From contig CAIMUX010000049.1 in assembly GCA_903844735.1 (NCBI GenBank), forward strand, positions 1 to 49,477: a stretch of 49,477 nt of DNA, given 5' to 3'. How positions within the stretch are numbered: position 1 is the first letter of the stretch; each line of letters starts with the position of its first letter. Under the pieces are notes generated by a model. The model was not told where the DNA came from. It searched no databases and saw only the letters and a program-made list of their open reading frames with translations. The position numbers were made by a program, and so were the translations under genes. Shown here in pieces: positions 1-49,477 of this stretch. The DNA comes from Candidatus Eiseniibacteriota bacterium (GTDB lineage Bacteria > Eisenbacteria > RBG-16-71-46 > CAIMUX01).

Positions 1-234
1 GTCTGCGATCCGAATTCATGCGTCCAGCCGGACGGCGCGTGCTGTGCGCTCGACGGCACCTGCACGGTCACGAAGTCGGTGGCCTGCACCGGGACCTCGA
101 CCTGGACGATGTTCGGCGTCTGCGATCCGAATTCATGCGTCCAGCCGGACGGCGCGTGCTGTGCGCTCGACGGCACCTGCACGGTCACGAAGTCGGTGGC
201 CTGCACCGGGACCTCGACCTGGACGATGTTCGGC
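1..234 (+). repeat. Two perfect 117-bp tandem repeats, third copy diverging
   Basis: Bases 1-117 and 118-234 are identical over their full length. A third copy begins at 235 with the same 14 bases, then diverges. The period is 39 codons, so copy number can change without breaking the frame. More copies may lie left of the window edge. Perfect identity suggests recent duplication, recombination, or possible assembly collapse. Confidence 0.97.
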
Positions 235-804
235 GTCTGCGATCCGAATCCGTGCCCGCCGCCGGTGAGCCACTATCTCCCGCAAACATCTCCGGCGAAT
301 GTCGTCGCCAATTTGCAGATGGCATACGGGGAGCGGAAGATCGGCGAGTACAAGAAGCTCTTCACGGAGGACTTCATCTTCGTCTTTAACCCTGTGGACC
401 CCGTCGACCCGGACCACCCAAGCCCACCTCAGTGGGGCCTGACTGATGAATTGGGCTCTACCCAGAACATGTTCGCCGACGAGCTGGTGACCAAGATCGA
501 AATCAGCAGTTACTCTTTCGGCGTGCCCGAAAGGGTCGATTCTGTCGATTTTCGCCCTCGGGCATGGAAGGTGAGAGTTGACCAGGTCAACCTTCAGGTC
601 TACACCCGGAGACCGGACGGCCAATGGCTGACCTTGCTCGTCGATGGGGCCACCGAGATGTTTTTCTTCGTCGAGGAGCCCAGCGAGCTGTCGCCGGTCG
701 ACGGCAGGCCGACTTGGTACATCTTCCGGTGGGAGGATCAGCCGATCGGGGGGATGAAGTCCGAGAGGGGGAGCTGGGGACAGGTGAAGAACCTGTTCCG
801 CTGA
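1..804 (+). CDS. Secreted protein with Cys-rich tandem repeats and SWGQ-type C-terminus (5' partial)
   Basis: The frame is open from base 1, so the N-terminus lies outside the window. The visible part begins with two identical 39-residue Cys-rich units (pattern CDPNSC..DGACC..DGTC....C) and the start of a third. A non-repetitive domain of about 170 residues follows; it resembles SnoaL/NTF2-like folds only loosely, and I do not assign it. The last 11 residues are GSWGQVKNLFR, almost the same as the end of the beta-helix protein at 42751-44004. GACC-type repeats are familiar from exported proteins of Planctomycetes-like and Eisenbacteria-like genomes. I infer an exported surface protein whose C-terminal tail may be a sorting or attachment tag. 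Function unknown. Confidence 0.75.
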   Translation, partial: VCDPNSCVQPDGACCALDGTCTVTKSVACTGTSTWTMFGVCDPNSCVQPDGACCALDGTCTVTKSVACTGTSTWTMFGVCDPNPCPPPVSHYLPQTSPANVVANLQMAYGERKIGEYKKLFTEDFIFVFNPVDPVDPDHPSPPQWGLTDELGSTQNMFADELVTKIEISSYSFGVPERVDSVDFRPRAWKVRVDQVNLQVYTRRPDGQWLTLLVDGATEMFFFVEEPSELSPVDGRPTWYIFRWEDQPIGGMKSERGSWGQVKNLFR

Positions 805-864
805 ACCCCGCTCTGCGGCATCCGGGTCAGCTCTCCACGTCCTGTCGAAAGAACCGCGCCTGGC

Positions 865-900
865 ATCCCCCCTTGGGGGGCCGTGCCTCCAGCCCGGTGT
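865..900 (+). repeat. 18-bp unit repeat array, 2 units (intergenic)
   Basis: Two consecutive 18-bp units at 865-882 and 883-900 follow the pattern RTSCCNCCNNNGGGGGCY. The first is nearly a perfect palindrome (CCCCCC TT GGGGGG). The array lies between two genes. The same unit recurs at 1566-1644, 1817-1870 and 16912-16983. Confidence 0.8.
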
Positions 901-949
901 TTCCCACGAAGTCGCCCGGCGGGGTCGGGGCCGACGACGAAAGGAGGGT

Positions 950-2122
950 ATGAACAGCGTATTCCTGGTTGTCCTCGGGCTTTCGCTGCTCGCGGACCTG
1001 GCACTGGGAGCATGGGCTGGTGCCGACTTCCCCCATTTCGCGCGGACCTGGGGCCTCGGCGGGGTCGCTCCCGCGAGTGCCGCGCCCGCCGGCGTCTCGC
1101 ACTTTCTCGGTTGGGTGCTCGGAACCTGCCTCGTCGGATTCGCCGCCATCCAGGGAATCGCGTTCCAATGGACGCGCCGAGACAAGGACGAGGGGCCACA
1201 GTTGGCGATCGTCTTTGGTTGTTGGCTCGTCCTCTCCTCTCTCGCCACCTTCGTTTTTGCGTCGAGGCAAGGTTCCTCCGGGATCGCCTCTTTGGGGTTG
1301 AAATTCCTGCTGGTGGACGGCCTGCGGGGGGCGTTGCTGACGGTGCTGGGCTTCCTGGCTCTCCGCGCGCCTTCGGTGGTGCGCGAACTGCGGCTCCCCG
1401 ACGGAGCGCGCCAGCCGCGCCACCGCGAGGGGCATCTGGAGCGTCCGCGCTCTGAACGCCCTCGCCTGGATCATCGGGACGACCGGCCCCGGCGCCGCGA
1501 CGAGGGGCGCGGTCCTCAAAGGGGAGACGCGCCCCACACGGGTCAAAGCGGACAGCGACGCCAGGATCCCCGCAGGGACGCACGGCCCCAGAGGGCCGGA
1601 CATCCCGCACAGGGGGCACGGCGATCGCCCCTCAAAGGGGGCACAGCGATCGCAGCGGACGTAGAGAGCCGGGCCGTGGCGGAAGCGCGCCGGGTATCGC
1701 CGGACGCCGCGGAGCGGCCGCTGAAGGTGGTCGTAAAGGGTGCGCCTGATCGGATCCGGGCACTCGCCTCAGACGAGGGGCGTCTCGCAGGTACCTTCCC
1801 GGTCCTCCCTCCTGCCGTGCCCCCATCGAGGGGTGTCCCTCCAGTGGGGGCCGTGCCGCCTTCGGGCGCCGTCGAGGCGATCACCGCCGAGGACGGTGGT
1901 GGGCGTCGTCGTCGTCGCCGCCGCCCTCGCGGGGGCGCCGGATCGGCGGAGCCCTCGTTCAAGGACGGTTCCTTCACTTCCGGCTATGAGGTCCTGGACG
2001 AGCCTGTCGTGGCCGAGCGGGAGATCGAGGAGCGGGGCGGCGTGGACTCGGGAGAAGGGCAAGAGGGTGCGAGCGCGGTTCGCGGGAGGAATCGTCGTCG
2101 TCATCGCCCCGCGTCATCCTGA
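950..2122 (+). CDS. Membrane protein with Arg-rich cytoplasmic tail, unknown function
   Basis: 390 residues, ATG start preceded by AAAGGAGGG. The first ~140 residues hold about four hydrophobic segments (near 4-25, 47-68, 85-105 and 113-135). The remaining ~250 residues are low-complexity: an Arg/Asp-rich stretch around 160-215, an AVPPSRG/VPPVGA/VPPSGA tract near 288-307, and a run of consecutive arginines near 322. I know no family for it. Two arrays of the dispersed 18-bp repeat lie inside the tail, one in each orientation (1566-1644 and 1817-1870), and do not break the frame, so much of the tail appears to be made of repeat insertions. The basic tail could bind nucleic acid or acidic lipid; that is speculation. 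Confidence 0.6.
   Translation: MNSVFLVVLGLSLLADLALGAWAGADFPHFARTWGLGGVAPASAAPAGVSHFLGWVLGTCLVGFAAIQGIAFQWTRRDKDEGPQLAIVFGCWLVLSSLATFVFASRQGSSGIASLGLKFLLVDGLRGALLTVLGFLALRAPSVVRELRLPDGARQPRHREGHLERPRSERPRLDHRDDRPRRRDEGRGPQRGDAPHTGQSGQRRQDPRRDARPQRAGHPAQGARRSPLKGGTAIAADVESRAVAEARRVSPDAAERPLKVVVKGAPDRIRALASDEGRLAGTFPVLPPAVPPSRGVPPVGAVPPSGAVEAITAEDGGGRRRRRRRPRGGAGSAEPSFKDGSFTSGYEVLDEPVVAEREIEERGGVDSGEGQEGASAVRGRNRRRHRPASS
1566..1644 (-). repeat. 18-bp unit repeat array, 4 units (inside gene, reverse orientation)
   Basis: Read on the minus strand, units lie at 1627-1644, 1602-1619, 1584-1601 and 1566-1583, each like GTGCCCCCTNNGNGGGGC. Two direct 17-bp copies of AGGGGGCACRGCGATCG (1611-1627 and 1636-1652) differ at one base. 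The array is inside the C-terminal half of the gene at 950-2122 and keeps its frame. Confidence 0.65.
1817..1870 (+). repeat. 18-bp unit repeat array, 3 units (inside gene, in frame)
   Basis: Units at 1817-1834, 1835-1852 and 1853-1870 are in frame with the 950-2122 gene and encode VPPSRG, VPPVGA and VPPSGA. A shortened unit (VLPPA) precedes them at 1802-1816. The unit length is exactly six codons. Confidence 0.8.
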
Positions 2123-2163
2123 GGACGGCCGGCGTGCGCAGATACGCTGACTTGGCGTCCTCA
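2120..2163. terminator. Possible bidirectional hairpin between convergent genes
   Basis: TGAGGACGGCC at 2120-2130 pairs with GGCGTCCTCA at 2154-2163 with one bulged base. It overlaps the stop of the upstream plus-strand gene and the end of the minus-strand terC. There is no T tract, so factor-independent termination is uncertain. Confidence 0.4.
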
Positions 2164-3085
2164 CGGATCGCCGCGTTTCCCCGGCAGCAGCAAAGACAGC
2201 CCGATCGCGCCACCCAGGATCGTCGCCACCCCGATGAGCGAGGCCGAGGTCGGCACCTCCACCCATCGCGCGAGAATCATTTTCACGCCGATGAGCACCA
2301 GAATGATCGCCAGGGCGTGGCGCAGGAAGCGCAGGGTCAGCACCGTGCCCGCGAGAACGAAGTAGAGTGCGCGCAGCCCTAGAATGGCGAAGATGTTGGA
2401 CGTGAAGATCACGAAGGCATCACGGCTCACCGCCAGGGCCGCCGGTACCGAGTCGACGGCGAAGACGATGTCAGGTCTCGATGGCGATGAGCACTAGGAC
2501 CAGCGGGGTGAACCGGAGCCCCTGATCGCCGATCACCGCGAAGGCTTCGCCGTGGTACTCCCTGGTGAACGGGAGTACGCGGCTGGCGAAGCGGATGATC
2601 GGGTTCTTCTCCGGGTGAACCTCGGTGTCGCCGCCGAAGGCCAGGCGAGCCCCGGTGAAGATGAGCACCGCCCCGAGGGGGTAGATCAGCCAATGAAAGT
2701 GCGTCAACAGCGCCACCCCGCCGAAGATGAAGAGGCCGCGCGTGATAATGGCGCCCAGGATTCCCCAGAAGAGAACGCGGTGCTGGTTGGCCGGCGCGAC
2801 CGCGAAATAGCCGAACAGGGCCAGAAAGACGAACAGGTTATCGACGGAGAGGGACTTCTCGATCAGGTAGGCGGTGACATAGGCCATCGCCCCGTCGTGC
2901 CCGCGTACGACCCAGACGAGGGCCGTGAAGGAGAGACCCACCGCCACCCAGAAGGCGCTCCAGAGCAGTGAGCGCCGCAGGCTTTCCTGCCGGGCGTGTC
3001 GGTGGAAGACGCAGAGGTCGAGAACCAACAGAACCGAGACGAGCCCGCCGAAGACCCACCAGTACCAGTACTGCATCGGCGGCAT
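2161..3085 (-). pseudogene. TerC family integral membrane protein, broken by a frameshift
   Basis: Translation from 3085 gives a typical TerC/Alx N-terminal part: about six membrane segments, with an EKSLSVDNLFVF motif near residue 81. It stops at 2471 just after IAIET. The next frame continues the family sequence at once (DIVFAVDS, then SRDAF, FTSNIFAILGLR) and runs to 2161. In the family two residues separate the E from the D of the second DxxFAVDS motif; here ET is followed by TGAC, as if two bases were missing. TerC proteins are implicated in tellurite resistance and metal (Mn) handling. The ATG follows the stop of the biotin carrier gene directly (TAGATG), so the two are probably coupled. 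This may be a true lesion, a sequencing error or, less likely, a recoding site. Confidence 0.85.
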
Positions 3086-3397
3086 CTACTCGAACTCGAC
3101 CATCGCCTCCCCCTTGGTCACCATCTGACCGGGGGAAACGCGCACCGAGTGGATCGTCCCTTCGCGCAAGGCGACCACCGGGTTCTTCATCTTCATCGCC
3201 TCCAGAATGAGGATCGGATCGCCGCGTCTCACCTTTTGTCCCGCGTGGACGCTGAGGGTGGTCACGACGCCGGGGATCAGGGCAGCCATGATCCGCGGGT
3301 TGGGGGCGATCCAAGGCTTCCGCCGCTCGAACATCCGCGAGAGCCGCGTCTCATACTCTGTGTCGTCGAGATGAAACTTCTTCAGGTCCTCTAGCAT
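3086..3397 (-). CDS. Biotin/lipoyl carrier protein (BCCP-like subunit of acyl-CoA carboxylase)
   Basis: 103 residues. After a short helical N-terminus, residues ~36-103 form a biotinyl domain with the biotinylation motif EAMKM at 66-70, so Lys69 should carry biotin. It lies 63 bp downstream of the carboxyltransferase gene on the same strand and should swing CO2 between a biotin carboxylase and that subunit. The biotin carboxylase is not in the window. Free-standing carriers of this size occur in methylmalonyl-CoA decarboxylase and in split propionyl/acetyl-CoA carboxylases. Its TAG stop abuts the ATG of terC. Confidence 0.9.
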   Translation of the reverse strand: MLEDLKKFHLDDTEYETRLSRMFERRKPWIAPNPRIMAALIPGVVTTLSVHAGQKVRRGDPILILEAMKMKNPVVALREGTIHSVRVSPGQMVTKGEAMVEFE

Positions 3398-3460
3398 CGC
3401 TGCCTCCGTGGCTCGGTCTCCCCGCGTTTCCCTGTTCCGTGGCTCCGATCGGTCCGCGTC

Positions 3461-5035
3461 TCAGAACGGCGGAACGCCGTGCTTCTTGGTCGGCCGCGCG
3501 TCCACCTTGGAGATCGAGATCTCCATGGCGTGGATCACATACTCGCGCGTCTCGGACGGCGTGATCACCGCGTCGATGTGCCCCTCGGCGGCGGCGCGGT
3601 ACGGGTTGGCGAACATCTCGGTGTACTCCGCCACCTTCTGTTTGCGCATCTCGTTCGGGTCGGCGGCCTCGGTGATTTCCTTGCGGAAGATGATGTTGGC
3701 AGCACCCTCCGGGCCCATCACCGCTATCTCGGCACTCGGCCAGGCGAAGACGAAGTCGGCGCCCAAGTGGCGCGAGCACATGGCGATGTATCCGCCGCCG
3801 TAAGCCTTGCGCAGGATGACGGTGATCTTGGGCACGCTCGCCTCGGAGTAGGCATACAGAAGTTTGGCCCCGTGGCGGATCACCCCGGCGTGTTCCTGGT
3901 CGACACCCGGGAGATAGCCGGGCAGGTCCACGAACGTGAGCAGCGGAATGTTGAACGCATCGCAGAAGCGGATGAACCGTGCGGCCTTGTCCGAGGAGTC
4001 GACATCCAGCACGCCCGCCAGCACCAGCGGTTGATTCGCCACCACCCCGACCGTCTGCCCCTGAATGCGGGCGAAGCCGCATACGATGTTGGCGGCCCAG
4101 TTCTCGTGGACTTCGATCAGGTCGGAGTCGTCGCACACGCCTCGGATGACATCGCGCACGTCGAACGGCTGCCGCGAGTCCGGCGGGATCACCTTGTCCA
4201 GGTCATACGCGGGCTTCGGCGGCCGCGGCGGGAAGGCGTCGGCCTTCTTCCGATTGTTCCACGGGATGAAGGTGAACAGCTTCTTGATCTGCTGGAAGCA
4301 CTCCAGCTCGGTGGCGGCGTAGAAATGGGCGTTTCCGGTGATCTCGGTGTGGACACGGGCACCGCCTAAGTCCTCCATGGAGATCTCTTCGCCGAGGACG
4401 GTCTTGATCACCTCCGGGCCGGTGATGAACATACGTGAGATCTTCTCGACCACGAAAACGAAGTCGGTGAGGGCTGGTGAATAGACAGCGCCGCCGGCGC
4501 AGGGACCCAAGATGACCGAGATCTGCGGGATGACCCCGGAGGCGAGGGTGTTGCGGTAGAAGATCTCTCCGTACCCGGCCAGCGAGTTCACGCCTTCCTG
4601 AATGCGCGCCCCACCCGAGTCGTTGATGCCGATGAGCGGGATGCAGAGCTTCAGGGCGTGGTCCATGATCTTGGTGATCTTGCGGGCGTGGGCGAGCCCT
4701 AGCGATCCGCCGGCGACCGTGAAATCCTGCGCGAAGATGCAGACCGGATGGCCGCCCACGGTGCCGGTGACGACCCCGTCGGCGGCGAGGTCCTTGCCCG
4801 CCATGTTGAAGTCAACCGCCTTGTGCTCCACGAACAGGTCGTACTCGTGAAATGTTCCGGCGTCCAGGATGAGCCGGATCCTGTCCCTGGCGGTCAGCTT
4901 GCCGCTCGCGATCTGCTTCTCGATCGCCTTGGTGCCGCCGCCGCCGGTGGCCCGGGCCCGCCGCCGGAAGAACTCGACGACTCGCTGCACCACCGAGAGG
5001 ACGCCCGGTCGGGATGGCTGGGCCTGGTCGGTCAT
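3461..5035 (-). CDS. Acyl-CoA carboxylase carboxyltransferase subunit (PccB/MmdA family)
   Basis: 524 residues from ATG 5035, chosen because AGCGAGGTG lies just upstream and the protein then has normal family length; an in-frame ATG at 5098 would add an unlikely leader. The crotonase-fold halves are both present: the N-half has GINDSGGARIQEG and GPCAGGAVYSPAL, and the C-half has LVDVPG-type (FVDLPGYLPG) and RKAYGGGYIAM motifs that form the oxyanion and CoA sites. It transfers carboxyl from biotin to propionyl-CoA or a similar acyl-CoA, or runs in reverse as a decarboxylase. With the adjacent biotin carrier it forms part of a propionyl/methylmalonyl-CoA pathway. Exact substrate cannot be read from sequence. 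Confidence 0.92.
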   Translation of the reverse strand: MTDQAQPSRPGVLSVVQRVVEFFRRRARATGGGGTKAIEKQIASGKLTARDRIRLILDAGTFHEYDLFVEHKAVDFNMAGKDLAADGVVTGTVGGHPVCIFAQDFTVAGGSLGLAHARKITKIMDHALKLCIPLIGINDSGGARIQEGVNSLAGYGEIFYRNTLASGVIPQISVILGPCAGGAVYSPALTDFVFVVEKISRMFITGPEVIKTVLGEEISMEDLGGARVHTEITGNAHFYAATELECFQQIKKLFTFIPWNNRKKADAFPPRPPKPAYDLDKVIPPDSRQPFDVRDVIRGVCDDSDLIEVHENWAANIVCGFARIQGQTVGVVANQPLVLAGVLDVDSSDKAARFIRFCDAFNIPLLTFVDLPGYLPGVDQEHAGVIRHGAKLLYAYSEASVPKITVILRKAYGGGYIAMCSRHLGADFVFAWPSAEIAVMGPEGAANIIFRKEITEAADPNEMRKQKVAEYTEMFANPYRAAAEGHIDAVITPSETREYVIHAMEISISKVDARPTKKHGVPPF

Positions 5036-5356
5036 CCACACCTCGCTTGCTGGTTTTCGCCGATGCGGCCATGGGTGCTGCGAGACGCTCCATCGCACCC
5101 TCTGCTGATCGAAGGGATTCTAGTCGCCGGCCGGGATGGTGGCAAGGAGTGCCTCCGGAGGGGGCTCAGGGGTGCCAAGTCTCGATCGGTCCGACGACCT
5201 GGAAAACCGACTTGGCGAGGTCGATGGCAAACACAGTACTCTGCATGGTGGACCCCTGCTGGTCCGTGGGACCGTACTGCGACCTGGCGCGAAGATGCTG
5301 TACGAGCCGCGGATTGTCTTCCTGGGCGCCGGTTGTGGCGGTGCGGAGGCGGCAAC
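5036..5356. other. Intergenic region between divergent genes
   Basis: 321 bp between the carboxyltransferase start (minus) and the glycosyltransferase start (plus). It must contain promoters for both, but I see no convincing -35/-10 pair. An 8-bp inverted repeat, GCCAAGTC (5173-5180) and GACTTGGC (5209-5216), is the only clear structure. The reading frames crossing it look non-coding. Confidence 0.5.
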
Positions 5357-7579
5357 GTGCCGGATGAAAGATACTCTCTCACGAGCCGGACGGTTCGCCT
5401 GCTTGCGGCAATCACAGCACTCGGCTGTTTGGTGCTGTCCTTCCGTGTAGTCACGGTGCTTCGCTCCATCATTGTCCACGGGTATCGCCTGCCGCTGTGG
5501 GATATGGCCTGTCACGGCGTGGATGGGCTCCGCCTCGCCGAGCACCTGCGATCCTTCGCCCCCCACCGGTTTCTTCTCGAGATCAACCGGATGGGCATGT
5601 GGCCGCCCGTCTTCCCGCTCCTCGAAGCTCCCGTGTTTTTGATTGTCGGCCGGGACTACGCGGTCGCCGAAACCTTCGTGTCGGTTCTGTTTGCGGCGGG
5701 AGTGATGGTCGCTTTCGTGGCCGGATTCGTCACGGGCGCCCCCCGACTCTCCGCCGCCGGGCGCTGGGGCGGTCTCGCCGCGGGGGCGGTCATGGCGGCA
5801 CTCTTCTCGCTAAGCCCGATCGGACGCGCCTACGGATCCGTCGTCATGCTCGAGGTTCCCGGGGTTCTCCTGCTGTTGGCCTGCCTGGTTGCCTGGATGC
5901 GGCACGAGGGCGAGCCGTCACCACGGCGCGCTACAGTGGTAGCTATCCTTACGCTGGCCCTCTTTCTGTGCAAGTACAACTACGGAATCTTGTGGATGGT
6001 TGCGATGGCGGTGACGGAAGCAACGAAACTGCCGGGTGGGGCGCCGGCCTGCGCGCGGCGCGTTCGTCGGGAGGTCGGCCGACCGTGGCTGCGAAGCAGC
6101 TTTGGGATCTACGTGCTTTCCGTCCTGGCATTGGTCGTGATCATCGTCCTGACCGGCGGATGGAGCGGGCGAATCGGCCGGACGGCGGTCTCCGTGCGCT
6201 CTCCTGCCAACGTAGCCCTGTTGCTGGGCTGGAGCCTGGCGGCTGCGGCTTTGCTTCACCCCCGCCGGAACTTGCGTGAATGGCGCCGGCTCCTCCGTGA
6301 GCTACCTCCCCTGTGGGGGCGTTTCCTGGCCATCGTGGGAGCGCCGGTCTTCTTATGGCTTCTGGTGCCCTCGCACATGATCGGATTCGTCAACTTCGTC
6401 GGGAATCGCGACTCCGGCATTCCTCTTCTGAGCCCGGAGGGGCTGCTCTACTACATCCGCTCGTTCCTGGTCGACTATTCTCCCACACTGTGGGTCGGAT
6501 GGGTTGCTCTGGCTGGGGGGGTGCTCGGAGCGATCGTGCTTTGGACCCGGGCGCCGAGAATGCGGATCTTACCGGTCGGGTTGGCCGGCGGTTTCGTGCT
6601 GACGACGCTGCATCGGTACAAGGATCCTCGGTTTTTCTTCACGGTCGCTCCGTTCTTCTGGGCCTGCGGAGCCGCCGGGCTCGTCGTGCTGCTCTCGATC
6701 GGTCGGGATCGCACGAGACAGACGCTCGGCCGAGTCGCCGCGGTGACGCTCGCGATTGTGATCTTGGCGGGAGCCATCCTATTCGATGACGATACGCGAG
6801 CCGTCGAGACGAGGCGCGCCCGGCTTTCGGTGGCGCCGGAGGTCCACGCCGTGCTGGACGACATCGCACGAACCGCCCTGGACGCCCGAGGCTCGGTTTT
6901 CATGGGAGCCTGGAATGAACTCTCGCCGGCCCTGGTCGAGTGGCATTGCCGGATCATCCGGCCGGGACTTCGGGGCGAGGCCCTCCCGAGGAGTCCGCGA
7001 AAGATCCTGCGCAGCCTGGAGCCGCGGGGCCTGCTTGATCGGATCGCCGCGGATTCGCGTCTGGATTGCGTGATCCTTCTTCAGCTTGAGCCGGGTGCGC
7101 CGGCGTGGAGTCGTGCCTTCGTATCCGAGACGGACTGGCTTGTGCCGGTCGCCAATGCCATCTCGCGGGATGGGCGGTTCACCTTGTCCGTCTCCCGTGA
7201 CTACCCGCAGACGGGGTATCGTCTTCTCGTTTACACGAAGACGGGAGTACCGAGCGAATTGACCGATTCGGCAAATCGGGAGGGACAGCACAACCCGAAC
7301 CCGGAAGTCAGACGCACATTCTCCCGCAGATCATCAGAAGGCTCAGCCTGCCCAAGCGCGTCTTTGACCAGGCAAGAGGCTGGGGTCACGTGGCACACAG
7401 CTCTTGGTCAACGGCCAGCGGTTCACGCCAGGACGCAGCCGAGCCGTGGTCTGTACACCCGGCCGGGAGGCCGTTTCCTACCGTACCTGCCGGAATCGCG
7501 GCCCGGCTTCACCATCGCAGGGCCCGAGGCTGCCCGCAGGATTCGTACCCGGGCGCCGCGGCGGCTCAGCGACGGGTAG
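5357..7579 (+). CDS. Multi-pass glycosyltransferase of the GT-C/PMT (ArnT-like) type
   Basis: About 740 residues from GTG 5357, which has GGAGG seven bases upstream; the same frame is open further left, but that part has no protein character. The N-terminus has one membrane helix, then a periplasmic loop with PLWDMACHGVDG, in the place where GT39/GT83 enzymes carry their acidic catalytic motif. About ten further hydrophobic segments follow to residue ~480, then a soluble domain of ~150 residues. Such enzymes move a sugar from a polyprenyl-phosphate donor to lipid or protein on the outer face of the inner membrane. Donor and acceptor are unknown. The last ~100 codons (after about 7270) look compositionally non-coding, so the natural end may be earlier or a frameshift may be present. 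Confidence 0.75.
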   Translation: MPDERYSLTSRTVRLLAAITALGCLVLSFRVVTVLRSIIVHGYRLPLWDMACHGVDGLRLAEHLRSFAPHRFLLEINRMGMWPPVFPLLEAPVFLIVGRDYAVAETFVSVLFAAGVMVAFVAGFVTGAPRLSAAGRWGGLAAGAVMAALFSLSPIGRAYGSVVMLEVPGVLLLLACLVAWMRHEGEPSPRRATVVAILTLALFLCKYNYGILWMVAMAVTEATKLPGGAPACARRVRREVGRPWLRSSFGIYVLSVLALVVIIVLTGGWSGRIGRTAVSVRSPANVALLLGWSLAAAALLHPRRNLREWRRLLRELPPLWGRFLAIVGAPVFLWLLVPSHMIGFVNFVGNRDSGIPLLSPEGLLYYIRSFLVDYSPTLWVGWVALAGGVLGAIVLWTRAPRMRILPVGLAGGFVLTTLHRYKDPRFFFTVAPFFWACGAAGLVVLLSIGRDRTRQTLGRVAAVTLAIVILAGAILFDDDTRAVETRRARLSVAPEVHAVLDDIARTALDARGSVFMGAWNELSPALVEWHCRIIRPGLRGEALPRSPRKILRSLEPRGLLDRIAADSRLDCVILLQLEPGAPAWSRAFVSETDWLVPVANAISRDGRFTLSVSRDYPQTGYRLLVYTKTGVPSELTDSANREGQHNPNPEVRRTFSRRSSEGSACPSASLTRQEAGVTWHTALGQRPAVHARTQPSRGLYTRPGGRFLPYLPESRPGFTIAGPEAARRIRTRAPRRLSDG

Positions 7580-7838
7580 TGGGTCGCTTGCCCCTTGGCT
7601 CGTCCGAAACCTTTTCCACCCCGACCGGCCGCCGCGCAGGCCTAGTGGCGTCCACCTTGCTGATCAGCGGATGCAACTCCGGGTGGTGGATCGACTCGAG
7701 CGCAATGTCGATGTCGAGGTCGGGCCAGTAGAGATGTTGGCCGTGGAGAAGCGTCACGTTCTGGATCTGGCCGATGGCCGCTTCCCGAAACCAGGATAAC
7801 CTCACGTCACGTTTACAGTTATCAATTCGGTATGGCAT
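7566..7838 (-). pseudogene. DUF2442-like fragment
   Basis: 90 codons on the minus strand. The centre (residues ~20-62) contains LYWPDLDIDIALESI followed by HPELHPLISK, which resembles the C-terminal half of small DUF2442 proteins (often toxin-antitoxin associated). The usual N-terminal beta-hairpin half is absent, and I find no continuation upstream. No partner gene for a DUF4160-like or similar pair is adjacent. The 3' end overlaps the last bases of the glycosyltransferase frame on the other strand. I read it as a truncated or decaying gene; a short intact protein is possible. Confidence 0.4.
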
Positions 7839-7988
7839 GTGACGATTCTCGTGCGATTCGGCATGACGATCAGCGATTTCCTCGGTTCTCGAGCCCGTGT
7901 GAGATGCGGCACCCCGAACTCACACCCCGAGAGCCGCAGGTCCTGCCGAACTCCGACCCGCCGGGTCCGCCCGCCGTGGCGCAGGAAC

Positions 7989-10052
7989 TTACATCCGCTC
8001 CGGCGCCTCGATCGTCAGCAGCCGCAGCCCGTTGCGCAAGACCTGCGCCGTGCAGAGCGCCAACTGCACCCGCGCGCGCAGGATCGGCGCCTCGGCCTTC
8101 AAGACCTCGTGCTGGTGGTACATCCGAGCGTAGGCCTTCGTCAGCTCGAGGAGCGCATTCGCCACCGGCGCGGGGGAGAGCTGCCGCGCCGCCGCCATCA
8201 CCGTATCGGGGAACTCGGCGAGGAGCCGCAGCACGTCGCGCTCTTCCGGCTCCGTGAGCAGCCCCGCATCGACGCGGTCCGCGCGGAGAAACCCGTCCGC
8301 TTCCAGCTCCTCGACCGTGAGTTTCCCCGCCGCCAGCCCCTTGCGCACGATGCCGTGGATGCGCGCGTGCGAGTACTGGACCGCGGGTCCGGTGTCGCCC
8401 GCAAAGGCGATCGTCTGCTCCGGGTCGAAAACGATCGTCTTCTCCGGGTTGACCTGCAGGAGATAGAGCTTGAGCGCCCCCTGCCCGATCTGCTCGGCCG
8501 TGGCGTCGATGGCGTCGAGCGTCTCGGTATGACCCGCCTCGATAATCTTGGCCTTCGCCATTGCGTGCAGGTCGTCGAGGAGGTTGTCGGCATCGACCTT
8601 CGTTCCTTCGCGCGACTTGAGCTTCCCGAGCCCTCGCGCGAGATTGATCATGGCGTACGAGACGTGCGCGCAGCGGCCAGCCAACTCATGCCCGAGAAGC
8701 CCTAAGATGGCGAAGAGATTCCGGAAGTGGACGTCCTGCTCCGCCGCGACCACGTAGAGCGAACGGTCCATCCGGTAGTCCTCAAATTTGCGGATGGTGG
8801 TGCTGATGTCCTGGGTGATATAGACCGTGGTGCCGTCGGCCCGAAGCACCACCTTGTCCTGGAGTCCCAGAGGCTCCAGGCGTGCCCAGGTGGAGCCATC
8901 GGCGTTGCGGTAGAAGACTCCGGCGGCGAGCCCGCGCTCCACCTCCGCCTTGCCCGCCTGCCACGTGTCGCTCTCGAAATACCACTTGTCGAAGAGGAAA
9001 CCGAGCCGGTCGTAGGAGGTGCGAAACCCCTCGTAGACCCAGTCGTTCATGGTGCGCCAGAGGTCCAGCACGTCCGGGTCGCCCGCTTCCCAGCTACGGA
9101 GCATCGCGCCTAGCGCCGCCTGCAACTCCGACGCCTCCATGAACGCCTTCTCGAACCGCTCGGCCTCGGCTTCGCGCGCCTTGCGTTCGTCGGCGTCGGT
9201 AATCCCCTTGAGTGCGCTCTTGCTGAACCGCGCCGGGTCGATCCCCTGCGCGCTCGCGTACGCCGCCTGCTCCTCCATCTGCTTGTTGTAGAAGAGAACG
9301 TAGTAGCGGCCGACGAAATGGTCTCCCTTCTCACCGGTGGAGGCCGGGGTCTCGCGTCCTTCCGCGGTCGCCCCCCATCGCTGGTAGGCGAGCATCGACT
9401 TGCAGATGTGGATGCCGCGGTCGTTGACGAGGCTGACCCGGATCACCCGGTCGCCGGCCGCTTCGAGCAGGTTCGAGATCCCCATGCCGAGCAGGCCGTT
9501 GCGGATATGCCCGAGGTGGAGCGGCTTGTTCGTGTTGGGGGAGGAGTACTCCACCATCACCGTCTGGCCGGTCGGATGCGGTGCGTGTCCGTAGAGTTCG
9601 CCGCGTTCCACGACGGCTGCGGTGACGAGTCGGGCCATCGCCGCCGGGTCGAGCGTGATGTTGAGGTACGGACCTGCCGGCTGCGCGCGGGTAATTGGAA
9701 CATCGAGGGAGGCCAGCCTACCGGCAAGCCGTCCGCCGGGCTGCTCCAGTTCGGCGCGCACCGCCTCGGCCCACCGCGCCGCTATCGCGGGTGGAGGCTG
9801 TCCGAGCCGCTTGGCAATCGGGAAGGCCGGCAGGGCCAGGTCGCCCATTTCGGGCTTGGGCGGGCGGGTAAAGGCTATCCCGGGGTAGAGGCCGGCGGGT
9901 GCGCCGCGTCCCGGGTCGAACTCTTCGCTCGGGCCCTGGGCCGGATCCATCGCGTGTTCGGGCATGGAGCGCTCAGTCTCACCCTCGGATCCGGGTGCCA
10001 GCTCCAGTAGGATGCCCAGCAGTCGTTCGCGATACTCTTGGAACGAGGTCAC
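7989..10052 (-). CDS. argS: Arginyl-tRNA synthetase
   Basis: Class I aminoacyl-tRNA synthetase that charges tRNA-Arg in the cytoplasm. Start chosen at GTG 10052: AAGGAGGG lies 8 bases upstream, giving 687 residues beginning VTSFQEYRERL; a TTG at 10073 in the same frame lies upstream of that ribosome site. Features in order: N-terminal additional domain (residues ~1-130), HIGH-equivalent HLGHIRNGLLG near 170, catalytic Rossmann fold, a KMSKS-region replacement KLKSREGT (loss of canonical KMSKS is usual in ArgRS), and a DALR anticodon-binding domain at the end (KAYARMYHQHEVLKAE). Length is somewhat above the ~580 typical of bacteria. It is divergent from the next gene. Confidence 0.96.
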   Translation of the reverse strand: MTSFQEYRERLLGILLELAPGSEGETERSMPEHAMDPAQGPSEEFDPGRGAPAGLYPGIAFTRPPKPEMGDLALPAFPIAKRLGQPPPAIAARWAEAVRAELEQPGGRLAGRLASLDVPITRAQPAGPYLNITLDPAAMARLVTAAVVERGELYGHAPHPTGQTVMVEYSSPNTNKPLHLGHIRNGLLGMGISNLLEAAGDRVIRVSLVNDRGIHICKSMLAYQRWGATAEGRETPASTGEKGDHFVGRYYVLFYNKQMEEQAAYASAQGIDPARFSKSALKGITDADERKAREAEAERFEKAFMEASELQAALGAMLRSWEAGDPDVLDLWRTMNDWVYEGFRTSYDRLGFLFDKWYFESDTWQAGKAEVERGLAAGVFYRNADGSTWARLEPLGLQDKVVLRADGTTVYITQDISTTIRKFEDYRMDRSLYVVAAEQDVHFRNLFAILGLLGHELAGRCAHVSYAMINLARGLGKLKSREGTKVDADNLLDDLHAMAKAKIIEAGHTETLDAIDATAEQIGQGALKLYLLQVNPEKTIVFDPEQTIAFAGDTGPAVQYSHARIHGIVRKGLAAGKLTVEELEADGFLRADRVDAGLLTEPEERDVLRLLAEFPDTVMAAARQLSPAPVANALLELTKAYARMYHQHEVLKAEAPILRARVQLALCTAQVLRNGLRLLTIEAPERM

Positions 10053-10277
10053 AGCGGCGGCCCTCCTTAGCAACGTGCCTAACGGCTCCCGACCATTCCC
10101 TGGGCGCCGAAGGATCGCAGAAGGTTACCCGCCCGCCCCCGCCGGTGTAAACTCCCCCTCGGCTGCGCTGCCCGACGGGGCCCGCGCCGATCAATCTCCC
10201 TCCTCGCCCCGGACGGTCCGCGGCGACGGTCGGGAATCAGTGGTCCGCCCGGTGTGGGGCGGGGAAGGAGGGGCACG

Positions 10278-11396
10278 GTGGATCCGCGCATCACGAAGCT
10301 CGCAGATCTTCTCACCAACTATTCCTGTGCGATCAAGCCCGGGGAGAAACTCCTCGTGGAGTGCAACGGCTTTGACGCCGTCCCCCTGGTCCACGAGGTC
10401 GTGCATGCCGCGACGCTGGCGGGAGGCATCGTCTTCACCAACATCCGGCACGACCGGCTCACCCGGCGTTTTCTCCACGATGCCGATGAGGAGCAGATCA
10501 AGGCCCAGGCGAAGTACGACACGATCCGCATGAAGGACATGCAGTGCTATATCGGTGTCCGCGCCACCCCCAATGCCATGGAGATGGGGGATGTCCCGTC
10601 CGACAAGCTGCGCCTCTGGAACAAGTACTACAACGACCCGGTCCACATGAAGGTCCGCGTTCCAAAGACGCGTTGGGTGGTGATGCGTTGGCCGAACGAC
10701 TCGATGGCCCAGAACGCCCGTCTGCCGCTCCATCCGTTTGAGGACTTCTACTTCGATGTCTGCACACTCGATTACGCGAAGATGTCGCGGGCCATGGATC
10801 CTTTGAAGGCGACGATGGAGGCCGCCGACCAAGTCGTGATCAAGGCCCCCGGCACCGACCTGACCTTCTCCATCAAGGGAATGCCGGCCATCAAGTGCGA
10901 CGGCCACGTGAATATCCCCGACGGCGAACTCTACACCGCACCGGTGAAGGACAGCATCAACGGCACCCTGCGGTTCAACACCGCCAGCCTCTTCGAGGGG
11001 ACCATTTTCGAGAACATCGCGCTCGTCTTCAAGAACGGCAAGGTCGTCCAGGCCGACGCGGGACCGAACACCGAGAAGCTGAACAGCATCCTCGACCGCG
11101 ACAAGGGGGCCCGCTTCACCGGCGAGTTCGCCTTCGGGTTCAACCCGTACATCAAGACAGCACTCCTTGACACCCTCTTCGACGAGAAGATCGCCGGGTC
11201 GATCCATTTCGCCCTGGGCAATTCCTATGACGACTGCGACAACGGGAACAAGTCGTCGATCCACTGGGACATGGTGCAGATCCAGCGGGCCGACAGCGGC
11301 GGCGGGGAGATCCGCTTCGACGGGAAGGTCGTTCGTGCGGACGGGATCTTTGTTCCGAAGGAGCTCAAGGGGCTGAATCCGGACAAGCTGAAGTAG
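10278..11396 (+). CDS. M29-type (AmpS/PepS-like) metallo-aminopeptidase
   Basis: 372 residues from GTG 10278, preceded by GGAGGGG. An in-frame ATG at 10254 would add eight residues and lies upstream of the ribosome site. Family features are clear: NIPDGELYTAPVKDS, TGEFAFGFNP, SIHFALGNSY and SSIHWDMV supply the Glu, Glu, His, His and Asp residues that bind the two metal ions in thermophilic aminopeptidases. It should remove N-terminal residues from cytoplasmic peptides. No signal peptide. It stands alone between argS (divergent) and a strong terminator at 11473-11500. Confidence 0.9.
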   Translation: MDPRITKLADLLTNYSCAIKPGEKLLVECNGFDAVPLVHEVVHAATLAGGIVFTNIRHDRLTRRFLHDADEEQIKAQAKYDTIRMKDMQCYIGVRATPNAMEMGDVPSDKLRLWNKYYNDPVHMKVRVPKTRWVVMRWPNDSMAQNARLPLHPFEDFYFDVCTLDYAKMSRAMDPLKATMEAADQVVIKAPGTDLTFSIKGMPAIKCDGHVNIPDGELYTAPVKDSINGTLRFNTASLFEGTIFENIALVFKNGKVVQADAGPNTEKLNSILDRDKGARFTGEFAFGFNPYIKTALLDTLFDEKIAGSIHFALGNSYDDCDNGNKSSIHWDMVQIQRADSGGGEIRFDGKVVRADGIFVPKELKGLNPDKLK

Positions 11397-11472
11397 GACC
11401 CGGCAGAGGCCCGGATCGCGACCAAATCGAGGTGGCCTGGTCCCGGCCCCACCTCGCACACGATCGGGGAAA

Positions 11473-11500
11473 CGGCCCGGGGGTCTCGGCTCCCGGGCCG
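11473..11500 (+). terminator. GC-rich hairpin after aminopeptidase gene
   Basis: CGGCCCGGG at 11473-11481 pairs with CCCGGGCCG at 11492-11500 (9 bp, plus one G-T pair) around a short loop, 76 bases after the stop. It is followed by AATCATAACAATC rather than a T run. Confidence 0.7.
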
Positions 11501-11819
11501 AATCATAACAATCGCTCTCGCCATCGCGGATTTGGATGTTGAACTGCTTCACACTTTTCGGTCACTCTGGGAGACACGGGGGGCGGGGTGCTTCCCGCAG
11601 TTGGATCCGCGGGGGAGGTGGCGTGCTTAACGGGCGGTGGCGGATTGGGCCGTGGTCCCTGGCGTACCCCGCTCCCGCGCCGTTTCCCGGCCTTCGGCAC
11701 CCACTGATCCCCGGTCCCGACCACCGATCGCAACCGGACGGCGTCCGTCTCCCGTACCGCCTGCGCGCATCGCGCGCCAACGGCGTTTTGAGGCGCGGTC
11801 GCTCGTGAGGATCCAAGCG
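11501..11819. other. Intergenic region upstream of the DUF6754 operon
   Basis: 319 bp with no supported gene. The plus-strand frame of the next gene stays open through most of it, but the encoded sequence is Pro/Arg-rich and has no signal peptide. I see no clear promoter consensus. Confidence 0.5.
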
Positions 11820-13109
11820 ATGCACCGGACTCGAGCCCATCCCGCTTCCCGCCTCGCTGCAGTTTTCTTGCTCCTTCCTCTCTTCTTGACCACGACGACG
11901 GGACACGCGCAGCTCCCTGCCGGCTCCGCGGAGAACGGCGCGGTTGAGAGGTCCGTGACCCCACCCCCACCCCCACCCCCACCCCCACCCCCACCGCCTC
12001 CACCGCTCCCCTTCACCGCCCCTATGGGGGTGACCGCGGCCGACACCCCGAGCGATGAGGGCGGGAGCATCACGGTGAAGTGGAATCCGGTGCCGGGCGC
12101 CGTCCGTTTCCGCATCGAGCGGGCGGAGTCGGGGAAGGAGTTCGAGGAGTCAGGCACCGCGATCCCCGCCTCCGGGAAGAAAGGGAAACCCCTGGCCCGG
12201 AGGTACAGGGAGAGTTACGTTGACGAGTCGTCCACCGACGGCACCCCGTTTACCTACCGCGTGGTGGCCCTCGGCCCCGGTGGTGAGGAGGGAGTCTCGG
12301 CAGCGAGCCAGCCGGCGACCAGCGGCCCGCAGTGGTTCAACCGCAATCTCACCCTTGTTCTCTTGGCCGTCATCGGTTTCATCCTTCTGACCGTTTACTT
12401 CATCCGACGGGCACGATCGGGCGAGCATCTTTTCATCCGGCGCATTGCCGGACTCGAGGCGGTCGACGAGGCCGTGGGTCGCGCCACCGAGATGGGCCGT
12501 CCGGTCCTCTTTCTTACCGGGATGGCCGACATCGACCAGATTCCCACCATCGCCGCGTTGAACGTCCTGGGAGAGATCTCGAAGAAGACGGCCAAGCTCG
12601 GCACGACCCTGCGCGTGCCGAACTGCAGGCCGGTGGTCTATACCGTGGCGCGCGAGGTGGTGAAGGGGGCCTATACCGAGGTCGGCCGGCCCGACGCCCA
12701 CGATCCGGAGAGCGTCTTCTTCGTCGTCGAGAACGTCCTCGCTTACGCCACCGCGATCTGCGGGATCATGACCCGCGAGAAACCGGCGGCCAATTTCCTG
12801 CTTGGCAACTATGGGGGCGAGTCGCTCGTCCTCGCCGAGACGGGCGCCATGACCGGGGCGATCCAGATTGCCGGGACCGACGCCACCACCCAGCTCCCGT
12901 TCTTCGTCGTCGCGTGCGACTACACGCTGATCGGCGAGGAGCTGTATGCCGCCTCCGCGTACCTCTCGCGCGAGCCGCTCGCGGTTGGCGCGCTGAAGGG
13001 GCAAGACTGGGGCAAGGTAGTCTTCCTGCTTTTCCTCGTGGTCGGCACCGTCCTCGCCCTCGTCACGGGCCTGGACGTGGGGCGCGTCCTCGAAACCGCG
13101 GCGCGCTGA
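11820..13109 (+). CDS. DUF6754 family membrane protein with fibronectin III domain
   Basis: 429 residues from ATG 11820, chosen because a signal peptide follows (hydrophobic core residues ~12-25, cleavage near GHAQ). Then a 15-residue polyproline tract (~48-62), an FN3-like domain (~66-160, GVTAADTPSDEGGS, WNPVPGAVRFRIER), a membrane helix (~167-188), a soluble domain of ~210 residues with GRPVLFLTGMADID and LGNYGGES, and a last membrane helix (~405-425). I recognise the DUF6754 signature; its function is not known to me. It heads four co-directional genes whose junctions are 25, -4 and -4 bases, so the products probably form one inner-membrane complex. Confidence 0.8.
   Translation: MHRTRAHPASRLAAVFLLLPLFLTTTTGHAQLPAGSAENGAVERSVTPPPPPPPPPPPPPPPLPFTAPMGVTAADTPSDEGGSITVKWNPVPGAVRFRIERAESGKEFEESGTAIPASGKKGKPLARRYRESYVDESSTDGTPFTYRVVALGPGGEEGVSAASQPATSGPQWFNRNLTLVLLAVIGFILLTVYFIRRARSGEHLFIRRIAGLEAVDEAVGRATEMGRPVLFLTGMADIDQIPTIAALNVLGEISKKTAKLGTTLRVPNCRPVVYTVAREVVKGAYTEVGRPDAHDPESVFFVVENVLAYATAICGIMTREKPAANFLLGNYGGESLVLAETGAMTGAIQIAGTDATTQLPFFVVACDYTLIGEELYAASAYLSREPLAVGALKGQDWGKVVFLLFLVVGTVLALVTGLDVGRVLETAAR
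11959..11998 (+). repeat. CCACCC hexanucleotide tract (polyproline; G-quadruplex-prone complement)
   Basis: About six tandem CCACCC hexamers encode part of a polyproline linker. The complement has at least five runs of five G separated by single T bases, a classic G-quadruplex pattern and a slippage hotspot. Changes by one unit keep the frame. Confidence 0.9.
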
Positions 13110-13134
13110 TCACCGGAAGAGGAGGTCGCAAGCG

Positions 13135-13812
13135 ATGCGTGTAAAGCTTCCCCTGGGGTTGATGATCTTCTTCGGGATCCTCGGCTTCACCGACAGCTTC
13201 GTTCCGCACCCATGGGCACAGAACTTTCACGGTGTCCTGCGGAACAAGGTTCTCATCGTCATCTCGGTCTTCGCCCTCGCCCTCGGGATCGGCAATCTGA
13301 TCAGCCACCATGTGACCCGCATCAAGAGGAAGGGGCCGAACTGGATCCACTCCTACACGACGTTGATCAGCTTAGGTATCGCGACTCTGATCGGCATCAT
13401 GGGCGGCGTCACCGGCAATGGCTGGCTCCCGACCCGGGTGGGCGGCTTCAAGTACGACATCCAGACGATCTACTTCAAGGTCTTGGTGCCGCTGCAGTCG
13501 ACCATGTTCGCCCTCCTGGCCTTCTTCATGGCCTCGGCCGCCTATCGGTCGTTTCGCGCCCGCAACCTTCTGGCCGGACTCCTCCTCGGCTCCGCTTTCG
13601 TGGTCATGCTGGGGCAGGTCCCGATCGGTGAGCTGTTGACCGGTTTCCTGCCGCCCGGCTTCCACGCGGCCGACATCTCGACCTGGATCATGCAGGTTCC
13701 CAACACCGCCAGTAAACGCGCGATCGAGCTCGGGCTCACCTTGGGGGTCCTCGGCACCATGCTCAAGATCCTGACCGGGATCGAGCGGAGCTGGCTCGGA
13801 GGTGGGCGATGA
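13135..13812 (+). CDS. Six-helix membrane protein of the DUF6754 operon
   Basis: 225 residues, ATG with GAGGAGG upstream, 25 bases after the first operon gene. Hydrophobic segments lie near 7-20, 38-57, 77-97, 118-140, 146-165 and 195-212, with the polar loop NWLPTRVGG-like stretch (GNGWLPTRVGGF) between the third and fourth. No catalytic motif is visible and I do not recognise the family. Tight coupling to the DUF6754 gene and to the next two genes suggests a subunit of one membrane assembly. The stop overlaps the next start by four bases (ATGA). Confidence 0.75.
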   Translation: MRVKLPLGLMIFFGILGFTDSFVPHPWAQNFHGVLRNKVLIVISVFALALGIGNLISHHVTRIKRKGPNWIHSYTTLISLGIATLIGIMGGVTGNGWLPTRVGGFKYDIQTIYFKVLVPLQSTMFALLAFFMASAAYRSFRARNLLAGLLLGSAFVVMLGQVPIGELLTGFLPPGFHAADISTWIMQVPNTASKRAIELGLTLGVLGTMLKILTGIERSWLGGGR

Positions 13813-14675
13813 ACTTCGAGAAGCTCCTCCACATTGACCGCAAGGTCATCTTCGTGCTGATGGGGGTGGCGATCGTCATCCCGCTGGTCTTTCCATTTCG
13901 TCTGCCGGTCGGGGAGCAGCCGCCGACCCGCGGGCTCTTTGACACCATCGACCGGATCGATCCGGCCAAGCAGGCTCTCATGGTCTCCACCGATTGGACG
14001 CCGCAGACCGAGGCCGAGAACCAGCCGATGACAGTGGCGCTCATTCGTCACGGCCTGGCGCGCAAACTGCGCGTCGTCGTGATCAGCTTCTACAACGAGT
14101 CGATCCCGATGGCGAATCAGGCGGTCATGCAGGTGGTCGAGGAGTACAACAGTCAGGCGAAGAACGAAGCGGAGAAAGTGGTCTACGGCCGGGATGTGGT
14201 TTTGCTGGGCTGGGTGCCGCCGCCCATTGTGCCGATCCTGGGAATGGGGCAGAGCATTACGGGTGTGTACAAGGTCGACTACTACGGTGCCGGCACCGAC
14301 ACGCTGCCGATCATGAAGGGGTTGGGCAGCTACGACGACATCGGGTTGGTCTGTGCCGTCTCCGGCGGCAGCTCGCCGCAATGGTTCCTCCAGTTTGCCC
14401 AGCCGCGCTACGGGGTGAAGATCGCGGCGGCGGTGACCGCGGTCAGCGCCCCCGACCTCTATGCCTACATTGAGTCCGGACAGCTCTCCGGGATGCTCGG
14501 CGGAATGAAGGGGGCTGCTGAGTACGAGAATCTGATCGAGGAGAAGTATCACGTGGGCGGGCGGCAGCGTGCGATGGAGGGGATGGGCCCCCAGTCGATC
14601 GGGCACCTCCTCATCATGGCCCTGGTCATTATGGGCAACGTCGGCTACTTCGTTGCCAGGAGGAAGGCGTCATGA
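13809..14675 (+). CDS. Membrane-anchored Rossmann-like protein of the DUF6754 operon
   Basis: 288 residues, ATG overlapping the previous stop, with GGAGGTG upstream. One membrane helix at each end (~17-33 and ~264-282) brackets a soluble alpha/beta region. The soluble part has repeated beta-strand/helix pairs (KQALMVSTDW, LRVVVISFYN, VVLLGWVPP, IGLVCAVSGGSS), which suggests a Rossmann-like layout, but no nucleotide motif is clear. The motif FPFRLPVGEQPP follows the first helix. Function unknown; role inferred only from operon position. Confidence 0.72.
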   Translation: MNFEKLLHIDRKVIFVLMGVAIVIPLVFPFRLPVGEQPPTRGLFDTIDRIDPAKQALMVSTDWTPQTEAENQPMTVALIRHGLARKLRVVVISFYNESIPMANQAVMQVVEEYNSQAKNEAEKVVYGRDVVLLGWVPPPIVPILGMGQSITGVYKVDYYGAGTDTLPIMKGLGSYDDIGLVCAVSGGSSPQWFLQFAQPRYGVKIAAAVTAVSAPDLYAYIESGQLSGMLGGMKGAAEYENLIEEKYHVGGRQRAMEGMGPQSIGHLLIMALVIMGNVGYFVARRKAS

Positions 14676-15436
14676 GGGGCAACGTGAGGTACCTCGCCTG
14701 GGCCGGCGTGGTCGTGGCCCTCGGCATTCTGTTCTACTCGACGCGTTCCACGATCTCGCACGACCCGTGGACCTGGGTCGGCGTCTTCCTGACGGTGGCG
14801 GTCTTTTCCTTCCTGTACCGAGAAAACCGTATCTACCGTTTTGCCGAGCACCTGGTCGTGGGCGTGGCCAACGGCTACAGCATCTCTTTCACGGTGCACC
14901 GGGTGATCGTGCCCTATGTTATCAAACCGCTCTCCGCGGGCTTCAAGGCTCTCGCCGCCGATGGGCCATCGCTGAAGCTCTTAGACCCGAACTCTTCTGC
15001 CAACTTCATCATCTTGGTGCCGCTGGCTATCGGGCTTCTCTACTTCGCTCGCTTCATTCCCAAGTACGCCTGGCTGGTGCGGATCCCCATGGCGATCTTC
15101 ATGGGGTACTACACCGGGCAGACGGTGCCGGCCGCGTTCACCGGGGTCGTTTTCCCCCAGTTGAAGGCGACTTTGGTCACACAGGCCAGCTTCGGCGGTG
15201 ATCCCTGGCTCGGGGTATGGAAGGTTCTGGTGCTGGTGGGTGTGCTCACGACGCTGACCTATTTCTTCTTTTCGCGAGAGCACAAGGGCGTGCTGAAGTG
15301 GAGTGCCAAGACCGGGATCATCTATGTCATGGTCGGGTTCGGAGCCTCGTTCGGCTTCACGGTCATGGCGCGGATTTCACTCGCCATCGGTCGCTTCTAC
15401 TTCCTTTTCCGCGACTGGCTCGGGATTCTGCACTGA
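14672..15436 (+). CDS. Multi-pass membrane protein, last gene of the DUF6754 operon
   Basis: 254 residues, ATG overlapping the previous stop (ATGA), with AGGAGGA upstream. Hydrophobic segments lie near 7-22, 32-48, 108-126, 134-150, 183-202 and 213-232. Short basic or aromatic loops include FLYRENRIYRFAEHL and FARFIPKYAWLVRIP. I know no named family. Together the four genes encode roughly sixteen membrane segments plus one FN3 domain and two soluble domains, a plausible envelope complex. Confidence 0.72.
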   Translation: MRGNVRYLAWAGVVVALGILFYSTRSTISHDPWTWVGVFLTVAVFSFLYRENRIYRFAEHLVVGVANGYSISFTVHRVIVPYVIKPLSAGFKALAADGPSLKLLDPNSSANFIILVPLAIGLLYFARFIPKYAWLVRIPMAIFMGYYTGQTVPAAFTGVVFPQLKATLVTQASFGGDPWLGVWKVLVLVGVLTTLTYFFFSREHKGVLKWSAKTGIIYVMVGFGASFGFTVMARISLAIGRFYFLFRDWLGILH

Positions 15437-15449
15437 GTCGCTATTGGTT

Positions 15450-15500
15450 ACTACACAGGTAGGCAGAACTCAGGAGTCAGAATTCAGACTATCTGGGTGG
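15450..15500. repeat. Dispersed intergenic element (CAGGTAG...CAGGAGTCAGA type)
   Basis: The 70-bp gap between convergent genes holds CAGGTAGGCAGAA followed by CTCAGGAGTCAGAATTCAG. A rearranged relative lies at 40110-40150. Sequences of the GGAGTCAGAATTC kind are frequent intergenic repeats in many environmental bacteria. Confidence 0.7.
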
Positions 15501-15506
15501 GTACCG

Positions 15507-17627
15507 CTATTGGATGTATCCCAGGGACCTGAATCGTTCCAGCATCTCCTGATCGATGCTGCTGGCCGCGCGTTCGATCGCCTCCGTCTCCTGCCGGCCG
15601 TAGGAGGCGATCCAACGCACCGGCGGCAGCGCCGCGGCTGCGTCAGGCGTGAGAAGGTCGGCGCGTGGTCCGGCGTCCATGTCGCGTGCGGAAGGTAGCC
15701 CGAGCATCCACAGGATGGTCGGCGCGATCTCGTCGGGTGCGATCGGCGTTGTGAGAGTGCCCGCGCGCACGCCGCTGCCCGCCAGCGCGAGGAAGCCCTC
15801 CGGCCGCGACGGCGCGTCCTTCCAGGGGAGCCCGGGCAGCGTGACCCAGAGAAGCAAGCGAGACGGCCCGGCCGTGTGGGTGGCCCCGGCAGCCCCGACG
15901 GCCACGGTAGGACCGGTAGCCCCGGCGGCCAGGGCACCCAGCGGCACCTCCAGCGCGTCGAAATAGATCCGCAGCGCTTCGCGCCGGCGCCGCTCGCGTT
16001 CGGCAGGCACGGCGATGCTGCGCGCCAGCACCCGCCGGATCACATCCGGTCCCGGCAGATGCAGCATCCAGAGGTCGGGCTGTTCGCGGTCCAGCAGCCA
16101 CGCCGCCGTTTGCGCGTGGAAACAGTCGGAGCGCAGGGCATCGCCGGGAATGCCGAGTTCCGTCAACGCGGTCAGCGCCTCGGCCGAAGGGACCGAACCG
16201 TAGAGTGCGGCCAGACTCTCGGGCAAGGACGCCCCGGCAAAAATACCTAGTTCCACGAGCAGCGTCCCCGGCCAGGTCTCACTCTCCAAGAGAAGGGGCT
16301 TGCCGTCGGGTCGCACCGGACTCATCGCCCCTTCGATGCCCGGTCCCGGCGTCTGCACGCTCGCGGCCACGCGTGCCGTGACCCGGGCCCGCTCCTCCGG
16401 ATCGTCGGCTCGATCCCCGGTGGCCGGGGCCCCGGCCAGCTTCACCCAAGCATGGTCGCTGACCAGCGCGCCGCGCACCTTCTCCGCCGGCCAACTCACC
16501 CACCAGTTCACCACCACGCAGCGCCACCCCGCATCGGAGACCATGTTCCAGAGCCCCTTCGTCTCGCGCATGTAGCTCCGCACCGGAACATCACGCGTCA
16601 TGCGCAGGAAGGGGAGCACGCTATGCGCCAGCTCAAAGAGGCCGAGTTGCTCGGGGCCAATGGCGACAGGGATCGGCAGTCCGCGCACAACGCGCGCTTG
16701 GTAGTCGGTAATGCCGTGGGCGGAGAGGTCGCGGCCCGTCGCCACAACCGTCCAGTCCATGGGTGGCAGAGGCTCCACCGGCGCCGACACGCTGCCGCGA
16801 GTTCCGCGGAGAAGACGATCGGCCCAGCGCAGCCTTCCCTCGGAGCGCAGCCACGCGACATCCTCCGGGGTCAGTCCGTCGATAGCGAGAAGCGCCACTG
16901 GGCGGCCCGGCGTCCCTCCGTTGGGGGCCGTACTGCCGGCGGCGGGCATCCCCCCTTGGTGGGCTGTGCCGCCCGTGGGTGGTGCTTGCACCATGTCCCG
17001 CGTCAGCCCCGAGCGCTCCGGCCGCCGCCCGGCCGTCACCCGCGCCACCACGAGGAAGACCGCGAACGCCACCGCGCTGTAGAGCAGGATGCGGAAAGCA
17101 TGCCGCAGGTCATCCGGCCGCCGCCGCTCGGGTTTCTTCACGAAGACGATGAGAAGGTAGAACGCCTGTCCGAGCAGCCGGGCCAGGAGTGCTGCGACCG
17201 CGGCGATGCCGAGCAGTACCGGCAGGTTCGACCAACGCAGCGGTGTCGCGAGGGCGAGTCCGCCGATCCCCTGCCACCGCGCCCAGGAGAAGGCATAGAG
17301 GCCGCCGATCAGGAAGAACACGAGCCAAGCTGCGAACCCGGCGGTCTTGGTGTCCGAGAGGCTCCGGCGGGTGACCAGAAAGAAGAGAGTCTTGCCCGCC
17401 GCCCCGGCCATACCCAGAACGAGGCAAAGGACGCCATAGACGAGCTGCAAACCTACCACCAGGCGCATCACGCCCCCGAACGAACGGAGGATCCCCGGGT
17501 TGAGCGCCAGTGAAGCGGCCGCGGCGAGCAGACCCAAGAGCCCACCGCCGATCAGCCCGGTCCCGATGCCGATCTGGAGGTTGTGCGCCAGTTCGCGCCG
17601 CAGTCCGTGGGGTCGTTCTTTGTCCAT
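15507..17627 (-). CDS. Membrane-anchored alkaline-phosphatase-fold (nucleotide pyrophosphatase-like) protein, probably degenerate
   Basis: 706 residues. The first ~205 hold about five membrane segments; a Gly/Pro/Ala linker made of the 18-bp repeat follows (~216-240), then a phosphodiesterase-like domain beginning LLAIDGLTPEDV. Asp in AIDGL and Thr in DWTVVATGRD fit the first metal ligand and the nucleophile of the alkaline phosphatase superfamily, and HGITDY follows as usual. Later ligands look missing: LHLPGPDVIRR has the Asp but Arg where His is expected, and the SDHG position reads TLPG (in LLLWVTLPG). A second Ala/Gly-rich insert lies at 15880-15950. I infer weak or no hydrolase activity. 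It ends facing the DUF6754 operon; no clear ribosome site at 17627. Confidence 0.75.
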   Translation of the reverse strand: MDKERPHGLRRELAHNLQIGIGTGLIGGGLLGLLAAAASLALNPGILRSFGGVMRLVVGLQLVYGVLCLVLGMAGAAGKTLFFLVTRRSLSDTKTAGFAAWLVFFLIGGLYAFSWARWQGIGGLALATPLRWSNLPVLLGIAAVAALLARLLGQAFYLLIVFVKKPERRRPDDLRHAFRILLYSAVAFAVFLVVARVTAGRRPERSGLTRDMVQAPPTGGTAHQGGMPAAGSTAPNGGTPGRPVALLAIDGLTPEDVAWLRSEGRLRWADRLLRGTRGSVSAPVEPLPPMDWTVVATGRDLSAHGITDYQARVVRGLPIPVAIGPEQLGLFELAHSVLPFLRMTRDVPVRSYMRETKGLWNMVSDAGWRCVVVNWWVSWPAEKVRGALVSDHAWVKLAGAPATGDRADDPEERARVTARVAASVQTPGPGIEGAMSPVRPDGKPLLLESETWPGTLLVELGIFAGASLPESLAALYGSVPSAEALTALTELGIPGDALRSDCFHAQTAAWLLDREQPDLWMLHLPGPDVIRRVLARSIAVPAERERRRREALRIYFDALEVPLGALAAGATGPTVAVGAAGATHTAGPSRLLLWVTLPGLPWKDAPSRPEGFLALAGSGVRAGTLTTPIAPDEIAPTILWMLGLPSARDMDAGPRADLLTPDAAAALPPVRWIASYGRQETEAIERAASSIDQEMLERFRSLGYIQ
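16912..16983 (+). repeat. 18-bp unit repeat array, 4 units (inside phosphatase-fold gene)
   Basis: Four contiguous 18-bp units at 16912-16929, 16930-16947, 16948-16965 and 16966-16983 match the units at 865-900 and 1817-1870. The gene is on the other strand and reads them as a Gly/Pro-rich linker (PPTGGTAHQGGMPA...) between its membrane and soluble domains, with no frame change. Confidence 0.85.
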
Positions 17628-17900
17628 GGCCGGCCGAGTCTACCCCCGGCGCGACGTGGGCGAAACCTTTCACCCCCTCCGGGAGTGCACCGCGGAACGT
17701 CTCTTCTGATCTTTTTGGAAGGCCCTGGACGCGATGAGCATGGGCCAACCCGCCCCACCCAACGGCTTCGCCAGCGCGAATTTCAAGCCGACCCGCTACC
17801 CACGACGGCGCCCGCTTGCAGTCCGCCGTCGGACGGCTATGATCTCGACACGCGGGTCGTGGCGACCCGCCCCCATGGACGGGGGTTTAAGGAGGTGCTC

Positions 17901-20585
17901 ATGCGGTGCCGGGGGTTGGATCGGATCAGGATCTCAGCTCACTTCGTGATCTTTCTTTCGGCCATAGCCACGACCGGGATGGCGCCCGCGAGGGCAAGCG
18001 GCGGGTCGCTCGTCGCGGGACTCTCCGACTCGGCCGTTCCCGCCGCGAACGAGTCTTCGCTCTGCGACCTCCCGGGATTCAATTCGACGGCGGTGCGTGA
18101 CGACGCCACCGCTCTCTACGCCAACCCCGCCGGGATCAACCGCTCGGTGCCGCTGGGCTACTACTTTGCCTGGGATTCCGGGATGCACGGCCGCGGCGAC
18201 CTCGGCACCTTCGGCATCACCGCCGGGGCCGCGGGGTTTGGCTACCAGCAGGTCCGCCCTTCGCGGGCCGGTCGCTATAGCCGCATGACGTTCGCAGTCG
18301 GAGGCGGATCGCGCGGGCCGGTCTCCCTGGGTCTGCGCGGCTCTCGCGAGCACCAGGCAACACGCGTCGGCCCCGACGCCGCGGCGTGGCGCTGGGATGC
18401 CGGACTGCTGTGGCGCCCCACGCGGGCCTTCAGCTTAGGAGCTCTGGCGCGTGACCTCACGGAAGAGCAGATGTTCACCGAGCCGTACCGCCGCAGCTAC
18501 GCGCTCGGCATCGGTGTCCGGCCGTTTCCCTGGGACAACCGGTCGCGCGTCACGCTCTTTGCCGACCTCACTGGAGGCGAGCAGGAGACATGGAGGGTCT
18601 GGAAGGACCACGCCCGCCTCGCCGTCGGCGGCCTGGTGGAGCCCCTCCCCGGGTTGGAACTTTCCGGCTCGATGGAAGGGAGTCTTAGCACCTTTTCCGA
18701 TGATCGCATCGTTCGTCTCGCGGTCGGACTGCACACCCGGCGCACCTCGTCGTGGGCCGGCACGCGCTATGATCGCCTCCGCGGCACCGCCGAGCGCCCC
18801 GACGACCGCGACGAGCGGATGGGGCACATTCTGGCCGTCCAAGGTACGGCGGCGCTGCAGCGGACGATGAAGAGGGAATCGGTCCTGGCGCGGATCCGTC
18901 TGGCCGGGACCTACGCTGACGGAGAGCAGAGTGGCGTGCCCATCCCGATCCCGATGATCGGCTCGCCATCGTACCGGAGCATCCGCCCCACGCTGCGCGA
19001 CCTCGCGCGTGCCGAGCGGGATCCCGATGTGCGGGGGGTACTCATCGAGTTGGGCCCGGTAAGTGCGGGTGCTCTCACCTCCGAGGTGCGCGACGCCATT
19101 CATCGCGTGCGCGCCGCGGGCAAACCGGTGGTCGCCGTCGCGGACGACATCGGCGGCTTCGGCACCTATCACCTGGCCGCCGCGTGCGACCGCATCGTCA
19201 TTGACCCGGTCGGCAGCGTAGAGCGGCTCGGCTTTCGCGGGGATGTTCTGTACCTCGGCGAGATGCTCGATTCCGCCGGCGTGCAGGTTGAAAAGGTGGC
19301 GCACGGCAAGTACAAGTCCGCCGGGGAGACGCTCATCCTTTCCCGCGCCTCAGAAGGGATGAAAGAGGCACTCAACGCCATCATCGACGACCAGCGCGAG
19401 GTCCTGCTCGCCGACATCAGCACCGATCGCAAGCTAACGAGGGAGAAGATCGAAGAGCTGGCCGACGGCAGGATGCTCGACGGCAACGAGGCGGTGGCGG
19501 CGGGCCTCGTCGATACCCTCGGTGATCGACGCGACGCGGAGAAGCTTCTCGCCCGGCTCGCTCGGAGGAAGGGCGAACCGCGGCTCGTCTCGATGTCGCG
19601 GCGCGTCGACCGCGACTATGCCTGGGCTGACGGGAAGAAGGTCGCGATTCTCTGGCTCGATGGCGAGATCGTCACCGGCAGGAGCGGCGGCGGTTTCTTC
19701 TCCGCGAACACCATCGGCTCGGAGACCGTGGCCAGGCAGTTGCTGGACATCGAGAAGCGCCGCGACGTGGCCGCGGTGGTGCTGCGCGTCGATTCACCCG
19801 GTGGGAGCGGACTGGCCTCCGACCAGATCTGGCGGGCCGTGGAGAAGGTGAAGAAGAAGGGGAAGAAGATCGTCGTCTCCATGTCGCGGGTGGCCGGCTC
19901 GGGCGGCTACTACATCGCTTGCGGCGCCGACGAGATCTTCGCCGACCCGATGACGATCACCGGCTCGATCGGCGTTCTCGGCCTGAAGCCGAATCTGGCC
20001 GGTTTCTACCGCCGTCACCGGCTCGGGGTAGAGACGTTCGAGCGCGGCCGCATGATGGGAATGTACTCTTCGGCCGTGCCGCTCACCGACGAGCAGCGGC
20101 AGCACATGCTCGACTACATCGACCGTTTCTATGCCCACTTCCTCGATCGCGTCACCGCGGGACGGCCGCTGACCAAGGAGCAAGTCGATGCGGTGGGGCA
20201 GGGGCGGATCTGGACGGGTCGGCAGGCGCTCTCCCACAAGCTGATTGACCGCATCGGCGGCCTCAGGGAGGCGGTCGATCGGGCGCGCGAGCTGGCCGGG
20301 CTGCCGCCGGACGCCAAGGTGGTAGAGATCGAGCGGCCAAACGGGTCGATTCTGGGGATGTTGCGTGAGGGGATGACGATGACGCTGGGTGGGGCCGGGA
20401 GCCCGGCGGGTCTCCGCGCGCCCCTAGCGTTGCTGGATGACACGGCGGCCGGTCTGGCCGGCGAGGTTGACCCGTTCGCGGCCTGGGCATGGAAGTGGAC
20501 CTGGCTGCAACGGATTGCCCCCGGTTCGGTGGCTGGACCTCTCCTCCTGAACCCGATGATGGAGGCGTTGATCGAGGCACAATAG
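17901..20585 (+). CDS. sppA: Signal peptide peptidase SppA fused to an N-terminal barrel-like domain
   Basis: 894 residues from ATG 17901, with GGAGGTG four bases upstream; the frame extends left without coding character. Signal peptide at 1-33 (APARASGG). Residues ~55-300 begin TALYANPAGI, a hallmark of PorV/FadL-like outer-membrane barrel proteins, and are rich in alternating aromatic strands. Residues ~345-860 are a 67K-type SppA with two S49 domains: the general-base Lys472 lies in GKYKSAGE and the nucleophile Ser667 in AGSGGYYIA. It should cleave remnant signal peptides or other membrane peptides. The barrel-SppA fusion is unusual compared with E. coli SppA, which has an N-terminal anchor only. 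Confidence 0.88.
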   Translation: MRCRGLDRIRISAHFVIFLSAIATTGMAPARASGGSLVAGLSDSAVPAANESSLCDLPGFNSTAVRDDATALYANPAGINRSVPLGYYFAWDSGMHGRGDLGTFGITAGAAGFGYQQVRPSRAGRYSRMTFAVGGGSRGPVSLGLRGSREHQATRVGPDAAAWRWDAGLLWRPTRAFSLGALARDLTEEQMFTEPYRRSYALGIGVRPFPWDNRSRVTLFADLTGGEQETWRVWKDHARLAVGGLVEPLPGLELSGSMEGSLSTFSDDRIVRLAVGLHTRRTSSWAGTRYDRLRGTAERPDDRDERMGHILAVQGTAALQRTMKRESVLARIRLAGTYADGEQSGVPIPIPMIGSPSYRSIRPTLRDLARAERDPDVRGVLIELGPVSAGALTSEVRDAIHRVRAAGKPVVAVADDIGGFGTYHLAAACDRIVIDPVGSVERLGFRGDVLYLGEMLDSAGVQVEKVAHGKYKSAGETLILSRASEGMKEALNAIIDDQREVLLADISTDRKLTREKIEELADGRMLDGNEAVAAGLVDTLGDRRDAEKLLARLARRKGEPRLVSMSRRVDRDYAWADGKKVAILWLDGEIVTGRSGGGFFSANTIGSETVARQLLDIEKRRDVAAVVLRVDSPGGSGLASDQIWRAVEKVKKKGKKIVVSMSRVAGSGGYYIACGADEIFADPMTITGSIGVLGLKPNLAGFYRRHRLGVETFERGRMMGMYSSAVPLTDEQRQHMLDYIDRFYAHFLDRVTAGRPLTKEQVDAVGQGRIWTGRQALSHKLIDRIGGLREAVDRARELAGLPPDAKVVEIERPNGSILGMLREGMTMTLGGAGSPAGLRAPLALLDDTAAGLAGEVDPFAAWAWKWTWLQRIAPGSVAGPLLLNPMMEALIEAQ

Positions 20586-20612
20586 CGAGGCCGTCGTGCC
20601 CGATCCACGCGC

Positions 20613-22028
20613 TCAGCGCGAGGCGCAGCGCAGAAGGCGTTCGATGCGGAGGCGATCCGGTTCAAGGGCCCTCGCGCGTGCGGTGGGAGCCGGGAGGAGA
20701 GGCCGACCGTCGCGGTGCAGCATGGCCCAGTAGGCGCGCAATGCGCTCGCGCAGTCTTCGAGCGTTCCCGTGGCCAGCGCGGAATCGGCCAGCACACGCG
20801 CCTCGCTTCGGCGCAGGCGGATCCAGGTCGAGTCGGCCAGCGCGCGCGCTTCATCCCGGCGCAGGCGCAGCGGCGTCGAGTCGGCGACGTCGGTCGAGGC
20901 GGGCGGCACCTGATGATCCGCCACGGAGAGCGTTTCGGTCGAAGCCACGGCCATCCGATCTTCCCACTTCTCGGAGAAAGCACCGAAGAAGGACAGCAGA
21001 TCCGTTCGGTCCGGCATCCCCGCGTTGGCCGCTGAACCTGCACCGACCGCGTCTTTCGCCCGTGGTGCAAGGAATGCGGATGAGCGGGCCGCGGCGTTGG
21101 CACCACTCACATCTTCCGAAAACCGGGTGCGAACGGAAATCACATCGCCCCGGAGGACCGCTGGGTGGTCGCTCTCTCCTTGGGAACGCCCCTTCCCTTT
21201 CTCCCGTTCGGGGGAATCCACCACGCTGAGTTTCGGCTGAACCGCAAGGTCCGGGGCAGCCTGGACCGGCGCTGGTTCCCGCGGTGGCGCGAGGCGATCG
21301 GCGGACGATCCCTCCACCGGCATCACGCCGGGATGGGCCGGAGAGAGCATCGCGGGCGGCTTCCCGGGCGCGTCTGGAGTGCTCCTGCCGGACACATCCT
21401 GGCGTAGATTCCCGGATGATTTCGCCGCTTCGTCGGACTCTGCGGCCGCCGGCCCGGCGGATGGCGTGACCGCCTGCGGAAGGGACTGTGGTCCCGCGGG
21501 CCTGACGGATGGTGGGGGCGTCCGCCGGGCAGTCTGCGTTCCCGTCGGCGAATCGGAAAGTTCGACCGGCGTCTGTGACTTTCGCGTCTCCATCAACGTG
21601 TCGGTGACCCGGGGCAACGGCGCGAGGATCGGCTGTCTGCCCAGGTCGTGCACCAAAAGCCCCGCGATGGTCGCCACCGCCACTCCCGCGATCCCGAACG
21701 CGAATCGAGGGACCCACGGACGCGGGATCTCCAGCCGACGCCTTCGCGGTGGCTTCTCGGGCTTGGCCCAGTGCCGCGCGGCTTCCCCGAAGTCGAATCT
21801 CGCGCTGACCCTGCCTCCCAAGGTCGCGAAGTAGGCGTCACCGGGATCGCTTGCCGTGTCGTCGGCATAGATGGCCGCGTCGATCCCGCTCCGCGACTCC
21901 GCCTCTTCCCGGCAATCGGGGCAGCCCGCCGCGTGCCGCGCGACGCGCCGTTCGGCCGAGTCGGACAATTCTCCGTCGATCCAGGCATCGAGCAGCGGCC
22001 GGATGTCGGCGCAGTCTTCTTCCTTCAT
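20613..22028 (-). CDS. Anti-sigma factor with zinc-finger (ZAS) domain and long extracytoplasmic region
   Basis: 471 residues. The N-terminus has the zinc-binding anti-sigma pattern with Cys6, His32, Cys36 and Cys39 (RHAAGCPDC). A membrane helix lies near 108-128 (FAFGIAGVAVATIAGLLV), followed by ~340 residues rich in Pro, Ser and Ala without a recognised fold. It overlaps the sigma-factor gene by four bases (ATGA at 22025-22028), the usual arrangement by which an ECF sigma is held at the membrane until a signal releases it. The long outer part may sense the envelope. The last ~100 residues contain two similar stretches (TPLRLRRDEARALADS and WIRLRRSEARVLADS), an internal duplication. Confidence 0.88.
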   Translation of the reverse strand: MKEEDCADIRPLLDAWIDGELSDSAERRVARHAAGCPDCREEAESRSGIDAAIYADDTASDPGDAYFATLGGRVSARFDFGEAARHWAKPEKPPRRRRLEIPRPWVPRFAFGIAGVAVATIAGLLVHDLGRQPILAPLPRVTDTLMETRKSQTPVELSDSPTGTQTARRTPPPSVRPAGPQSLPQAVTPSAGPAAAESDEAAKSSGNLRQDVSGRSTPDAPGKPPAMLSPAHPGVMPVEGSSADRLAPPREPAPVQAAPDLAVQPKLSVVDSPEREKGKGRSQGESDHPAVLRGDVISVRTRFSEDVSGANAAARSSAFLAPRAKDAVGAGSAANAGMPDRTDLLSFFGAFSEKWEDRMAVASTETLSVADHQVPPASTDVADSTPLRLRRDEARALADSTWIRLRRSEARVLADSALATGTLEDCASALRAYWAMLHRDGRPLLPAPTARARALEPDRLRIERLLRCASR

Positions 22029-22633
22029 CGACTCCTCCGCGATTCCACGGTCGGGCTTGGCTGCGGCTCGATCAGTTCCCGCAGCGCCCGTCTGGCGCGG
22101 GAGAGACGGGACATCACCGTGCCCACGGGAATGCAGAGCGTTTCCGCGATCTCCTCATAGTGGAGCTCATGCACCGCGCGCAGAACCAGGATCGAGCGGT
22201 ACAGCGGCGGAAGCTGATCCATCGCCTCGGATAGTCGCCGGTACTCCGCTCGGCGCGGCACGGCATCTTCCGCTCCGGGGCTCTTCAGGCGGTCACCCAG
22301 GGTCCGTCCGGTACTTGGATCTTCGGCGTCGATGGAGAGCCAACTCCCGCGGCGCTGCTTCCGCAGGTGCTGGAACGAGAGATTGGCCCCGATCTTGAAG
22401 ATCCACGGGCGGAAGTTCCGATCCGTGTCGAACCGGTCAAGGTAGCGATAGGCGCGGAAGAACGCCTCCTGGACGAGGTCGTCGGCATCCGCCGAATTAC
22501 GGACAATGCCTCGGATCAACGCGTACAACCCCCGTTGGTATCGGCCGACAAGGATGTCGAACGCCGGACGGTCGCCCGCCAGCGTCCGCCGAACCAGTTC
22601 TCCGTCGCGTTCCTCGGGCCGTTCCTGCTCCAA
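22025..22633 (-). CDS. ECF-family RNA polymerase sigma factor
   Basis: 202 residues from TTG 22633, which has GGAGGA four bases upstream. Region 2 carries DADDLVQEAFFRAYRYLDRFD and FRPWIFKIGANLS (residues ~49-92). Region 4 carries LPPLYRSILVLRAVHELHYEEIA split across the helix-turn-helix and GTVMSRLSRARRAL (~140-187). The spacer between regions 2 and 4 is about 45 residues. It directs transcription of an envelope or stress regulon; the targets cannot be read here. It is co-transcribed with its anti-sigma factor. Confidence 0.92.
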   Translation of the reverse strand: MEQERPEERDGELVRRTLAGDRPAFDILVGRYQRGLYALIRGIVRNSADADDLVQEAFFRAYRYLDRFDTDRNFRPWIFKIGANLSFQHLRKQRRGSWLSIDAEDPSTGRTLGDRLKSPGAEDAVPRRAEYRRLSEAMDQLPPLYRSILVLRAVHELHYEEIAETLCIPVGTVMSRLSRARRALRELIEPQPSPTVESRRSR

Positions 22634-22883
22634 GCATCCTCCGGGCCGGCGCCGGATACGACCCCGGCGAGCCCGTGGACGGTACTAGCCCGGCACGCCC
22701 TTGTCCATTCCCTCCTGTGCCGCGGCGCGGCTAACCAACGAAGCAGTCGCGGCCGAATCGGGCGGCCCTAGGCGCGGCCCCCGCCGGAGATTGTGCGAGC
22801 CCAGTTCCATCCGTTAGGTTACGCTCCGATGGCCGGATCGGGCGTCCCCGCGGCGGACCCCATCCCCGGTCCATGGAGGGCGC

Positions 22884-23297
22884 ATGGCCAAGGCGAAGAT
22901 CCTGCTGGTCGACGACGATCCCGACCTGATCGAAGCGATGCGGATGGTGCTGGAGGGGGCGGGCTACGACTGCGTGCAGGCCCTGAGCGGCACCCGCGCC
23001 CTCGAGCTTCTCCCGAGGGAAAAGCCCGATCTGATCATGCTCGACGTAATGATGGACGACATGACAGAGGGCTTCCACGTGGCCTACAAGATCCGCAAGC
23101 CCGAGGTGGGCCTCGAGCCGTTTGTCGACATTCCGATCATCATGCTGACCGCCATCGGTCAGCGCACCGGAATGAAGTTTGACCGCCTGACCGACGGGGA
23201 ATACCTGCCGGTGGACGAGTTCCTGGAAAAGCCGGTGCAGCCTTCCGTGCTTGTGGAGAAAGTCCGCGGTCTCCTCGAACGTAAGGGGAAGACGTAG
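22884..23297 (+). CDS. Single-domain response regulator (CheY-like)
   Basis: 137 residues, ATG with GGAGGG upstream. It is a receiver domain only: acidic triad Asp10-Asp11-Asp12, phosphoacceptor Asp54 in LDVMM, Thr89 and Lys116 in LEKPVQP. There is no output domain, so it must act by protein contact or in a phosphorelay. An insert after Asp54 (EGFHVAYKIRKPEVGLEPFVD) is typical of receivers that act with sensor kinases in deltaproteobacteria-like genomes. No kinase gene is adjacent. Confidence 0.92.
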   Translation: MAKAKILLVDDDPDLIEAMRMVLEGAGYDCVQALSGTRALELLPREKPDLIMLDVMMDDMTEGFHVAYKIRKPEVGLEPFVDIPIIMLTAIGQRTGMKFDRLTDGEYLPVDEFLEKPVQPSVLVEKVRGLLERKGKT

Positions 23298-23455
23298 CGC
23301 CTTGGCACGGCACTGGTGACAGGTTCCGCCCAAGACCGAACCGGGAAAGCGAGCGCCATGAACGCACAACGAATGTCGGTGGGCGGCGTGCAGGTCTACC
23401 GGAACCTTGGCATGATCTCCATCCTGGGCACGCCACAGGGACCGGGCATGGCGGG

Positions 23456-24295
23456 TCAGTGCGTGGCAGCCCCGTGCACAGAAGCGGCCGGGGTACTCTG
23501 GCCGGAGGGATCTTCGTTCCCGGCCTCCTTTACCAGCGCCGCCTGTCGGATGTGCGGCCCCAGCCAAGTCACCTCGCCGGTTTCAAGATCGTAGACCGCG
23601 CCCAAGACGGTGACCTTTCCCTCACGCACCAGATTCCGCGCCATACCGCTGCGACGGAACAGATCCTCGATCGAACGCATCACATTGGTCCGCAGCGCGA
23701 ACGGTACCAATGCGTCCGGTTTCATCCCCGGGTGCAGCCGCTGAGCCTCCTCCACGGCCGGTCGGATCGGCTCGACCAGCCGCGGGATCGATCCCTCCAG
23801 CTCCGCATCGGTGGCGACCGCCGTCACGGCGCCGCATTTCTCATGGCCGAGGACGACGAGCAACGGCGTGCCGAGGTGGCCGATCCCGTACTCGATGGAG
23901 GCGGTCTCGTTGACAGCGCAGACATTGCCCGCAACGCGCACGATGAACAGGTCGCCCACTCCCTGGTCGAAGATCACTTCGCATGGCACGCGCGAATCGG
24001 AGCAGCCGAGGATGGTGGCGAACGGCGTCTGCCCCTTTTCCGCTGTCTCCCGAAGCCGCGCCGCATCGATGTTCGGGTGCATGGAACCTCCGGTCCGAAA
24101 GCGACGATTGCCCTCCTTGAGTCGGACTAGGGAGGCCTCGGGTGAGATTCCAGGTACCGGTTCGTGGGCGGCCGTGGTCGGGACAGTGGCCTGGGACACA
24201 CCGACCGAAGCCGCGAGCAGGCCCAAGAGCACGGACAGCACCGAAATGTACCGGGAGTGGTCAGCCGGACGATGGGTCATGGCGCAGATTCTCAT
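23456..24295 (-). CDS. Beta-class carbonic anhydrase, exported
   Basis: 279 residues from ATG 24295 with AGGGGG upstream. A hydrophobic segment at ~16-33 followed by VSQA looks like a signal peptide, so the enzyme should act in the periplasm. Zinc and catalytic residues are intact: Cys98, Asp100 and Arg102 in GCSDSR, then His151 and Cys154 in GHEKCGA. It interconverts CO2 and bicarbonate. Most beta-class enzymes are cytoplasmic; the export signal is the notable point. Divergent from the Nfu-like gene at 24511. Confidence 0.92.
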   Translation of the reverse strand: MRICAMTHRPADHSRYISVLSVLLGLLAASVGVSQATVPTTAAHEPVPGISPEASLVRLKEGNRRFRTGGSMHPNIDAARLRETAEKGQTPFATILGCSDSRVPCEVIFDQGVGDLFIVRVAGNVCAVNETASIEYGIGHLGTPLLVVLGHEKCGAVTAVATDAELEGSIPRLVEPIRPAVEEAQRLHPGMKPDALVPFALRTNVMRSIEDLFRRSGMARNLVREGKVTVLGAVYDLETGEVTWLGPHIRQAALVKEAGNEDPSGQSTPAASVHGAATH

Positions 24296-24510
24296 GGATT
24301 CCCCCTTGGCCCGAAAACGGCCAGCTATAGAATCGGCGTTGTGGCCGCATCACTTGACCCTGATGAAGGGGTCCCAGCCGGAAGATTTCCGGTCTCGTCC
24401 GACCGCAAGCTGAGGGATTGGAAGGGAATCTTCGGTCCACAACCTTTAGAATGCCCGCGGACGACGAGCACGAGCCAACCGCCGCCTGGCGGCCGGAGGA
24501 GGATGTAGCC

Positions 24511-24798
24511 ATGAGCCCCAGCGCAGGGCCCGGAATCCGGTACGAGACCACCCCCAACCCGAACGCGGTCAAATTCACCCTCGACCGGCCGGTGGTGACC
24601 GCGGGCAGCCGGTCATTCGCTTCACGCTTCGAGGCGATGGGCGACCCGCTCGGAACGGCGCTCTTCGAAATCCCCGGGATCATGGGGGTCTTTTGCATGA
24701 CGGACTTCGTCACCGTGACGAAGGATCCGGCCGTCGCCTGGGAGGAGATCGTCCCCACTGTCGCCGCGGCCATCCACCGCGTGGTCTACCAGGACTAG
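24511..24798 (+). CDS. NifU/Nfu N-terminal-domain protein
   Basis: 95 residues from ATG 24511, 16 bases after GGAGGAGGATG; the frame opens earlier at 24418, but this ribosome site and family length favour 24511. It begins with YETTPNPNAVKF, the signature of the Nfu N-terminal domain, and continues LFEIPGIMGVF and WEEIVP. The CxxC iron-sulfur scaffold domain of full Nfu proteins is absent, so it is unlikely to hold a cluster by itself. It may help deliver clusters or act as an adaptor. It is followed after 27 bases by the OmpA-like gene. Confidence 0.8.
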   Translation: MSPSAGPGIRYETTPNPNAVKFTLDRPVVTAGSRSFASRFEAMGDPLGTALFEIPGIMGVFCMTDFVTVTKDPAVAWEEIVPTVAAAIHRVVYQD

Positions 24799-24825
24799 CC
24801 CGCCCGAATCATGAAAGGAGTCGCC

Positions 24826-26100
24826 GTGCGAACCGCCTTCGCCATCTCCACCCGCCTGGTTATGCCGCTACTGGTTCTTCTCACCGGCTGCGCCGGCTCG
24901 CGCCCTTTGGTGGCGGCATGGCAGGCGGACTTCGCCCGCTATGACCGGGACGCCCGGGCGCTCGGTCCACAGGGAACTCCGGGCGAGGTCCTGCGCACAG
25001 CCCAGGAGGAATTCGCCGCTGCGGACTCGCTCGCGCGCCGCGGGAAGACCGGGTTGGCCGCTCCGCGGATGCGCGCGGCACTGGCCGACGTCCGAGCGGC
25101 CCTCGCTCTGGCCGAGATGGCGGAGGCTCGCACACGCGCCGATCGCTGCGCCCTCACCGCCGAGGATGCGCGGCGCGGCTGGGACGAAGCCCTCCGCGGG
25201 CTTCTCCAGGCGGAGCAGGTGGCCCGGCGCACCGCCGATGGAGTCCCTCGCGACGCGCCCGATCCTGCGGCTGCCGCCGCCCCTTCTTTCCCCCCGACCG
25301 CGCTGGGAGATGCCGGCGCGCCCCCCACCGGCATCGAGAGGGTCATGGCCGCCTGGAACGACTGGAGCACGGTGGCGCGGGACCGTCGCGTGGCCACCGC
25401 GGACTTAGAAGGCCGCTTCGAGGCGTCGCGCCTGAACGGCGAACACGGAAAGACGCCAGAGCGGCCCCTCGCGCTCCACGAAGCGGGACGGATCACGCAG
25501 GAGTTGGAGGCGCGTGTGCGGCGCGGCGTAGCGGACGAACAGTGCGCCCGGGCGGCAGCAATGACCGGCCAACTGGGCCTGGCCCGAGACGCGGCACTGC
25601 GCGGCACGCTCGACCTTGAGCGGGGCCTGCAGGATGCCCTGCGCCTGCGGCTGGAACAGGTGCGCGCCGAAGCCGAGACGCGCCAGGACCAGCTCTACAA
25701 AGCGATGCAATCACTCGAGGGGAAGTACGCCAGCATCCGGCGCGACGCCCGTGGCACCATCGTCAGCCTCGCCGACATCCTCTTCGACTTCAACAAGGCA
25801 ACGCTGCGCCGGGACGTGGAGTTCGCCCTCGTGCGCGTGGCCACCATCTTAAACCAGTTCCCCGAGATGAAGGTCCGGGTGGAAGGGCACACCGATAACG
25901 TGGGACGGGAGGACTACAACCTTGAGCTGTCTCAGCGCCGCTCGCAAGCCGTGCAGGACTTTCTCACGTCCCAGCAGGTCGCGGCGGAGCGGATGACCTC
26001 CGAAGGGTTCGGCATGACCCGCCCGGTGGCTGACAACGCCACCGCGGAGGGGCGGCAGAAGAACCGCCGGGTCGACCTTGTCATCGAGGAGACGCCCTGA
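24826..26100 (+). CDS. OmpA/Pal-like outer-membrane lipoprotein
   Basis: 424 residues from GTG 24826, chosen because AAAGGAG lies at 24814-24820; an ATG at 24811 overlaps that site. Signal peptide with lipobox LLTGC, lipidated Cys22. Residues ~35-300 are Ala/Arg/Glu-rich and probably helical, a coiled stalk. The C-terminal OmpA domain (~305-424) has DILFDFNKATLR, VEGHTDNVGREDYNLELSQRRS and GFGMTRPVADN, the peptidoglycan-binding signature. It should tie the outer membrane to the wall. The stop overlaps the putative CTG start of the next gene. Confidence 0.9.
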   Translation: MRTAFAISTRLVMPLLVLLTGCAGSRPLVAAWQADFARYDRDARALGPQGTPGEVLRTAQEEFAAADSLARRGKTGLAAPRMRAALADVRAALALAEMAEARTRADRCALTAEDARRGWDEALRGLLQAEQVARRTADGVPRDAPDPAAAAAPSFPPTALGDAGAPPTGIERVMAAWNDWSTVARDRRVATADLEGRFEASRLNGEHGKTPERPLALHEAGRITQELEARVRRGVADEQCARAAAMTGQLGLARDAALRGTLDLERGLQDALRLRLEQVRAEAETRQDQLYKAMQSLEGKYASIRRDARGTIVSLADILFDFNKATLRRDVEFALVRVATILNQFPEMKVRVEGHTDNVGREDYNLELSQRRSQAVQDFLTSQQVAAERMTSEGFGMTRPVADNATAEGRQKNRRVDLVIEETP

Positions 26101-26855
26101 GCGCCTCCCCGCTCAGAGCCGCCGGTGCGGGTGCCACCGATGGGGTATGGCAACGGATCATCGGGATCGTTCTGTTCCTGCCGGTACCGGCGGTGCTTCT
26201 CCTCTTCACGCGGATGCCGTTCGGCGTGCTCCCCTCGGTCGCGGCGGGGCTCACGCTCATGATGACGCACCCGCTCTACGCGCGGCCATGGGCGCTGCAC
26301 CATGCGTCGCGCCGATGCCTGTGGTGCGGCGGGCCGGCGACAGCGGGCACCGGCGCTTCCGCGGGCACCGCGCTCGCCGTGACCGATCCACGCGGCACCG
26401 TGAGCTGGAGCGCCTGCTCAGATGAGCACCGAGTGTCGCTCGTCGCCATGCTCCAGTTCGCCGCACGGCACGGGACGCTGCTGCGCGTGGGAATCCTCGG
26501 GACCGTGACGGTTTCGCTCATCGCCGCCATCCTCGCGGACCGCGGCAGGCTCGGGCCTTTCTATGTGTCGGATGCTAAGGCTCTCTTCAAACTGGGCGTG
26601 GGGTTGACGGTGCTGCCGCTGGGTTGGCTGGGCCCGCGCCTGGGTGAAAGGAACGGCGCGGCCTCGACGCCAGCCGGACTCGCGGACCTCGGCCGCGGCC
26701 GTACCGAATCGGCGGACGCCCTGAGCGCACCGTTCCCTCTCCACCTCCCGGCGCTTATCGGTGTCAACGCCGTGCTCTGGCTATTCCGACTGATCGGGCT
26801 TATCTGGCTGGCGCAGGGCGCGTTTCACGCCGTGGAGCGGGTCTCTCGGGGCTGA
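26097..26855 (+). CDS. Membrane protein with CxxC motif, unusual start
   Basis: About 252 residues if translation starts at CTG 26097, which overlaps the previous stop (CTGA) and has GAGGAG about five bases upstream. The first standard start, GTG 26193, would fall inside the first membrane helix, so the upstream choice is more sensible. Hydrophobic segments lie near 20-50, 125-143, 157-175 and 215-240 (numbered from CTG). Between them CLWCGG and SACSDEH could bind metal or form a disulfide. No family recognised. Probably translationally coupled to the OmpA-like gene. Confidence 0.65.
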   Translation: MSASPLRAAGAGATDGVWQRIIGIVLFLPVPAVLLLFTRMPFGVLPSVAAGLTLMMTHPLYARPWALHHASRRCLWCGGPATAGTGASAGTALAVTDPRGTVSWSACSDEHRVSLVAMLQFAARHGTLLRVGILGTVTVSLIAAILADRGRLGPFYVSDAKALFKLGVGLTVLPLGWLGPRLGERNGAASTPAGLADLGRGRTESADALSAPFPLHLPALIGVNAVLWLFRLIGLIWLAQGAFHAVERVSRG

Positions 26856-26899
26856 CCAGCGCAAACAGGATCGCAGAATCGGACCTTGACACGGGGGAC

Positions 26900-26962
26900 C
26901 CGAGATCGGGCTTCGGGCTCCTGAATCCTGTCTACTGTCTACCGTCTTCAGCCTTCAGGCTT
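26900..26962. repeat. Intergenic simple repeat (GGGCTTC / GTCTACTGTCTACC type)
   Basis: The gap between convergent genes contains CGGGCTTCGGGCTCCTGAATCC followed by TGTCTACTGTCTACC and TTCAGCCTTCAGG. These are short direct repeats. The GGGCTTC motif recurs in reverse at 40953-40968. Confidence 0.5.
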
Positions 26963-26978
26963 CCGCCGGGCTGGTAGC

Positions 26979-28199
26979 TCAGCGCCTCTTCCGCCCGACC
27001 TCCGCGATCTCGCCCACAGCGCCGATCGCCCGGTCGATGTGCTCCTCGGTGTTGAACGGCCCGATGCCGAAGCGCACGCCGCCGTGGATCTTGTCCGTGC
27101 CCATGTGCTCGTGGACCATCGGCGCGCAATGAAGTCCCGTGCGGCACGCTATGTTGTAGTCCACATCAAGCATCGTCCCCACGTCCGCGGCATCCAGCCC
27201 TTGGACATTGAACAGAAGCACGCTGATGTGGTTGTGGCCTGAGTCCTGGCAGTAAAGGATCACCCCCTCGATCGCGCGCAGGCCATCGCGAAGCCGGGTC
27301 CACAGCGCCATTTCGCGGTGATGGATCTCTTCCATGCCTTGCTCGATCACCCAGTTCACCCCCGCGCTCAAGCCAGCGATGCCGGGCAGGTTGGGAGTGC
27401 CGTACTCCATGCGGTAGGGGTACTCGTCCAGGTGATGGCGCCGGGCACTGCGCACTCCCGTGCCCCCGGCGCGCGTGTGGCGAATCTCGACCCCTTCGCG
27501 GACATACATGCCACCGATCCCCATCGGGCCCAGGAGCGACTTGTGCCCGGTGAAGCAGAGCACACCGAGGCCGAATTCTTCCATGTCCAGCTTGATCTTC
27601 CCCGCCGTCTGTGAGGCATCGAGAATGAGAACAATGCCGCGCTCCCGGCACGCCCGCCCGATCTCCTTCACCGGCTGCACCGTCCCGATCACGTTGCTGC
27701 CATGGTTGATCACGGCGGCCCGTGTGTTGGCCTTGAACTTCGAAATGAACTCGCCGGGATCGATAAAACCGTTCGCGTCGAAGTCGACCCAGTCCACCTC
27801 CAGACCTTCCTCCTGCAGGTGCCAGAGAGGACGCAGGGTGGAGTTGTGCTCCAGGTGCGTCGTCACCGCGTGATCGCCCGGGCGAAGCAGGCCGAAGATA
27901 GCAAGATTCAAAGCATCCGTGGCGTTGTAGCCGAAGACCAGCCGGTTCGGGTCCGTGCCGTGAAAGAACTGGGTGAGGAGCCGGCGCGTGCTCTCGACGA
28001 GATCACCCGACTCGATGCACAGATCATACCCGGAGCGTCCCGGGTTCACACCGTAGCGACGGTAGAACCGGTCCATGAAATCATAGACCTCGGGCGGCTT
28101 CGGGAACGATGTGGCGCCGTTGTCCAGATAGACAAGGTTCGTCGTCAGATCCTCCGGCTCGAACCGAAGGCCGTGAAGCTTCCCGATCACTTTGGACAT
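26979..28199 (-). CDS. Cysteine desulfurase-type class V aminotransferase (DsrC-cluster member)
   Basis: 406 residues from ATG 28199, preceded by AGGGAGA; an upstream in-frame start at 28283 would overlap the preceding gene. PLP enzyme: His118 (LEHNS), Lys220 (FTGHKS) as the Schiff-base lysine, and a candidate persulfide Cys358 in CRTGLHCAP. It fits the TIGR01977-like cysteine desulfurase subgroup. The gene lies 10 bases after the DsrK-like gene in an operon with dsrC, so it may supply sulfane sulfur from cysteine to DsrC. That link is inferred from position. Confidence 0.88.
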   Translation of the reverse strand: MSKVIGKLHGLRFEPEDLTTNLVYLDNGATSFPKPPEVYDFMDRFYRRYGVNPGRSGYDLCIESGDLVESTRRLLTQFFHGTDPNRLVFGYNATDALNLAIFGLLRPGDHAVTTHLEHNSTLRPLWHLQEEGLEVDWVDFDANGFIDPGEFISKFKANTRAAVINHGSNVIGTVQPVKEIGRACRERGIVLILDASQTAGKIKLDMEEFGLGVLCFTGHKSLLGPMGIGGMYVREGVEIRHTRAGGTGVRSARRHHLDEYPYRMEYGTPNLPGIAGLSAGVNWVIEQGMEEIHHREMALWTRLRDGLRAIEGVILYCQDSGHNHISVLLFNVQGLDAADVGTMLDVDYNIACRTGLHCAPMVHEHMGTDKIHGGVRFGIGPFNTEEHIDRAIGAVGEIAEVGRKRR

Positions 28200-28209
28200 G
28201 GGTCTCCCT

Positions 28210-29550
28210 TCAGCGCCCGACGGGCTGGTCGAACACCAGCGCGTCCGCCACGATCTCGGCGACTGTCTTGATCGACACGCCAAGCCTATACTCGCGGTTC
28301 AGCTCCATGAGCTGGTCTATACAGTTGTGGCAGGGAGCGACCACGGTCTTCGCCCCACTGCGGCGGATCTGTTCCGCCTTGACGCCGCCGGCCTGGACGC
28401 GCTTGGCCTGGAAGCGCGCCATGGCGAGCTGTCCGCCACCCCCGCCGCAGCAGAAGTTCTCCGCGCGGTTGGGGATCATCTCCACGAAACGGCGCACGGT
28501 ACGGCGCAGGATCGTGCGTTGAGGCTCACAGACACCTCCGTGCCGCACGAGATTACACGGATCGTGGAGCGTCACGGGATCCTGGTGCCGATCCGGATCG
28601 ACCTTGAGCCGCCCCTCCCGGAAGTAGTCCTCCATCAGTTCGAGGAAACTGCGGACTTCGAAGCCGTGCTCACGGCCCAGCCACTCCGGCGCCTCCCAGC
28701 GCGCGGCGGCATAACCATGCCCGCACTCGCCGATGATGAGCACGCGGCAGCCCAGACGCTGCATCGAACGCAGCAAGTTGTCCGCAATGGCCCCGGCCTG
28801 CACGGAATCCCCGGTGAAGAGACCGTAGTTCGTCAGATCCCACCCCTCGCTTGCGACGGTCCAGTCCTCCTTGGCCGCGTGGAACACCGTGGCGCTGGCC
28901 TGCAGACTGAGCGGGAAGAACTTCGGCTCGCGGGGGTTCACGGTGAAGAGGACCCGTGCTCCCTCCTTGTCCACGGGAATGCGGGCACCGGGGTCACCCA
29001 CGGCCGTTTGCAGCTCTTCCTCGAGCCACTCCACCGTCTCGATCCAGTCCTGCTTGGTGATCCCCATGTTGTTGCCCGACTCCAGGCTCTGGGTGACGAC
29101 GGACTGGAGGTCGGAAGGGACAAGGCCCATCTCGGCGAGAGCGGAACGAGCGGCGCGGAGAACGGTGGCGATGTGAATGCCTGTGGTGCAATTCAGACTA
29201 CATCGACCGCAGAGGGAGCAGCGGCCGAAGATCGCCTCCACCCACGTTCGCGCCATGGCACGATCGAAGGACTTTGCACCCAGCAGGGCCGACGCCAGTC
29301 TCCCCTCGACGGTACAGTGCCGCTTGAACACCGAGGCCACCTGGCTGAGCTTGTACGCCGGGATCGATTTCAGCTCGTGGTCCGCTCGGAAGTAGTGGCA
29401 GGAATCGGCACAGAGTCCGCACCGCACACAAGTCTCCAGGTACGACGCCTCAGCCCCCCGCAGCTTGCCGCGGAACACGGCGAGACCGCGCTCGAAATCG
29501 GCGGGCTCAAGCCGCGCAAGCCGGGCTTCGAGTTCGTCGAGTTCAGGCAT
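28210..29550 (-). CDS. DsrK/HdrD-like iron-sulfur (CCG-domain) reductase subunit
   Basis: 446 residues. Two [4Fe-4S] motifs: Cys41-x2-Cys44-x2-Cys47-x3-Cys51 and Cys111-x2-Cys114-x2-Cys117-x3-Cys121. The C-terminal part has a CCG site (HDPCNLVRHGG, FCCGGGGGQ and APCHNC), which in HdrB/D and DsrK holds the noncubane cluster for disulfide chemistry. It should form an electron-transfer pair with the haem b membrane protein upstream and act on DsrC cysteines. The gene starts 27 bases after the membrane subunit. There is a single complete CCG site, as in DsrK. Confidence 0.88.
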   Translation of the reverse strand: MPELDELEARLARLEPADFERGLAVFRGKLRGAEASYLETCVRCGLCADSCHYFRADHELKSIPAYKLSQVASVFKRHCTVEGRLASALLGAKSFDRAMARTWVEAIFGRCSLCGRCSLNCTTGIHIATVLRAARSALAEMGLVPSDLQSVVTQSLESGNNMGITKQDWIETVEWLEEELQTAVGDPGARIPVDKEGARVLFTVNPREPKFFPLSLQASATVFHAAKEDWTVASEGWDLTNYGLFTGDSVQAGAIADNLLRSMQRLGCRVLIIGECGHGYAAARWEAPEWLGREHGFEVRSFLELMEDYFREGRLKVDPDRHQDPVTLHDPCNLVRHGGVCEPQRTILRRTVRRFVEMIPNRAENFCCGGGGGQLAMARFQAKRVQAGGVKAEQIRRSGAKTVVAPCHNCIDQLMELNREYRLGVSIKTVAEIVADALVFDQPVGR

Positions 29551-29577
29551 GGCGTTGCATCCGTCTCTCGGCTCCGG

Positions 29578-30213
29578 TCAGGCCCGGGGTGGGAAGGAAG
29601 CTGGTGGGAACGTGCCGCGGCGACCGAAGTGGGTCGCCATGTGATACCGTGTCGTGAAGAAGAAGAGACAGTGCCGGATCTTACCCACCGGCACCCAGAG
29701 CAACAGCAGCATCGTTTCCGCCAGGAATGCCGCATCCAAGCGCGCGGAAATCGTCCGGGCAAACGCCAGGGCCACGAAGGCCGTGGCCAGCAGGTTGGAG
29801 AGAAAATCGTCCGGGCAGCTCAGGGCCCGCAAGCGTGGGGTGAAGGCGCGCTTCACCAGCAGGCCGGTCCCGCAGAGTGCGCCGGCAAGGAGCGGAGCCT
29901 GGAAACCCAGACGCAGCATCCCGTCGAGTTCGATCCCGACCAGAAGCAGGGCCACGTAGCCGAGGCCCGCAAGGATCCCGAGATGGTAGCCGACCCCCGC
30001 AAACCAGGTTGGAAGGTGCTCCCGGGCACTCTCCTTGGCGGCCGGCGACATCCCCTTCCCGAACGCGTAGGCGACGCCCTTCCGCGGGTCGCCTGCCGCG
30101 CGGGCGAAGAGTTCCCGGCGGCCATAGCCTTGCGCGCGCCGGTGCAGAGCGCCCAGGAGACCAAGGGCCCACACCCCGGATGCCAGGACCCCGATTTGCA
30201 GGCCAGAGATCAC
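29578..30213 (-). CDS. NarI/DsrM/HdrE-like haem b membrane subunit
   Basis: 211 residues from GTG 30213, four bases after the dsrC stop, with no strong ribosome site, so translation is likely coupled. About five hydrophobic segments; candidate haem ligands His77 (GVGYHLGI), His181 (RHCLFFF), His191 and His195 (RYHMATHFG). The last helix pattern matches the NarI/DsrM family. It should pass quinol electrons to the DsrK-like partner. It is shorter than typical DsrM (~330 residues) and nearer HdrE in size. Confidence 0.8.
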   Translation of the reverse strand: MISGLQIGVLASGVWALGLLGALHRRAQGYGRRELFARAAGDPRKGVAYAFGKGMSPAAKESAREHLPTWFAGVGYHLGILAGLGYVALLLVGIELDGMLRLGFQAPLLAGALCGTGLLVKRAFTPRLRALSCPDDFLSNLLATAFVALAFARTISARLDAAFLAETMLLLLWVPVGKIRHCLFFFTTRYHMATHFGRRGTFPPASFPPRA

Positions 30214-30217
30214 GGCG

Positions 30218-30538
30218 CTACACGCAGCCGTCGGGCTTGGGCAGGCCAGCCAGCTTGCAGGCTCCCCGGGCGGGCCCCGAAGGAAACAGCTCGTAGATGC
30301 GCTTCAAGGCCACGCCGGTGGTCCGGCAGATGGAGCGGACCATGGGCGCAGACCCGTTTGCCTCGTAGTGCCCACGGATAAACCGGATCACCGCCCAGTG
30401 CTCGTCGGTCATGGCATCGAGGCCCTCTTCCTTGCAGGCGAGATGGGCGGCCAGATCCTCGGTCCACTCCTCGGGATGGACGAGAAACCCCTCCTCGTTC
30501 ACCTCCAACTGCTTGCCGGAAAACTCGATCGTGGGCAT
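30218..30538 (-). CDS. dsrC: DsrC family sulfur carrier with both redox cysteines
   Basis: 106 residues from ATG 30538, AAGGAG six bases upstream; a further in-frame start at 30565 is less likely. Features: WTEDLAAHLACKEEG, HWAVIRFIRGHY and the flexible C-terminal arm with Cys94 (ACKLAG) and Cys105 (penultimate, DGCV). The 11-residue spacing equals that of true DsrC proteins that carry a trisulfide between these cysteines; TusE has only the last one. It is the first gene of a four-gene operon with DsrM-like, DsrK-like and desulfurase-type genes. dsrAB, dsrJOP and dsrEFH are absent from the window. Confidence 0.93.
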   Translation of the reverse strand: MPTIEFSGKQLEVNEEGFLVHPEEWTEDLAAHLACKEEGLDAMTDEHWAVIRFIRGHYEANGSAPMVRSICRTTGVALKRIYELFPSGPARGACKLAGLPKPDGCV

Positions 30539-30565
30539 GACGACTCCTTCGGGGACAACGCACAA

Positions 30566-30597
30566 CCGGCCGCCTCGGGATCCCCCGGGCGGCCGGC
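30566..30597 (-). terminator. Strong hairpin between aldo/keto reductase and dsrC
   Basis: CCGGCCGCC at 30566-30574 pairs with GGCGGCCGG at 30588-30596, and the stem continues with CGGG/CCCG to a short loop. It lies 47 bases past the stop of the minus-strand aldo/keto reductase and 28 bases before the dsrC start, so it should separate the two units. No long T run follows. Confidence 0.75.
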
Positions 30598-30643
30598 CCG
30601 CGGATGCGTGCCTGCGATCATACGCAAAGGTGAGACCTGGGTG

Positions 30644-31636
30644 CTACCGCCAGTCCCGCTCCATCACCGGCTTGTTTCCGAGGATCCCCTCGATCCGCTC
30701 CATCACCGCCGCGTCGAGACGAGGCACCAGTTCCAGGGCGCCGAGGTTCTCGATGAGCTGCTCGACTTTGGATGCGCCGAGGATGACGGTGCTGACCCGC
30801 GGATTCTTGAGGCACCAGGCAACGCCAAGCTGGGCCATGGTGCAGCCGAGATCCTTCGCCACCGCCCCGAGCTTTTCCACCTTGGCCACCCGAGCCGTCG
30901 CCTCGTCCCCTTCGTAGCCTGGACGCAGCCACTGATACCCGGCAAGGGAGACGCGCGTCCCCTCGGGGATCCCGCGATTGTACTTGCCGGTGAGCAGCCC
31001 CCCGGCTAGCGGGCTCCAGATCGTGGTGCCCAGACCGAACTCCTCGTACAGGCGGGCGTATTCGTGCTCCACCCGGTCGCGGGTGAACATGTTGTACTGC
31101 GGCTGCTCCATCGTCGGCGGGACAAGGTGCTCGCGCCGTGCGATTGCCCAGGCTTCCATGATCTGTTGGGCGGACCATTCGCTCGTTCCCCAGTAGAAGG
31201 CGAGCCCGTTGCGCACGAGATCGCTCATGGCCCAGACCGTTTCCTCGATCGGCGTGCGGGGGTCAGGCCTGTGGCAGTAGACGAGATCCGCGTAGTCGAG
31301 GTGCATCCGATCGAGCGAGGCGTCCATCCCCTCCATGATGTGCTTGCGAGAGAGACCGCGATCGTTGGGACCCTTACCGCCCCAGAAAAGCTTGGTGGCG
31401 ATCACGAGATCGGAGCGCTTCCACCCCTCTTTCTCGATGATGCCTCCCATCACCTCCTCGGCCCGGCCCTCGGCGTAGACCTCGGCCGTGTCGAAGAAGT
31501 TCACGCCCGCCTCACGCGCGGCGATCATGCAGGCACGGGCGGTGTCCTCCTGCACCTGATCACCGAAAGTGACCCAGGTGCCGAAGGAGAGGGCAGAGAC
31601 CATGAGACCGGATGAGCCGAGAGAACGGTATTCCAT
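30644..31636 (-). CDS. Aldo/keto reductase (Kv-beta/YghZ-like subfamily)
   Basis: 330 residues from ATG 31636, with AGGAGAT eight bases upstream; the frame runs further to 31801, but the family N-terminus is MEYRSLGSSGLMVS. TIM-barrel oxidoreductase with the catalytic set Asp in NFFDTAEVYAEG, Tyr in the same motif, Lys in VIATKLFWGG and His in VYCHRPDP. The C-terminal NADPH-binding part has SPLAGGLLTGKYNRG and ILGASKVEQL. The pattern fits the AKR6/AKR14 branch. Substrate unknown; it reduces aldehydes or ketones with NADPH. Confidence 0.92.
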   Translation of the reverse strand: MEYRSLGSSGLMVSALSFGTWVTFGDQVQEDTARACMIAAREAGVNFFDTAEVYAEGRAEEVMGGIIEKEGWKRSDLVIATKLFWGGKGPNDRGLSRKHIMEGMDASLDRMHLDYADLVYCHRPDPRTPIEETVWAMSDLVRNGLAFYWGTSEWSAQQIMEAWAIARREHLVPPTMEQPQYNMFTRDRVEHEYARLYEEFGLGTTIWSPLAGGLLTGKYNRGIPEGTRVSLAGYQWLRPGYEGDEATARVAKVEKLGAVAKDLGCTMAQLGVAWCLKNPRVSTVILGASKVEQLIENLGALELVPRLDAAVMERIEGILGNKPVMERDWR

Positions 31637-31900
31637 TTCTGGGATCTCCTCTTGCTTTTGCACCACCAAGAGCACACGGGTCCGGCATCCGCCGACGCAG
31701 ACCCCACTATCCCCGTGCTCTGCGCAAACCTCGTAGCCCCACGACCATGCGGACTTGCCTCCTACGCATGATACGCTCCGTGATCCTAGAAGCACTTCCA
31801 ATGGCCTCTGTCAGTCGGTCTATCTGACCTCCCTTCAGTGTCTTCGTGGCACACGTTCGCGGGGTACGTCCCCTCGCCGATCCAACATACCGGGATCAGT

Positions 31901-32848
31901 CTAGTACACTCCCGCGAGCCACCGAACGATGTTCAGCAGGAACTGATGATTCTGAACCGCCACCGGCGTGTTCATCCCGGCCGGCTGCCGGGACGGTCCC
32001 GCGAGCTGGGCCGTGAACATGGCCGCCTCGCCGAAGGCGGCAACCCTCCCCTTGCCGAAACGGATCACCGCGCCCTGCATCCAACCATCGACCGGCTCGA
32101 CCCGGGTGGAGTCGGTGAACTGCCAGGCCGTTTCCGGATAGAGCTGGATCATCCCGGGCCCCATGCGCAGGATCGGGTCGACTCGCGTGATCGGCCGGTC
32201 GATCGGCCGGAAGGCCTGGCCGGTGAAGGTCGCGACGGAGTCGATCCGCTCTGCCTCCGACCGGCCGTTTGTGACCGGGTGGTCGATGAGCGTTCCGTTC
32301 GCCCGGCGGAAGATCATCGTCCCCGACGTATCCAGCGTGTCTCTCGCGAACCCGTTGGTGAAGATCAGGCCGAAGGCCGCGGCCATGTCGGCCGCCGCCC
32401 CGCCCATCGGCATGTGGTCGGCGATGAGAAAGAGCGAGCCGCCATCCTCCTCGACCCACTTCCGAACCGCCTCGACCTCCTCGGGCGTGAAGGCCGAAGG
32501 GGTCGGCAGGGACCAGTCGGTGCTGTCGGCGCGGATCCGGTTGCGGTCGCCCAGGGCGTTCGCGATGACGAGGATTTTGGCCGGCGCGAGCGACTCGCGA
32601 TCGAAGCGGTGGTCGGAGGCGTCGACCTGGAAGCCGTCACGGCGCAAGAGCGCGGCGAACGGGTAGTAGCGATCTCCGGCAGTGTGGAAGTTGTGATGGG
32701 CTTCGTCGATCAGGACACGCGGGCCAGAGCCCGGGGCGAATGCTGGCTGCGCGATGGCCGGGGCATAAGACGAGTCAGGAACCTGCTGGGCGGACGAGGA
32801 CTGCGGACTGACAAAAAGGACCAATGAGAGAAGTGCGAACCAGCGCAT
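31901..32848 (-). CDS. Exported DUF4350-like (GATase1-type) protein
   Basis: 315 residues from ATG 32848, AAAGGAG six bases upstream. Signal peptide to about residue 21 (SSSAQQ). The body has an alpha/beta layout: VLIDEAHHNFHTAG near 45, ILVIANALGDRN near 92, GGSLFLIADHMPMGG near 135 and GKGRVAAFGEAAMF near 265. This order matches DUF4350/ThuA-like class I glutamine amidotransferase folds without the catalytic Cys. It may bind a sugar or peptide in the periplasm. No operon partner. Confidence 0.72.
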   Translation of the reverse strand: MRWFALLSLVLFVSPQSSSAQQVPDSSYAPAIAQPAFAPGSGPRVLIDEAHHNFHTAGDRYYPFAALLRRDGFQVDASDHRFDRESLAPAKILVIANALGDRNRIRADSTDWSLPTPSAFTPEEVEAVRKWVEEDGGSLFLIADHMPMGGAAADMAAAFGLIFTNGFARDTLDTSGTMIFRRANGTLIDHPVTNGRSEAERIDSVATFTGQAFRPIDRPITRVDPILRMGPGMIQLYPETAWQFTDSTRVEPVDGWMQGAVIRFGKGRVAAFGEAAMFTAQLAGPSRQPAGMNTPVAVQNHQFLLNIVRWLAGVY

Positions 32849-33209
32849 GGGCGCTCCTTTCATTCGAGGCTGTCCGTGCGCCGGAATCATACACCAAACC
32901 GAGATAGCCGCACGCCAGGCGGCCCACCGAGTCGTCCAGCGTCAGCGCTGCTTCACCGGTGCGACCATGTTCAGGTCGCCCCAGATCGCCCGCCTGCCCT
33001 CAGGGGTCGTGCGCCAGACCGCGTAAGGCAAAGAAACTCAGCCGAGCCGCAAGTCTATGTCCTCATTTCGTCTACGGAGCTATGCCCACAGGTTCTTGAC
33101 ATTCCCGGTGCCGGGAGAGAAGTCTGGACCGACGTTGTGTAGCCCGTCGAAGATGGATATCTCGGCGCCGAAGCCACTTTCGGCCCAGTGTGCCCGAAGG
33201 GGGGATTGA
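32849..33209. other. Intergenic region with gene fragment and promoter-like site
   Basis: 361 bp between divergent genes. The minus strand at 32942-33037 encodes a 31-codon protein-like piece bounded by stops (LPYAVWRTTPEGRR, then AIWGDLNMV), which looks like the end of a lost gene. On the plus strand TTGACA at 33096 is followed by the palindrome TCCCGGTGCCGGGA at 33103-33116. No good -10 follows. Confidence 0.5.
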
Positions 33210-34490
33210 ATGTTTCGTTCCGCAGGCAAGCTCGCGATGCTCATCCTCGTGTCCGCGTCGTTCATTCCGATGCACCCCGATTCCGTCGCCGCCGATTCGC
33301 CGTCGGCCGCGTACGCCCTGCCTGGGTCCTTCGCGAAGGTCGACCACGCACTCCAAAGCGTCGCCGATGATCTTGTCGCGCTGCGCCGCGACATCCACCG
33401 ACACCCGGAGATCTCGGGACAGGAAAAGCGCACGGCAGGGCTCGTGGCGAAACGGATGCGTGCCCTCGGCTTGAAAGTGCGCACGGGCGTCGGCGGTCAC
33501 GGCGTCGTGGCCGTTCTCCGCGGCGCACGCCCCGGGCCCGTGGTCGCGCTGCGAGCCGACATGGATGCCTTCACCTCAACCGAACCGGATCCCGTGGAGT
33601 TCCGATCGGAAAATCCTGGCATACGTCACGGCTGCGGCCACGACGTCCACACGATGGTGGCCATCGGCACGGCCACCGGACTCGCAGCCATCCGCGGCGA
33701 ACTGCCGGGAACGGTCGTGTTCATCTTCCAGCCGGCCGAAGAGACCGCCTCGGGCGCCCGCGCCATGCTCGCTGACGGCGTGCTGGACGATCCCAGACCC
33801 CAGGCCATCTTCGCCTTACACACGGCACCGCTGAACGTCGGCCAGATCGGGAGCCAGCCCGGGATCCTGCTCGCCGGACGGGACGCGCTCGTTGTGAGGC
33901 TAGGCGGCACCGGTGATCTGCGGAGCGCGGCACGCAAGGTGAGCGATATCCTTCACGGCCTAACATCGATTGCCCCTGAGCAAGCCGTTCAGGCGATCGT
34001 CGAGGACTTCGTCTTCGTGAGCGCAGTCCGCTCGTCGCTCGTTTCAGCGAGCGGGCAGTGCATGGTGTCGGCCTTCGTCACGACGACGAGCGACAGCCTG
34101 CGCGCGGAGGCAAGACGCTCGCTCGACGAGGGGATTGCGGGGCTCCAGGTAAAGGACGTGACGGCCGAGGTCGACTACCGCCAGCGCACGATCGCCGGAG
34201 TCCTCAACGATCCGGATCTCGAGCGCGAATCGCGCGCCCCGATAAGCGCCGTGGTCGGCAGCAGCGGACTCGTCCCCATGCGGGGCGTGCTCCCGGGTTT
34301 CAGCGAGGACTTCGGTTTCTTCGAGGACGAGGTACCCGGCGTGATGTACTGGCTCGGCGTCTCGAACCCGGAGAAGGGCACGATCGGAATGCCGCACAGC
34401 CCCGGCTACGTAGCGGACGACGGCGCAATCCTCGTCGGCGCGCGCACCATGTCTGCTGTGTTGCTCGACTACCTGGGATCTGCCGACTGA
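33210..34490 (+). CDS. Exported M20-family amidohydrolase
   Basis: 426 residues, ATG with AGGGGGG upstream. Signal peptide to about residue 30 (VAADS). M20D signatures follow: HRHPEISGQE (~64-73), ALRADMDAF (~116), GCGHDVHTMV (metal Cys/His, ~145), QPAEETASGA (~175) and a final metal His in MPHSPGYV (~395). The lid domain lies at ~230-330. Relatives hydrolyse N-acyl amino acids or amino-acid conjugates; the signal peptide suggests it works in the periplasm. Substrate cannot be told. Confidence 0.9.
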   Translation: MFRSAGKLAMLILVSASFIPMHPDSVAADSPSAAYALPGSFAKVDHALQSVADDLVALRRDIHRHPEISGQEKRTAGLVAKRMRALGLKVRTGVGGHGVVAVLRGARPGPVVALRADMDAFTSTEPDPVEFRSENPGIRHGCGHDVHTMVAIGTATGLAAIRGELPGTVVFIFQPAEETASGARAMLADGVLDDPRPQAIFALHTAPLNVGQIGSQPGILLAGRDALVVRLGGTGDLRSAARKVSDILHGLTSIAPEQAVQAIVEDFVFVSAVRSSLVSASGQCMVSAFVTTTSDSLRAEARRSLDEGIAGLQVKDVTAEVDYRQRTIAGVLNDPDLERESRAPISAVVGSSGLVPMRGVLPGFSEDFGFFEDEVPGVMYWLGVSNPEKGTIGMPHSPGYVADDGAILVGARTMSAVLLDYLGSAD

Positions 34491-34927
34491 AGCGACTTCC
34501 CGCGGCAAGCCGGCGCGGGACGCCACCGTGATCGGGGAGTCGTGGCGGCACGCGGCGGGACGAGGATCGCTTCCGGAAGAATTGGGCTTCCATGGGAAGG
34601 AACACCCACGAGAGCCGCGGGATCTCCCCGGCATCGTGATCCGGCGCGGTGCGACGCCCAGGGTGCACAGGATGCCAAACACGGTCGTGCCCCCCGGTCG
34701 CGCTCCCCCCTGCCTCGCACTACAGGACGGGTGCAAACAACCGTGCACCGGCCATCCTGCGTTCGCAGGACGGCGCCCGCCGCGATGGTTCGGCCACATC
34801 GGATCGGCAGGATGGCGGCGAGGGCCTGCGCGGGCAGGAGGGCTCGGGCACGAGAAGACCTAGCTTCTTGTGGGCCTGGGACGCGAGGCATCAGGTCACC
34901 CATCGCGAAGGCCGGGCTTCCTGGCCT
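34491..34927. other. Intergenic region with hairpins
   Basis: 437 bp between convergent genes. Frames crossing it look non-coding. A near-perfect hairpin lies at 34752-34773 (CCATCCTGCG TT CGCAGGACGG), directly after a second imperfect stem (AGGACGGGTGCA with TGCACCGGCCATCCT). Either may end transcription of the M20 or Rrf2 gene, or be part of a structured RNA. Confidence 0.5.
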
Positions 34928-35368
34928 CTAGATCCCATACCCGTGTTCGTTTCCCTCGTGAGCGAGTTGGCGGGCGGCCAAGTCGGCCAGGGTACAGCCC
35001 GCCAGAACCGCCCGCATCGCCTGACCCATTTGCGTCCAAAGCGAGCCCACGGCTCGTTCCCCGGAACTCGTGACTTGCCCGGGCTCGCGGTCCAGAGGAC
35101 CGGGATCGATCGGACCCTCCAGTGCCTCAAAAATCTCCAACGCGGTGATGCCGGCGGGAGGCCGAGCCAACTCGCACCCACCCGTGGGGCCGCGCTGCGC
35201 CTTCACCAGCCCGGCGGACTTCAACGCTCCGAGCAGGACGTGTAAGTACCTAGGCGGCAAGCCATGGCGCTCGGCTATGCTGCCCACCTGCACCGGACCT
35301 CGGCCATACTGGACAGCCAACTCCATCATCAGTTGCAGGCCGTAGCGGCCCCTCGTGGAGACCTTCAT
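34928..35368 (-). CDS. Rrf2-family transcriptional regulator (CymR-like)
   Basis: 146 residues. N-terminal winged helix: MKVSTRGRYGLQLMMELA, SIAERHGLPPRYLHVLLGAL and GLVKAQRGPTGGCELARPP. The three-Cys cluster of IscR/NsrR (after residue ~90) is missing, so it does not look like an iron-sulfur sensor; this fits CymR, which controls cysteine metabolism together with cysteine synthase. It is divergent from the cysteine synthase gene and probably represses it through the palindrome at 35471-35486. Confidence 0.88.
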   Translation of the reverse strand: MKVSTRGRYGLQLMMELAVQYGRGPVQVGSIAERHGLPPRYLHVLLGALKSAGLVKAQRGPTGGCELARPPAGITALEIFEALEGPIDPGPLDREPGQVTSSGERAVGSLWTQMGQAMRAVLAGCTLADLAARQLAHEGNEHGYGI

Positions 35369-35470
35369 GAGCTCTCCAAACAGTTCGACGTGCTCCCCGC
35401 CCCCCGGCGCGAGAGACCCGGTTGGACCCTACCTGGATCCTGCGGAGTCCTCAAGGTGACTTCATGTTAC

Positions 35471-35486
35471 CATATTCATGATTATG
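35471..35486. promoter_or_regulatory. Palindrome, candidate Rrf2 operator
   Basis: CATATTCATGATTATG is a 16-bp palindrome with one symmetric mismatch pair, in an AT-rich patch that stands out from the GC-rich surroundings. It ends 13 bases before the cysK -35 and lies between the divergent regulator and its likely target. Confidence 0.55.
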
Positions 35487-35499
35487 TCCATCGAAATAC

Positions 35500-35528
35500 T
35501 TGACAATACATCTTCCGCGCCGTACGAT
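35500..35528 (+). promoter_or_regulatory. Sigma-70-type promoter of cysK
   Basis: TTGACA at 35500-35505, a 17-base spacer and TACGAT at 35523-35528 match the consensus closely. The start codon of cysK lies 64 bases downstream. Confidence 0.75.
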
Positions 35529-35592
35529 GGTGCTAGAGGTGGTGGCTGACCGCCTCCCAAGAGCTCCTGTATCCCTTATTCTTGGAGGTCAT

Positions 35593-36546
35593 ATGTCTCT
35601 CCACCGCCCGAACCGAGTCGATCACGTCTACCAACTCATAGGATTCACCCCGGTTGTGCGCCTCAATCGCATCGTCCCTACGGGCAGCGCCGCGATCTTC
35701 GTGAAGCTCGAGAGCGCCAATCCCGGCGGCTCCGTCAAGGATCGCATAGCCCTAAGCATGATCGAGGACGGCGAGTCCCGCGGGCTGCTCAAGCCCGGCA
35801 TGCGCATCCTGGAGGCCACCAGCGGCAACACCGGTGTCGGTCTGGCGTTCGTGGCGGCCGCCAAGGGCTACAAGTTCACCCTGGTGATGCCCGACACCAT
35901 GACCCTGGAGCGACGGGCACTGCTGAAGGCCTATGGTGCCGAACTTGTGCTCACGCCCGGCTCCGGCGGGATGAAAGGTGCCGTGGAGAGGGCAGAGGAA
36001 CTCGCCAGGGCCGACTCGAACTACTTTCTGGTCCGCCAGTTCGAGAATCCCGCCAACCCGGCGATCCATCGAAGTACCACGGCCCTCGAAATCCTGGAGC
36101 AGGTTCCGGAGCTGGACGCCTTCGTGGCGGGCATCGGCACCGGCGGCACGATCACCGGCGTGGGCGAAGCGCTGGCCGAAAAGAAGCCGGGCACGCTCGT
36201 GATCGCGGTGGAGCCCCTGGACTCGCCGATCCTTACCCAGGGCAAACCGGGGCCACACAAGATTCAGGGTCTCGGCGCCAACTTTGTGCCCGCCATTCTC
36301 AACCGGGAGGTCTACAGCCGCGTCGAGGACGTAGCCTATGCGGATGCCCTCGACGTGGCCCGACGGCTCGCTCGCGAGGAAGGCCTGCTCACCGGCATTT
36401 CCACGGGCGCCATCGTCCATGCGGCGTTGAAAGTGGCCGCGGAGCTGGGCGAGGGCAAGACCGTGGTCGCGGTCCTTTGCGATACAGGGGAGCGCTACCT
36501 CACGCACCCCCTGTTCGCTGAGATCGACGGACCCGTCGCTATCTGA
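35593..36546 (+). CDS. cysK: Cysteine synthase (O-acetylserine sulfhydrylase)
   Basis: 317 residues from ATG 35593 with TTGGAGGTC upstream; the frame opens at 35500 but that overlaps the promoter. PLP Lys49 in NPGGSVKDRIAL, substrate loop LEATSGNTGVG, phosphate-binding GTGGTITGVG and C-terminal SxTGxx loop (LLTGISTGA). It makes cysteine from O-acetylserine and sulfide. Its regulator is divergent just upstream. Together with the sulfur cluster 5 kb away, this part of the window is rich in sulfur metabolism. Confidence 0.95.
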   Translation: MSLHRPNRVDHVYQLIGFTPVVRLNRIVPTGSAAIFVKLESANPGGSVKDRIALSMIEDGESRGLLKPGMRILEATSGNTGVGLAFVAAAKGYKFTLVMPDTMTLERRALLKAYGAELVLTPGSGGMKGAVERAEELARADSNYFLVRQFENPANPAIHRSTTALEILEQVPELDAFVAGIGTGGTITGVGEALAEKKPGTLVIAVEPLDSPILTQGKPGPHKIQGLGANFVPAILNREVYSRVEDVAYADALDVARRLAREEGLLTGISTGAIVHAALKVAAELGEGKTVVAVLCDTGERYLTHPLFAEIDGPVAI

Positions 36547-36742
36547 TCCAGCGCCGCGCACGGGAAGCCGGCTCGGGTGGTCGGGCAGCGTGCGTGGTGA
36601 TCCGGTCCCACGCGGCGCGCCCGCGGCGCGCTGTGGCCAACCGCCTCCGTTTCTGGCATGATCCCCCGTTCACGCACAGGCCGTCCTCGGATCCTCCGGG
36701 GACGGCGATTCGGCCCGCCCGGATTCGGGCAGGGGGGCATTC

Positions 36743-38929
36743 ATGTCGCCGGGAGACGTGGTCATCAAAGCCGCGGCGCTGTTCGTCGCGGTCTCGTTCA
36801 TTCTCGCCGTCGGCTGGGCCCGCGGCCGACGCAATTGGGAGCGGTGGTTCCGTCTCACCTACGGCGCCCTCGCCGTCTCCCTCGGCGTAGCGGTAATCCT
36901 TCTCTTCCGGGCGATCCTCGGCCACGATTTCCGCTACGACTATGTGGTCGGGTACAGTTCGAGGGACCTCCCGCCGGTCTACCTGATCTCGGCGTTCTGG
37001 GGCGGCCAGGAAGGAACCTATCTGCTCTGGGCGTTTTTCGCCGTGCTCCTCGGCTTCTTCCTCGCCCAAAGGAAGGCCTGGAACCCCGCCGCGGTGATGG
37101 CCGGTTACACGGGCACCGTCGGACTCCTCATTCTCTTCATGATGAACCGCAACGGCGATCCGTTCCGCCTGGCCACGGTGGTGCCGGCCGACGGACGCGG
37201 GCTCAACCCTCTGCTGCAAGACCCTTGGATGGCGAGCCACCCGCCGATCATCTTCCTCGGCTACGCGGCTCTGACGGTCCCGGGCGTACTCGCGTGGGTC
37301 GCGGCCTGGAAGCGGGACGACGCAGGCTGGGTCACCCCCGCGCTGCGCTGGGCGCTCGCCGGATTCCTCACCCTCGGCGTCGGCATCATCATGGGAGGCG
37401 TCTGGGCCTACAAGGTTCTCGGCTGGGGCGGCTTCTGGGGCTGGGATCCGGTGGAGAATGCCTCCCTCATCCCGTGGATCGTAAGTGTGGCGCTCATCCA
37501 CGGACTTCTGGTGCAGGGGGCGACGGGCGGGCTGCGCAGGACCAACCTGGTCCTCGGGGCGGCCGCCTACGTCCTGGTTCTCTACGCGACCTTTCTCACT
37601 CGCAGCGGCGTCCTGGCCGACTTCTCGGTCCATTCGTTCCCCGCCGGATCGATCTACGGGTGGCTGGTGGGAGCGCTGGTGGCTGTGGTGGCCGTCTCGG
37701 TGGTCTCGCTCCTATTGCGCAAGGCGCGTCCGGGAACTCCGATGGAAACGCAGATGGCCTGGCCGCTCATTCTCACAGCAACCATCGTGGTCTTCGCGAT
37801 CTCGGGCGTGCTGGTGCTTCTCGGCACCTCGTGGCCGATCATCACCTCGGCCTTCGGCAAGCCGTCGACACAAACCGCAGTCTTCTACAACCAAGTCAAC
37901 CTCCCGATGTACATCCTGCTCCTCTTAGGACTGGGGCTCGGGCCGTTTCTCGCCTGGTCGCCGATGCCACGAGCGGCGTGGGCGCGGCGATTCCTCGTCT
38001 CGGTGGCGGTGGCGGTCGTCGGCACCGGCATCGCGGTGGCGTCGGGTGGACGCGGGATCGGTTCGATCGTTCTCTTCTTCGCCGCGATCCTCGCCCTCGC
38101 CTCCAACGTGGCGCGATTCGTCGAGGTGACGCGACGCCGATTCCTTCACGCCGGCGCGGCGGTCGCGCACGTCGGCTTCGCTCTCATGTTCGTGGGGATC
38201 GTGGCCGGGGAGGCGTGGGATCGGAAGATCGATGTTCGCCTGCCGCTCGGTGAATCAGCCGCCGCGTTCGGCCGCGCCATCACCTATACCGGCTATGTGG
38301 AGGGCTCTGATCCCAAGGACGAGTGGGGAATCCAAGTGCGGGAGGCGGGCGGTGCCGTCGTCGACGCGCGGCTCACGATGTACACGCTGGATAACGAGCA
38401 GAGCTTCAAGAAGCCTGCGATCCTGCGCCGCGCCGGCGGCGATCTGTACATCTCGCCGATCTCGCTCGACACCGGCACCGGGCGGGGCGGCGAGCGGATC
38501 AGCTTGAAAAAGGAAGATCCTCTTCACTACGGTGGCGCCGTGCTCACGTTGCTCGGATACCAGATGGGCGGCGAGATGGGCGACGGGGGCATGAGCGTCA
38601 TCGCCAAGGTGCGCGTGGAACGCAGCGGCGCGGCCGACACGGTGGCCCTTCCGATGTCGGTCGTTGACGGCGAGATGGTCGGCCGACCGGTGCCGATTCC
38701 CGATCTGGACGGACGCACCCTCACCTTCCGCCGCATGTCGGTCGAAGAGCGTCTCGTCGAGCTTGAGGTCGGCGGCGGCCCGCCCGCGCCACAGGAGCCC
38801 GAAGTTCTCTTGGTGGAGGTAAGCCTGAAGCCGTTCCTCTGGGTCCTCTGGGTGGGAACGACCCTGCTCGCCCTTGGTGCGGCCATCGCACTCGCGCGGC
38901 GTGTCTTCGAGCGGCGCACTCCGGCATGA
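36743..38929 (+). CDS. ccmF: Cytochrome c maturation haem lyase subunit CcmF
   Basis: 728 residues, ATG with AGGGGGG upstream. About fifteen membrane segments. The Trp-rich haem-handling motif WGGFWGWDPVENASLIPW lies near residue 230; HPPIIFLGY near 170 and HSFPAGSIYGW near 297 match conserved His loops. The C-terminal part is a periplasmic domain of ~180 residues, then a final helix. It joins haem to apocytochrome c at the outer face of the inner membrane. The other ccm genes are not adjacent. It overlaps the next gene by four bases. Confidence 0.93.
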   Translation: MSPGDVVIKAAALFVAVSFILAVGWARGRRNWERWFRLTYGALAVSLGVAVILLFRAILGHDFRYDYVVGYSSRDLPPVYLISAFWGGQEGTYLLWAFFAVLLGFFLAQRKAWNPAAVMAGYTGTVGLLILFMMNRNGDPFRLATVVPADGRGLNPLLQDPWMASHPPIIFLGYAALTVPGVLAWVAAWKRDDAGWVTPALRWALAGFLTLGVGIIMGGVWAYKVLGWGGFWGWDPVENASLIPWIVSVALIHGLLVQGATGGLRRTNLVLGAAAYVLVLYATFLTRSGVLADFSVHSFPAGSIYGWLVGALVAVVAVSVVSLLLRKARPGTPMETQMAWPLILTATIVVFAISGVLVLLGTSWPIITSAFGKPSTQTAVFYNQVNLPMYILLLLGLGLGPFLAWSPMPRAAWARRFLVSVAVAVVGTGIAVASGGRGIGSIVLFFAAILALASNVARFVEVTRRRFLHAGAAVAHVGFALMFVGIVAGEAWDRKIDVRLPLGESAAAFGRAITYTGYVEGSDPKDEWGIQVREAGGAVVDARLTMYTLDNEQSFKKPAILRRAGGDLYISPISLDTGTGRGGERISLKKEDPLHYGGAVLTLLGYQMGGEMGDGGMSVIAKVRVERSGAADTVALPMSVVDGEMVGRPVPIPDLDGRTLTFRRMSVEERLVELEVGGGPPAPQEPEVLLVEVSLKPFLWVLWVGTTLLALGAAIALARRVFERRTPA

Positions 38930-40089
38930 TGTTTCGCACGGGGTGGGCGCTGCTTCTCGGCCTGGTAGTCTCGGTCGGGTGCGCTTCCCAGCGGAACTTC
39001 ACGGAGGAAGCTCGGTGGTTGGATGTGTACAACCGCTGGAACCGAAAGCTCGAACAGCTCAATACCGAGGCGACCGCGGGTGCCGCGGAGGCACCGCGCG
39101 GCTACCGCTTGCTGCGAGACTCCACCCGGACCGCCATGGACACCCTGAGCCTCTTGCCCCCGGACCTCGGCCGCTCCCGGGCCCCCTTGCTCTACACCCT
39201 TCTCCAGGGGATCCGGTACAACCTGCTGGCTTCTGAACTTGGCCGGCTCGATTCCCGCATGGCACGACTCGGGAAACTGGCCGGGCAGGCGGACTCCTTG
39301 ACGGAGTCCGGGGACTTCGTTTCCGCCGAGCGGGCCCGTCATGTGCTGGACCGGAGTGCGGATTCCCTCGATCTCGTCGCGAAGGCTCTCCTGGACGAAG
39401 ACCTCCGGTCGGCATGGGACACCCTGCAGGCTCCCCTTTCACCCCTTTCCTCGCGCGGCAACGAATTCTGGCCCCGGTACCGGGTGGTGGCCGGGGACTC
39501 GATCCCTCCCGATCCAGGCGAGGTTCGCGGGCAACTCCAGCGGCTGAACGAATCGACGCGGCGACTGCAGCAGGAGATTGCAGGACGGCGCCCTGCCCAG
39601 GTGCGCCGGGGATGGATTCGCCGCGCCAATGCCCTGGTCGAAGAACTCAACGCTGCGGTGGGCGTGGATTCCGCCGGAGACCACCAGGACGCGCTCCACC
39701 GGCTGGCCTCGGTGCGGGAATCGGCGGCATCGGCCTTGGCCGCTATGGCGGCCGACACCACCCGGTGGCCGGGGCGCCCGGCTCCAACCCGCGTGCCATT
39801 TCCCACACGCCCATCGTCTCCGCCGGGCGATCCCGAAAGTGCGGTGCGCGAGGTACTGCGCCTCGTGGAGCTGAATGAGGAGGCGATCTGTCACGGCCTG
39901 GCTGTCGGTCTCTACCAGGATGTCTCCCAGCGATTGGCCATCGGCAACGCGCGCCCGCGTGCCGATGCGGCGCGCCTCGATAGCGTGCTGGCCGACCCGC
40001 GCCTCGACCCCGGCCTGCGCCGGATGATCGCCGGCCTTCGGAAGGATCTCGGCGCAGTCCCCGGACCCGCAGCCCCCATCCCCCGCTGA
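38926..40089 (+). CDS. Probable lipoprotein, helical, downstream of ccmF
   Basis: 387 residues, ATG overlapping the ccmF stop (ATGA). Signal peptide with Cys19 (VSVGCAS), a probable lipobox. The rest is rich in Leu, Arg, Ala and Asp with long predicted helices and no known motif; Trp-rich WLDVYNRWNRKLEQL lies near 32. The last ~60 residues contain a regular ARLDSVLADPRLDPGLRRM helix. Overlap with ccmF suggests joint expression, but a role in cytochrome maturation is not shown. Confidence 0.7.
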   Translation: MMFRTGWALLLGLVVSVGCASQRNFTEEARWLDVYNRWNRKLEQLNTEATAGAAEAPRGYRLLRDSTRTAMDTLSLLPPDLGRSRAPLLYTLLQGIRYNLLASELGRLDSRMARLGKLAGQADSLTESGDFVSAERARHVLDRSADSLDLVAKALLDEDLRSAWDTLQAPLSPLSSRGNEFWPRYRVVAGDSIPPDPGEVRGQLQRLNESTRRLQQEIAGRRPAQVRRGWIRRANALVEELNAAVGVDSAGDHQDALHRLASVRESAASALAAMAADTTRWPGRPAPTRVPFPTRPSSPPGDPESAVREVLRLVELNEEAICHGLAVGLYQDVSQRLAIGNARPRADAARLDSVLADPRLDPGLRRMIAGLRKDLGAVPGPAAPIPR

Positions 40090-40109
40090 GGAGCGTCCAA
40101 GCGAAGTAA

Positions 40110-40150
40110 CTGTTCAGGTAGCCAGAAGCCGGAATTCAGGAGTCAGACTG
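40110..40150. repeat. Dispersed intergenic element, second copy
   Basis: TTCAGGTAGCCAGAA followed by GGAATTCAGGAGTCAGACT shares two blocks (CAGGTAGSCAGAA and TCAGGAGTCAGA) with 15450-15500 in a different arrangement. Its reverse complement supplies the last ~10 codons (LTPEFRLLAT) of the gene at 40114-40791. Confidence 0.7.
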
Positions 40151-40791
40151 AGGACGCTCCTCGACCGAACTTGAGGACGTTGTGGTGGGGCAACAGGCCC
40201 GCCGGTCTGTGCTCGGGGCCTACCGTTTCTCTCTGGTGAATGGAAGGCGATCCGAATCCCGATCCTGGCGGCGGTGCGCAACTCGGGCACCAGCCACCGC
40301 TCGATCCCCAGCACGCCGTGCAGTCGGCTTCCGATCGGAACCAGTCCGTAGGCGTCCAGGTGCATGCGGAACCCGCTGCCCATTTCACCTGTCCTGCGGT
40401 CGGACAGCCGCCGAATGGTGGTGGAGGCGCTCAGCGCGGCACCCACCGCACCGCGCCGCCTCAGAGCGTCACGGCCGAGCTTGCACTCCGCGCCGTAGCC
40501 AACGCCGAGGAGCAGGATGTCCCGGCCACCGCTCGGCCAGGTCTGCGCCAGAACGTGCATCTGCGCGTCAAGGCGCCGATCCGCGCCATGCCGCTCTCCG
40601 GCCAGATCGAGCACGATACCTGCCCGGATCGACAGCGGATCCCCGGAGCCTGCCGTAACGTAGGCACCGGAATCCGCCAGCACCGGGCCATGGAGGATCG
40701 GGGACAGGGGAGCAGTGAGGCTCAGCATCAGCGCAAGGAGGAGGTGTCTCGCCATCCACACGGGTGAGGCCTGCGGGTCTCTTCGACTCAT
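40114..40791 (-). CDS. Exported hypothetical protein, possible barrel
   Basis: 225 residues from ATG 40791, AAGGAG seven bases upstream. A signal peptide with hydrophobic core at ~16-33 ends near LADSG. The body has alternating strands (LSIRAGIVLDLAG, DILLLGVGYGAE, GSGFRMHLDAYGLVPIG, RIGIRIAFHS), as in small outer-membrane barrels, though I cannot name a family. The C-terminal LTPEFRLLAT is encoded by the intergenic repeat at 40110-40150, which suggests that the repeat inserted into or replaced the original 3' end. Confidence 0.6.
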   Translation of the reverse strand: MSRRDPQASPVWMARHLLLALMLSLTAPLSPILHGPVLADSGAYVTAGSGDPLSIRAGIVLDLAGERHGADRRLDAQMHVLAQTWPSGGRDILLLGVGYGAECKLGRDALRRRGAVGAALSASTTIRRLSDRRTGEMGSGFRMHLDAYGLVPIGSRLHGVLGIERWLVPELRTAARIGIRIAFHSPERNGRPRAQTGGPVAPPQRPQVRSRSVLSLTPEFRLLAT

Positions 40792-41089
40792 GGGGACTCT
40801 CCTTACCCCCGGCGTCCACTGGCTTGAGTATGGTCGCCTGGCCGGATGCCTGTCCAGCGCGTTGGCTCGGACCTGAGATTCGGAGGGGGGAACGGTTACG
40901 ACTGGCTTCGAACTTTGGGCTTCAGACCTGTCCTTAGCTCATGGTCTGCCCTCCCGAAGCCCGAAGCCTCCGAATCTCAGATCAGAGAGCGTTCGTTGAC
41001 ACCGTGGCTACATTTCGCGACATTTCGGTTGTTCGCCTTCACCCACGGGTGGCGGCTCACTCACGGCTCCTGGAGAGGGGGACCTACGG
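40792..41089. other. Intergenic region with long inverted repeat
   Basis: 298 bp between divergent genes. A perfect 14-bp inverted repeat, CTGAGATTCGGAGG (40872-40885) and CCTCCGAATCTCAG (40967-40980), encloses 81 bases that contain further complementary parts (GGGCTTC/GAAGCCC, AGACC/GGTCT). No coding sequence seen. Confidence 0.75.
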
Positions 41090-42637
41090 ATGACGGAGGC
41101 CGGCAAGCGACCCGTCGCCGCGGCGATCATCGGGCTGACGCTCGTCGCCTTCCTCCTGCGGTTCTGGGGGTTGACGCGCCAGTCACTCTGGGCCGACGAG
41201 GCCTTCACCGTCATCTGGGCGGGTATCTTCGAAGGGTACACGGCCGAGAAGTTCTTCCTCAACCTTCAGGGTCCGGTCCATGCGGTCGCCCTTTATCTCT
41301 GGACCTGCCTCTTCGGAACCGGGGAAGCGGCGTTGCGTTCGTTCGGGGCCGTCCTCGGCACCGCCACCATCCCGTGCTTCTATTGGGCCCTCCGGCCCGT
41401 GCTGCGTCGGGAGGCTGCCCTCCTGGCCTGCCTGTTGCTCGCGGTGTCTCCGTTCCATCTCTGGTACTCGCAGGAGGTTCGCAACTACGTCCTTCTGATT
41501 CTAACGGGCATTGTGTCGATCGGGGCCTACCTCCGCATCCTTCAGGGCCAGAGAGGCTGGGTGCTCTACACCGTGGCCAATGTCCTGGGGCTCTTGAGCA
41601 ATCTCTCGTATGTATTCCTCTTGGGAGCCCAGGCGCTGGGGCTGGTCGGTTTCGGGCGCGGCCGGCGAACGCTTCTCGCTCGCATCGCCCTGAGCTGGAC
41701 CGCGACCGTCCTTGTTCTCACTCCGTGGTTCATTCAGTTCTACGATCGGAAGGTGGTTCCTTCCGGTCTCGCCGGACATCCGGCAACGACGGACCTGACC
41801 CAGGTTCGGGGCGCCACAACGGTGCCGATCTTAGGCCTGCCGTATGCCTACTACGTCTTTGCCACCGGCTACAGCTTCGGGCCCAGCCTTGCCGAACTGC
41901 ACGAAACCGCCGGCGCCGGATTGACCGCTTCCGTCCGGGGGCATCTGCCGGCACTCCTTTGGGCCGCGGCGGTCTTCGGGATGGTGGGACTCATGGGCGC
42001 GCGGAAACTCTGGCGCGAGGGAGGCCCGCAGCGCTTCTGGCTTCTCCTTCTCGTTTTTCCGGTGGCGCTGACGTATCTGGTCGCACTCCTGAACCTGAAG
42101 GTCTTCAACGCCCGCTATGCCGCCGTGGCCTTCCCGGCCGTGCTGGTCGTCTTGACCATGGGCGTTCTCGCGTCGCCCCGGGCCTGGGTTCGGTGGTCAC
42201 TCCTCGCGGCCATCCTCATTTCTTTCGGCGTCAGCATCGCGGGATACGAGTTCGACCCTCGCTATTGGAAGGAAGACGCACGCTCCGCCACCGCGTTCCT
42301 TCGCACCGAGGCCCGTTCGGGGGATCTTCTCCTCAGCGTGGGTTCCGATATCCCCCTAGGTGCGTACTACTGGCCCGCGGGAGGCGGGGTGCCTCCGGGG
42401 CTTGAGCAGTGGAACATCGTGAGCTGGCAGGAGGAGGGGCTGGGGATCGGAGAGCAGTTCGACCGTTTCGAGGAACTGGTGCGCGGGCATCGGCGCGTCT
42501 TCGTCCTTTTCCTGCGCCCGACGGACACCGATCGCGACGGCCTCTGGACCGAGCATCTCGGGCGCCGTCACGGAATCGAACGAACCGTGACCTATCCCGG
42601 GGTCACGATCCACGTCATTGCGGGTGGTGCGCCATGA
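41090..42637 (+). CDS. GT39/PMT-family membrane glycosyltransferase
   Basis: 515 residues, ATG with GAGAGGGGG upstream. First helix at 10-27, then the catalytic acidic motif SLWADEAFT (~32-40) as in dolichyl-phosphate-mannose mannosyltransferases and ArnT. About ten membrane segments follow to residue ~395, including FHLWYSQEVRNY near 124. The periplasmic C-terminal domain (~400-515) ends in an alpha/beta unit. It should transfer a sugar from a polyprenyl-phosphate donor. It is distinct in sequence from the glycosyltransferase at 5357. Stop overlaps an in-frame ATG of the next frame, but the next gene starts later. Confidence 0.85.
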   Translation: MTEAGKRPVAAAIIGLTLVAFLLRFWGLTRQSLWADEAFTVIWAGIFEGYTAEKFFLNLQGPVHAVALYLWTCLFGTGEAALRSFGAVLGTATIPCFYWALRPVLRREAALLACLLLAVSPFHLWYSQEVRNYVLLILTGIVSIGAYLRILQGQRGWVLYTVANVLGLLSNLSYVFLLGAQALGLVGFGRGRRTLLARIALSWTATVLVLTPWFIQFYDRKVVPSGLAGHPATTDLTQVRGATTVPILGLPYAYYVFATGYSFGPSLAELHETAGAGLTASVRGHLPALLWAAAVFGMVGLMGARKLWREGGPQRFWLLLLVFPVALTYLVALLNLKVFNARYAAVAFPAVLVVLTMGVLASPRAWVRWSLLAAILISFGVSIAGYEFDPRYWKEDARSATAFLRTEARSGDLLLSVGSDIPLGAYYWPAGGGVPPGLEQWNIVSWQEEGLGIGEQFDRFEELVRGHRRVFVLFLRPTDTDRDGLWTEHLGRRHGIERTVTYPGVTIHVIAGGAP

Positions 42638-42750
42638 GTGTGGAAGCGCGGTCGCGAAAGACGTGGCGGCGGGGAAGCCCGCACGGTACACTGGCGCCGT
42701 TCCCTTCACAAACGAGTCGTCTTCATCGTAGATACGCAGGGGGGCCCACC

Positions 42751-44004
42751 GTGAAACACACAATCTTCGCGATCGGGTTCCTGTTCCTCGCCGGTCCGGC
42801 ATCCGCCGCCGTCCTCAACGTCAAGGCCGACGGTACCGGGGGGTATCCCACCATCCAGGCTGCCGTGACCGCGGCCGTCCTCAGCGACATCGTGGAATTA
42901 GAGAACGGCATCTACACCGGCGCCGGCAACCGCGACGTCGACCTCCAGGGTAAGGCGATCACGGTGCGATCCCAAGGCGGGAGCCCTTCGCTCTGCATCA
43001 TCGACTGCGAGGGCAGCAGCACGACGCCCCACCGGGGATTCCAGCTTGCGGTGGGCTCAATCCTCGAAGGGGTCACGGTGCGCAACGGCTACGACCCCTA
43101 CAGCGGCGGCGGCGCGGTCGCCCTGGCCGGTGCCACGATTCGCCGCTGCGTGTTCTCCGGGAACCAGACGCCGACGGGGGGATCCGGCGGGGCGCTCGAG
43201 ATCTATGACGGCTCTCTGATTCAGGACTGCGAGTTCACCTCCAACCGGTCGGGCAGCGGCGGGGCCATCACGGCAGACGCCGCCGTGGTGATCGATAACT
43301 GCACGTTCACCGGAAATACCGCTTCCGAGGGACAAGCCGTCGAGGCATGGGCCTGTACCATCAGGAACTCGCGGTTCGTAAACAACGGGAATCAGTACGG
43401 GCGGGGCGGAGCGATCACGGTGGGCGATGGCTGCTTTGTCGAAGATTGCTACTTCCAGTCGAACAGAGCTCAGGCGGGAGGCGCAATCAACCTGCTCACG
43501 GGAAGCAACCATGTTACCCGCGCCACCTTCGTGGCGAATCAAGCCGAGTACGGCGGCGCCTGCACTGGGTTCTACGGTGGTCAAGGGACCATGGCAAACT
43601 GCACCTTCTATGGCAACGCAGCCTCGTCCGGGGGGAGCGTCTTCTACGCAGAGGGCAGCGGTGACTCGCAGATGAACAACTGTATTGCTGCTTTCAACCT
43701 GGGCGTCGCGCCATTTCTGTACGGTTCGAGCTACCGTCTCCACTGCGCCTGCACGGACGTCTTCGGCAATGCTGGGGGTGGCTGGTTTGACTGGATGGAT
43801 CCAGGCAATGCCGGCAACATCAGCCTGGACCCGTCCTTCTGCGATGTGCAGTCCGGGGACTTCCACCTGCTGGACAACTCGCCGTGCGCGCCGTTCAACC
43901 CGCAGAACCCGACCTGCGATCTGATCGGCGCCTGGCCCGTCGGTTGCCTGGCGACCCCGACCCAGAGGACCAGTTGGGGCCAATTGAAGACGATCTTCCG
44001 CTGA
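42751..44004 (+). CDS. Secreted beta-helix (polymorphic-repeat) protein with SWGQ-type C-terminus
   Basis: 417 residues from GTG 42751 (AGGGGGG six bases upstream), chosen for the signal peptide that follows (MKHTIFAIGFLFLAG, cleavage near ASAA); an ATG at 42634 would bury it. Residues ~25-370 are right-handed beta-helix coils, with repeated CxFxGN/SGGA units (CVFSGNQTP, CEFTSNRSG, CTFTGNTAS, CYFQSNRAQ, CTFYGNAAS) as in parallel-helix lyases and Chlamydia-type Pmp proteins. The last residues are RTSWGQLKTIFR, nearly the same as in the protein ending at 804. No catalytic Asp cluster is evident; it is probably a surface or adhesion protein. Confidence 0.82.
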   Translation: MKHTIFAIGFLFLAGPASAAVLNVKADGTGGYPTIQAAVTAAVLSDIVELENGIYTGAGNRDVDLQGKAITVRSQGGSPSLCIIDCEGSSTTPHRGFQLAVGSILEGVTVRNGYDPYSGGGAVALAGATIRRCVFSGNQTPTGGSGGALEIYDGSLIQDCEFTSNRSGSGGAITADAAVVIDNCTFTGNTASEGQAVEAWACTIRNSRFVNNGNQYGRGGAITVGDGCFVEDCYFQSNRAQAGGAINLLTGSNHVTRATFVANQAEYGGACTGFYGGQGTMANCTFYGNAASSGGSVFYAEGSGDSQMNNCIAAFNLGVAPFLYGSSYRLHCACTDVFGNAGGGWFDWMDPGNAGNISLDPSFCDVQSGDFHLLDNSPCAPFNPQNPTCDLIGAWPVGCLATPTQRTSWGQLKTIFR

Positions 44005-44265
44005 TCGCCGTGGCATGATCGAGGTGCCGGAGGCCGGCCGGCTCCATCGTCGCTACGGCCGCATCGCGGCCCGAGCCGTCATGAGCTTCTTCAGCCGCCC
44101 CGGTCTGCGCGTAGACTGCCCTGTCCGCCCACCGGATCCCCCGCTTGCCGACCCCTGCATGCGGTGCCAGGGCATTGATCTTCAACCGCGCTTACGCTAG
44201 ATTCACACGGCCCGGGCCCGGACCGAATGCGTACGGTGCGCCGGAGCATCAGGAGGATCAAGACC

Positions 44266-44829
44266 ATGAAGACAGGAACCGTCATCGCTCTGGGACTGCT
44301 CCTAGCACTCGGAGCATGTCAGTCGAGTCAGGAGACGTCCATGAAGAAGAATTCCGCCAAGAAGCCGGCCTCGGCGCAGACCCAGACCGCTCCTGCCGCG
44401 CAAACCCAGGCATCTACCCCGGCCCAGCAGGCCCCGCCTCCGGCAGCGACCGGCGAGCGATCGGGTCCCACGCCGACGACAGCGACGCAGACCAAGACAA
44501 CACCAACCGGACTGCAGTACGTTGACCTCAAGGTCGGAACCGGTTCATCTCCCCAGAAGGGACAGACGGTCACCGTGCATTACACCGGCTGGCTCACGGA
44601 CGGCAAGAAGTTCGACTCGAGCGTCGACCGCAATCAGCCGTTCCAGTTCCTGATCGGCCAACACCAGGTCATTGCCGGATGGGACGAGGGAGTCGCCACC
44701 ATGAAGATAGGCGGCAAACGAAAGCTTACGATTCCAGGCAAGCTGGCCTATGGCGATCGCGGCTACCCGGGGCTGATCCCGCCGAACGCGACGCTCGTCT
44801 TTGAGGTGGAACTCCTGGGCGTGAAGTAA
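44266..44829 (+). CDS. FKBP-type peptidyl-prolyl isomerase, lipoprotein
   Basis: 187 residues from ATG 44266, AGGAGG nine bases upstream; an earlier in-frame ATG at 44227 would precede the signal. Lipobox LALGAC with Cys17. A Gln/Ala/Thr/Pro-rich linker (18-80) leads to an FKBP domain (~85-187) with [31 protein letters not shown] and [11 protein letters not shown]. It catalyses cis-trans proline isomerisation during folding of envelope proteins. The active-site Tyr, Phe, Asp and Trp positions are kept. Confidence 0.93.
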
Positions 44830-44877
44830 CAGCGCAGGATCCCCGCCTTCATCTCGGCCCGACCAGAGGAGAACCGC

Positions 44878-46284
<1,407 letters not shown>

Positions 46285-46347
46285 TCACTACCCCTGGAAG
46301 GATCGCGGCGAGTCCGGCCTGCTTCGGCTTCCGGGAGATCTCTGCAC

Positions 46348-47142
46348 CTACCGGAAGACCTCCGCGAAGAAGTCCCGCATCGCCTGCCACGACCGCCGGT
46401 CAGCGGCTTCGTTGTACGCCGCTCCCTTGCTGTTGTCGTTCCCGGCTTCCTTCTGCGTGAACGCGTGGACCGCGCCGCTGTAGGCGATGAACTGGTAGTC
46501 CACCCCCGCGTCCTTCGTCTCCTTCTGAAACGCCGACACCTGGCCGGGCGGCACGTACGGATCGTCCGCGCCATGGCAAACCAGAATCTTCCCCTTGATC
46601 GCTTTGGCGTCCGCCGGATTCGGGGTGTCGAGGTTGCCATGGAAGCTCACCACGCCCACAAGCGGGGCACCGGATCGGGCCAACTCCAGCGCCGCCCCAC
46701 CCCCAAAGCAGTAGCCGATGGCAGCCACCCGCTTGGAATCGGCCCTGGGATTGGCGAGAAGCACGTCGAGGCCGGCCCGGGCGCGGGCTCGCATGAGGGC
46801 GCGGTCCGATCGGTAGATGCCGGCCTGTTTCGCCTTCTCATCCGTGGTGGCGGGACGCACCCCCTGGCCGTACATGTCGATGGCGAAGGCGATGTATCCG
46901 GCCTCGGCCAGTTGCTCGGCCCGATGATGGGCATACGGCCCAGGGCCGCTCCAATCGTGAACCACCAAGACTCCCGGCAGAGGTCGGTTTGTATCCTCCG
47001 GGTAGGCCAGAAACCCTTCGAGCATTGTGTCCCCATGCTTGTAGACGACCGTCTCCGTGTGCACTTTCCCCTCCGCGTTGCTGACCAACAGGGTTCCGGC
47101 CGCCAAGACCAGGCTCAGCAATGACAACGTAGATCCTCTCAT
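46348..47142 (-). CDS. Dienelactone hydrolase family protein, exported
   Basis: 264 residues from ATG 47142 (GAGAGG upstream); the frame extends to 47292 without coding character. Signal peptide at 1-23. Alpha/beta hydrolase with nucleophile Cys145 in GYCFGGG, Asp194 in GADDPYVPPG and His226 in GAVHAFT, the dienelactone hydrolase triad with Cys. Its family opens lactones or esters; the actual substrate is unknown. Possibly an exported carboxylesterase. The preceding gene (asnS) is convergent; only 63 bases separate them. Confidence 0.9.
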   Translation of the reverse strand: MRGSTLSLLSLVLAAGTLLVSNAEGKVHTETVVYKHGDTMLEGFLAYPEDTNRPLPGVLVVHDWSGPGPYAHHRAEQLAEAGYIAFAIDMYGQGVRPATTDEKAKQAGIYRSDRALMRARARAGLDVLLANPRADSKRVAAIGYCFGGGAALELARSGAPLVGVVSFHGNLDTPNPADAKAIKGKILVCHGADDPYVPPGQVSAFQKETKDAGVDYQFIAYSGAVHAFTQKEAGNDNSKGAAYNEAADRRSWQAMRDFFAEVFR

Positions 47143-47263
47143 CTGCGAGATCCTCTCCCATCGCGGTCCATCGTCGCGATCGCGCTTGTCGCGATCTCCG
47201 TTGGATTCACCACGACCCGCTCGCGGTTGTGCGATCCGCTTTGCCGGCGAAGGACTAGAAACG

Positions 47264-47293
47264 CGTGGGGCCCCGAAAGGCCGGGACCCCACG
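47264..47293 (-). terminator. Strong hairpin after the secreted-protein gene
   Basis: CGTGGGG at 47264-47270 pairs with CCCCACG at 47287-47293; after one mismatch the stem continues CCCG/CGGG around AAAGG. It follows the stop of the minus-strand gene at 47335 by 42 bases and precedes the hydrolase gene on the same strand. Confidence 0.8.
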
Positions 47294-47334
47294 TCTCTTG
47301 TCTGCTGCCCGTCAGCCCAACGTCTGCACTCGGG

Positions 47335-49116
47335 CTAACGCCCGGGCAAGCGGCGCAGCACGAACTTGTAGCTCGTGGTCCGCTCCCCGCTGACCAGACG
47401 AACGAAGTAGACGCCCGGCGTCGCCGTGTTGCCCCGCGCGTCCAGGCCATCCCACATTGCCGTGTGCGCCCCGACGCCGAAACGGTCATCCGCGAGCGTG
47501 CGGACACGGTGCCCGGCCACGTCGAAGATCTCCAATCTCGCCCGCTCCGCCAACGACAGCACGAAGTCAATCGCGGCCGGTCCGCCGGTGGGGTTCGGAA
47601 CCACGCCGCGAATGCCGAACTCGAAGGCACCCGTGCCGAGGTCGATCCCACTCGGGCCACAGTCACACGTAATTGCGCACATGTCGATCACACCCGGCAC
47701 GCCGTCGCAGAAGAACGTCACCTTGAAGCAGCACGTGTCCGGGATCGCCGTGCCCAGCGCCGCGGTGACCCTGATGTAGCCGGTCCAACCCGGAGGCACG
47801 GGGTTGGGCGACGGGGTCGTCATGTCCTCCTCAACGAGCGTGGCGCCGAAGCCGGGGCAGAGACCCATGATCGACCACGGGTTGCCGGTTCCGCTCGGAC
47901 AGACCAGCGCGGGGATGTGGATCAGCGAAGCACCCACCCCGGGGCAGACCTTGAGCTCGCCGAAGTGCTTGTTCACCTGACCGCCGCCGGCCGCGCCCGT
48001 CCAGACGATGTCGACGTTGCCGTTCCAGTGGTCCCCCGGCGCGCATGGCCCCGGTTCGTCGTCGGTGCCCTTCGCATCGTCGCCGCGCTTCCCGCTCACC
48101 GGCTGTTGGCTCGGCGGCAGCTCGCTCATCGGCACTTCGAAGAAAACGTCGAAGAAGCTGTCGGGCGCGATCGGCGGCACTTCGAACACCCCGATTGTGC
48201 CGTAGACAGGCTGGAACACGCCGAACGGCTGCGAGTGCATGGCGCCGCTGATCGGCGAGGTTGCCTGCGTCAAACTCGGGTTATCCCACCGCATGTGGAA
48301 GCGGACGGTGCTCGTCCCGGTCAGCGTCGCCCACTCGACCGTGCCCAGCAACGGACCCGGGCCGGTCGGAATGCAGTTACACGTCGTGGCGCACAGATTT
48401 ACCGTGGACACCTGGCCCGCGCAGACGAACCGGATCGCGAAACAGCAGGTGCTCGGCACCGGCGTGCCGGTAAGCGCGGTGACGCAGACCCAACCGGACC
48501 AGGCTGGCGGCAACGGGTTCGGCGCAGGAGTAACCTGATCCTCATTCATCAATTGAGCGGAAAATCCCGAACACAGGCCGGTGATGGACCACGTTGCCAA
48601 TCCGGCACACCCGGTCGCGACGTGAATCAACGAGCAACCGGCGCCCGGACATACCTTGATCTCACCCTCGTGGTAGAGAACCTCGCCCTGCCCCCCGAGG
48701 CCGTTCCAGATCACGTCGACATTGCCATCCCAGTGATCGCCCTGCGGGCATGGATCTCCCGCGCCGCCGATCGGAACCACGTTGGGTGGATTCTGCGGCA
48801 GTTGGGCCAGCGGGATTTCAAGGAAGACGTCGAAGAAACTGAATGGCATAATGACGGGCACATCGAACGACCGCGGCGGACCGGAATTGGGCAGGAATGC
48901 CCCGAACGATTGTGGGGTCAGCGATCCCGCAACCGGCTGCGTGGGCACGGCACCCGGGTTGTCAAATCGCAGATGGAACTGCACGTTGCTCCCGATGGTC
49001 GTCCAGTTGATGTTGGTATCGAGCAAGCGCACCGACGCCATGGCGGAACTCGAGCAGAACGCCAGGCCGATACCAAGCACCACGATGCACCGAAGTGCTG
49101 TAGTGGATCGAGACAT
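47335..49116 (-). CDS. Secreted duplicated Cys-rich protein with FlgD-like/T9SS type A C-terminal domain
   Basis: 593 residues from ATG 49116, preceded by GGAGGTCC. Signal peptide at 1-27 (SSSAMA). Two homologous halves of ~220 residues follow, each with PFSFFDVF-like (PDSFFDVF), GDHWDGNVD/GDHWNGNVD, IKVCPG/LKVCPG and TCCFAIRF/TCCFKVTF, and many paired Cys. The last ~85 residues are a FlgD Ig-like/type IX sorting-type domain (GVVPNPTGG, LEIFDVAGHRVRTL, WDGLDARG, GVYFVRL). Expected to be exported and attached or displayed at the surface. Function unknown. Its promoter and terminator are both visible. Confidence 0.85.
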   Translation of the reverse strand: MSRSTTALRCIVVLGIGLAFCSSSAMASVRLLDTNINWTTIGSNVQFHLRFDNPGAVPTQPVAGSLTPQSFGAFLPNSGPPRSFDVPVIMPFSFFDVFLEIPLAQLPQNPPNVVPIGGAGDPCPQGDHWDGNVDVIWNGLGGQGEVLYHEGEIKVCPGAGCSLIHVATGCAGLATWSITGLCSGFSAQLMNEDQVTPAPNPLPPAWSGWVCVTALTGTPVPSTCCFAIRFVCAGQVSTVNLCATTCNCIPTGPGPLLGTVEWATLTGTSTVRFHMRWDNPSLTQATSPISGAMHSQPFGVFQPVYGTIGVFEVPPIAPDSFFDVFFEVPMSELPPSQQPVSGKRGDDAKGTDDEPGPCAPGDHWNGNVDIVWTGAAGGGQVNKHFGELKVCPGVGASLIHIPALVCPSGTGNPWSIMGLCPGFGATLVEEDMTTPSPNPVPPGWTGYIRVTAALGTAIPDTCCFKVTFFCDGVPGVIDMCAITCDCGPSGIDLGTGAFEFGIRGVVPNPTGGPAAIDFVLSLAERARLEIFDVAGHRVRTLADDRFGVGAHTAMWDGLDARGNTATPGVYFVRLVSGERTTSYKFVLRRLPGR

Positions 49117-49477
49117 GAGGACCTCCTCTCGGAACCGAAGGCGGATGCGCGGCAAGCGCGCGTGAAGGCAGTGGACACGCTCACGAGATCCCACGTCATG
49201 TTGCTCCGGCAATGGACCCGATGAGCGGCGGGAGTATGATCCCAACGAGAGTCGACGTCAAGAACCATTTTGCGATCCAATCTACACAATCTGTTCACAA
49301 CAAGATGGGTTGGTTTCGTCAATCTCAGGAAGAATGATCCCGGATTTCGCAGGGGTCACCCGCGGTGGTCCCGGATCGGACCGGGAACGCCGTGTCCGGC
49401 GGCGTGATGGGTTCCGGAGTCTCGATCCAGGGGGTCGGCTTCGTCCCGGGACCGTTTATACAGCTCGATTGGACGTA
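49117..49477. other. Upstream region and right edge of window
   Basis: 361 bp. The part up to 49330 is AT-richer and holds the promoter of the minus-strand gene. From 49365 to the edge the plus strand has an open frame whose peptide (SGGVMGSGVSIQGVGFVPG) looks protein-like, but it has no clear start or ribosome site. It may be the beginning of another gene. Confidence 0.4.
49233..49261 (-). promoter_or_regulatory. Sigma-70-type promoter of the duplicated secreted protein
   Basis: On the minus strand TTGACG (49256-49261), a 17-base spacer and CATACT (49233-49238) lie about 115 bases upstream of the start codon at 49116. Confidence 0.65.

Follow-up and report, generated by a model that had tools for sequence, protein, structure and literature searches.

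The window, meaning the whole stretch of 49,477 nucleotides analysed here, encodes two proteins that end in a common short C-terminal tail, and a third protein, which is exported and ends differently. The features are as follows:

1 to 804, forward strand: tailed protein 1, with Cys-rich repeats, an NTF2-like domain and the C-terminal tail (open reading frame)
757 to 801, forward strand: tail of protein 1, KSERGSWGQVKNLFR, with the core SWGQVKNLFR at 772-801 and the stop codon at 802-804 (sequence and genome-wide pattern)
42751 to 44004, forward strand: tailed protein 2, with signal peptide MKHTIFAIGFLFLAGPASA, a right-handed beta-helix and the tail (Pfam PF13229, E 4e-14)
43957 to 44001, forward strand: tail of protein 2, PTQRTSWGQLKTIFR, with the core SWGQLKTIFR at 43972-44001 and the stop codon at 44002-44004 (sequence)
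47335 to 49245, reverse strand: for contrast, an exported protein with a terminal FlgD-like/T9SS type A sorting domain (TIGR04183, PF13860)

The terminal domain of the last protein (TIGR04183, E 2e-6, above the cut-off; PF13860, E 1e-6) is this genome's other C-terminal signal. The reading frame at 1-804 ends in ...ERGSWGQVKNLFR (longer excerpt SERGSWGQVKNLFR) and the one ending at 44004 in ...TQRTSWGQLKTIFR, each with the stop codon immediately after; the tail is absent from every other open reading frame in the window. BLASTP of protein 1 against protein 2 aligned residues 254-267 with 403-416 at 57% identity (E 0.003), which are the last 14 residues only, and the other three alignments had E values of 0.35 or worse. 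The original prediction had proposed an identical kind of ending on two proteins whose preceding domains are unrelated, and both parts of that proposal hold.

The gene of protein 1 is truncated at the contig start, so its N-terminus and signal peptide are not visible. Its Cys-rich repeats are encoded by a 117-bp tandem repeat at 1-249. The protein has no Pfam match of its own. Its NTF2-like C-terminal half is 35% identical to L025, a complete, lipoprotein-like tailed protein of the same genome with a weak SnoaL_4 match. Three more tailed genes of this genome (L003, L019, and L021) are also truncated at contig ends within near-identical Cys-rich repeats; the assembly breaks inside these repeats, which hides the N-termini of tailed proteins. 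For protein 2 the start was placed by inspection at GTG 42751, where a clear signal peptide follows, and the longest open reading frame opens at 42409.

Two other regions of the window were noted. The gene at 17883-20582 (forward strand) encodes an SppA-like signal peptide peptidase (Peptidase_S49, E 2e-75) whose N-terminus carries a long extension. This extension opens with a signal peptide and, by eye only, looks like a PorV/FadL-type outer membrane barrel (ALYANPAGI). Such an SppA-barrel fusion, if real, would be unusual. A DUF6754 protein (11637-13106, forward strand, E 2e-106) is followed by three co-directional membrane-protein reading frames at 13135-15436, two of which were scanned without a Pfam match. 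The region 11637-15436 is a conserved-looking operon with no assigned function.

The 5.4-Mb genome was searched with the pattern WGx[ILV]Kxx[FY][R/S] without demanding a stop codon. This gave 25 matches, and the reversed pattern gave none. All 25 lie at the end of a reading frame, 0-6 residues before the stop codon and mostly exactly at it; a few proteins thus tolerate 1-6 extra residues after the motif. The consensus in this genome is P[TV]PTExxSWGQIKxxYR-stop, and the general consensus is [TV]P[TV]ExxSWGx[IVL]Kxx[YF]R at the C-terminus. In 112 loci of other genomes (823 kb), 141 of 145 motifs were found exactly at the stop codon, four within 8 residues of it and none internally. The majority of these loci had been selected by a stop-containing pattern, so the unbiased part of this count is the absence of internal motifs. 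No motif match was found in 502 untailed genes (183,000 residues). It had been foreseen that a motif occurring inside proteins as often as at their ends would speak against a C-terminal signal; this did not occur, and the observation is confirmed and far larger in extent than first noted. Variants with W-S in place of W-G (WSTIKSLYR, WSAIKGLY, WSGIKGLYR, and WSRIKATYAR) occur on homologues of tailed proteins (L187, L155, L151, L166, L106, and L013). Since the pattern misses them, tail counts are lower bounds.

Signal peptides, scored by a simple home-made heuristic scanner, were found in 66 of 72 tailed proteins vs. 164 of 502 untailed neighbour genes (Fisher p 1e-22), an enrichment that had been proposed as a check on the first observation. 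Almost all complete tailed proteins carry a signal peptide and some a lipobox; the lipoprotein-like ones include L025, L040, L183, and L184. After removal of the tail, 217 proteins fell into 78 blastp clusters. Among 113 tailed proteins scanned, the bodies span 27 Pfam families. They include beta-helices, NTF2-like domains, FG-GAP repeats, NHL propellers, lamin-tail domains, pectate lyases, a peroxiredoxin-like domain, carbohydrate-binding modules, and numerous unknowns. An alignment of the 113 proteins left only the signal-peptide pattern and PxxxxxWGxIKxLYR common to all, with the W, G, and K of the tail invariant at a mean column identity of 7%. These data bear on the explanation that the tails have no shared function and either descend from a single old gene family, whose end was spread by duplication and domain shuffling, or arose by chance. 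Some bodies are indeed related (the largest cluster holds 68 of the 217 proteins), but the number of clusters and the three invariant residues argue against it, chance is already excluded by controls that were zero or near zero, and we regard this explanation as highly improbable.

The NCBIfam matches of the tailed proteins include 'choice-of-anchor' families E and X, and their bodies also match families that elsewhere bear PEP-CTERM or GlyGly-CTERM (ScyF and ExeM). The tail itself is covered by no Pfam or NCBIfam model. Neither PF18962 nor FlgD_ig is among the Pfam families shown for the 113 proteins, and the 25 families shown for NCBIfam include no T9SS CTD model. With no such match among these families, the tail is not a member of the T9SS CTD families. 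The earlier statement that it differs from the FlgD-like/T9SS type A ending is thereby borne out, no scanned tailed protein having a FlgD-like or Por_Secre_tail domain. The reading of the tail as a sorting or anchoring signal is supported by its C-terminal position, its restriction to exported proteins, and the diversity of its bodies. In this broad sense we are confident that the tail is a real, phylum-wide, and apparently undescribed signal; a search of the open-access literature found it described nowhere.

Of the 47 Eiseniibacteriota genomes, 44 have the tail, as do 78 of the 80 from Krumholzibacteriota (the phylum of G047); the maximum is 71 copies per genome (G059). We considered a single conserved core protein as the source of all low-copy cases in Krumholzibacteriota and rejected it, the singletons belonging to different families. 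Among 338 genomes of other phyla, high counts were found in seven further family codes (11 genomes) and otherwise 0-2 per genome. Reversed-pattern and internal-motif controls were zero or near zero.

SprA/Sov, the T9SS translocon, was sought with TIGR04189 in the same 385 genomes. It was found in 43 of the 47 Eiseniibacteriota genomes. Outside the phylum, 38 genomes had both tail and SprA, 5 had the tail without SprA, 55 had SprA without the tail, and 240 had neither (Fisher p 2e-19, uncorrected for relatedness). SprA was therefore present in 38 of 43 tail-positive genomes, and in 11 of the 11 genomes with at least 10 tails. The five tail-positive genomes without SprA are near background, as the reversed pattern matches about seven genomes. 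The tail is above background only where the genome encodes SprA. The genome of the window has an SprA frame of 2338 residues (at C47), 114 type A CTD matches, and 13 PorV-family matches. The original prediction had suggested two surface-sorting routes. The distinct ending agrees with this only in part: the distribution of the tail follows the T9SS translocon, and the two endings may be signals for one and the same route. According to one review, CTD proteins occur in Bacteroidota only (PMC10202324). Type A CTD matches nonetheless numbered 61 to 150 or more per genome outside that phylum, in the genome of the window (G000), G001, G025, G038, and nine others.

The association has limits. The T9SS does not require the tail, since 55 SprA-positive genomes outside the phylum lack an exact tail and one within it (G038) has SprA, 68 CTD matches, and no tail. 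The association is inflated because the SprA-bearing phyla are kin, and part of it may reflect shared ancestry, the SprA-bearing FCB lineages being related. A T9SS-independent system is accordingly to be considered, in which an unknown dedicated outer membrane or periplasmic receptor, or a sortase, binds or cleaves the tail and SprA co-occurs merely as a trait of the same superphylum. The many SprA-positive genomes without a tail, G038 among them, would fit such a system, and so would a tail wholly unlike T9SS CTDs. Against it, no SprA-negative lineage has the tail above background, and the tail swaps with CTDs on homologous bodies, as described below. We consider it unlikely, though it is the strongest of the alternatives.

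Bodies homologous to tailed ones end in FlgD-like CTDs at six loci (L064, L053, L097, L121, L092, and L232). Since homologous bodies end in either, tail and CTD substitute for each other. In other phyla, most of the single tail matches examined were one gene, for a secreted protein of 130-160 residues that consists of an FN3-like sandwich followed by [TS]WGSIKA[ML]FR (hereafter the FN3-tail protein). A profile search found one full-length copy in each of 17 genomes, which belong to about a dozen families and are all SprA-positive. The same FN3-like domain also precedes ordinary type A CTDs (L266, L267, and L271); the single-copy protein has TWGSIKAxFR where the CTD stands elsewhere. Its gene adjoins porD (DUF4835, NF052317) in 4 of the 17 genomes, and in G136 it also lies next to a PorV/PorQ-family gene. 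PorD itself binds SprE/PorW as part of the extended translocon of the T9SS (PMC10994853; PMC8754138). The FN3-tail protein is a concrete new candidate partner of the T9SS. A lysine-ending variant, SSWGEIKAEFK, follows an FN3-like domain at L273 and L269 (genomes G284 and G422). Several matches in G422 reach the end of the profile, and this lysine-variant lineage was missed by the exact pattern.

We searched for a receptor or processing enzyme of the tail and identified no receptor. Exosortase, the obvious known enzyme, was ruled out by its distribution: it is absent from G055 (44 tails), G270, G407, and G372 and present in G038, which has no tail. This failure to track the tail also weighs against the T9SS-independent system. 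Two exosortase genes were noted in the genome of the window (C25:16946-17701 and C2:112736-113494); surface sorting there may use a third route, of the PEP-CTERM type. PorD was rejected as the tail receptor, being undetected in the tail-rich genomes tested, an absence that favours a system independent of the T9SS. Tail loci showed no enrichment of PorV-like shuttle genes (4 in 823 kb vs. about 3 expected); the family has 7-16 copies in each of 16 genomes tested. In the genome of the window (C22), a PorV-family gene at 49171-50088 lies ∼2-3 kb upstream of the tailed gene L006 (tail at 52781-52806). Lone PorV-like neighbours such as this one and those at L079 and L200 were taken as a coincidence or a lead only. 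No tailed gene stands beside sprA at its locus in this genome (L247). The only large cluster among tail-locus neighbours was that of FlgD-like-CTD proteins (26 of 112 loci, without a measured background).

Drawn as a helix, the tail would be amphipathic and basic, but its helical and strand moments are similar and leave its conformation undecided. In the AlphaFold model of the FN3-tail protein the sandwich is confident, whereas the tail forms a low-confidence helix that is not docked (pLDDT about 60). Foldseek with this model returned generic FN3-like hits, with T9SS structures absent near the top. A low-confidence single-sequence fold of the beta-helix protein of the window (mean pLDDT 53) gave only a weak hint of a helix at the tail. 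A short amphipathic basic peptide that is predicted undocked, if weakly so in the second model, and that tolerates 1-6 extra residues could instead be a docking peptide. In that case it would take no part in translocation and would retain exported proteins by non-covalent binding to one common partner, such as an S-layer or peptidoglycan protein or a scaffold that is extracellular or in the outer membrane. No candidate partner was found, however, and the lipoprotein-type tailed proteins listed above are expected to be membrane-anchored already. We think this improbable, more so than a T9SS-independent receptor.

Compared with known systems, the tail resembles the T9SS type A CTD (TIGR04183/PF18962) in several ways. 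Both are C-terminal, sit on diverse Sec-exported bodies in the same genomes, and are exchangeable on homologous bodies; type A CTDs, like the tail, are numerous (tens to more than 100 per genome). The CTD, however, is an Ig-like sandwich of roughly 70-100 residues, whereas the tail has ∼9-15 residues of unrelated sequence. The type B (TIGR04131) and type C CTDs, of ∼100 residues or more, are alternative signals for one translocon, and type B CTDs use other shuttles (PMC12618676). PEP-CTERM/exosortase, IPTL-, MYXO-, and GlyGly-CTERM, and LPXTG are likewise C-terminal tags found many times per genome on exported proteins, and PEP-CTERM was discovered in the same way as the tail (PMC1569441). In tags of the PEP-CTERM/LPXTG type a TM helix and a basic cluster follow the motif, whereas tailed proteins end at it; their sequences contain neither an LPXTG motif nor a TM helix. 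The segment P-x-E..[ST][ST]WG may resemble 'PEPSTWA' and 'PTLSEWG'.

Our preferred reading takes the tail as a short sorting signal at the C-terminus that can be transplanted between Sec-exported proteins and is read by the T9SS or coupled to it; we put its probability at roughly 0.5. The tail is C-terminal, modular, specific to exported proteins, and exchangeable with the T9SS CTD, and its distribution follows SprA. Coupling to the T9SS is inferred from these correlations, as is any recognition, and taken alone the evidence for it is about evenly balanced. A short signal is plausible because, in the type A CTD, the T9SS signal was reported to lie in the last 22 residues and the C-terminus tolerates extension (PMC5445135; PMC11285876). 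Counted against the reading are that the described signals (types A, B, and C) are all large domains of ∼100 residues or more (PMC10202324; PMC12618676), that PorD, a shuttle link, and a receptor were not found, and that there is no experiment.

Under this reading, the proteins would first leave the cytoplasm through Sec, as precursors with a signal peptide or of the lipoprotein type. In the periplasm, the tail, perhaps a short amphipathic basic helix with W, I, [L/I], and Y/F on one side and K and R alongside, would bind to a T9SS translocon component or to a PorV-like shuttle. The bound protein would then pass through or onto the outer membrane with no need for a folded CTD; both steps are inferred. 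The FN3-TWGSIKAxFR protein may represent the minimal or the ancestral client of the T9SS, or an accessory to it, and Eiseniibacteriota, Krumholzibacteriota, and some other lineages may have expanded use of the tail. More tentatively, the tail could be a fourth kind of T9SS signal, a linear peptide of ∼9-15 residues without a folded CTD that acts via SprA on exported proteins, lipoprotein-type ones included, of several uncultured phyla, with the conserved single-copy FN3-tail protein near porD as an undescribed T9SS partner.

The tail would let the surface proteome be partly read off in phyla known only from metagenomes, where these proteins are mostly 'hypothetical'. Should the tail be read by the T9SS, the idea of a folded domain of ∼100 residues as a requirement for T9SS cargo would be incomplete. 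A tag this short, of about ten residues, would then also offer a convenient handle on the unsolved problem of T9SS cargo recognition and on surface display.

Follow-up and report, generated by a model that had tools for sequence, protein, structure and literature searches.

Four genes of Candidatus Eiseniibacteriota, found within the window (the whole stretch of 49,477 nucleotides that was analysed), form a cassette whose gene order, spread, joint inheritance, partners and gene neighbours are shown here, and which very likely constitutes one system. We favour, only tentatively (probability about 0.4), the reading that it encodes an envelope complex not described before, perhaps one for transport, which a MutL-type ATPase and a second cytosolic protein, c18, would service; complex formation, topology, transport and a driving role for MutL-c18 are all inferred. 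A sequence-only reading had placed four overlapping or tightly spaced genes at 11820-15436, and four forward-strand ORFs are indeed found there:

10254..11396, + strand: M29 aminopeptidase gene (PF02073, E 3.8e-52), upstream neighbour, not counted in the cassette
11820..13109, + strand: gene A, 429 aa, FN3 and DUF6754 (PF20539) protein
12003..12335, + strand: FN3 domain of A (residues ~62-172), from PDB profile matches, AF2 model and fold search
12327..13067, + strand: DUF6754 match of A (residues 170-416), spanning both TM helices, the second within 386-416
12342..12416, + strand: TM helix 1 of A, residues 175-199, predicted
13135..13812, + strand: gene B, 225 aa, polytopic membrane protein, ~6 hydrophobic stretches, conserved Arg138/Arg141
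13809..14675, + strand: gene C, 288 aa, TM helix, Rossmann-like domain (residues ~38-252, predicted extracytoplasmic), TM helix
14672..15436, + strand: gene D, 254 aa, polytopic membrane protein, invariant Glu59 and Arg234

A and B are separated by 25 bp, and the B/C and C/D junctions are overlaps of 4 bp each. An in-frame GTG at 11637 is also possible as the start of gene A; the start was set at 11820 because this yields a signal peptide. A promoter/terminator scan of the locus found no promoter-like site, and its 5 terminator-like sites (2.8 expected) were not used as evidence. A gene 63% identical to the M29 aminopeptidase gene precedes another cassette, in L028.

PF20539 was found in 45 of the 47 genomes of the phylum searched, with one to seven copies in each positive whole genome and five in the source genome, and scanning 84,980 species genomes brought up more than 570 relatives, spread across upwards of a dozen phyla that are mostly uncultured. 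A gene-neighbourhood survey of DUF6754, which the sequence-only reading had set as a check, found B, C and D following A in this order for 134 of the 152 A hits, and 14 of the remaining 18 incomplete hits lie within 3.5 kb of contig ends. The full set is missing despite sufficient room at L060 and L087 (a second A in each) and at L132, and L067 carries an additional piece of A upstream. These figures score two sorting artefacts, L043 and L054, as complete by eye, and include places fetched twice (L016/L017, L033/L055 and L040/L122). In 40 further stretches, selected for PF20539, A, B, C and D occur in order on one strand in 38, the exceptions (L038 and L051) being truncated by a contig end. 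Conservation of order across phyla rules out chance ORFs. The median gaps between HMM-matched parts are 19, 5 and 12.5 bp, and the subunit distance matrices of 128 cassettes, all distinct, correlate with r of 0.61-0.82, demonstrating that the cassettes co-evolve and are inherited jointly as units; a WOR-3 tandem array forms the sister group of the window's cassette. A lack of linkage in other genomes had been named as a refuting result and was not what the survey showed; linkage supports the single system implied by the earlier suggestion of a stable membrane complex, with complex formation itself remaining an inference.

Counts of A-D, MutL and c18 were taken from HMM hits to six-frame ORFs, because the gene caller overlooked some genes of high-GC loci and called others wrongly; the neighbour clusters discussed below (TonB, receptor, regulator and permease) still rest on that caller. 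The DUF6754 part had no tblastn match among plasmids (72,556 records) or phages (50,697 records), on which ground an origin as a mobile element or phage gene was rejected, and an anti-phage defence system was rejected as A-D, c18 and MutL matched no PADLOC model at E up to 0.01.

Protein A is a clear member of PF20539 (E 1.4e-106; 355.8 bits against a cut-off of 27), which is matched by all 71 A proteins of alignment A2. Its FN3 domain, preceding the first TM helix, is real: it matched solved FN3 domains in a PDB profile search (hmmsearch), and the AlphaFold model of A (AF2, pLDDT 87.2) aligns to 1qg3_B with Z 13.2 and rmsd 1.5 Å over 87 residues, so that the initial description of an FN3/DUF6754 protein held. 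The architecture predicted by the model comprises a signal peptide, a proline linker, periplasmic FN3, a TM helix, a cytosolic, Rossmann-like DUF6754 domain and a closing TM helix, with the topology inferred. A fold search with whole A returned only FN3 rows; the fold assignment of DUF6754 rests on the AlphaFold model alone. The FN3 ectodomain is the part of A that varies most between cassettes, being absent from 5 of the 71 proteins of A2 and showing a mean pairwise identity of 27% (66 sequences), as against 61% for the DUF6754 core (70 sequences). A proposed link to SPFH proteins found no sequence support, as Band_7/SPFH was not among the 20 families matched by the 71 A proteins at E up to 0.1.

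B and D are polytopic, in keeping with the two multi-pass proteins first described, and the invariant residues of D lie in or beside hydrophobic stretches. No Pfam or NCBIfam model reached any cut-off against B, C or D, PDB profile searches with these three and c18 gave nothing significant, and no match to an ABC ATPase domain was found in A-D. The absence of an assigned activity hence held for B, C and D, with A having only DUF6754, and homology to a known transporter, which had been named as a refuting result, was not convincing for any of the three. Weak Pfam matches of A, B and C were set aside, such matches being inconsistent from member to member: DUF3592 (1/71, 8.6e-06) and IF-2B (2/71, 0.0037) for A; TMD0_ABC (9/29, best E 0.0014), Acyl_transf_3 (5/29, best 0.00014) and DUF4149 (1/29, 1.5e-06) for B; and MARCHF6_C (1/75, 0.00053) for C.

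The single-protein prediction for C (AF2, pLDDT 96.5) shows an alternating alpha/beta fold with six strands, for which a fold search (VIA) gave 1kjn_A as the best match (Z 9.8, rmsd 3.4, 140 aligned), followed by tied generic Rossmann proteins; the Rossmann-like fold is a common one. Membrane helices are predicted on either side of this domain, at residues 11-27 and 254-287, the second with invariant His266 and Asn277. C had been called a bitopic Rossmann-like protein: the fold was upheld, and the single membrane span was not.

The charge bias of C, with ~4 Lys/Arg outside each TM end versus 1.2-1.3 on the domain side, suggests an extracytoplasmic domain, and the reverse, weaker bias of A suggests that its DUF6754 domain is cytosolic; both placements are inferences. 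The two domains show an identical order of strands and helices in their AlphaFold models, and conserved acidic and polar residues follow predicted strands in both. A common fold may be inferred, but homology has not been established by profile alignment, as hhalign of the two domains was co-linear over 198 columns at E 0.03 only, in one pairwise comparison, and detected no sequence homology among A-D and their partners.

One cassette per genome often adjoins two cytosolic genes, encoding a MutL-type (PF13941) ATPase and c18, a barrel-sandwich and KOW protein. The ATPase matches PF13941 at 424.9 and 431.4 bits (cut-off 27), and its consensus carries conserved motifs which we take to be ASKHA phosphate motifs. 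MutL was found in 44 and c18 in 43 of the 47 phylum genomes, and in 28 of those 43 (counted by eye from tables) c18 and an A share a strand and lie no more than ~1 kb apart. All 15 cassette-bearing genomes tested from other groups have a full-length c18, one in each, together with a MutL (split in two in genome G048), including those in which they are unlinked; these genomes were picked for carrying A and there is no A-lacking comparison set. Six loci hold a single ORF that joins a MutL domain to a c18-like one. In the source genome both genes lie on a contig other than that of the window, and were missed by the sequence-only reading for this reason; its phrase "undescribed envelope system" was fair, yet too modest for a multi-copy cassette present in many phyla with MutL/c18 partners.

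In the preferred reading, A, B, C and D would be four subunits of one inner-membrane complex, duplicated and passed on whole, with B and D making up the membrane core. A would span the membrane, with FN3 outside and the DUF6754 domain inside, and C would hold a similar domain outside as the ligand-binding side. One common cytosolic pair, MutL and c18, would serve the several cassettes of a cell, its ATP-driven changes acting on the cytosolic domain of A, which may then gate or drive the movement of small molecules or ions through B/D. There is no direct evidence for transport, complex formation or ATPase coupling, and these steps are inferred. ECF transporters combine a shared energising module with many specificity units, and the cassette appears similar, as inferred from copy numbers, in having one shared cytosolic ATPase pair and several membrane units per genome; it differs in that the ATPase is ASKHA rather than ABC and the entire membrane unit is duplicated.

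The rival that survives best, and remains possible, is a sensory or signalling complex without transport, in which the outer domain of C and the FN3 of A would sense a ligand or surface contact and the cytosolic domain of A would relay its state to MutL-c18 and regulators. Predicted domains on opposite membrane faces, with FN3 as the variable part, would suit a signal relay, and in 7 loci (L064, L069, L075, L077, L078, L093 and L134) the cassette is followed in line by genes for DUF4388 and Roadblock/LC7-like proteins, one of the latter scoring 21.3 bits against a cut-off of 23. However, most loci have no such regulators next to the cassette, and a relay would hardly need two polytopic subunits whose conserved charged residues lie in or beside membrane stretches.

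Non-core cassettes have diverse neighbours, and some of the core ones stand next to genes for TonB, ExbB, ExbD and receptor, for glycine cleavage or for a peptide-permease-like system. A TonB-coupled importer, in which the cassette would provide the inner-membrane step for a substrate class delivered by a neighbouring receptor, is unlikely. In its favour, the core cassette is followed by receptor-ExbB-ExbD-TonB in Fermentibacteria (L089, L090, L097, L098 and L103), by ExbB-ExbD-TonB in WOR-3/Stahlbacteria (L064, L069, L075, L078 and L093) and by receptors at further loci (L057, L059, L062, L063, L065, L066 and L106), these families having been confirmed on single members, and a peptide-permease-like cluster, named by eye, is close by in 10 loci. 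However, A-D match none of the TonB-system families, the receptor, ExbB and TonB clusters include no locus from the own-phylum stretches L015-L054, and cassette number falls as receptor (Plug-domain) number rises (Spearman rho -0.50, 47 genomes, fragments included), so that one cassette per receptor is disfavoured.

It is very unlikely that the cassette serves metabolism, as an accessory to glycine cleavage or to a B12-dependent mutase in which the membrane proteins are secondary. In favour of this, MutL (GlmL) assists glutamate mutase, 44 of the 47 genomes have methylmalonyl-CoA mutase, and GcvT, GcvH and GcvP often lie ahead of core loci, with a lipoate ligase after them. Against this, glycine-cleavage genes lie near only 16 of 80 cross-phylum loci (some of them short), many cassettes, including that of the window, have no glycine-cleavage or mutase gene alongside, and glutamate mutase E (PF06368) is above cut-off in none of the 47 genomes while MutL is present in 44, on which ground a glutamate-mutase accessory role was rejected. 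The partner ATPase, though matching the GlmL/MutL family at more than 400 bits, further differs from it in its length of ~600 aa, its extra C-terminal part and its company of c18 and cassette. A link to methylmalonyl-CoA mutase is not excluded, because the enzyme is so common.

Equally improbable is an RNF/NQR-type ion-translocating complex without classical redox centres and with c18 as its RnfC part: the layout is loosely alike, with two polytopic subunits, outer- and inner-domain subunits and a barrel-sandwich peripheral protein (the RnfC_N likeness of c18 being borderline: 14 of 22 members matched at E up to 1, and of three members scored separately against the cut-off of 25.6 bits, one reached 25.7 and two fell below), a comparison that draws on the general RNF layout, but RNF/NQR six-helix subunits have conserved cysteines for Fe-S, whereas the consensus of neither B nor D has one, and B, C and D match no RNF/NQR family.

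The four-gene unit is likely undescribed as a system, only the PF20539 domain having been named previously. The Pfam entry covers one domain without a function, and the four-gene unit, its paralogous arrays and its MutL-c18 partners go beyond it; neither DUF6754, PF20539 nor this locus appeared in the literature searched. A bolder version of the envelope-complex reading, possible as a joint claim, is a new class of energised inner-membrane machine, in which an ASKHA-family (actin/Hsp70-like) MutL with a barrel-sandwich/KOW adaptor would be the power source for interchangeable four-subunit units bearing similar Rossmann-like arms on both membrane faces.

As a widespread system of unassigned function, with three of its four proteins lacking any family, the cassette points to a sizeable gap in what is known of the cell envelope in these lineages, and its conserved MutL-c18 partner set makes it testable without culturing the hosts. 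If the envelope-complex reading is true, one branch of the MutL proteins, likely auto-annotated as glutamate mutase accessory proteins, would gain a function unrelated to mutases; if the bolder version is true, many uncultured phyla would share an ancient envelope system that relies on something other than ABC ATPases or a redox chain for its drive.

Four genes on the forward strand of the window form a tightly spaced cassette, A to D, whose first product, A (429 aa), runs from a signal peptide through a proline run, an FN3 domain and a membrane helix to a DUF6754 domain and a final membrane helix. The DUF6754 domain matches PF20539 at 355.8 bits. No Pfam or NCBIfam model matched B, C or D above cut-off, PDB profile searches with the three found nothing, and their relatives (29 for B, 75 for C, 27 for D) gave only weak Pfam matches that varied between members, none being consistent. 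The cassette and its neighbours in the window are:

10254-11396, + strand: M29 aminopeptidase, directly upstream of the cassette
11820-15436, + strand: four-gene cassette A-B-C-D, intergenic spacing 25, -4 and -4 bp
15507-17627, - strand: 706-aa membrane protein, of the alkaline-phosphatase kind by eye, no significant Pfam match
17583-20582: SppA-like peptidase, 1000 aa, with S49 matches; its start may lie further in

The SppA-like peptidase extends at its N-terminus well beyond its S49 matches, and by eye this long extension looks like an outer-membrane protein. An M29 aminopeptidase also precedes the cassette of locus L028, which belongs to another subtype.

The four-gene linkage proposed by the sequence-only reading held across genomes. 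B, C and D follow A in that order in 38 of 40 stretches around PF20539 genes, the remaining two being truncated by a contig end. Of the 152 A hits over all loci, 132 show this order and two others miss it only through a sorting artefact; among the rest, 14 are close to a contig end and four represent exceptions or split genes. Entire cassettes also occur in tandem arrays of two or three (for example, at L058, L082, L084 and L118), and 23 of 80 cross-phylum loci carry at least two A genes. Among 128 distinct cassettes, subunit distance matrices correlate at 0.61–0.82, and in 60–67% of cassettes two subunits have their nearest neighbour in common; since host relatedness contributes to these correlations, they are evidence of joint inheritance rather than of contact. 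In a joint tree, cassette subtypes span phylum boundaries, and the window cassette groups as sister to three arrayed cassettes in a WOR-3 genome (SH-aLRT 100). That A–D constitute one membrane system is well supported and very likely. In one cassette of the single-contig genome G012, A is reduced to its last 141 residues (L034:9514-9936), with B, C and D found; the ortholog at L036 is full length.

The AlphaFold model of C (pLDDT 96.5) begins with a helix, continues into an alpha/beta domain of six strands and ends in a long helix. Generic Rossmann-like proteins were its best fold matches, led by 1kjn_A (Z 9.8, rmsd 3.4, 140 aligned), after which the rows were tied and included RCK domains and periplasmic sugar-binding proteins. 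In the models, the helix and strand order of the DUF6754 region of A matches that of C, and the two domains gave a co-linear profile alignment over 198 columns; homology is possible, and is not proved by an E of 0.03. Lysine and arginine counts, a purely sequence-based inference, would place the C domain outside and, more weakly, the A domain inside. Mean pairwise identity is 61% in the DUF6754 core (70 sequences) versus 27% in FN3 (66 sequences). Conserved residues of A (E334, S335, D367, T369, E373, E374) and C (D62, T210, Q225, E240) fall after or between predicted strands, a placement that would be expected of ligand pockets.

The window's genome has five PF20539 genes, and the family is present in 45 of 47 genomes of the phylum, at 1–7 copies each, and in all 26 that are ≥90% complete and ≤5% contaminated; it is absent from all 14 well-known control genomes checked. 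Scanning 84,980 species genomes confirmed at least 576 relatives. The record titles of the best 80 name Eisenbacteria, Zixibacteria, Stahlbacteria/WOR-3, Latescibacterota, Fermentibacteria, Cloacimonadota, Neomarinimicrobiota, Coatesbacteria, Edwardsbacteria, Riflebacteria, Planctomycetota, Armatimonadota, Poribacteria and others; phylum assignment rests on these titles, and binning errors are possible.

At core loci the gene order is c55, c29 (gene clusters numbered in the neighbourhood analysis), MutL, c18, A, B, C, D. MutL, a presumed ATPase partner, matches PF13941 at >400 bits and is highly conserved in its N-terminal part. At E up to 1, the barrel-sandwich domain of c18, the second presumed partner, matches Biotin_lipoyl in 17 of 22 members and RnfC_N in 14; a KOW-like end is seen in five of the 22. 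Within the phylum, 44 of 47 genomes have MutL and 43 have c18, which by a count made by eye adjoins an A in 28 of those 43. In the window's genome, a different contig carries c55-c29-MutL-c18 at its end, together with glycine-cleavage genes (L136), and the break there may therefore conceal a core cassette. All 15 genomes checked from other groups, each picked for carrying A, had one full c18 and also a MutL; MutL is split in one (G048), and in G049, a WOR-3 genome, the genes are unlinked. The 80 cross-phylum loci, many too short to reveal partners, showed MutL in 38, c18 in 40, c29 in 29 and c55 in 19. MutL and c18-like parts are fused in single ORFs of 848–1028 aa, away from cassettes, at six loci (L135 and L137-L141), for example:

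L135:3926-7009, - strand: long MutL/c18-like fusion ORF, cassettes distant

It is likely that MutL and c18 serve the cassette. Similar-looking fusion ORFs (964 and 980 aa) occur in two further genomes, G053 and G056. On a Coatesbacteria chromosome (L074:13644-20778), MutL is broken into two pieces that lie on opposite strands, and between them c18 and an entire cassette are inverted; this could reflect a genuine inversion or a misassembly. A MutL kept for glutamate mutase was ruled out, PF06368 being above cut-off in none of 47 genomes; methylmalonyl-CoA mutase is found in 44 of 47.

Wider neighbourhoods vary, their families having been confirmed on single members. In Fermentibacteria, the core cassette is followed by a TonB-dependent receptor, ExbB, two ExbD-like genes and TonB; in WOR-3/Stahlbacteria (L064, L069, L075, L078, L093), by DUF4388 and roadblock-like genes, then ExbB, ExbD, ExbD and TonB. 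One ExbB with two ExbD, as in the latter, recalls gliding motors. In another group, the core cassette is followed by genes for a receptor, a large secreted product and a PorV-like protein, with lipoate ligase in most. A cluster identified by eye as peptide-permease-like is found in some Eisenbacteria.

A gated or driven transport role is our preferred reading, inferred and tentative (probability about 0.4). A signalling role remains possible and ranks second. A TonB-specific importer is unlikely, as cassette count falls with rising Plug-domain count (rho -0.50, 47 genomes), which speaks against a simple receptor link. A metabolic accessory is very improbable, and an RNF-like pump, ranked last, about equally so.

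Whether its role proves to be transport or another, the function of the system could turn out to be familiar. DUF6754 and PF20539 went unmentioned in the literature searched, and further searching, judged from search results only, returned nothing on the locus. As the sole known name that fits is that of a domain of unknown function, the system is regarded as categorically new as a described kind.
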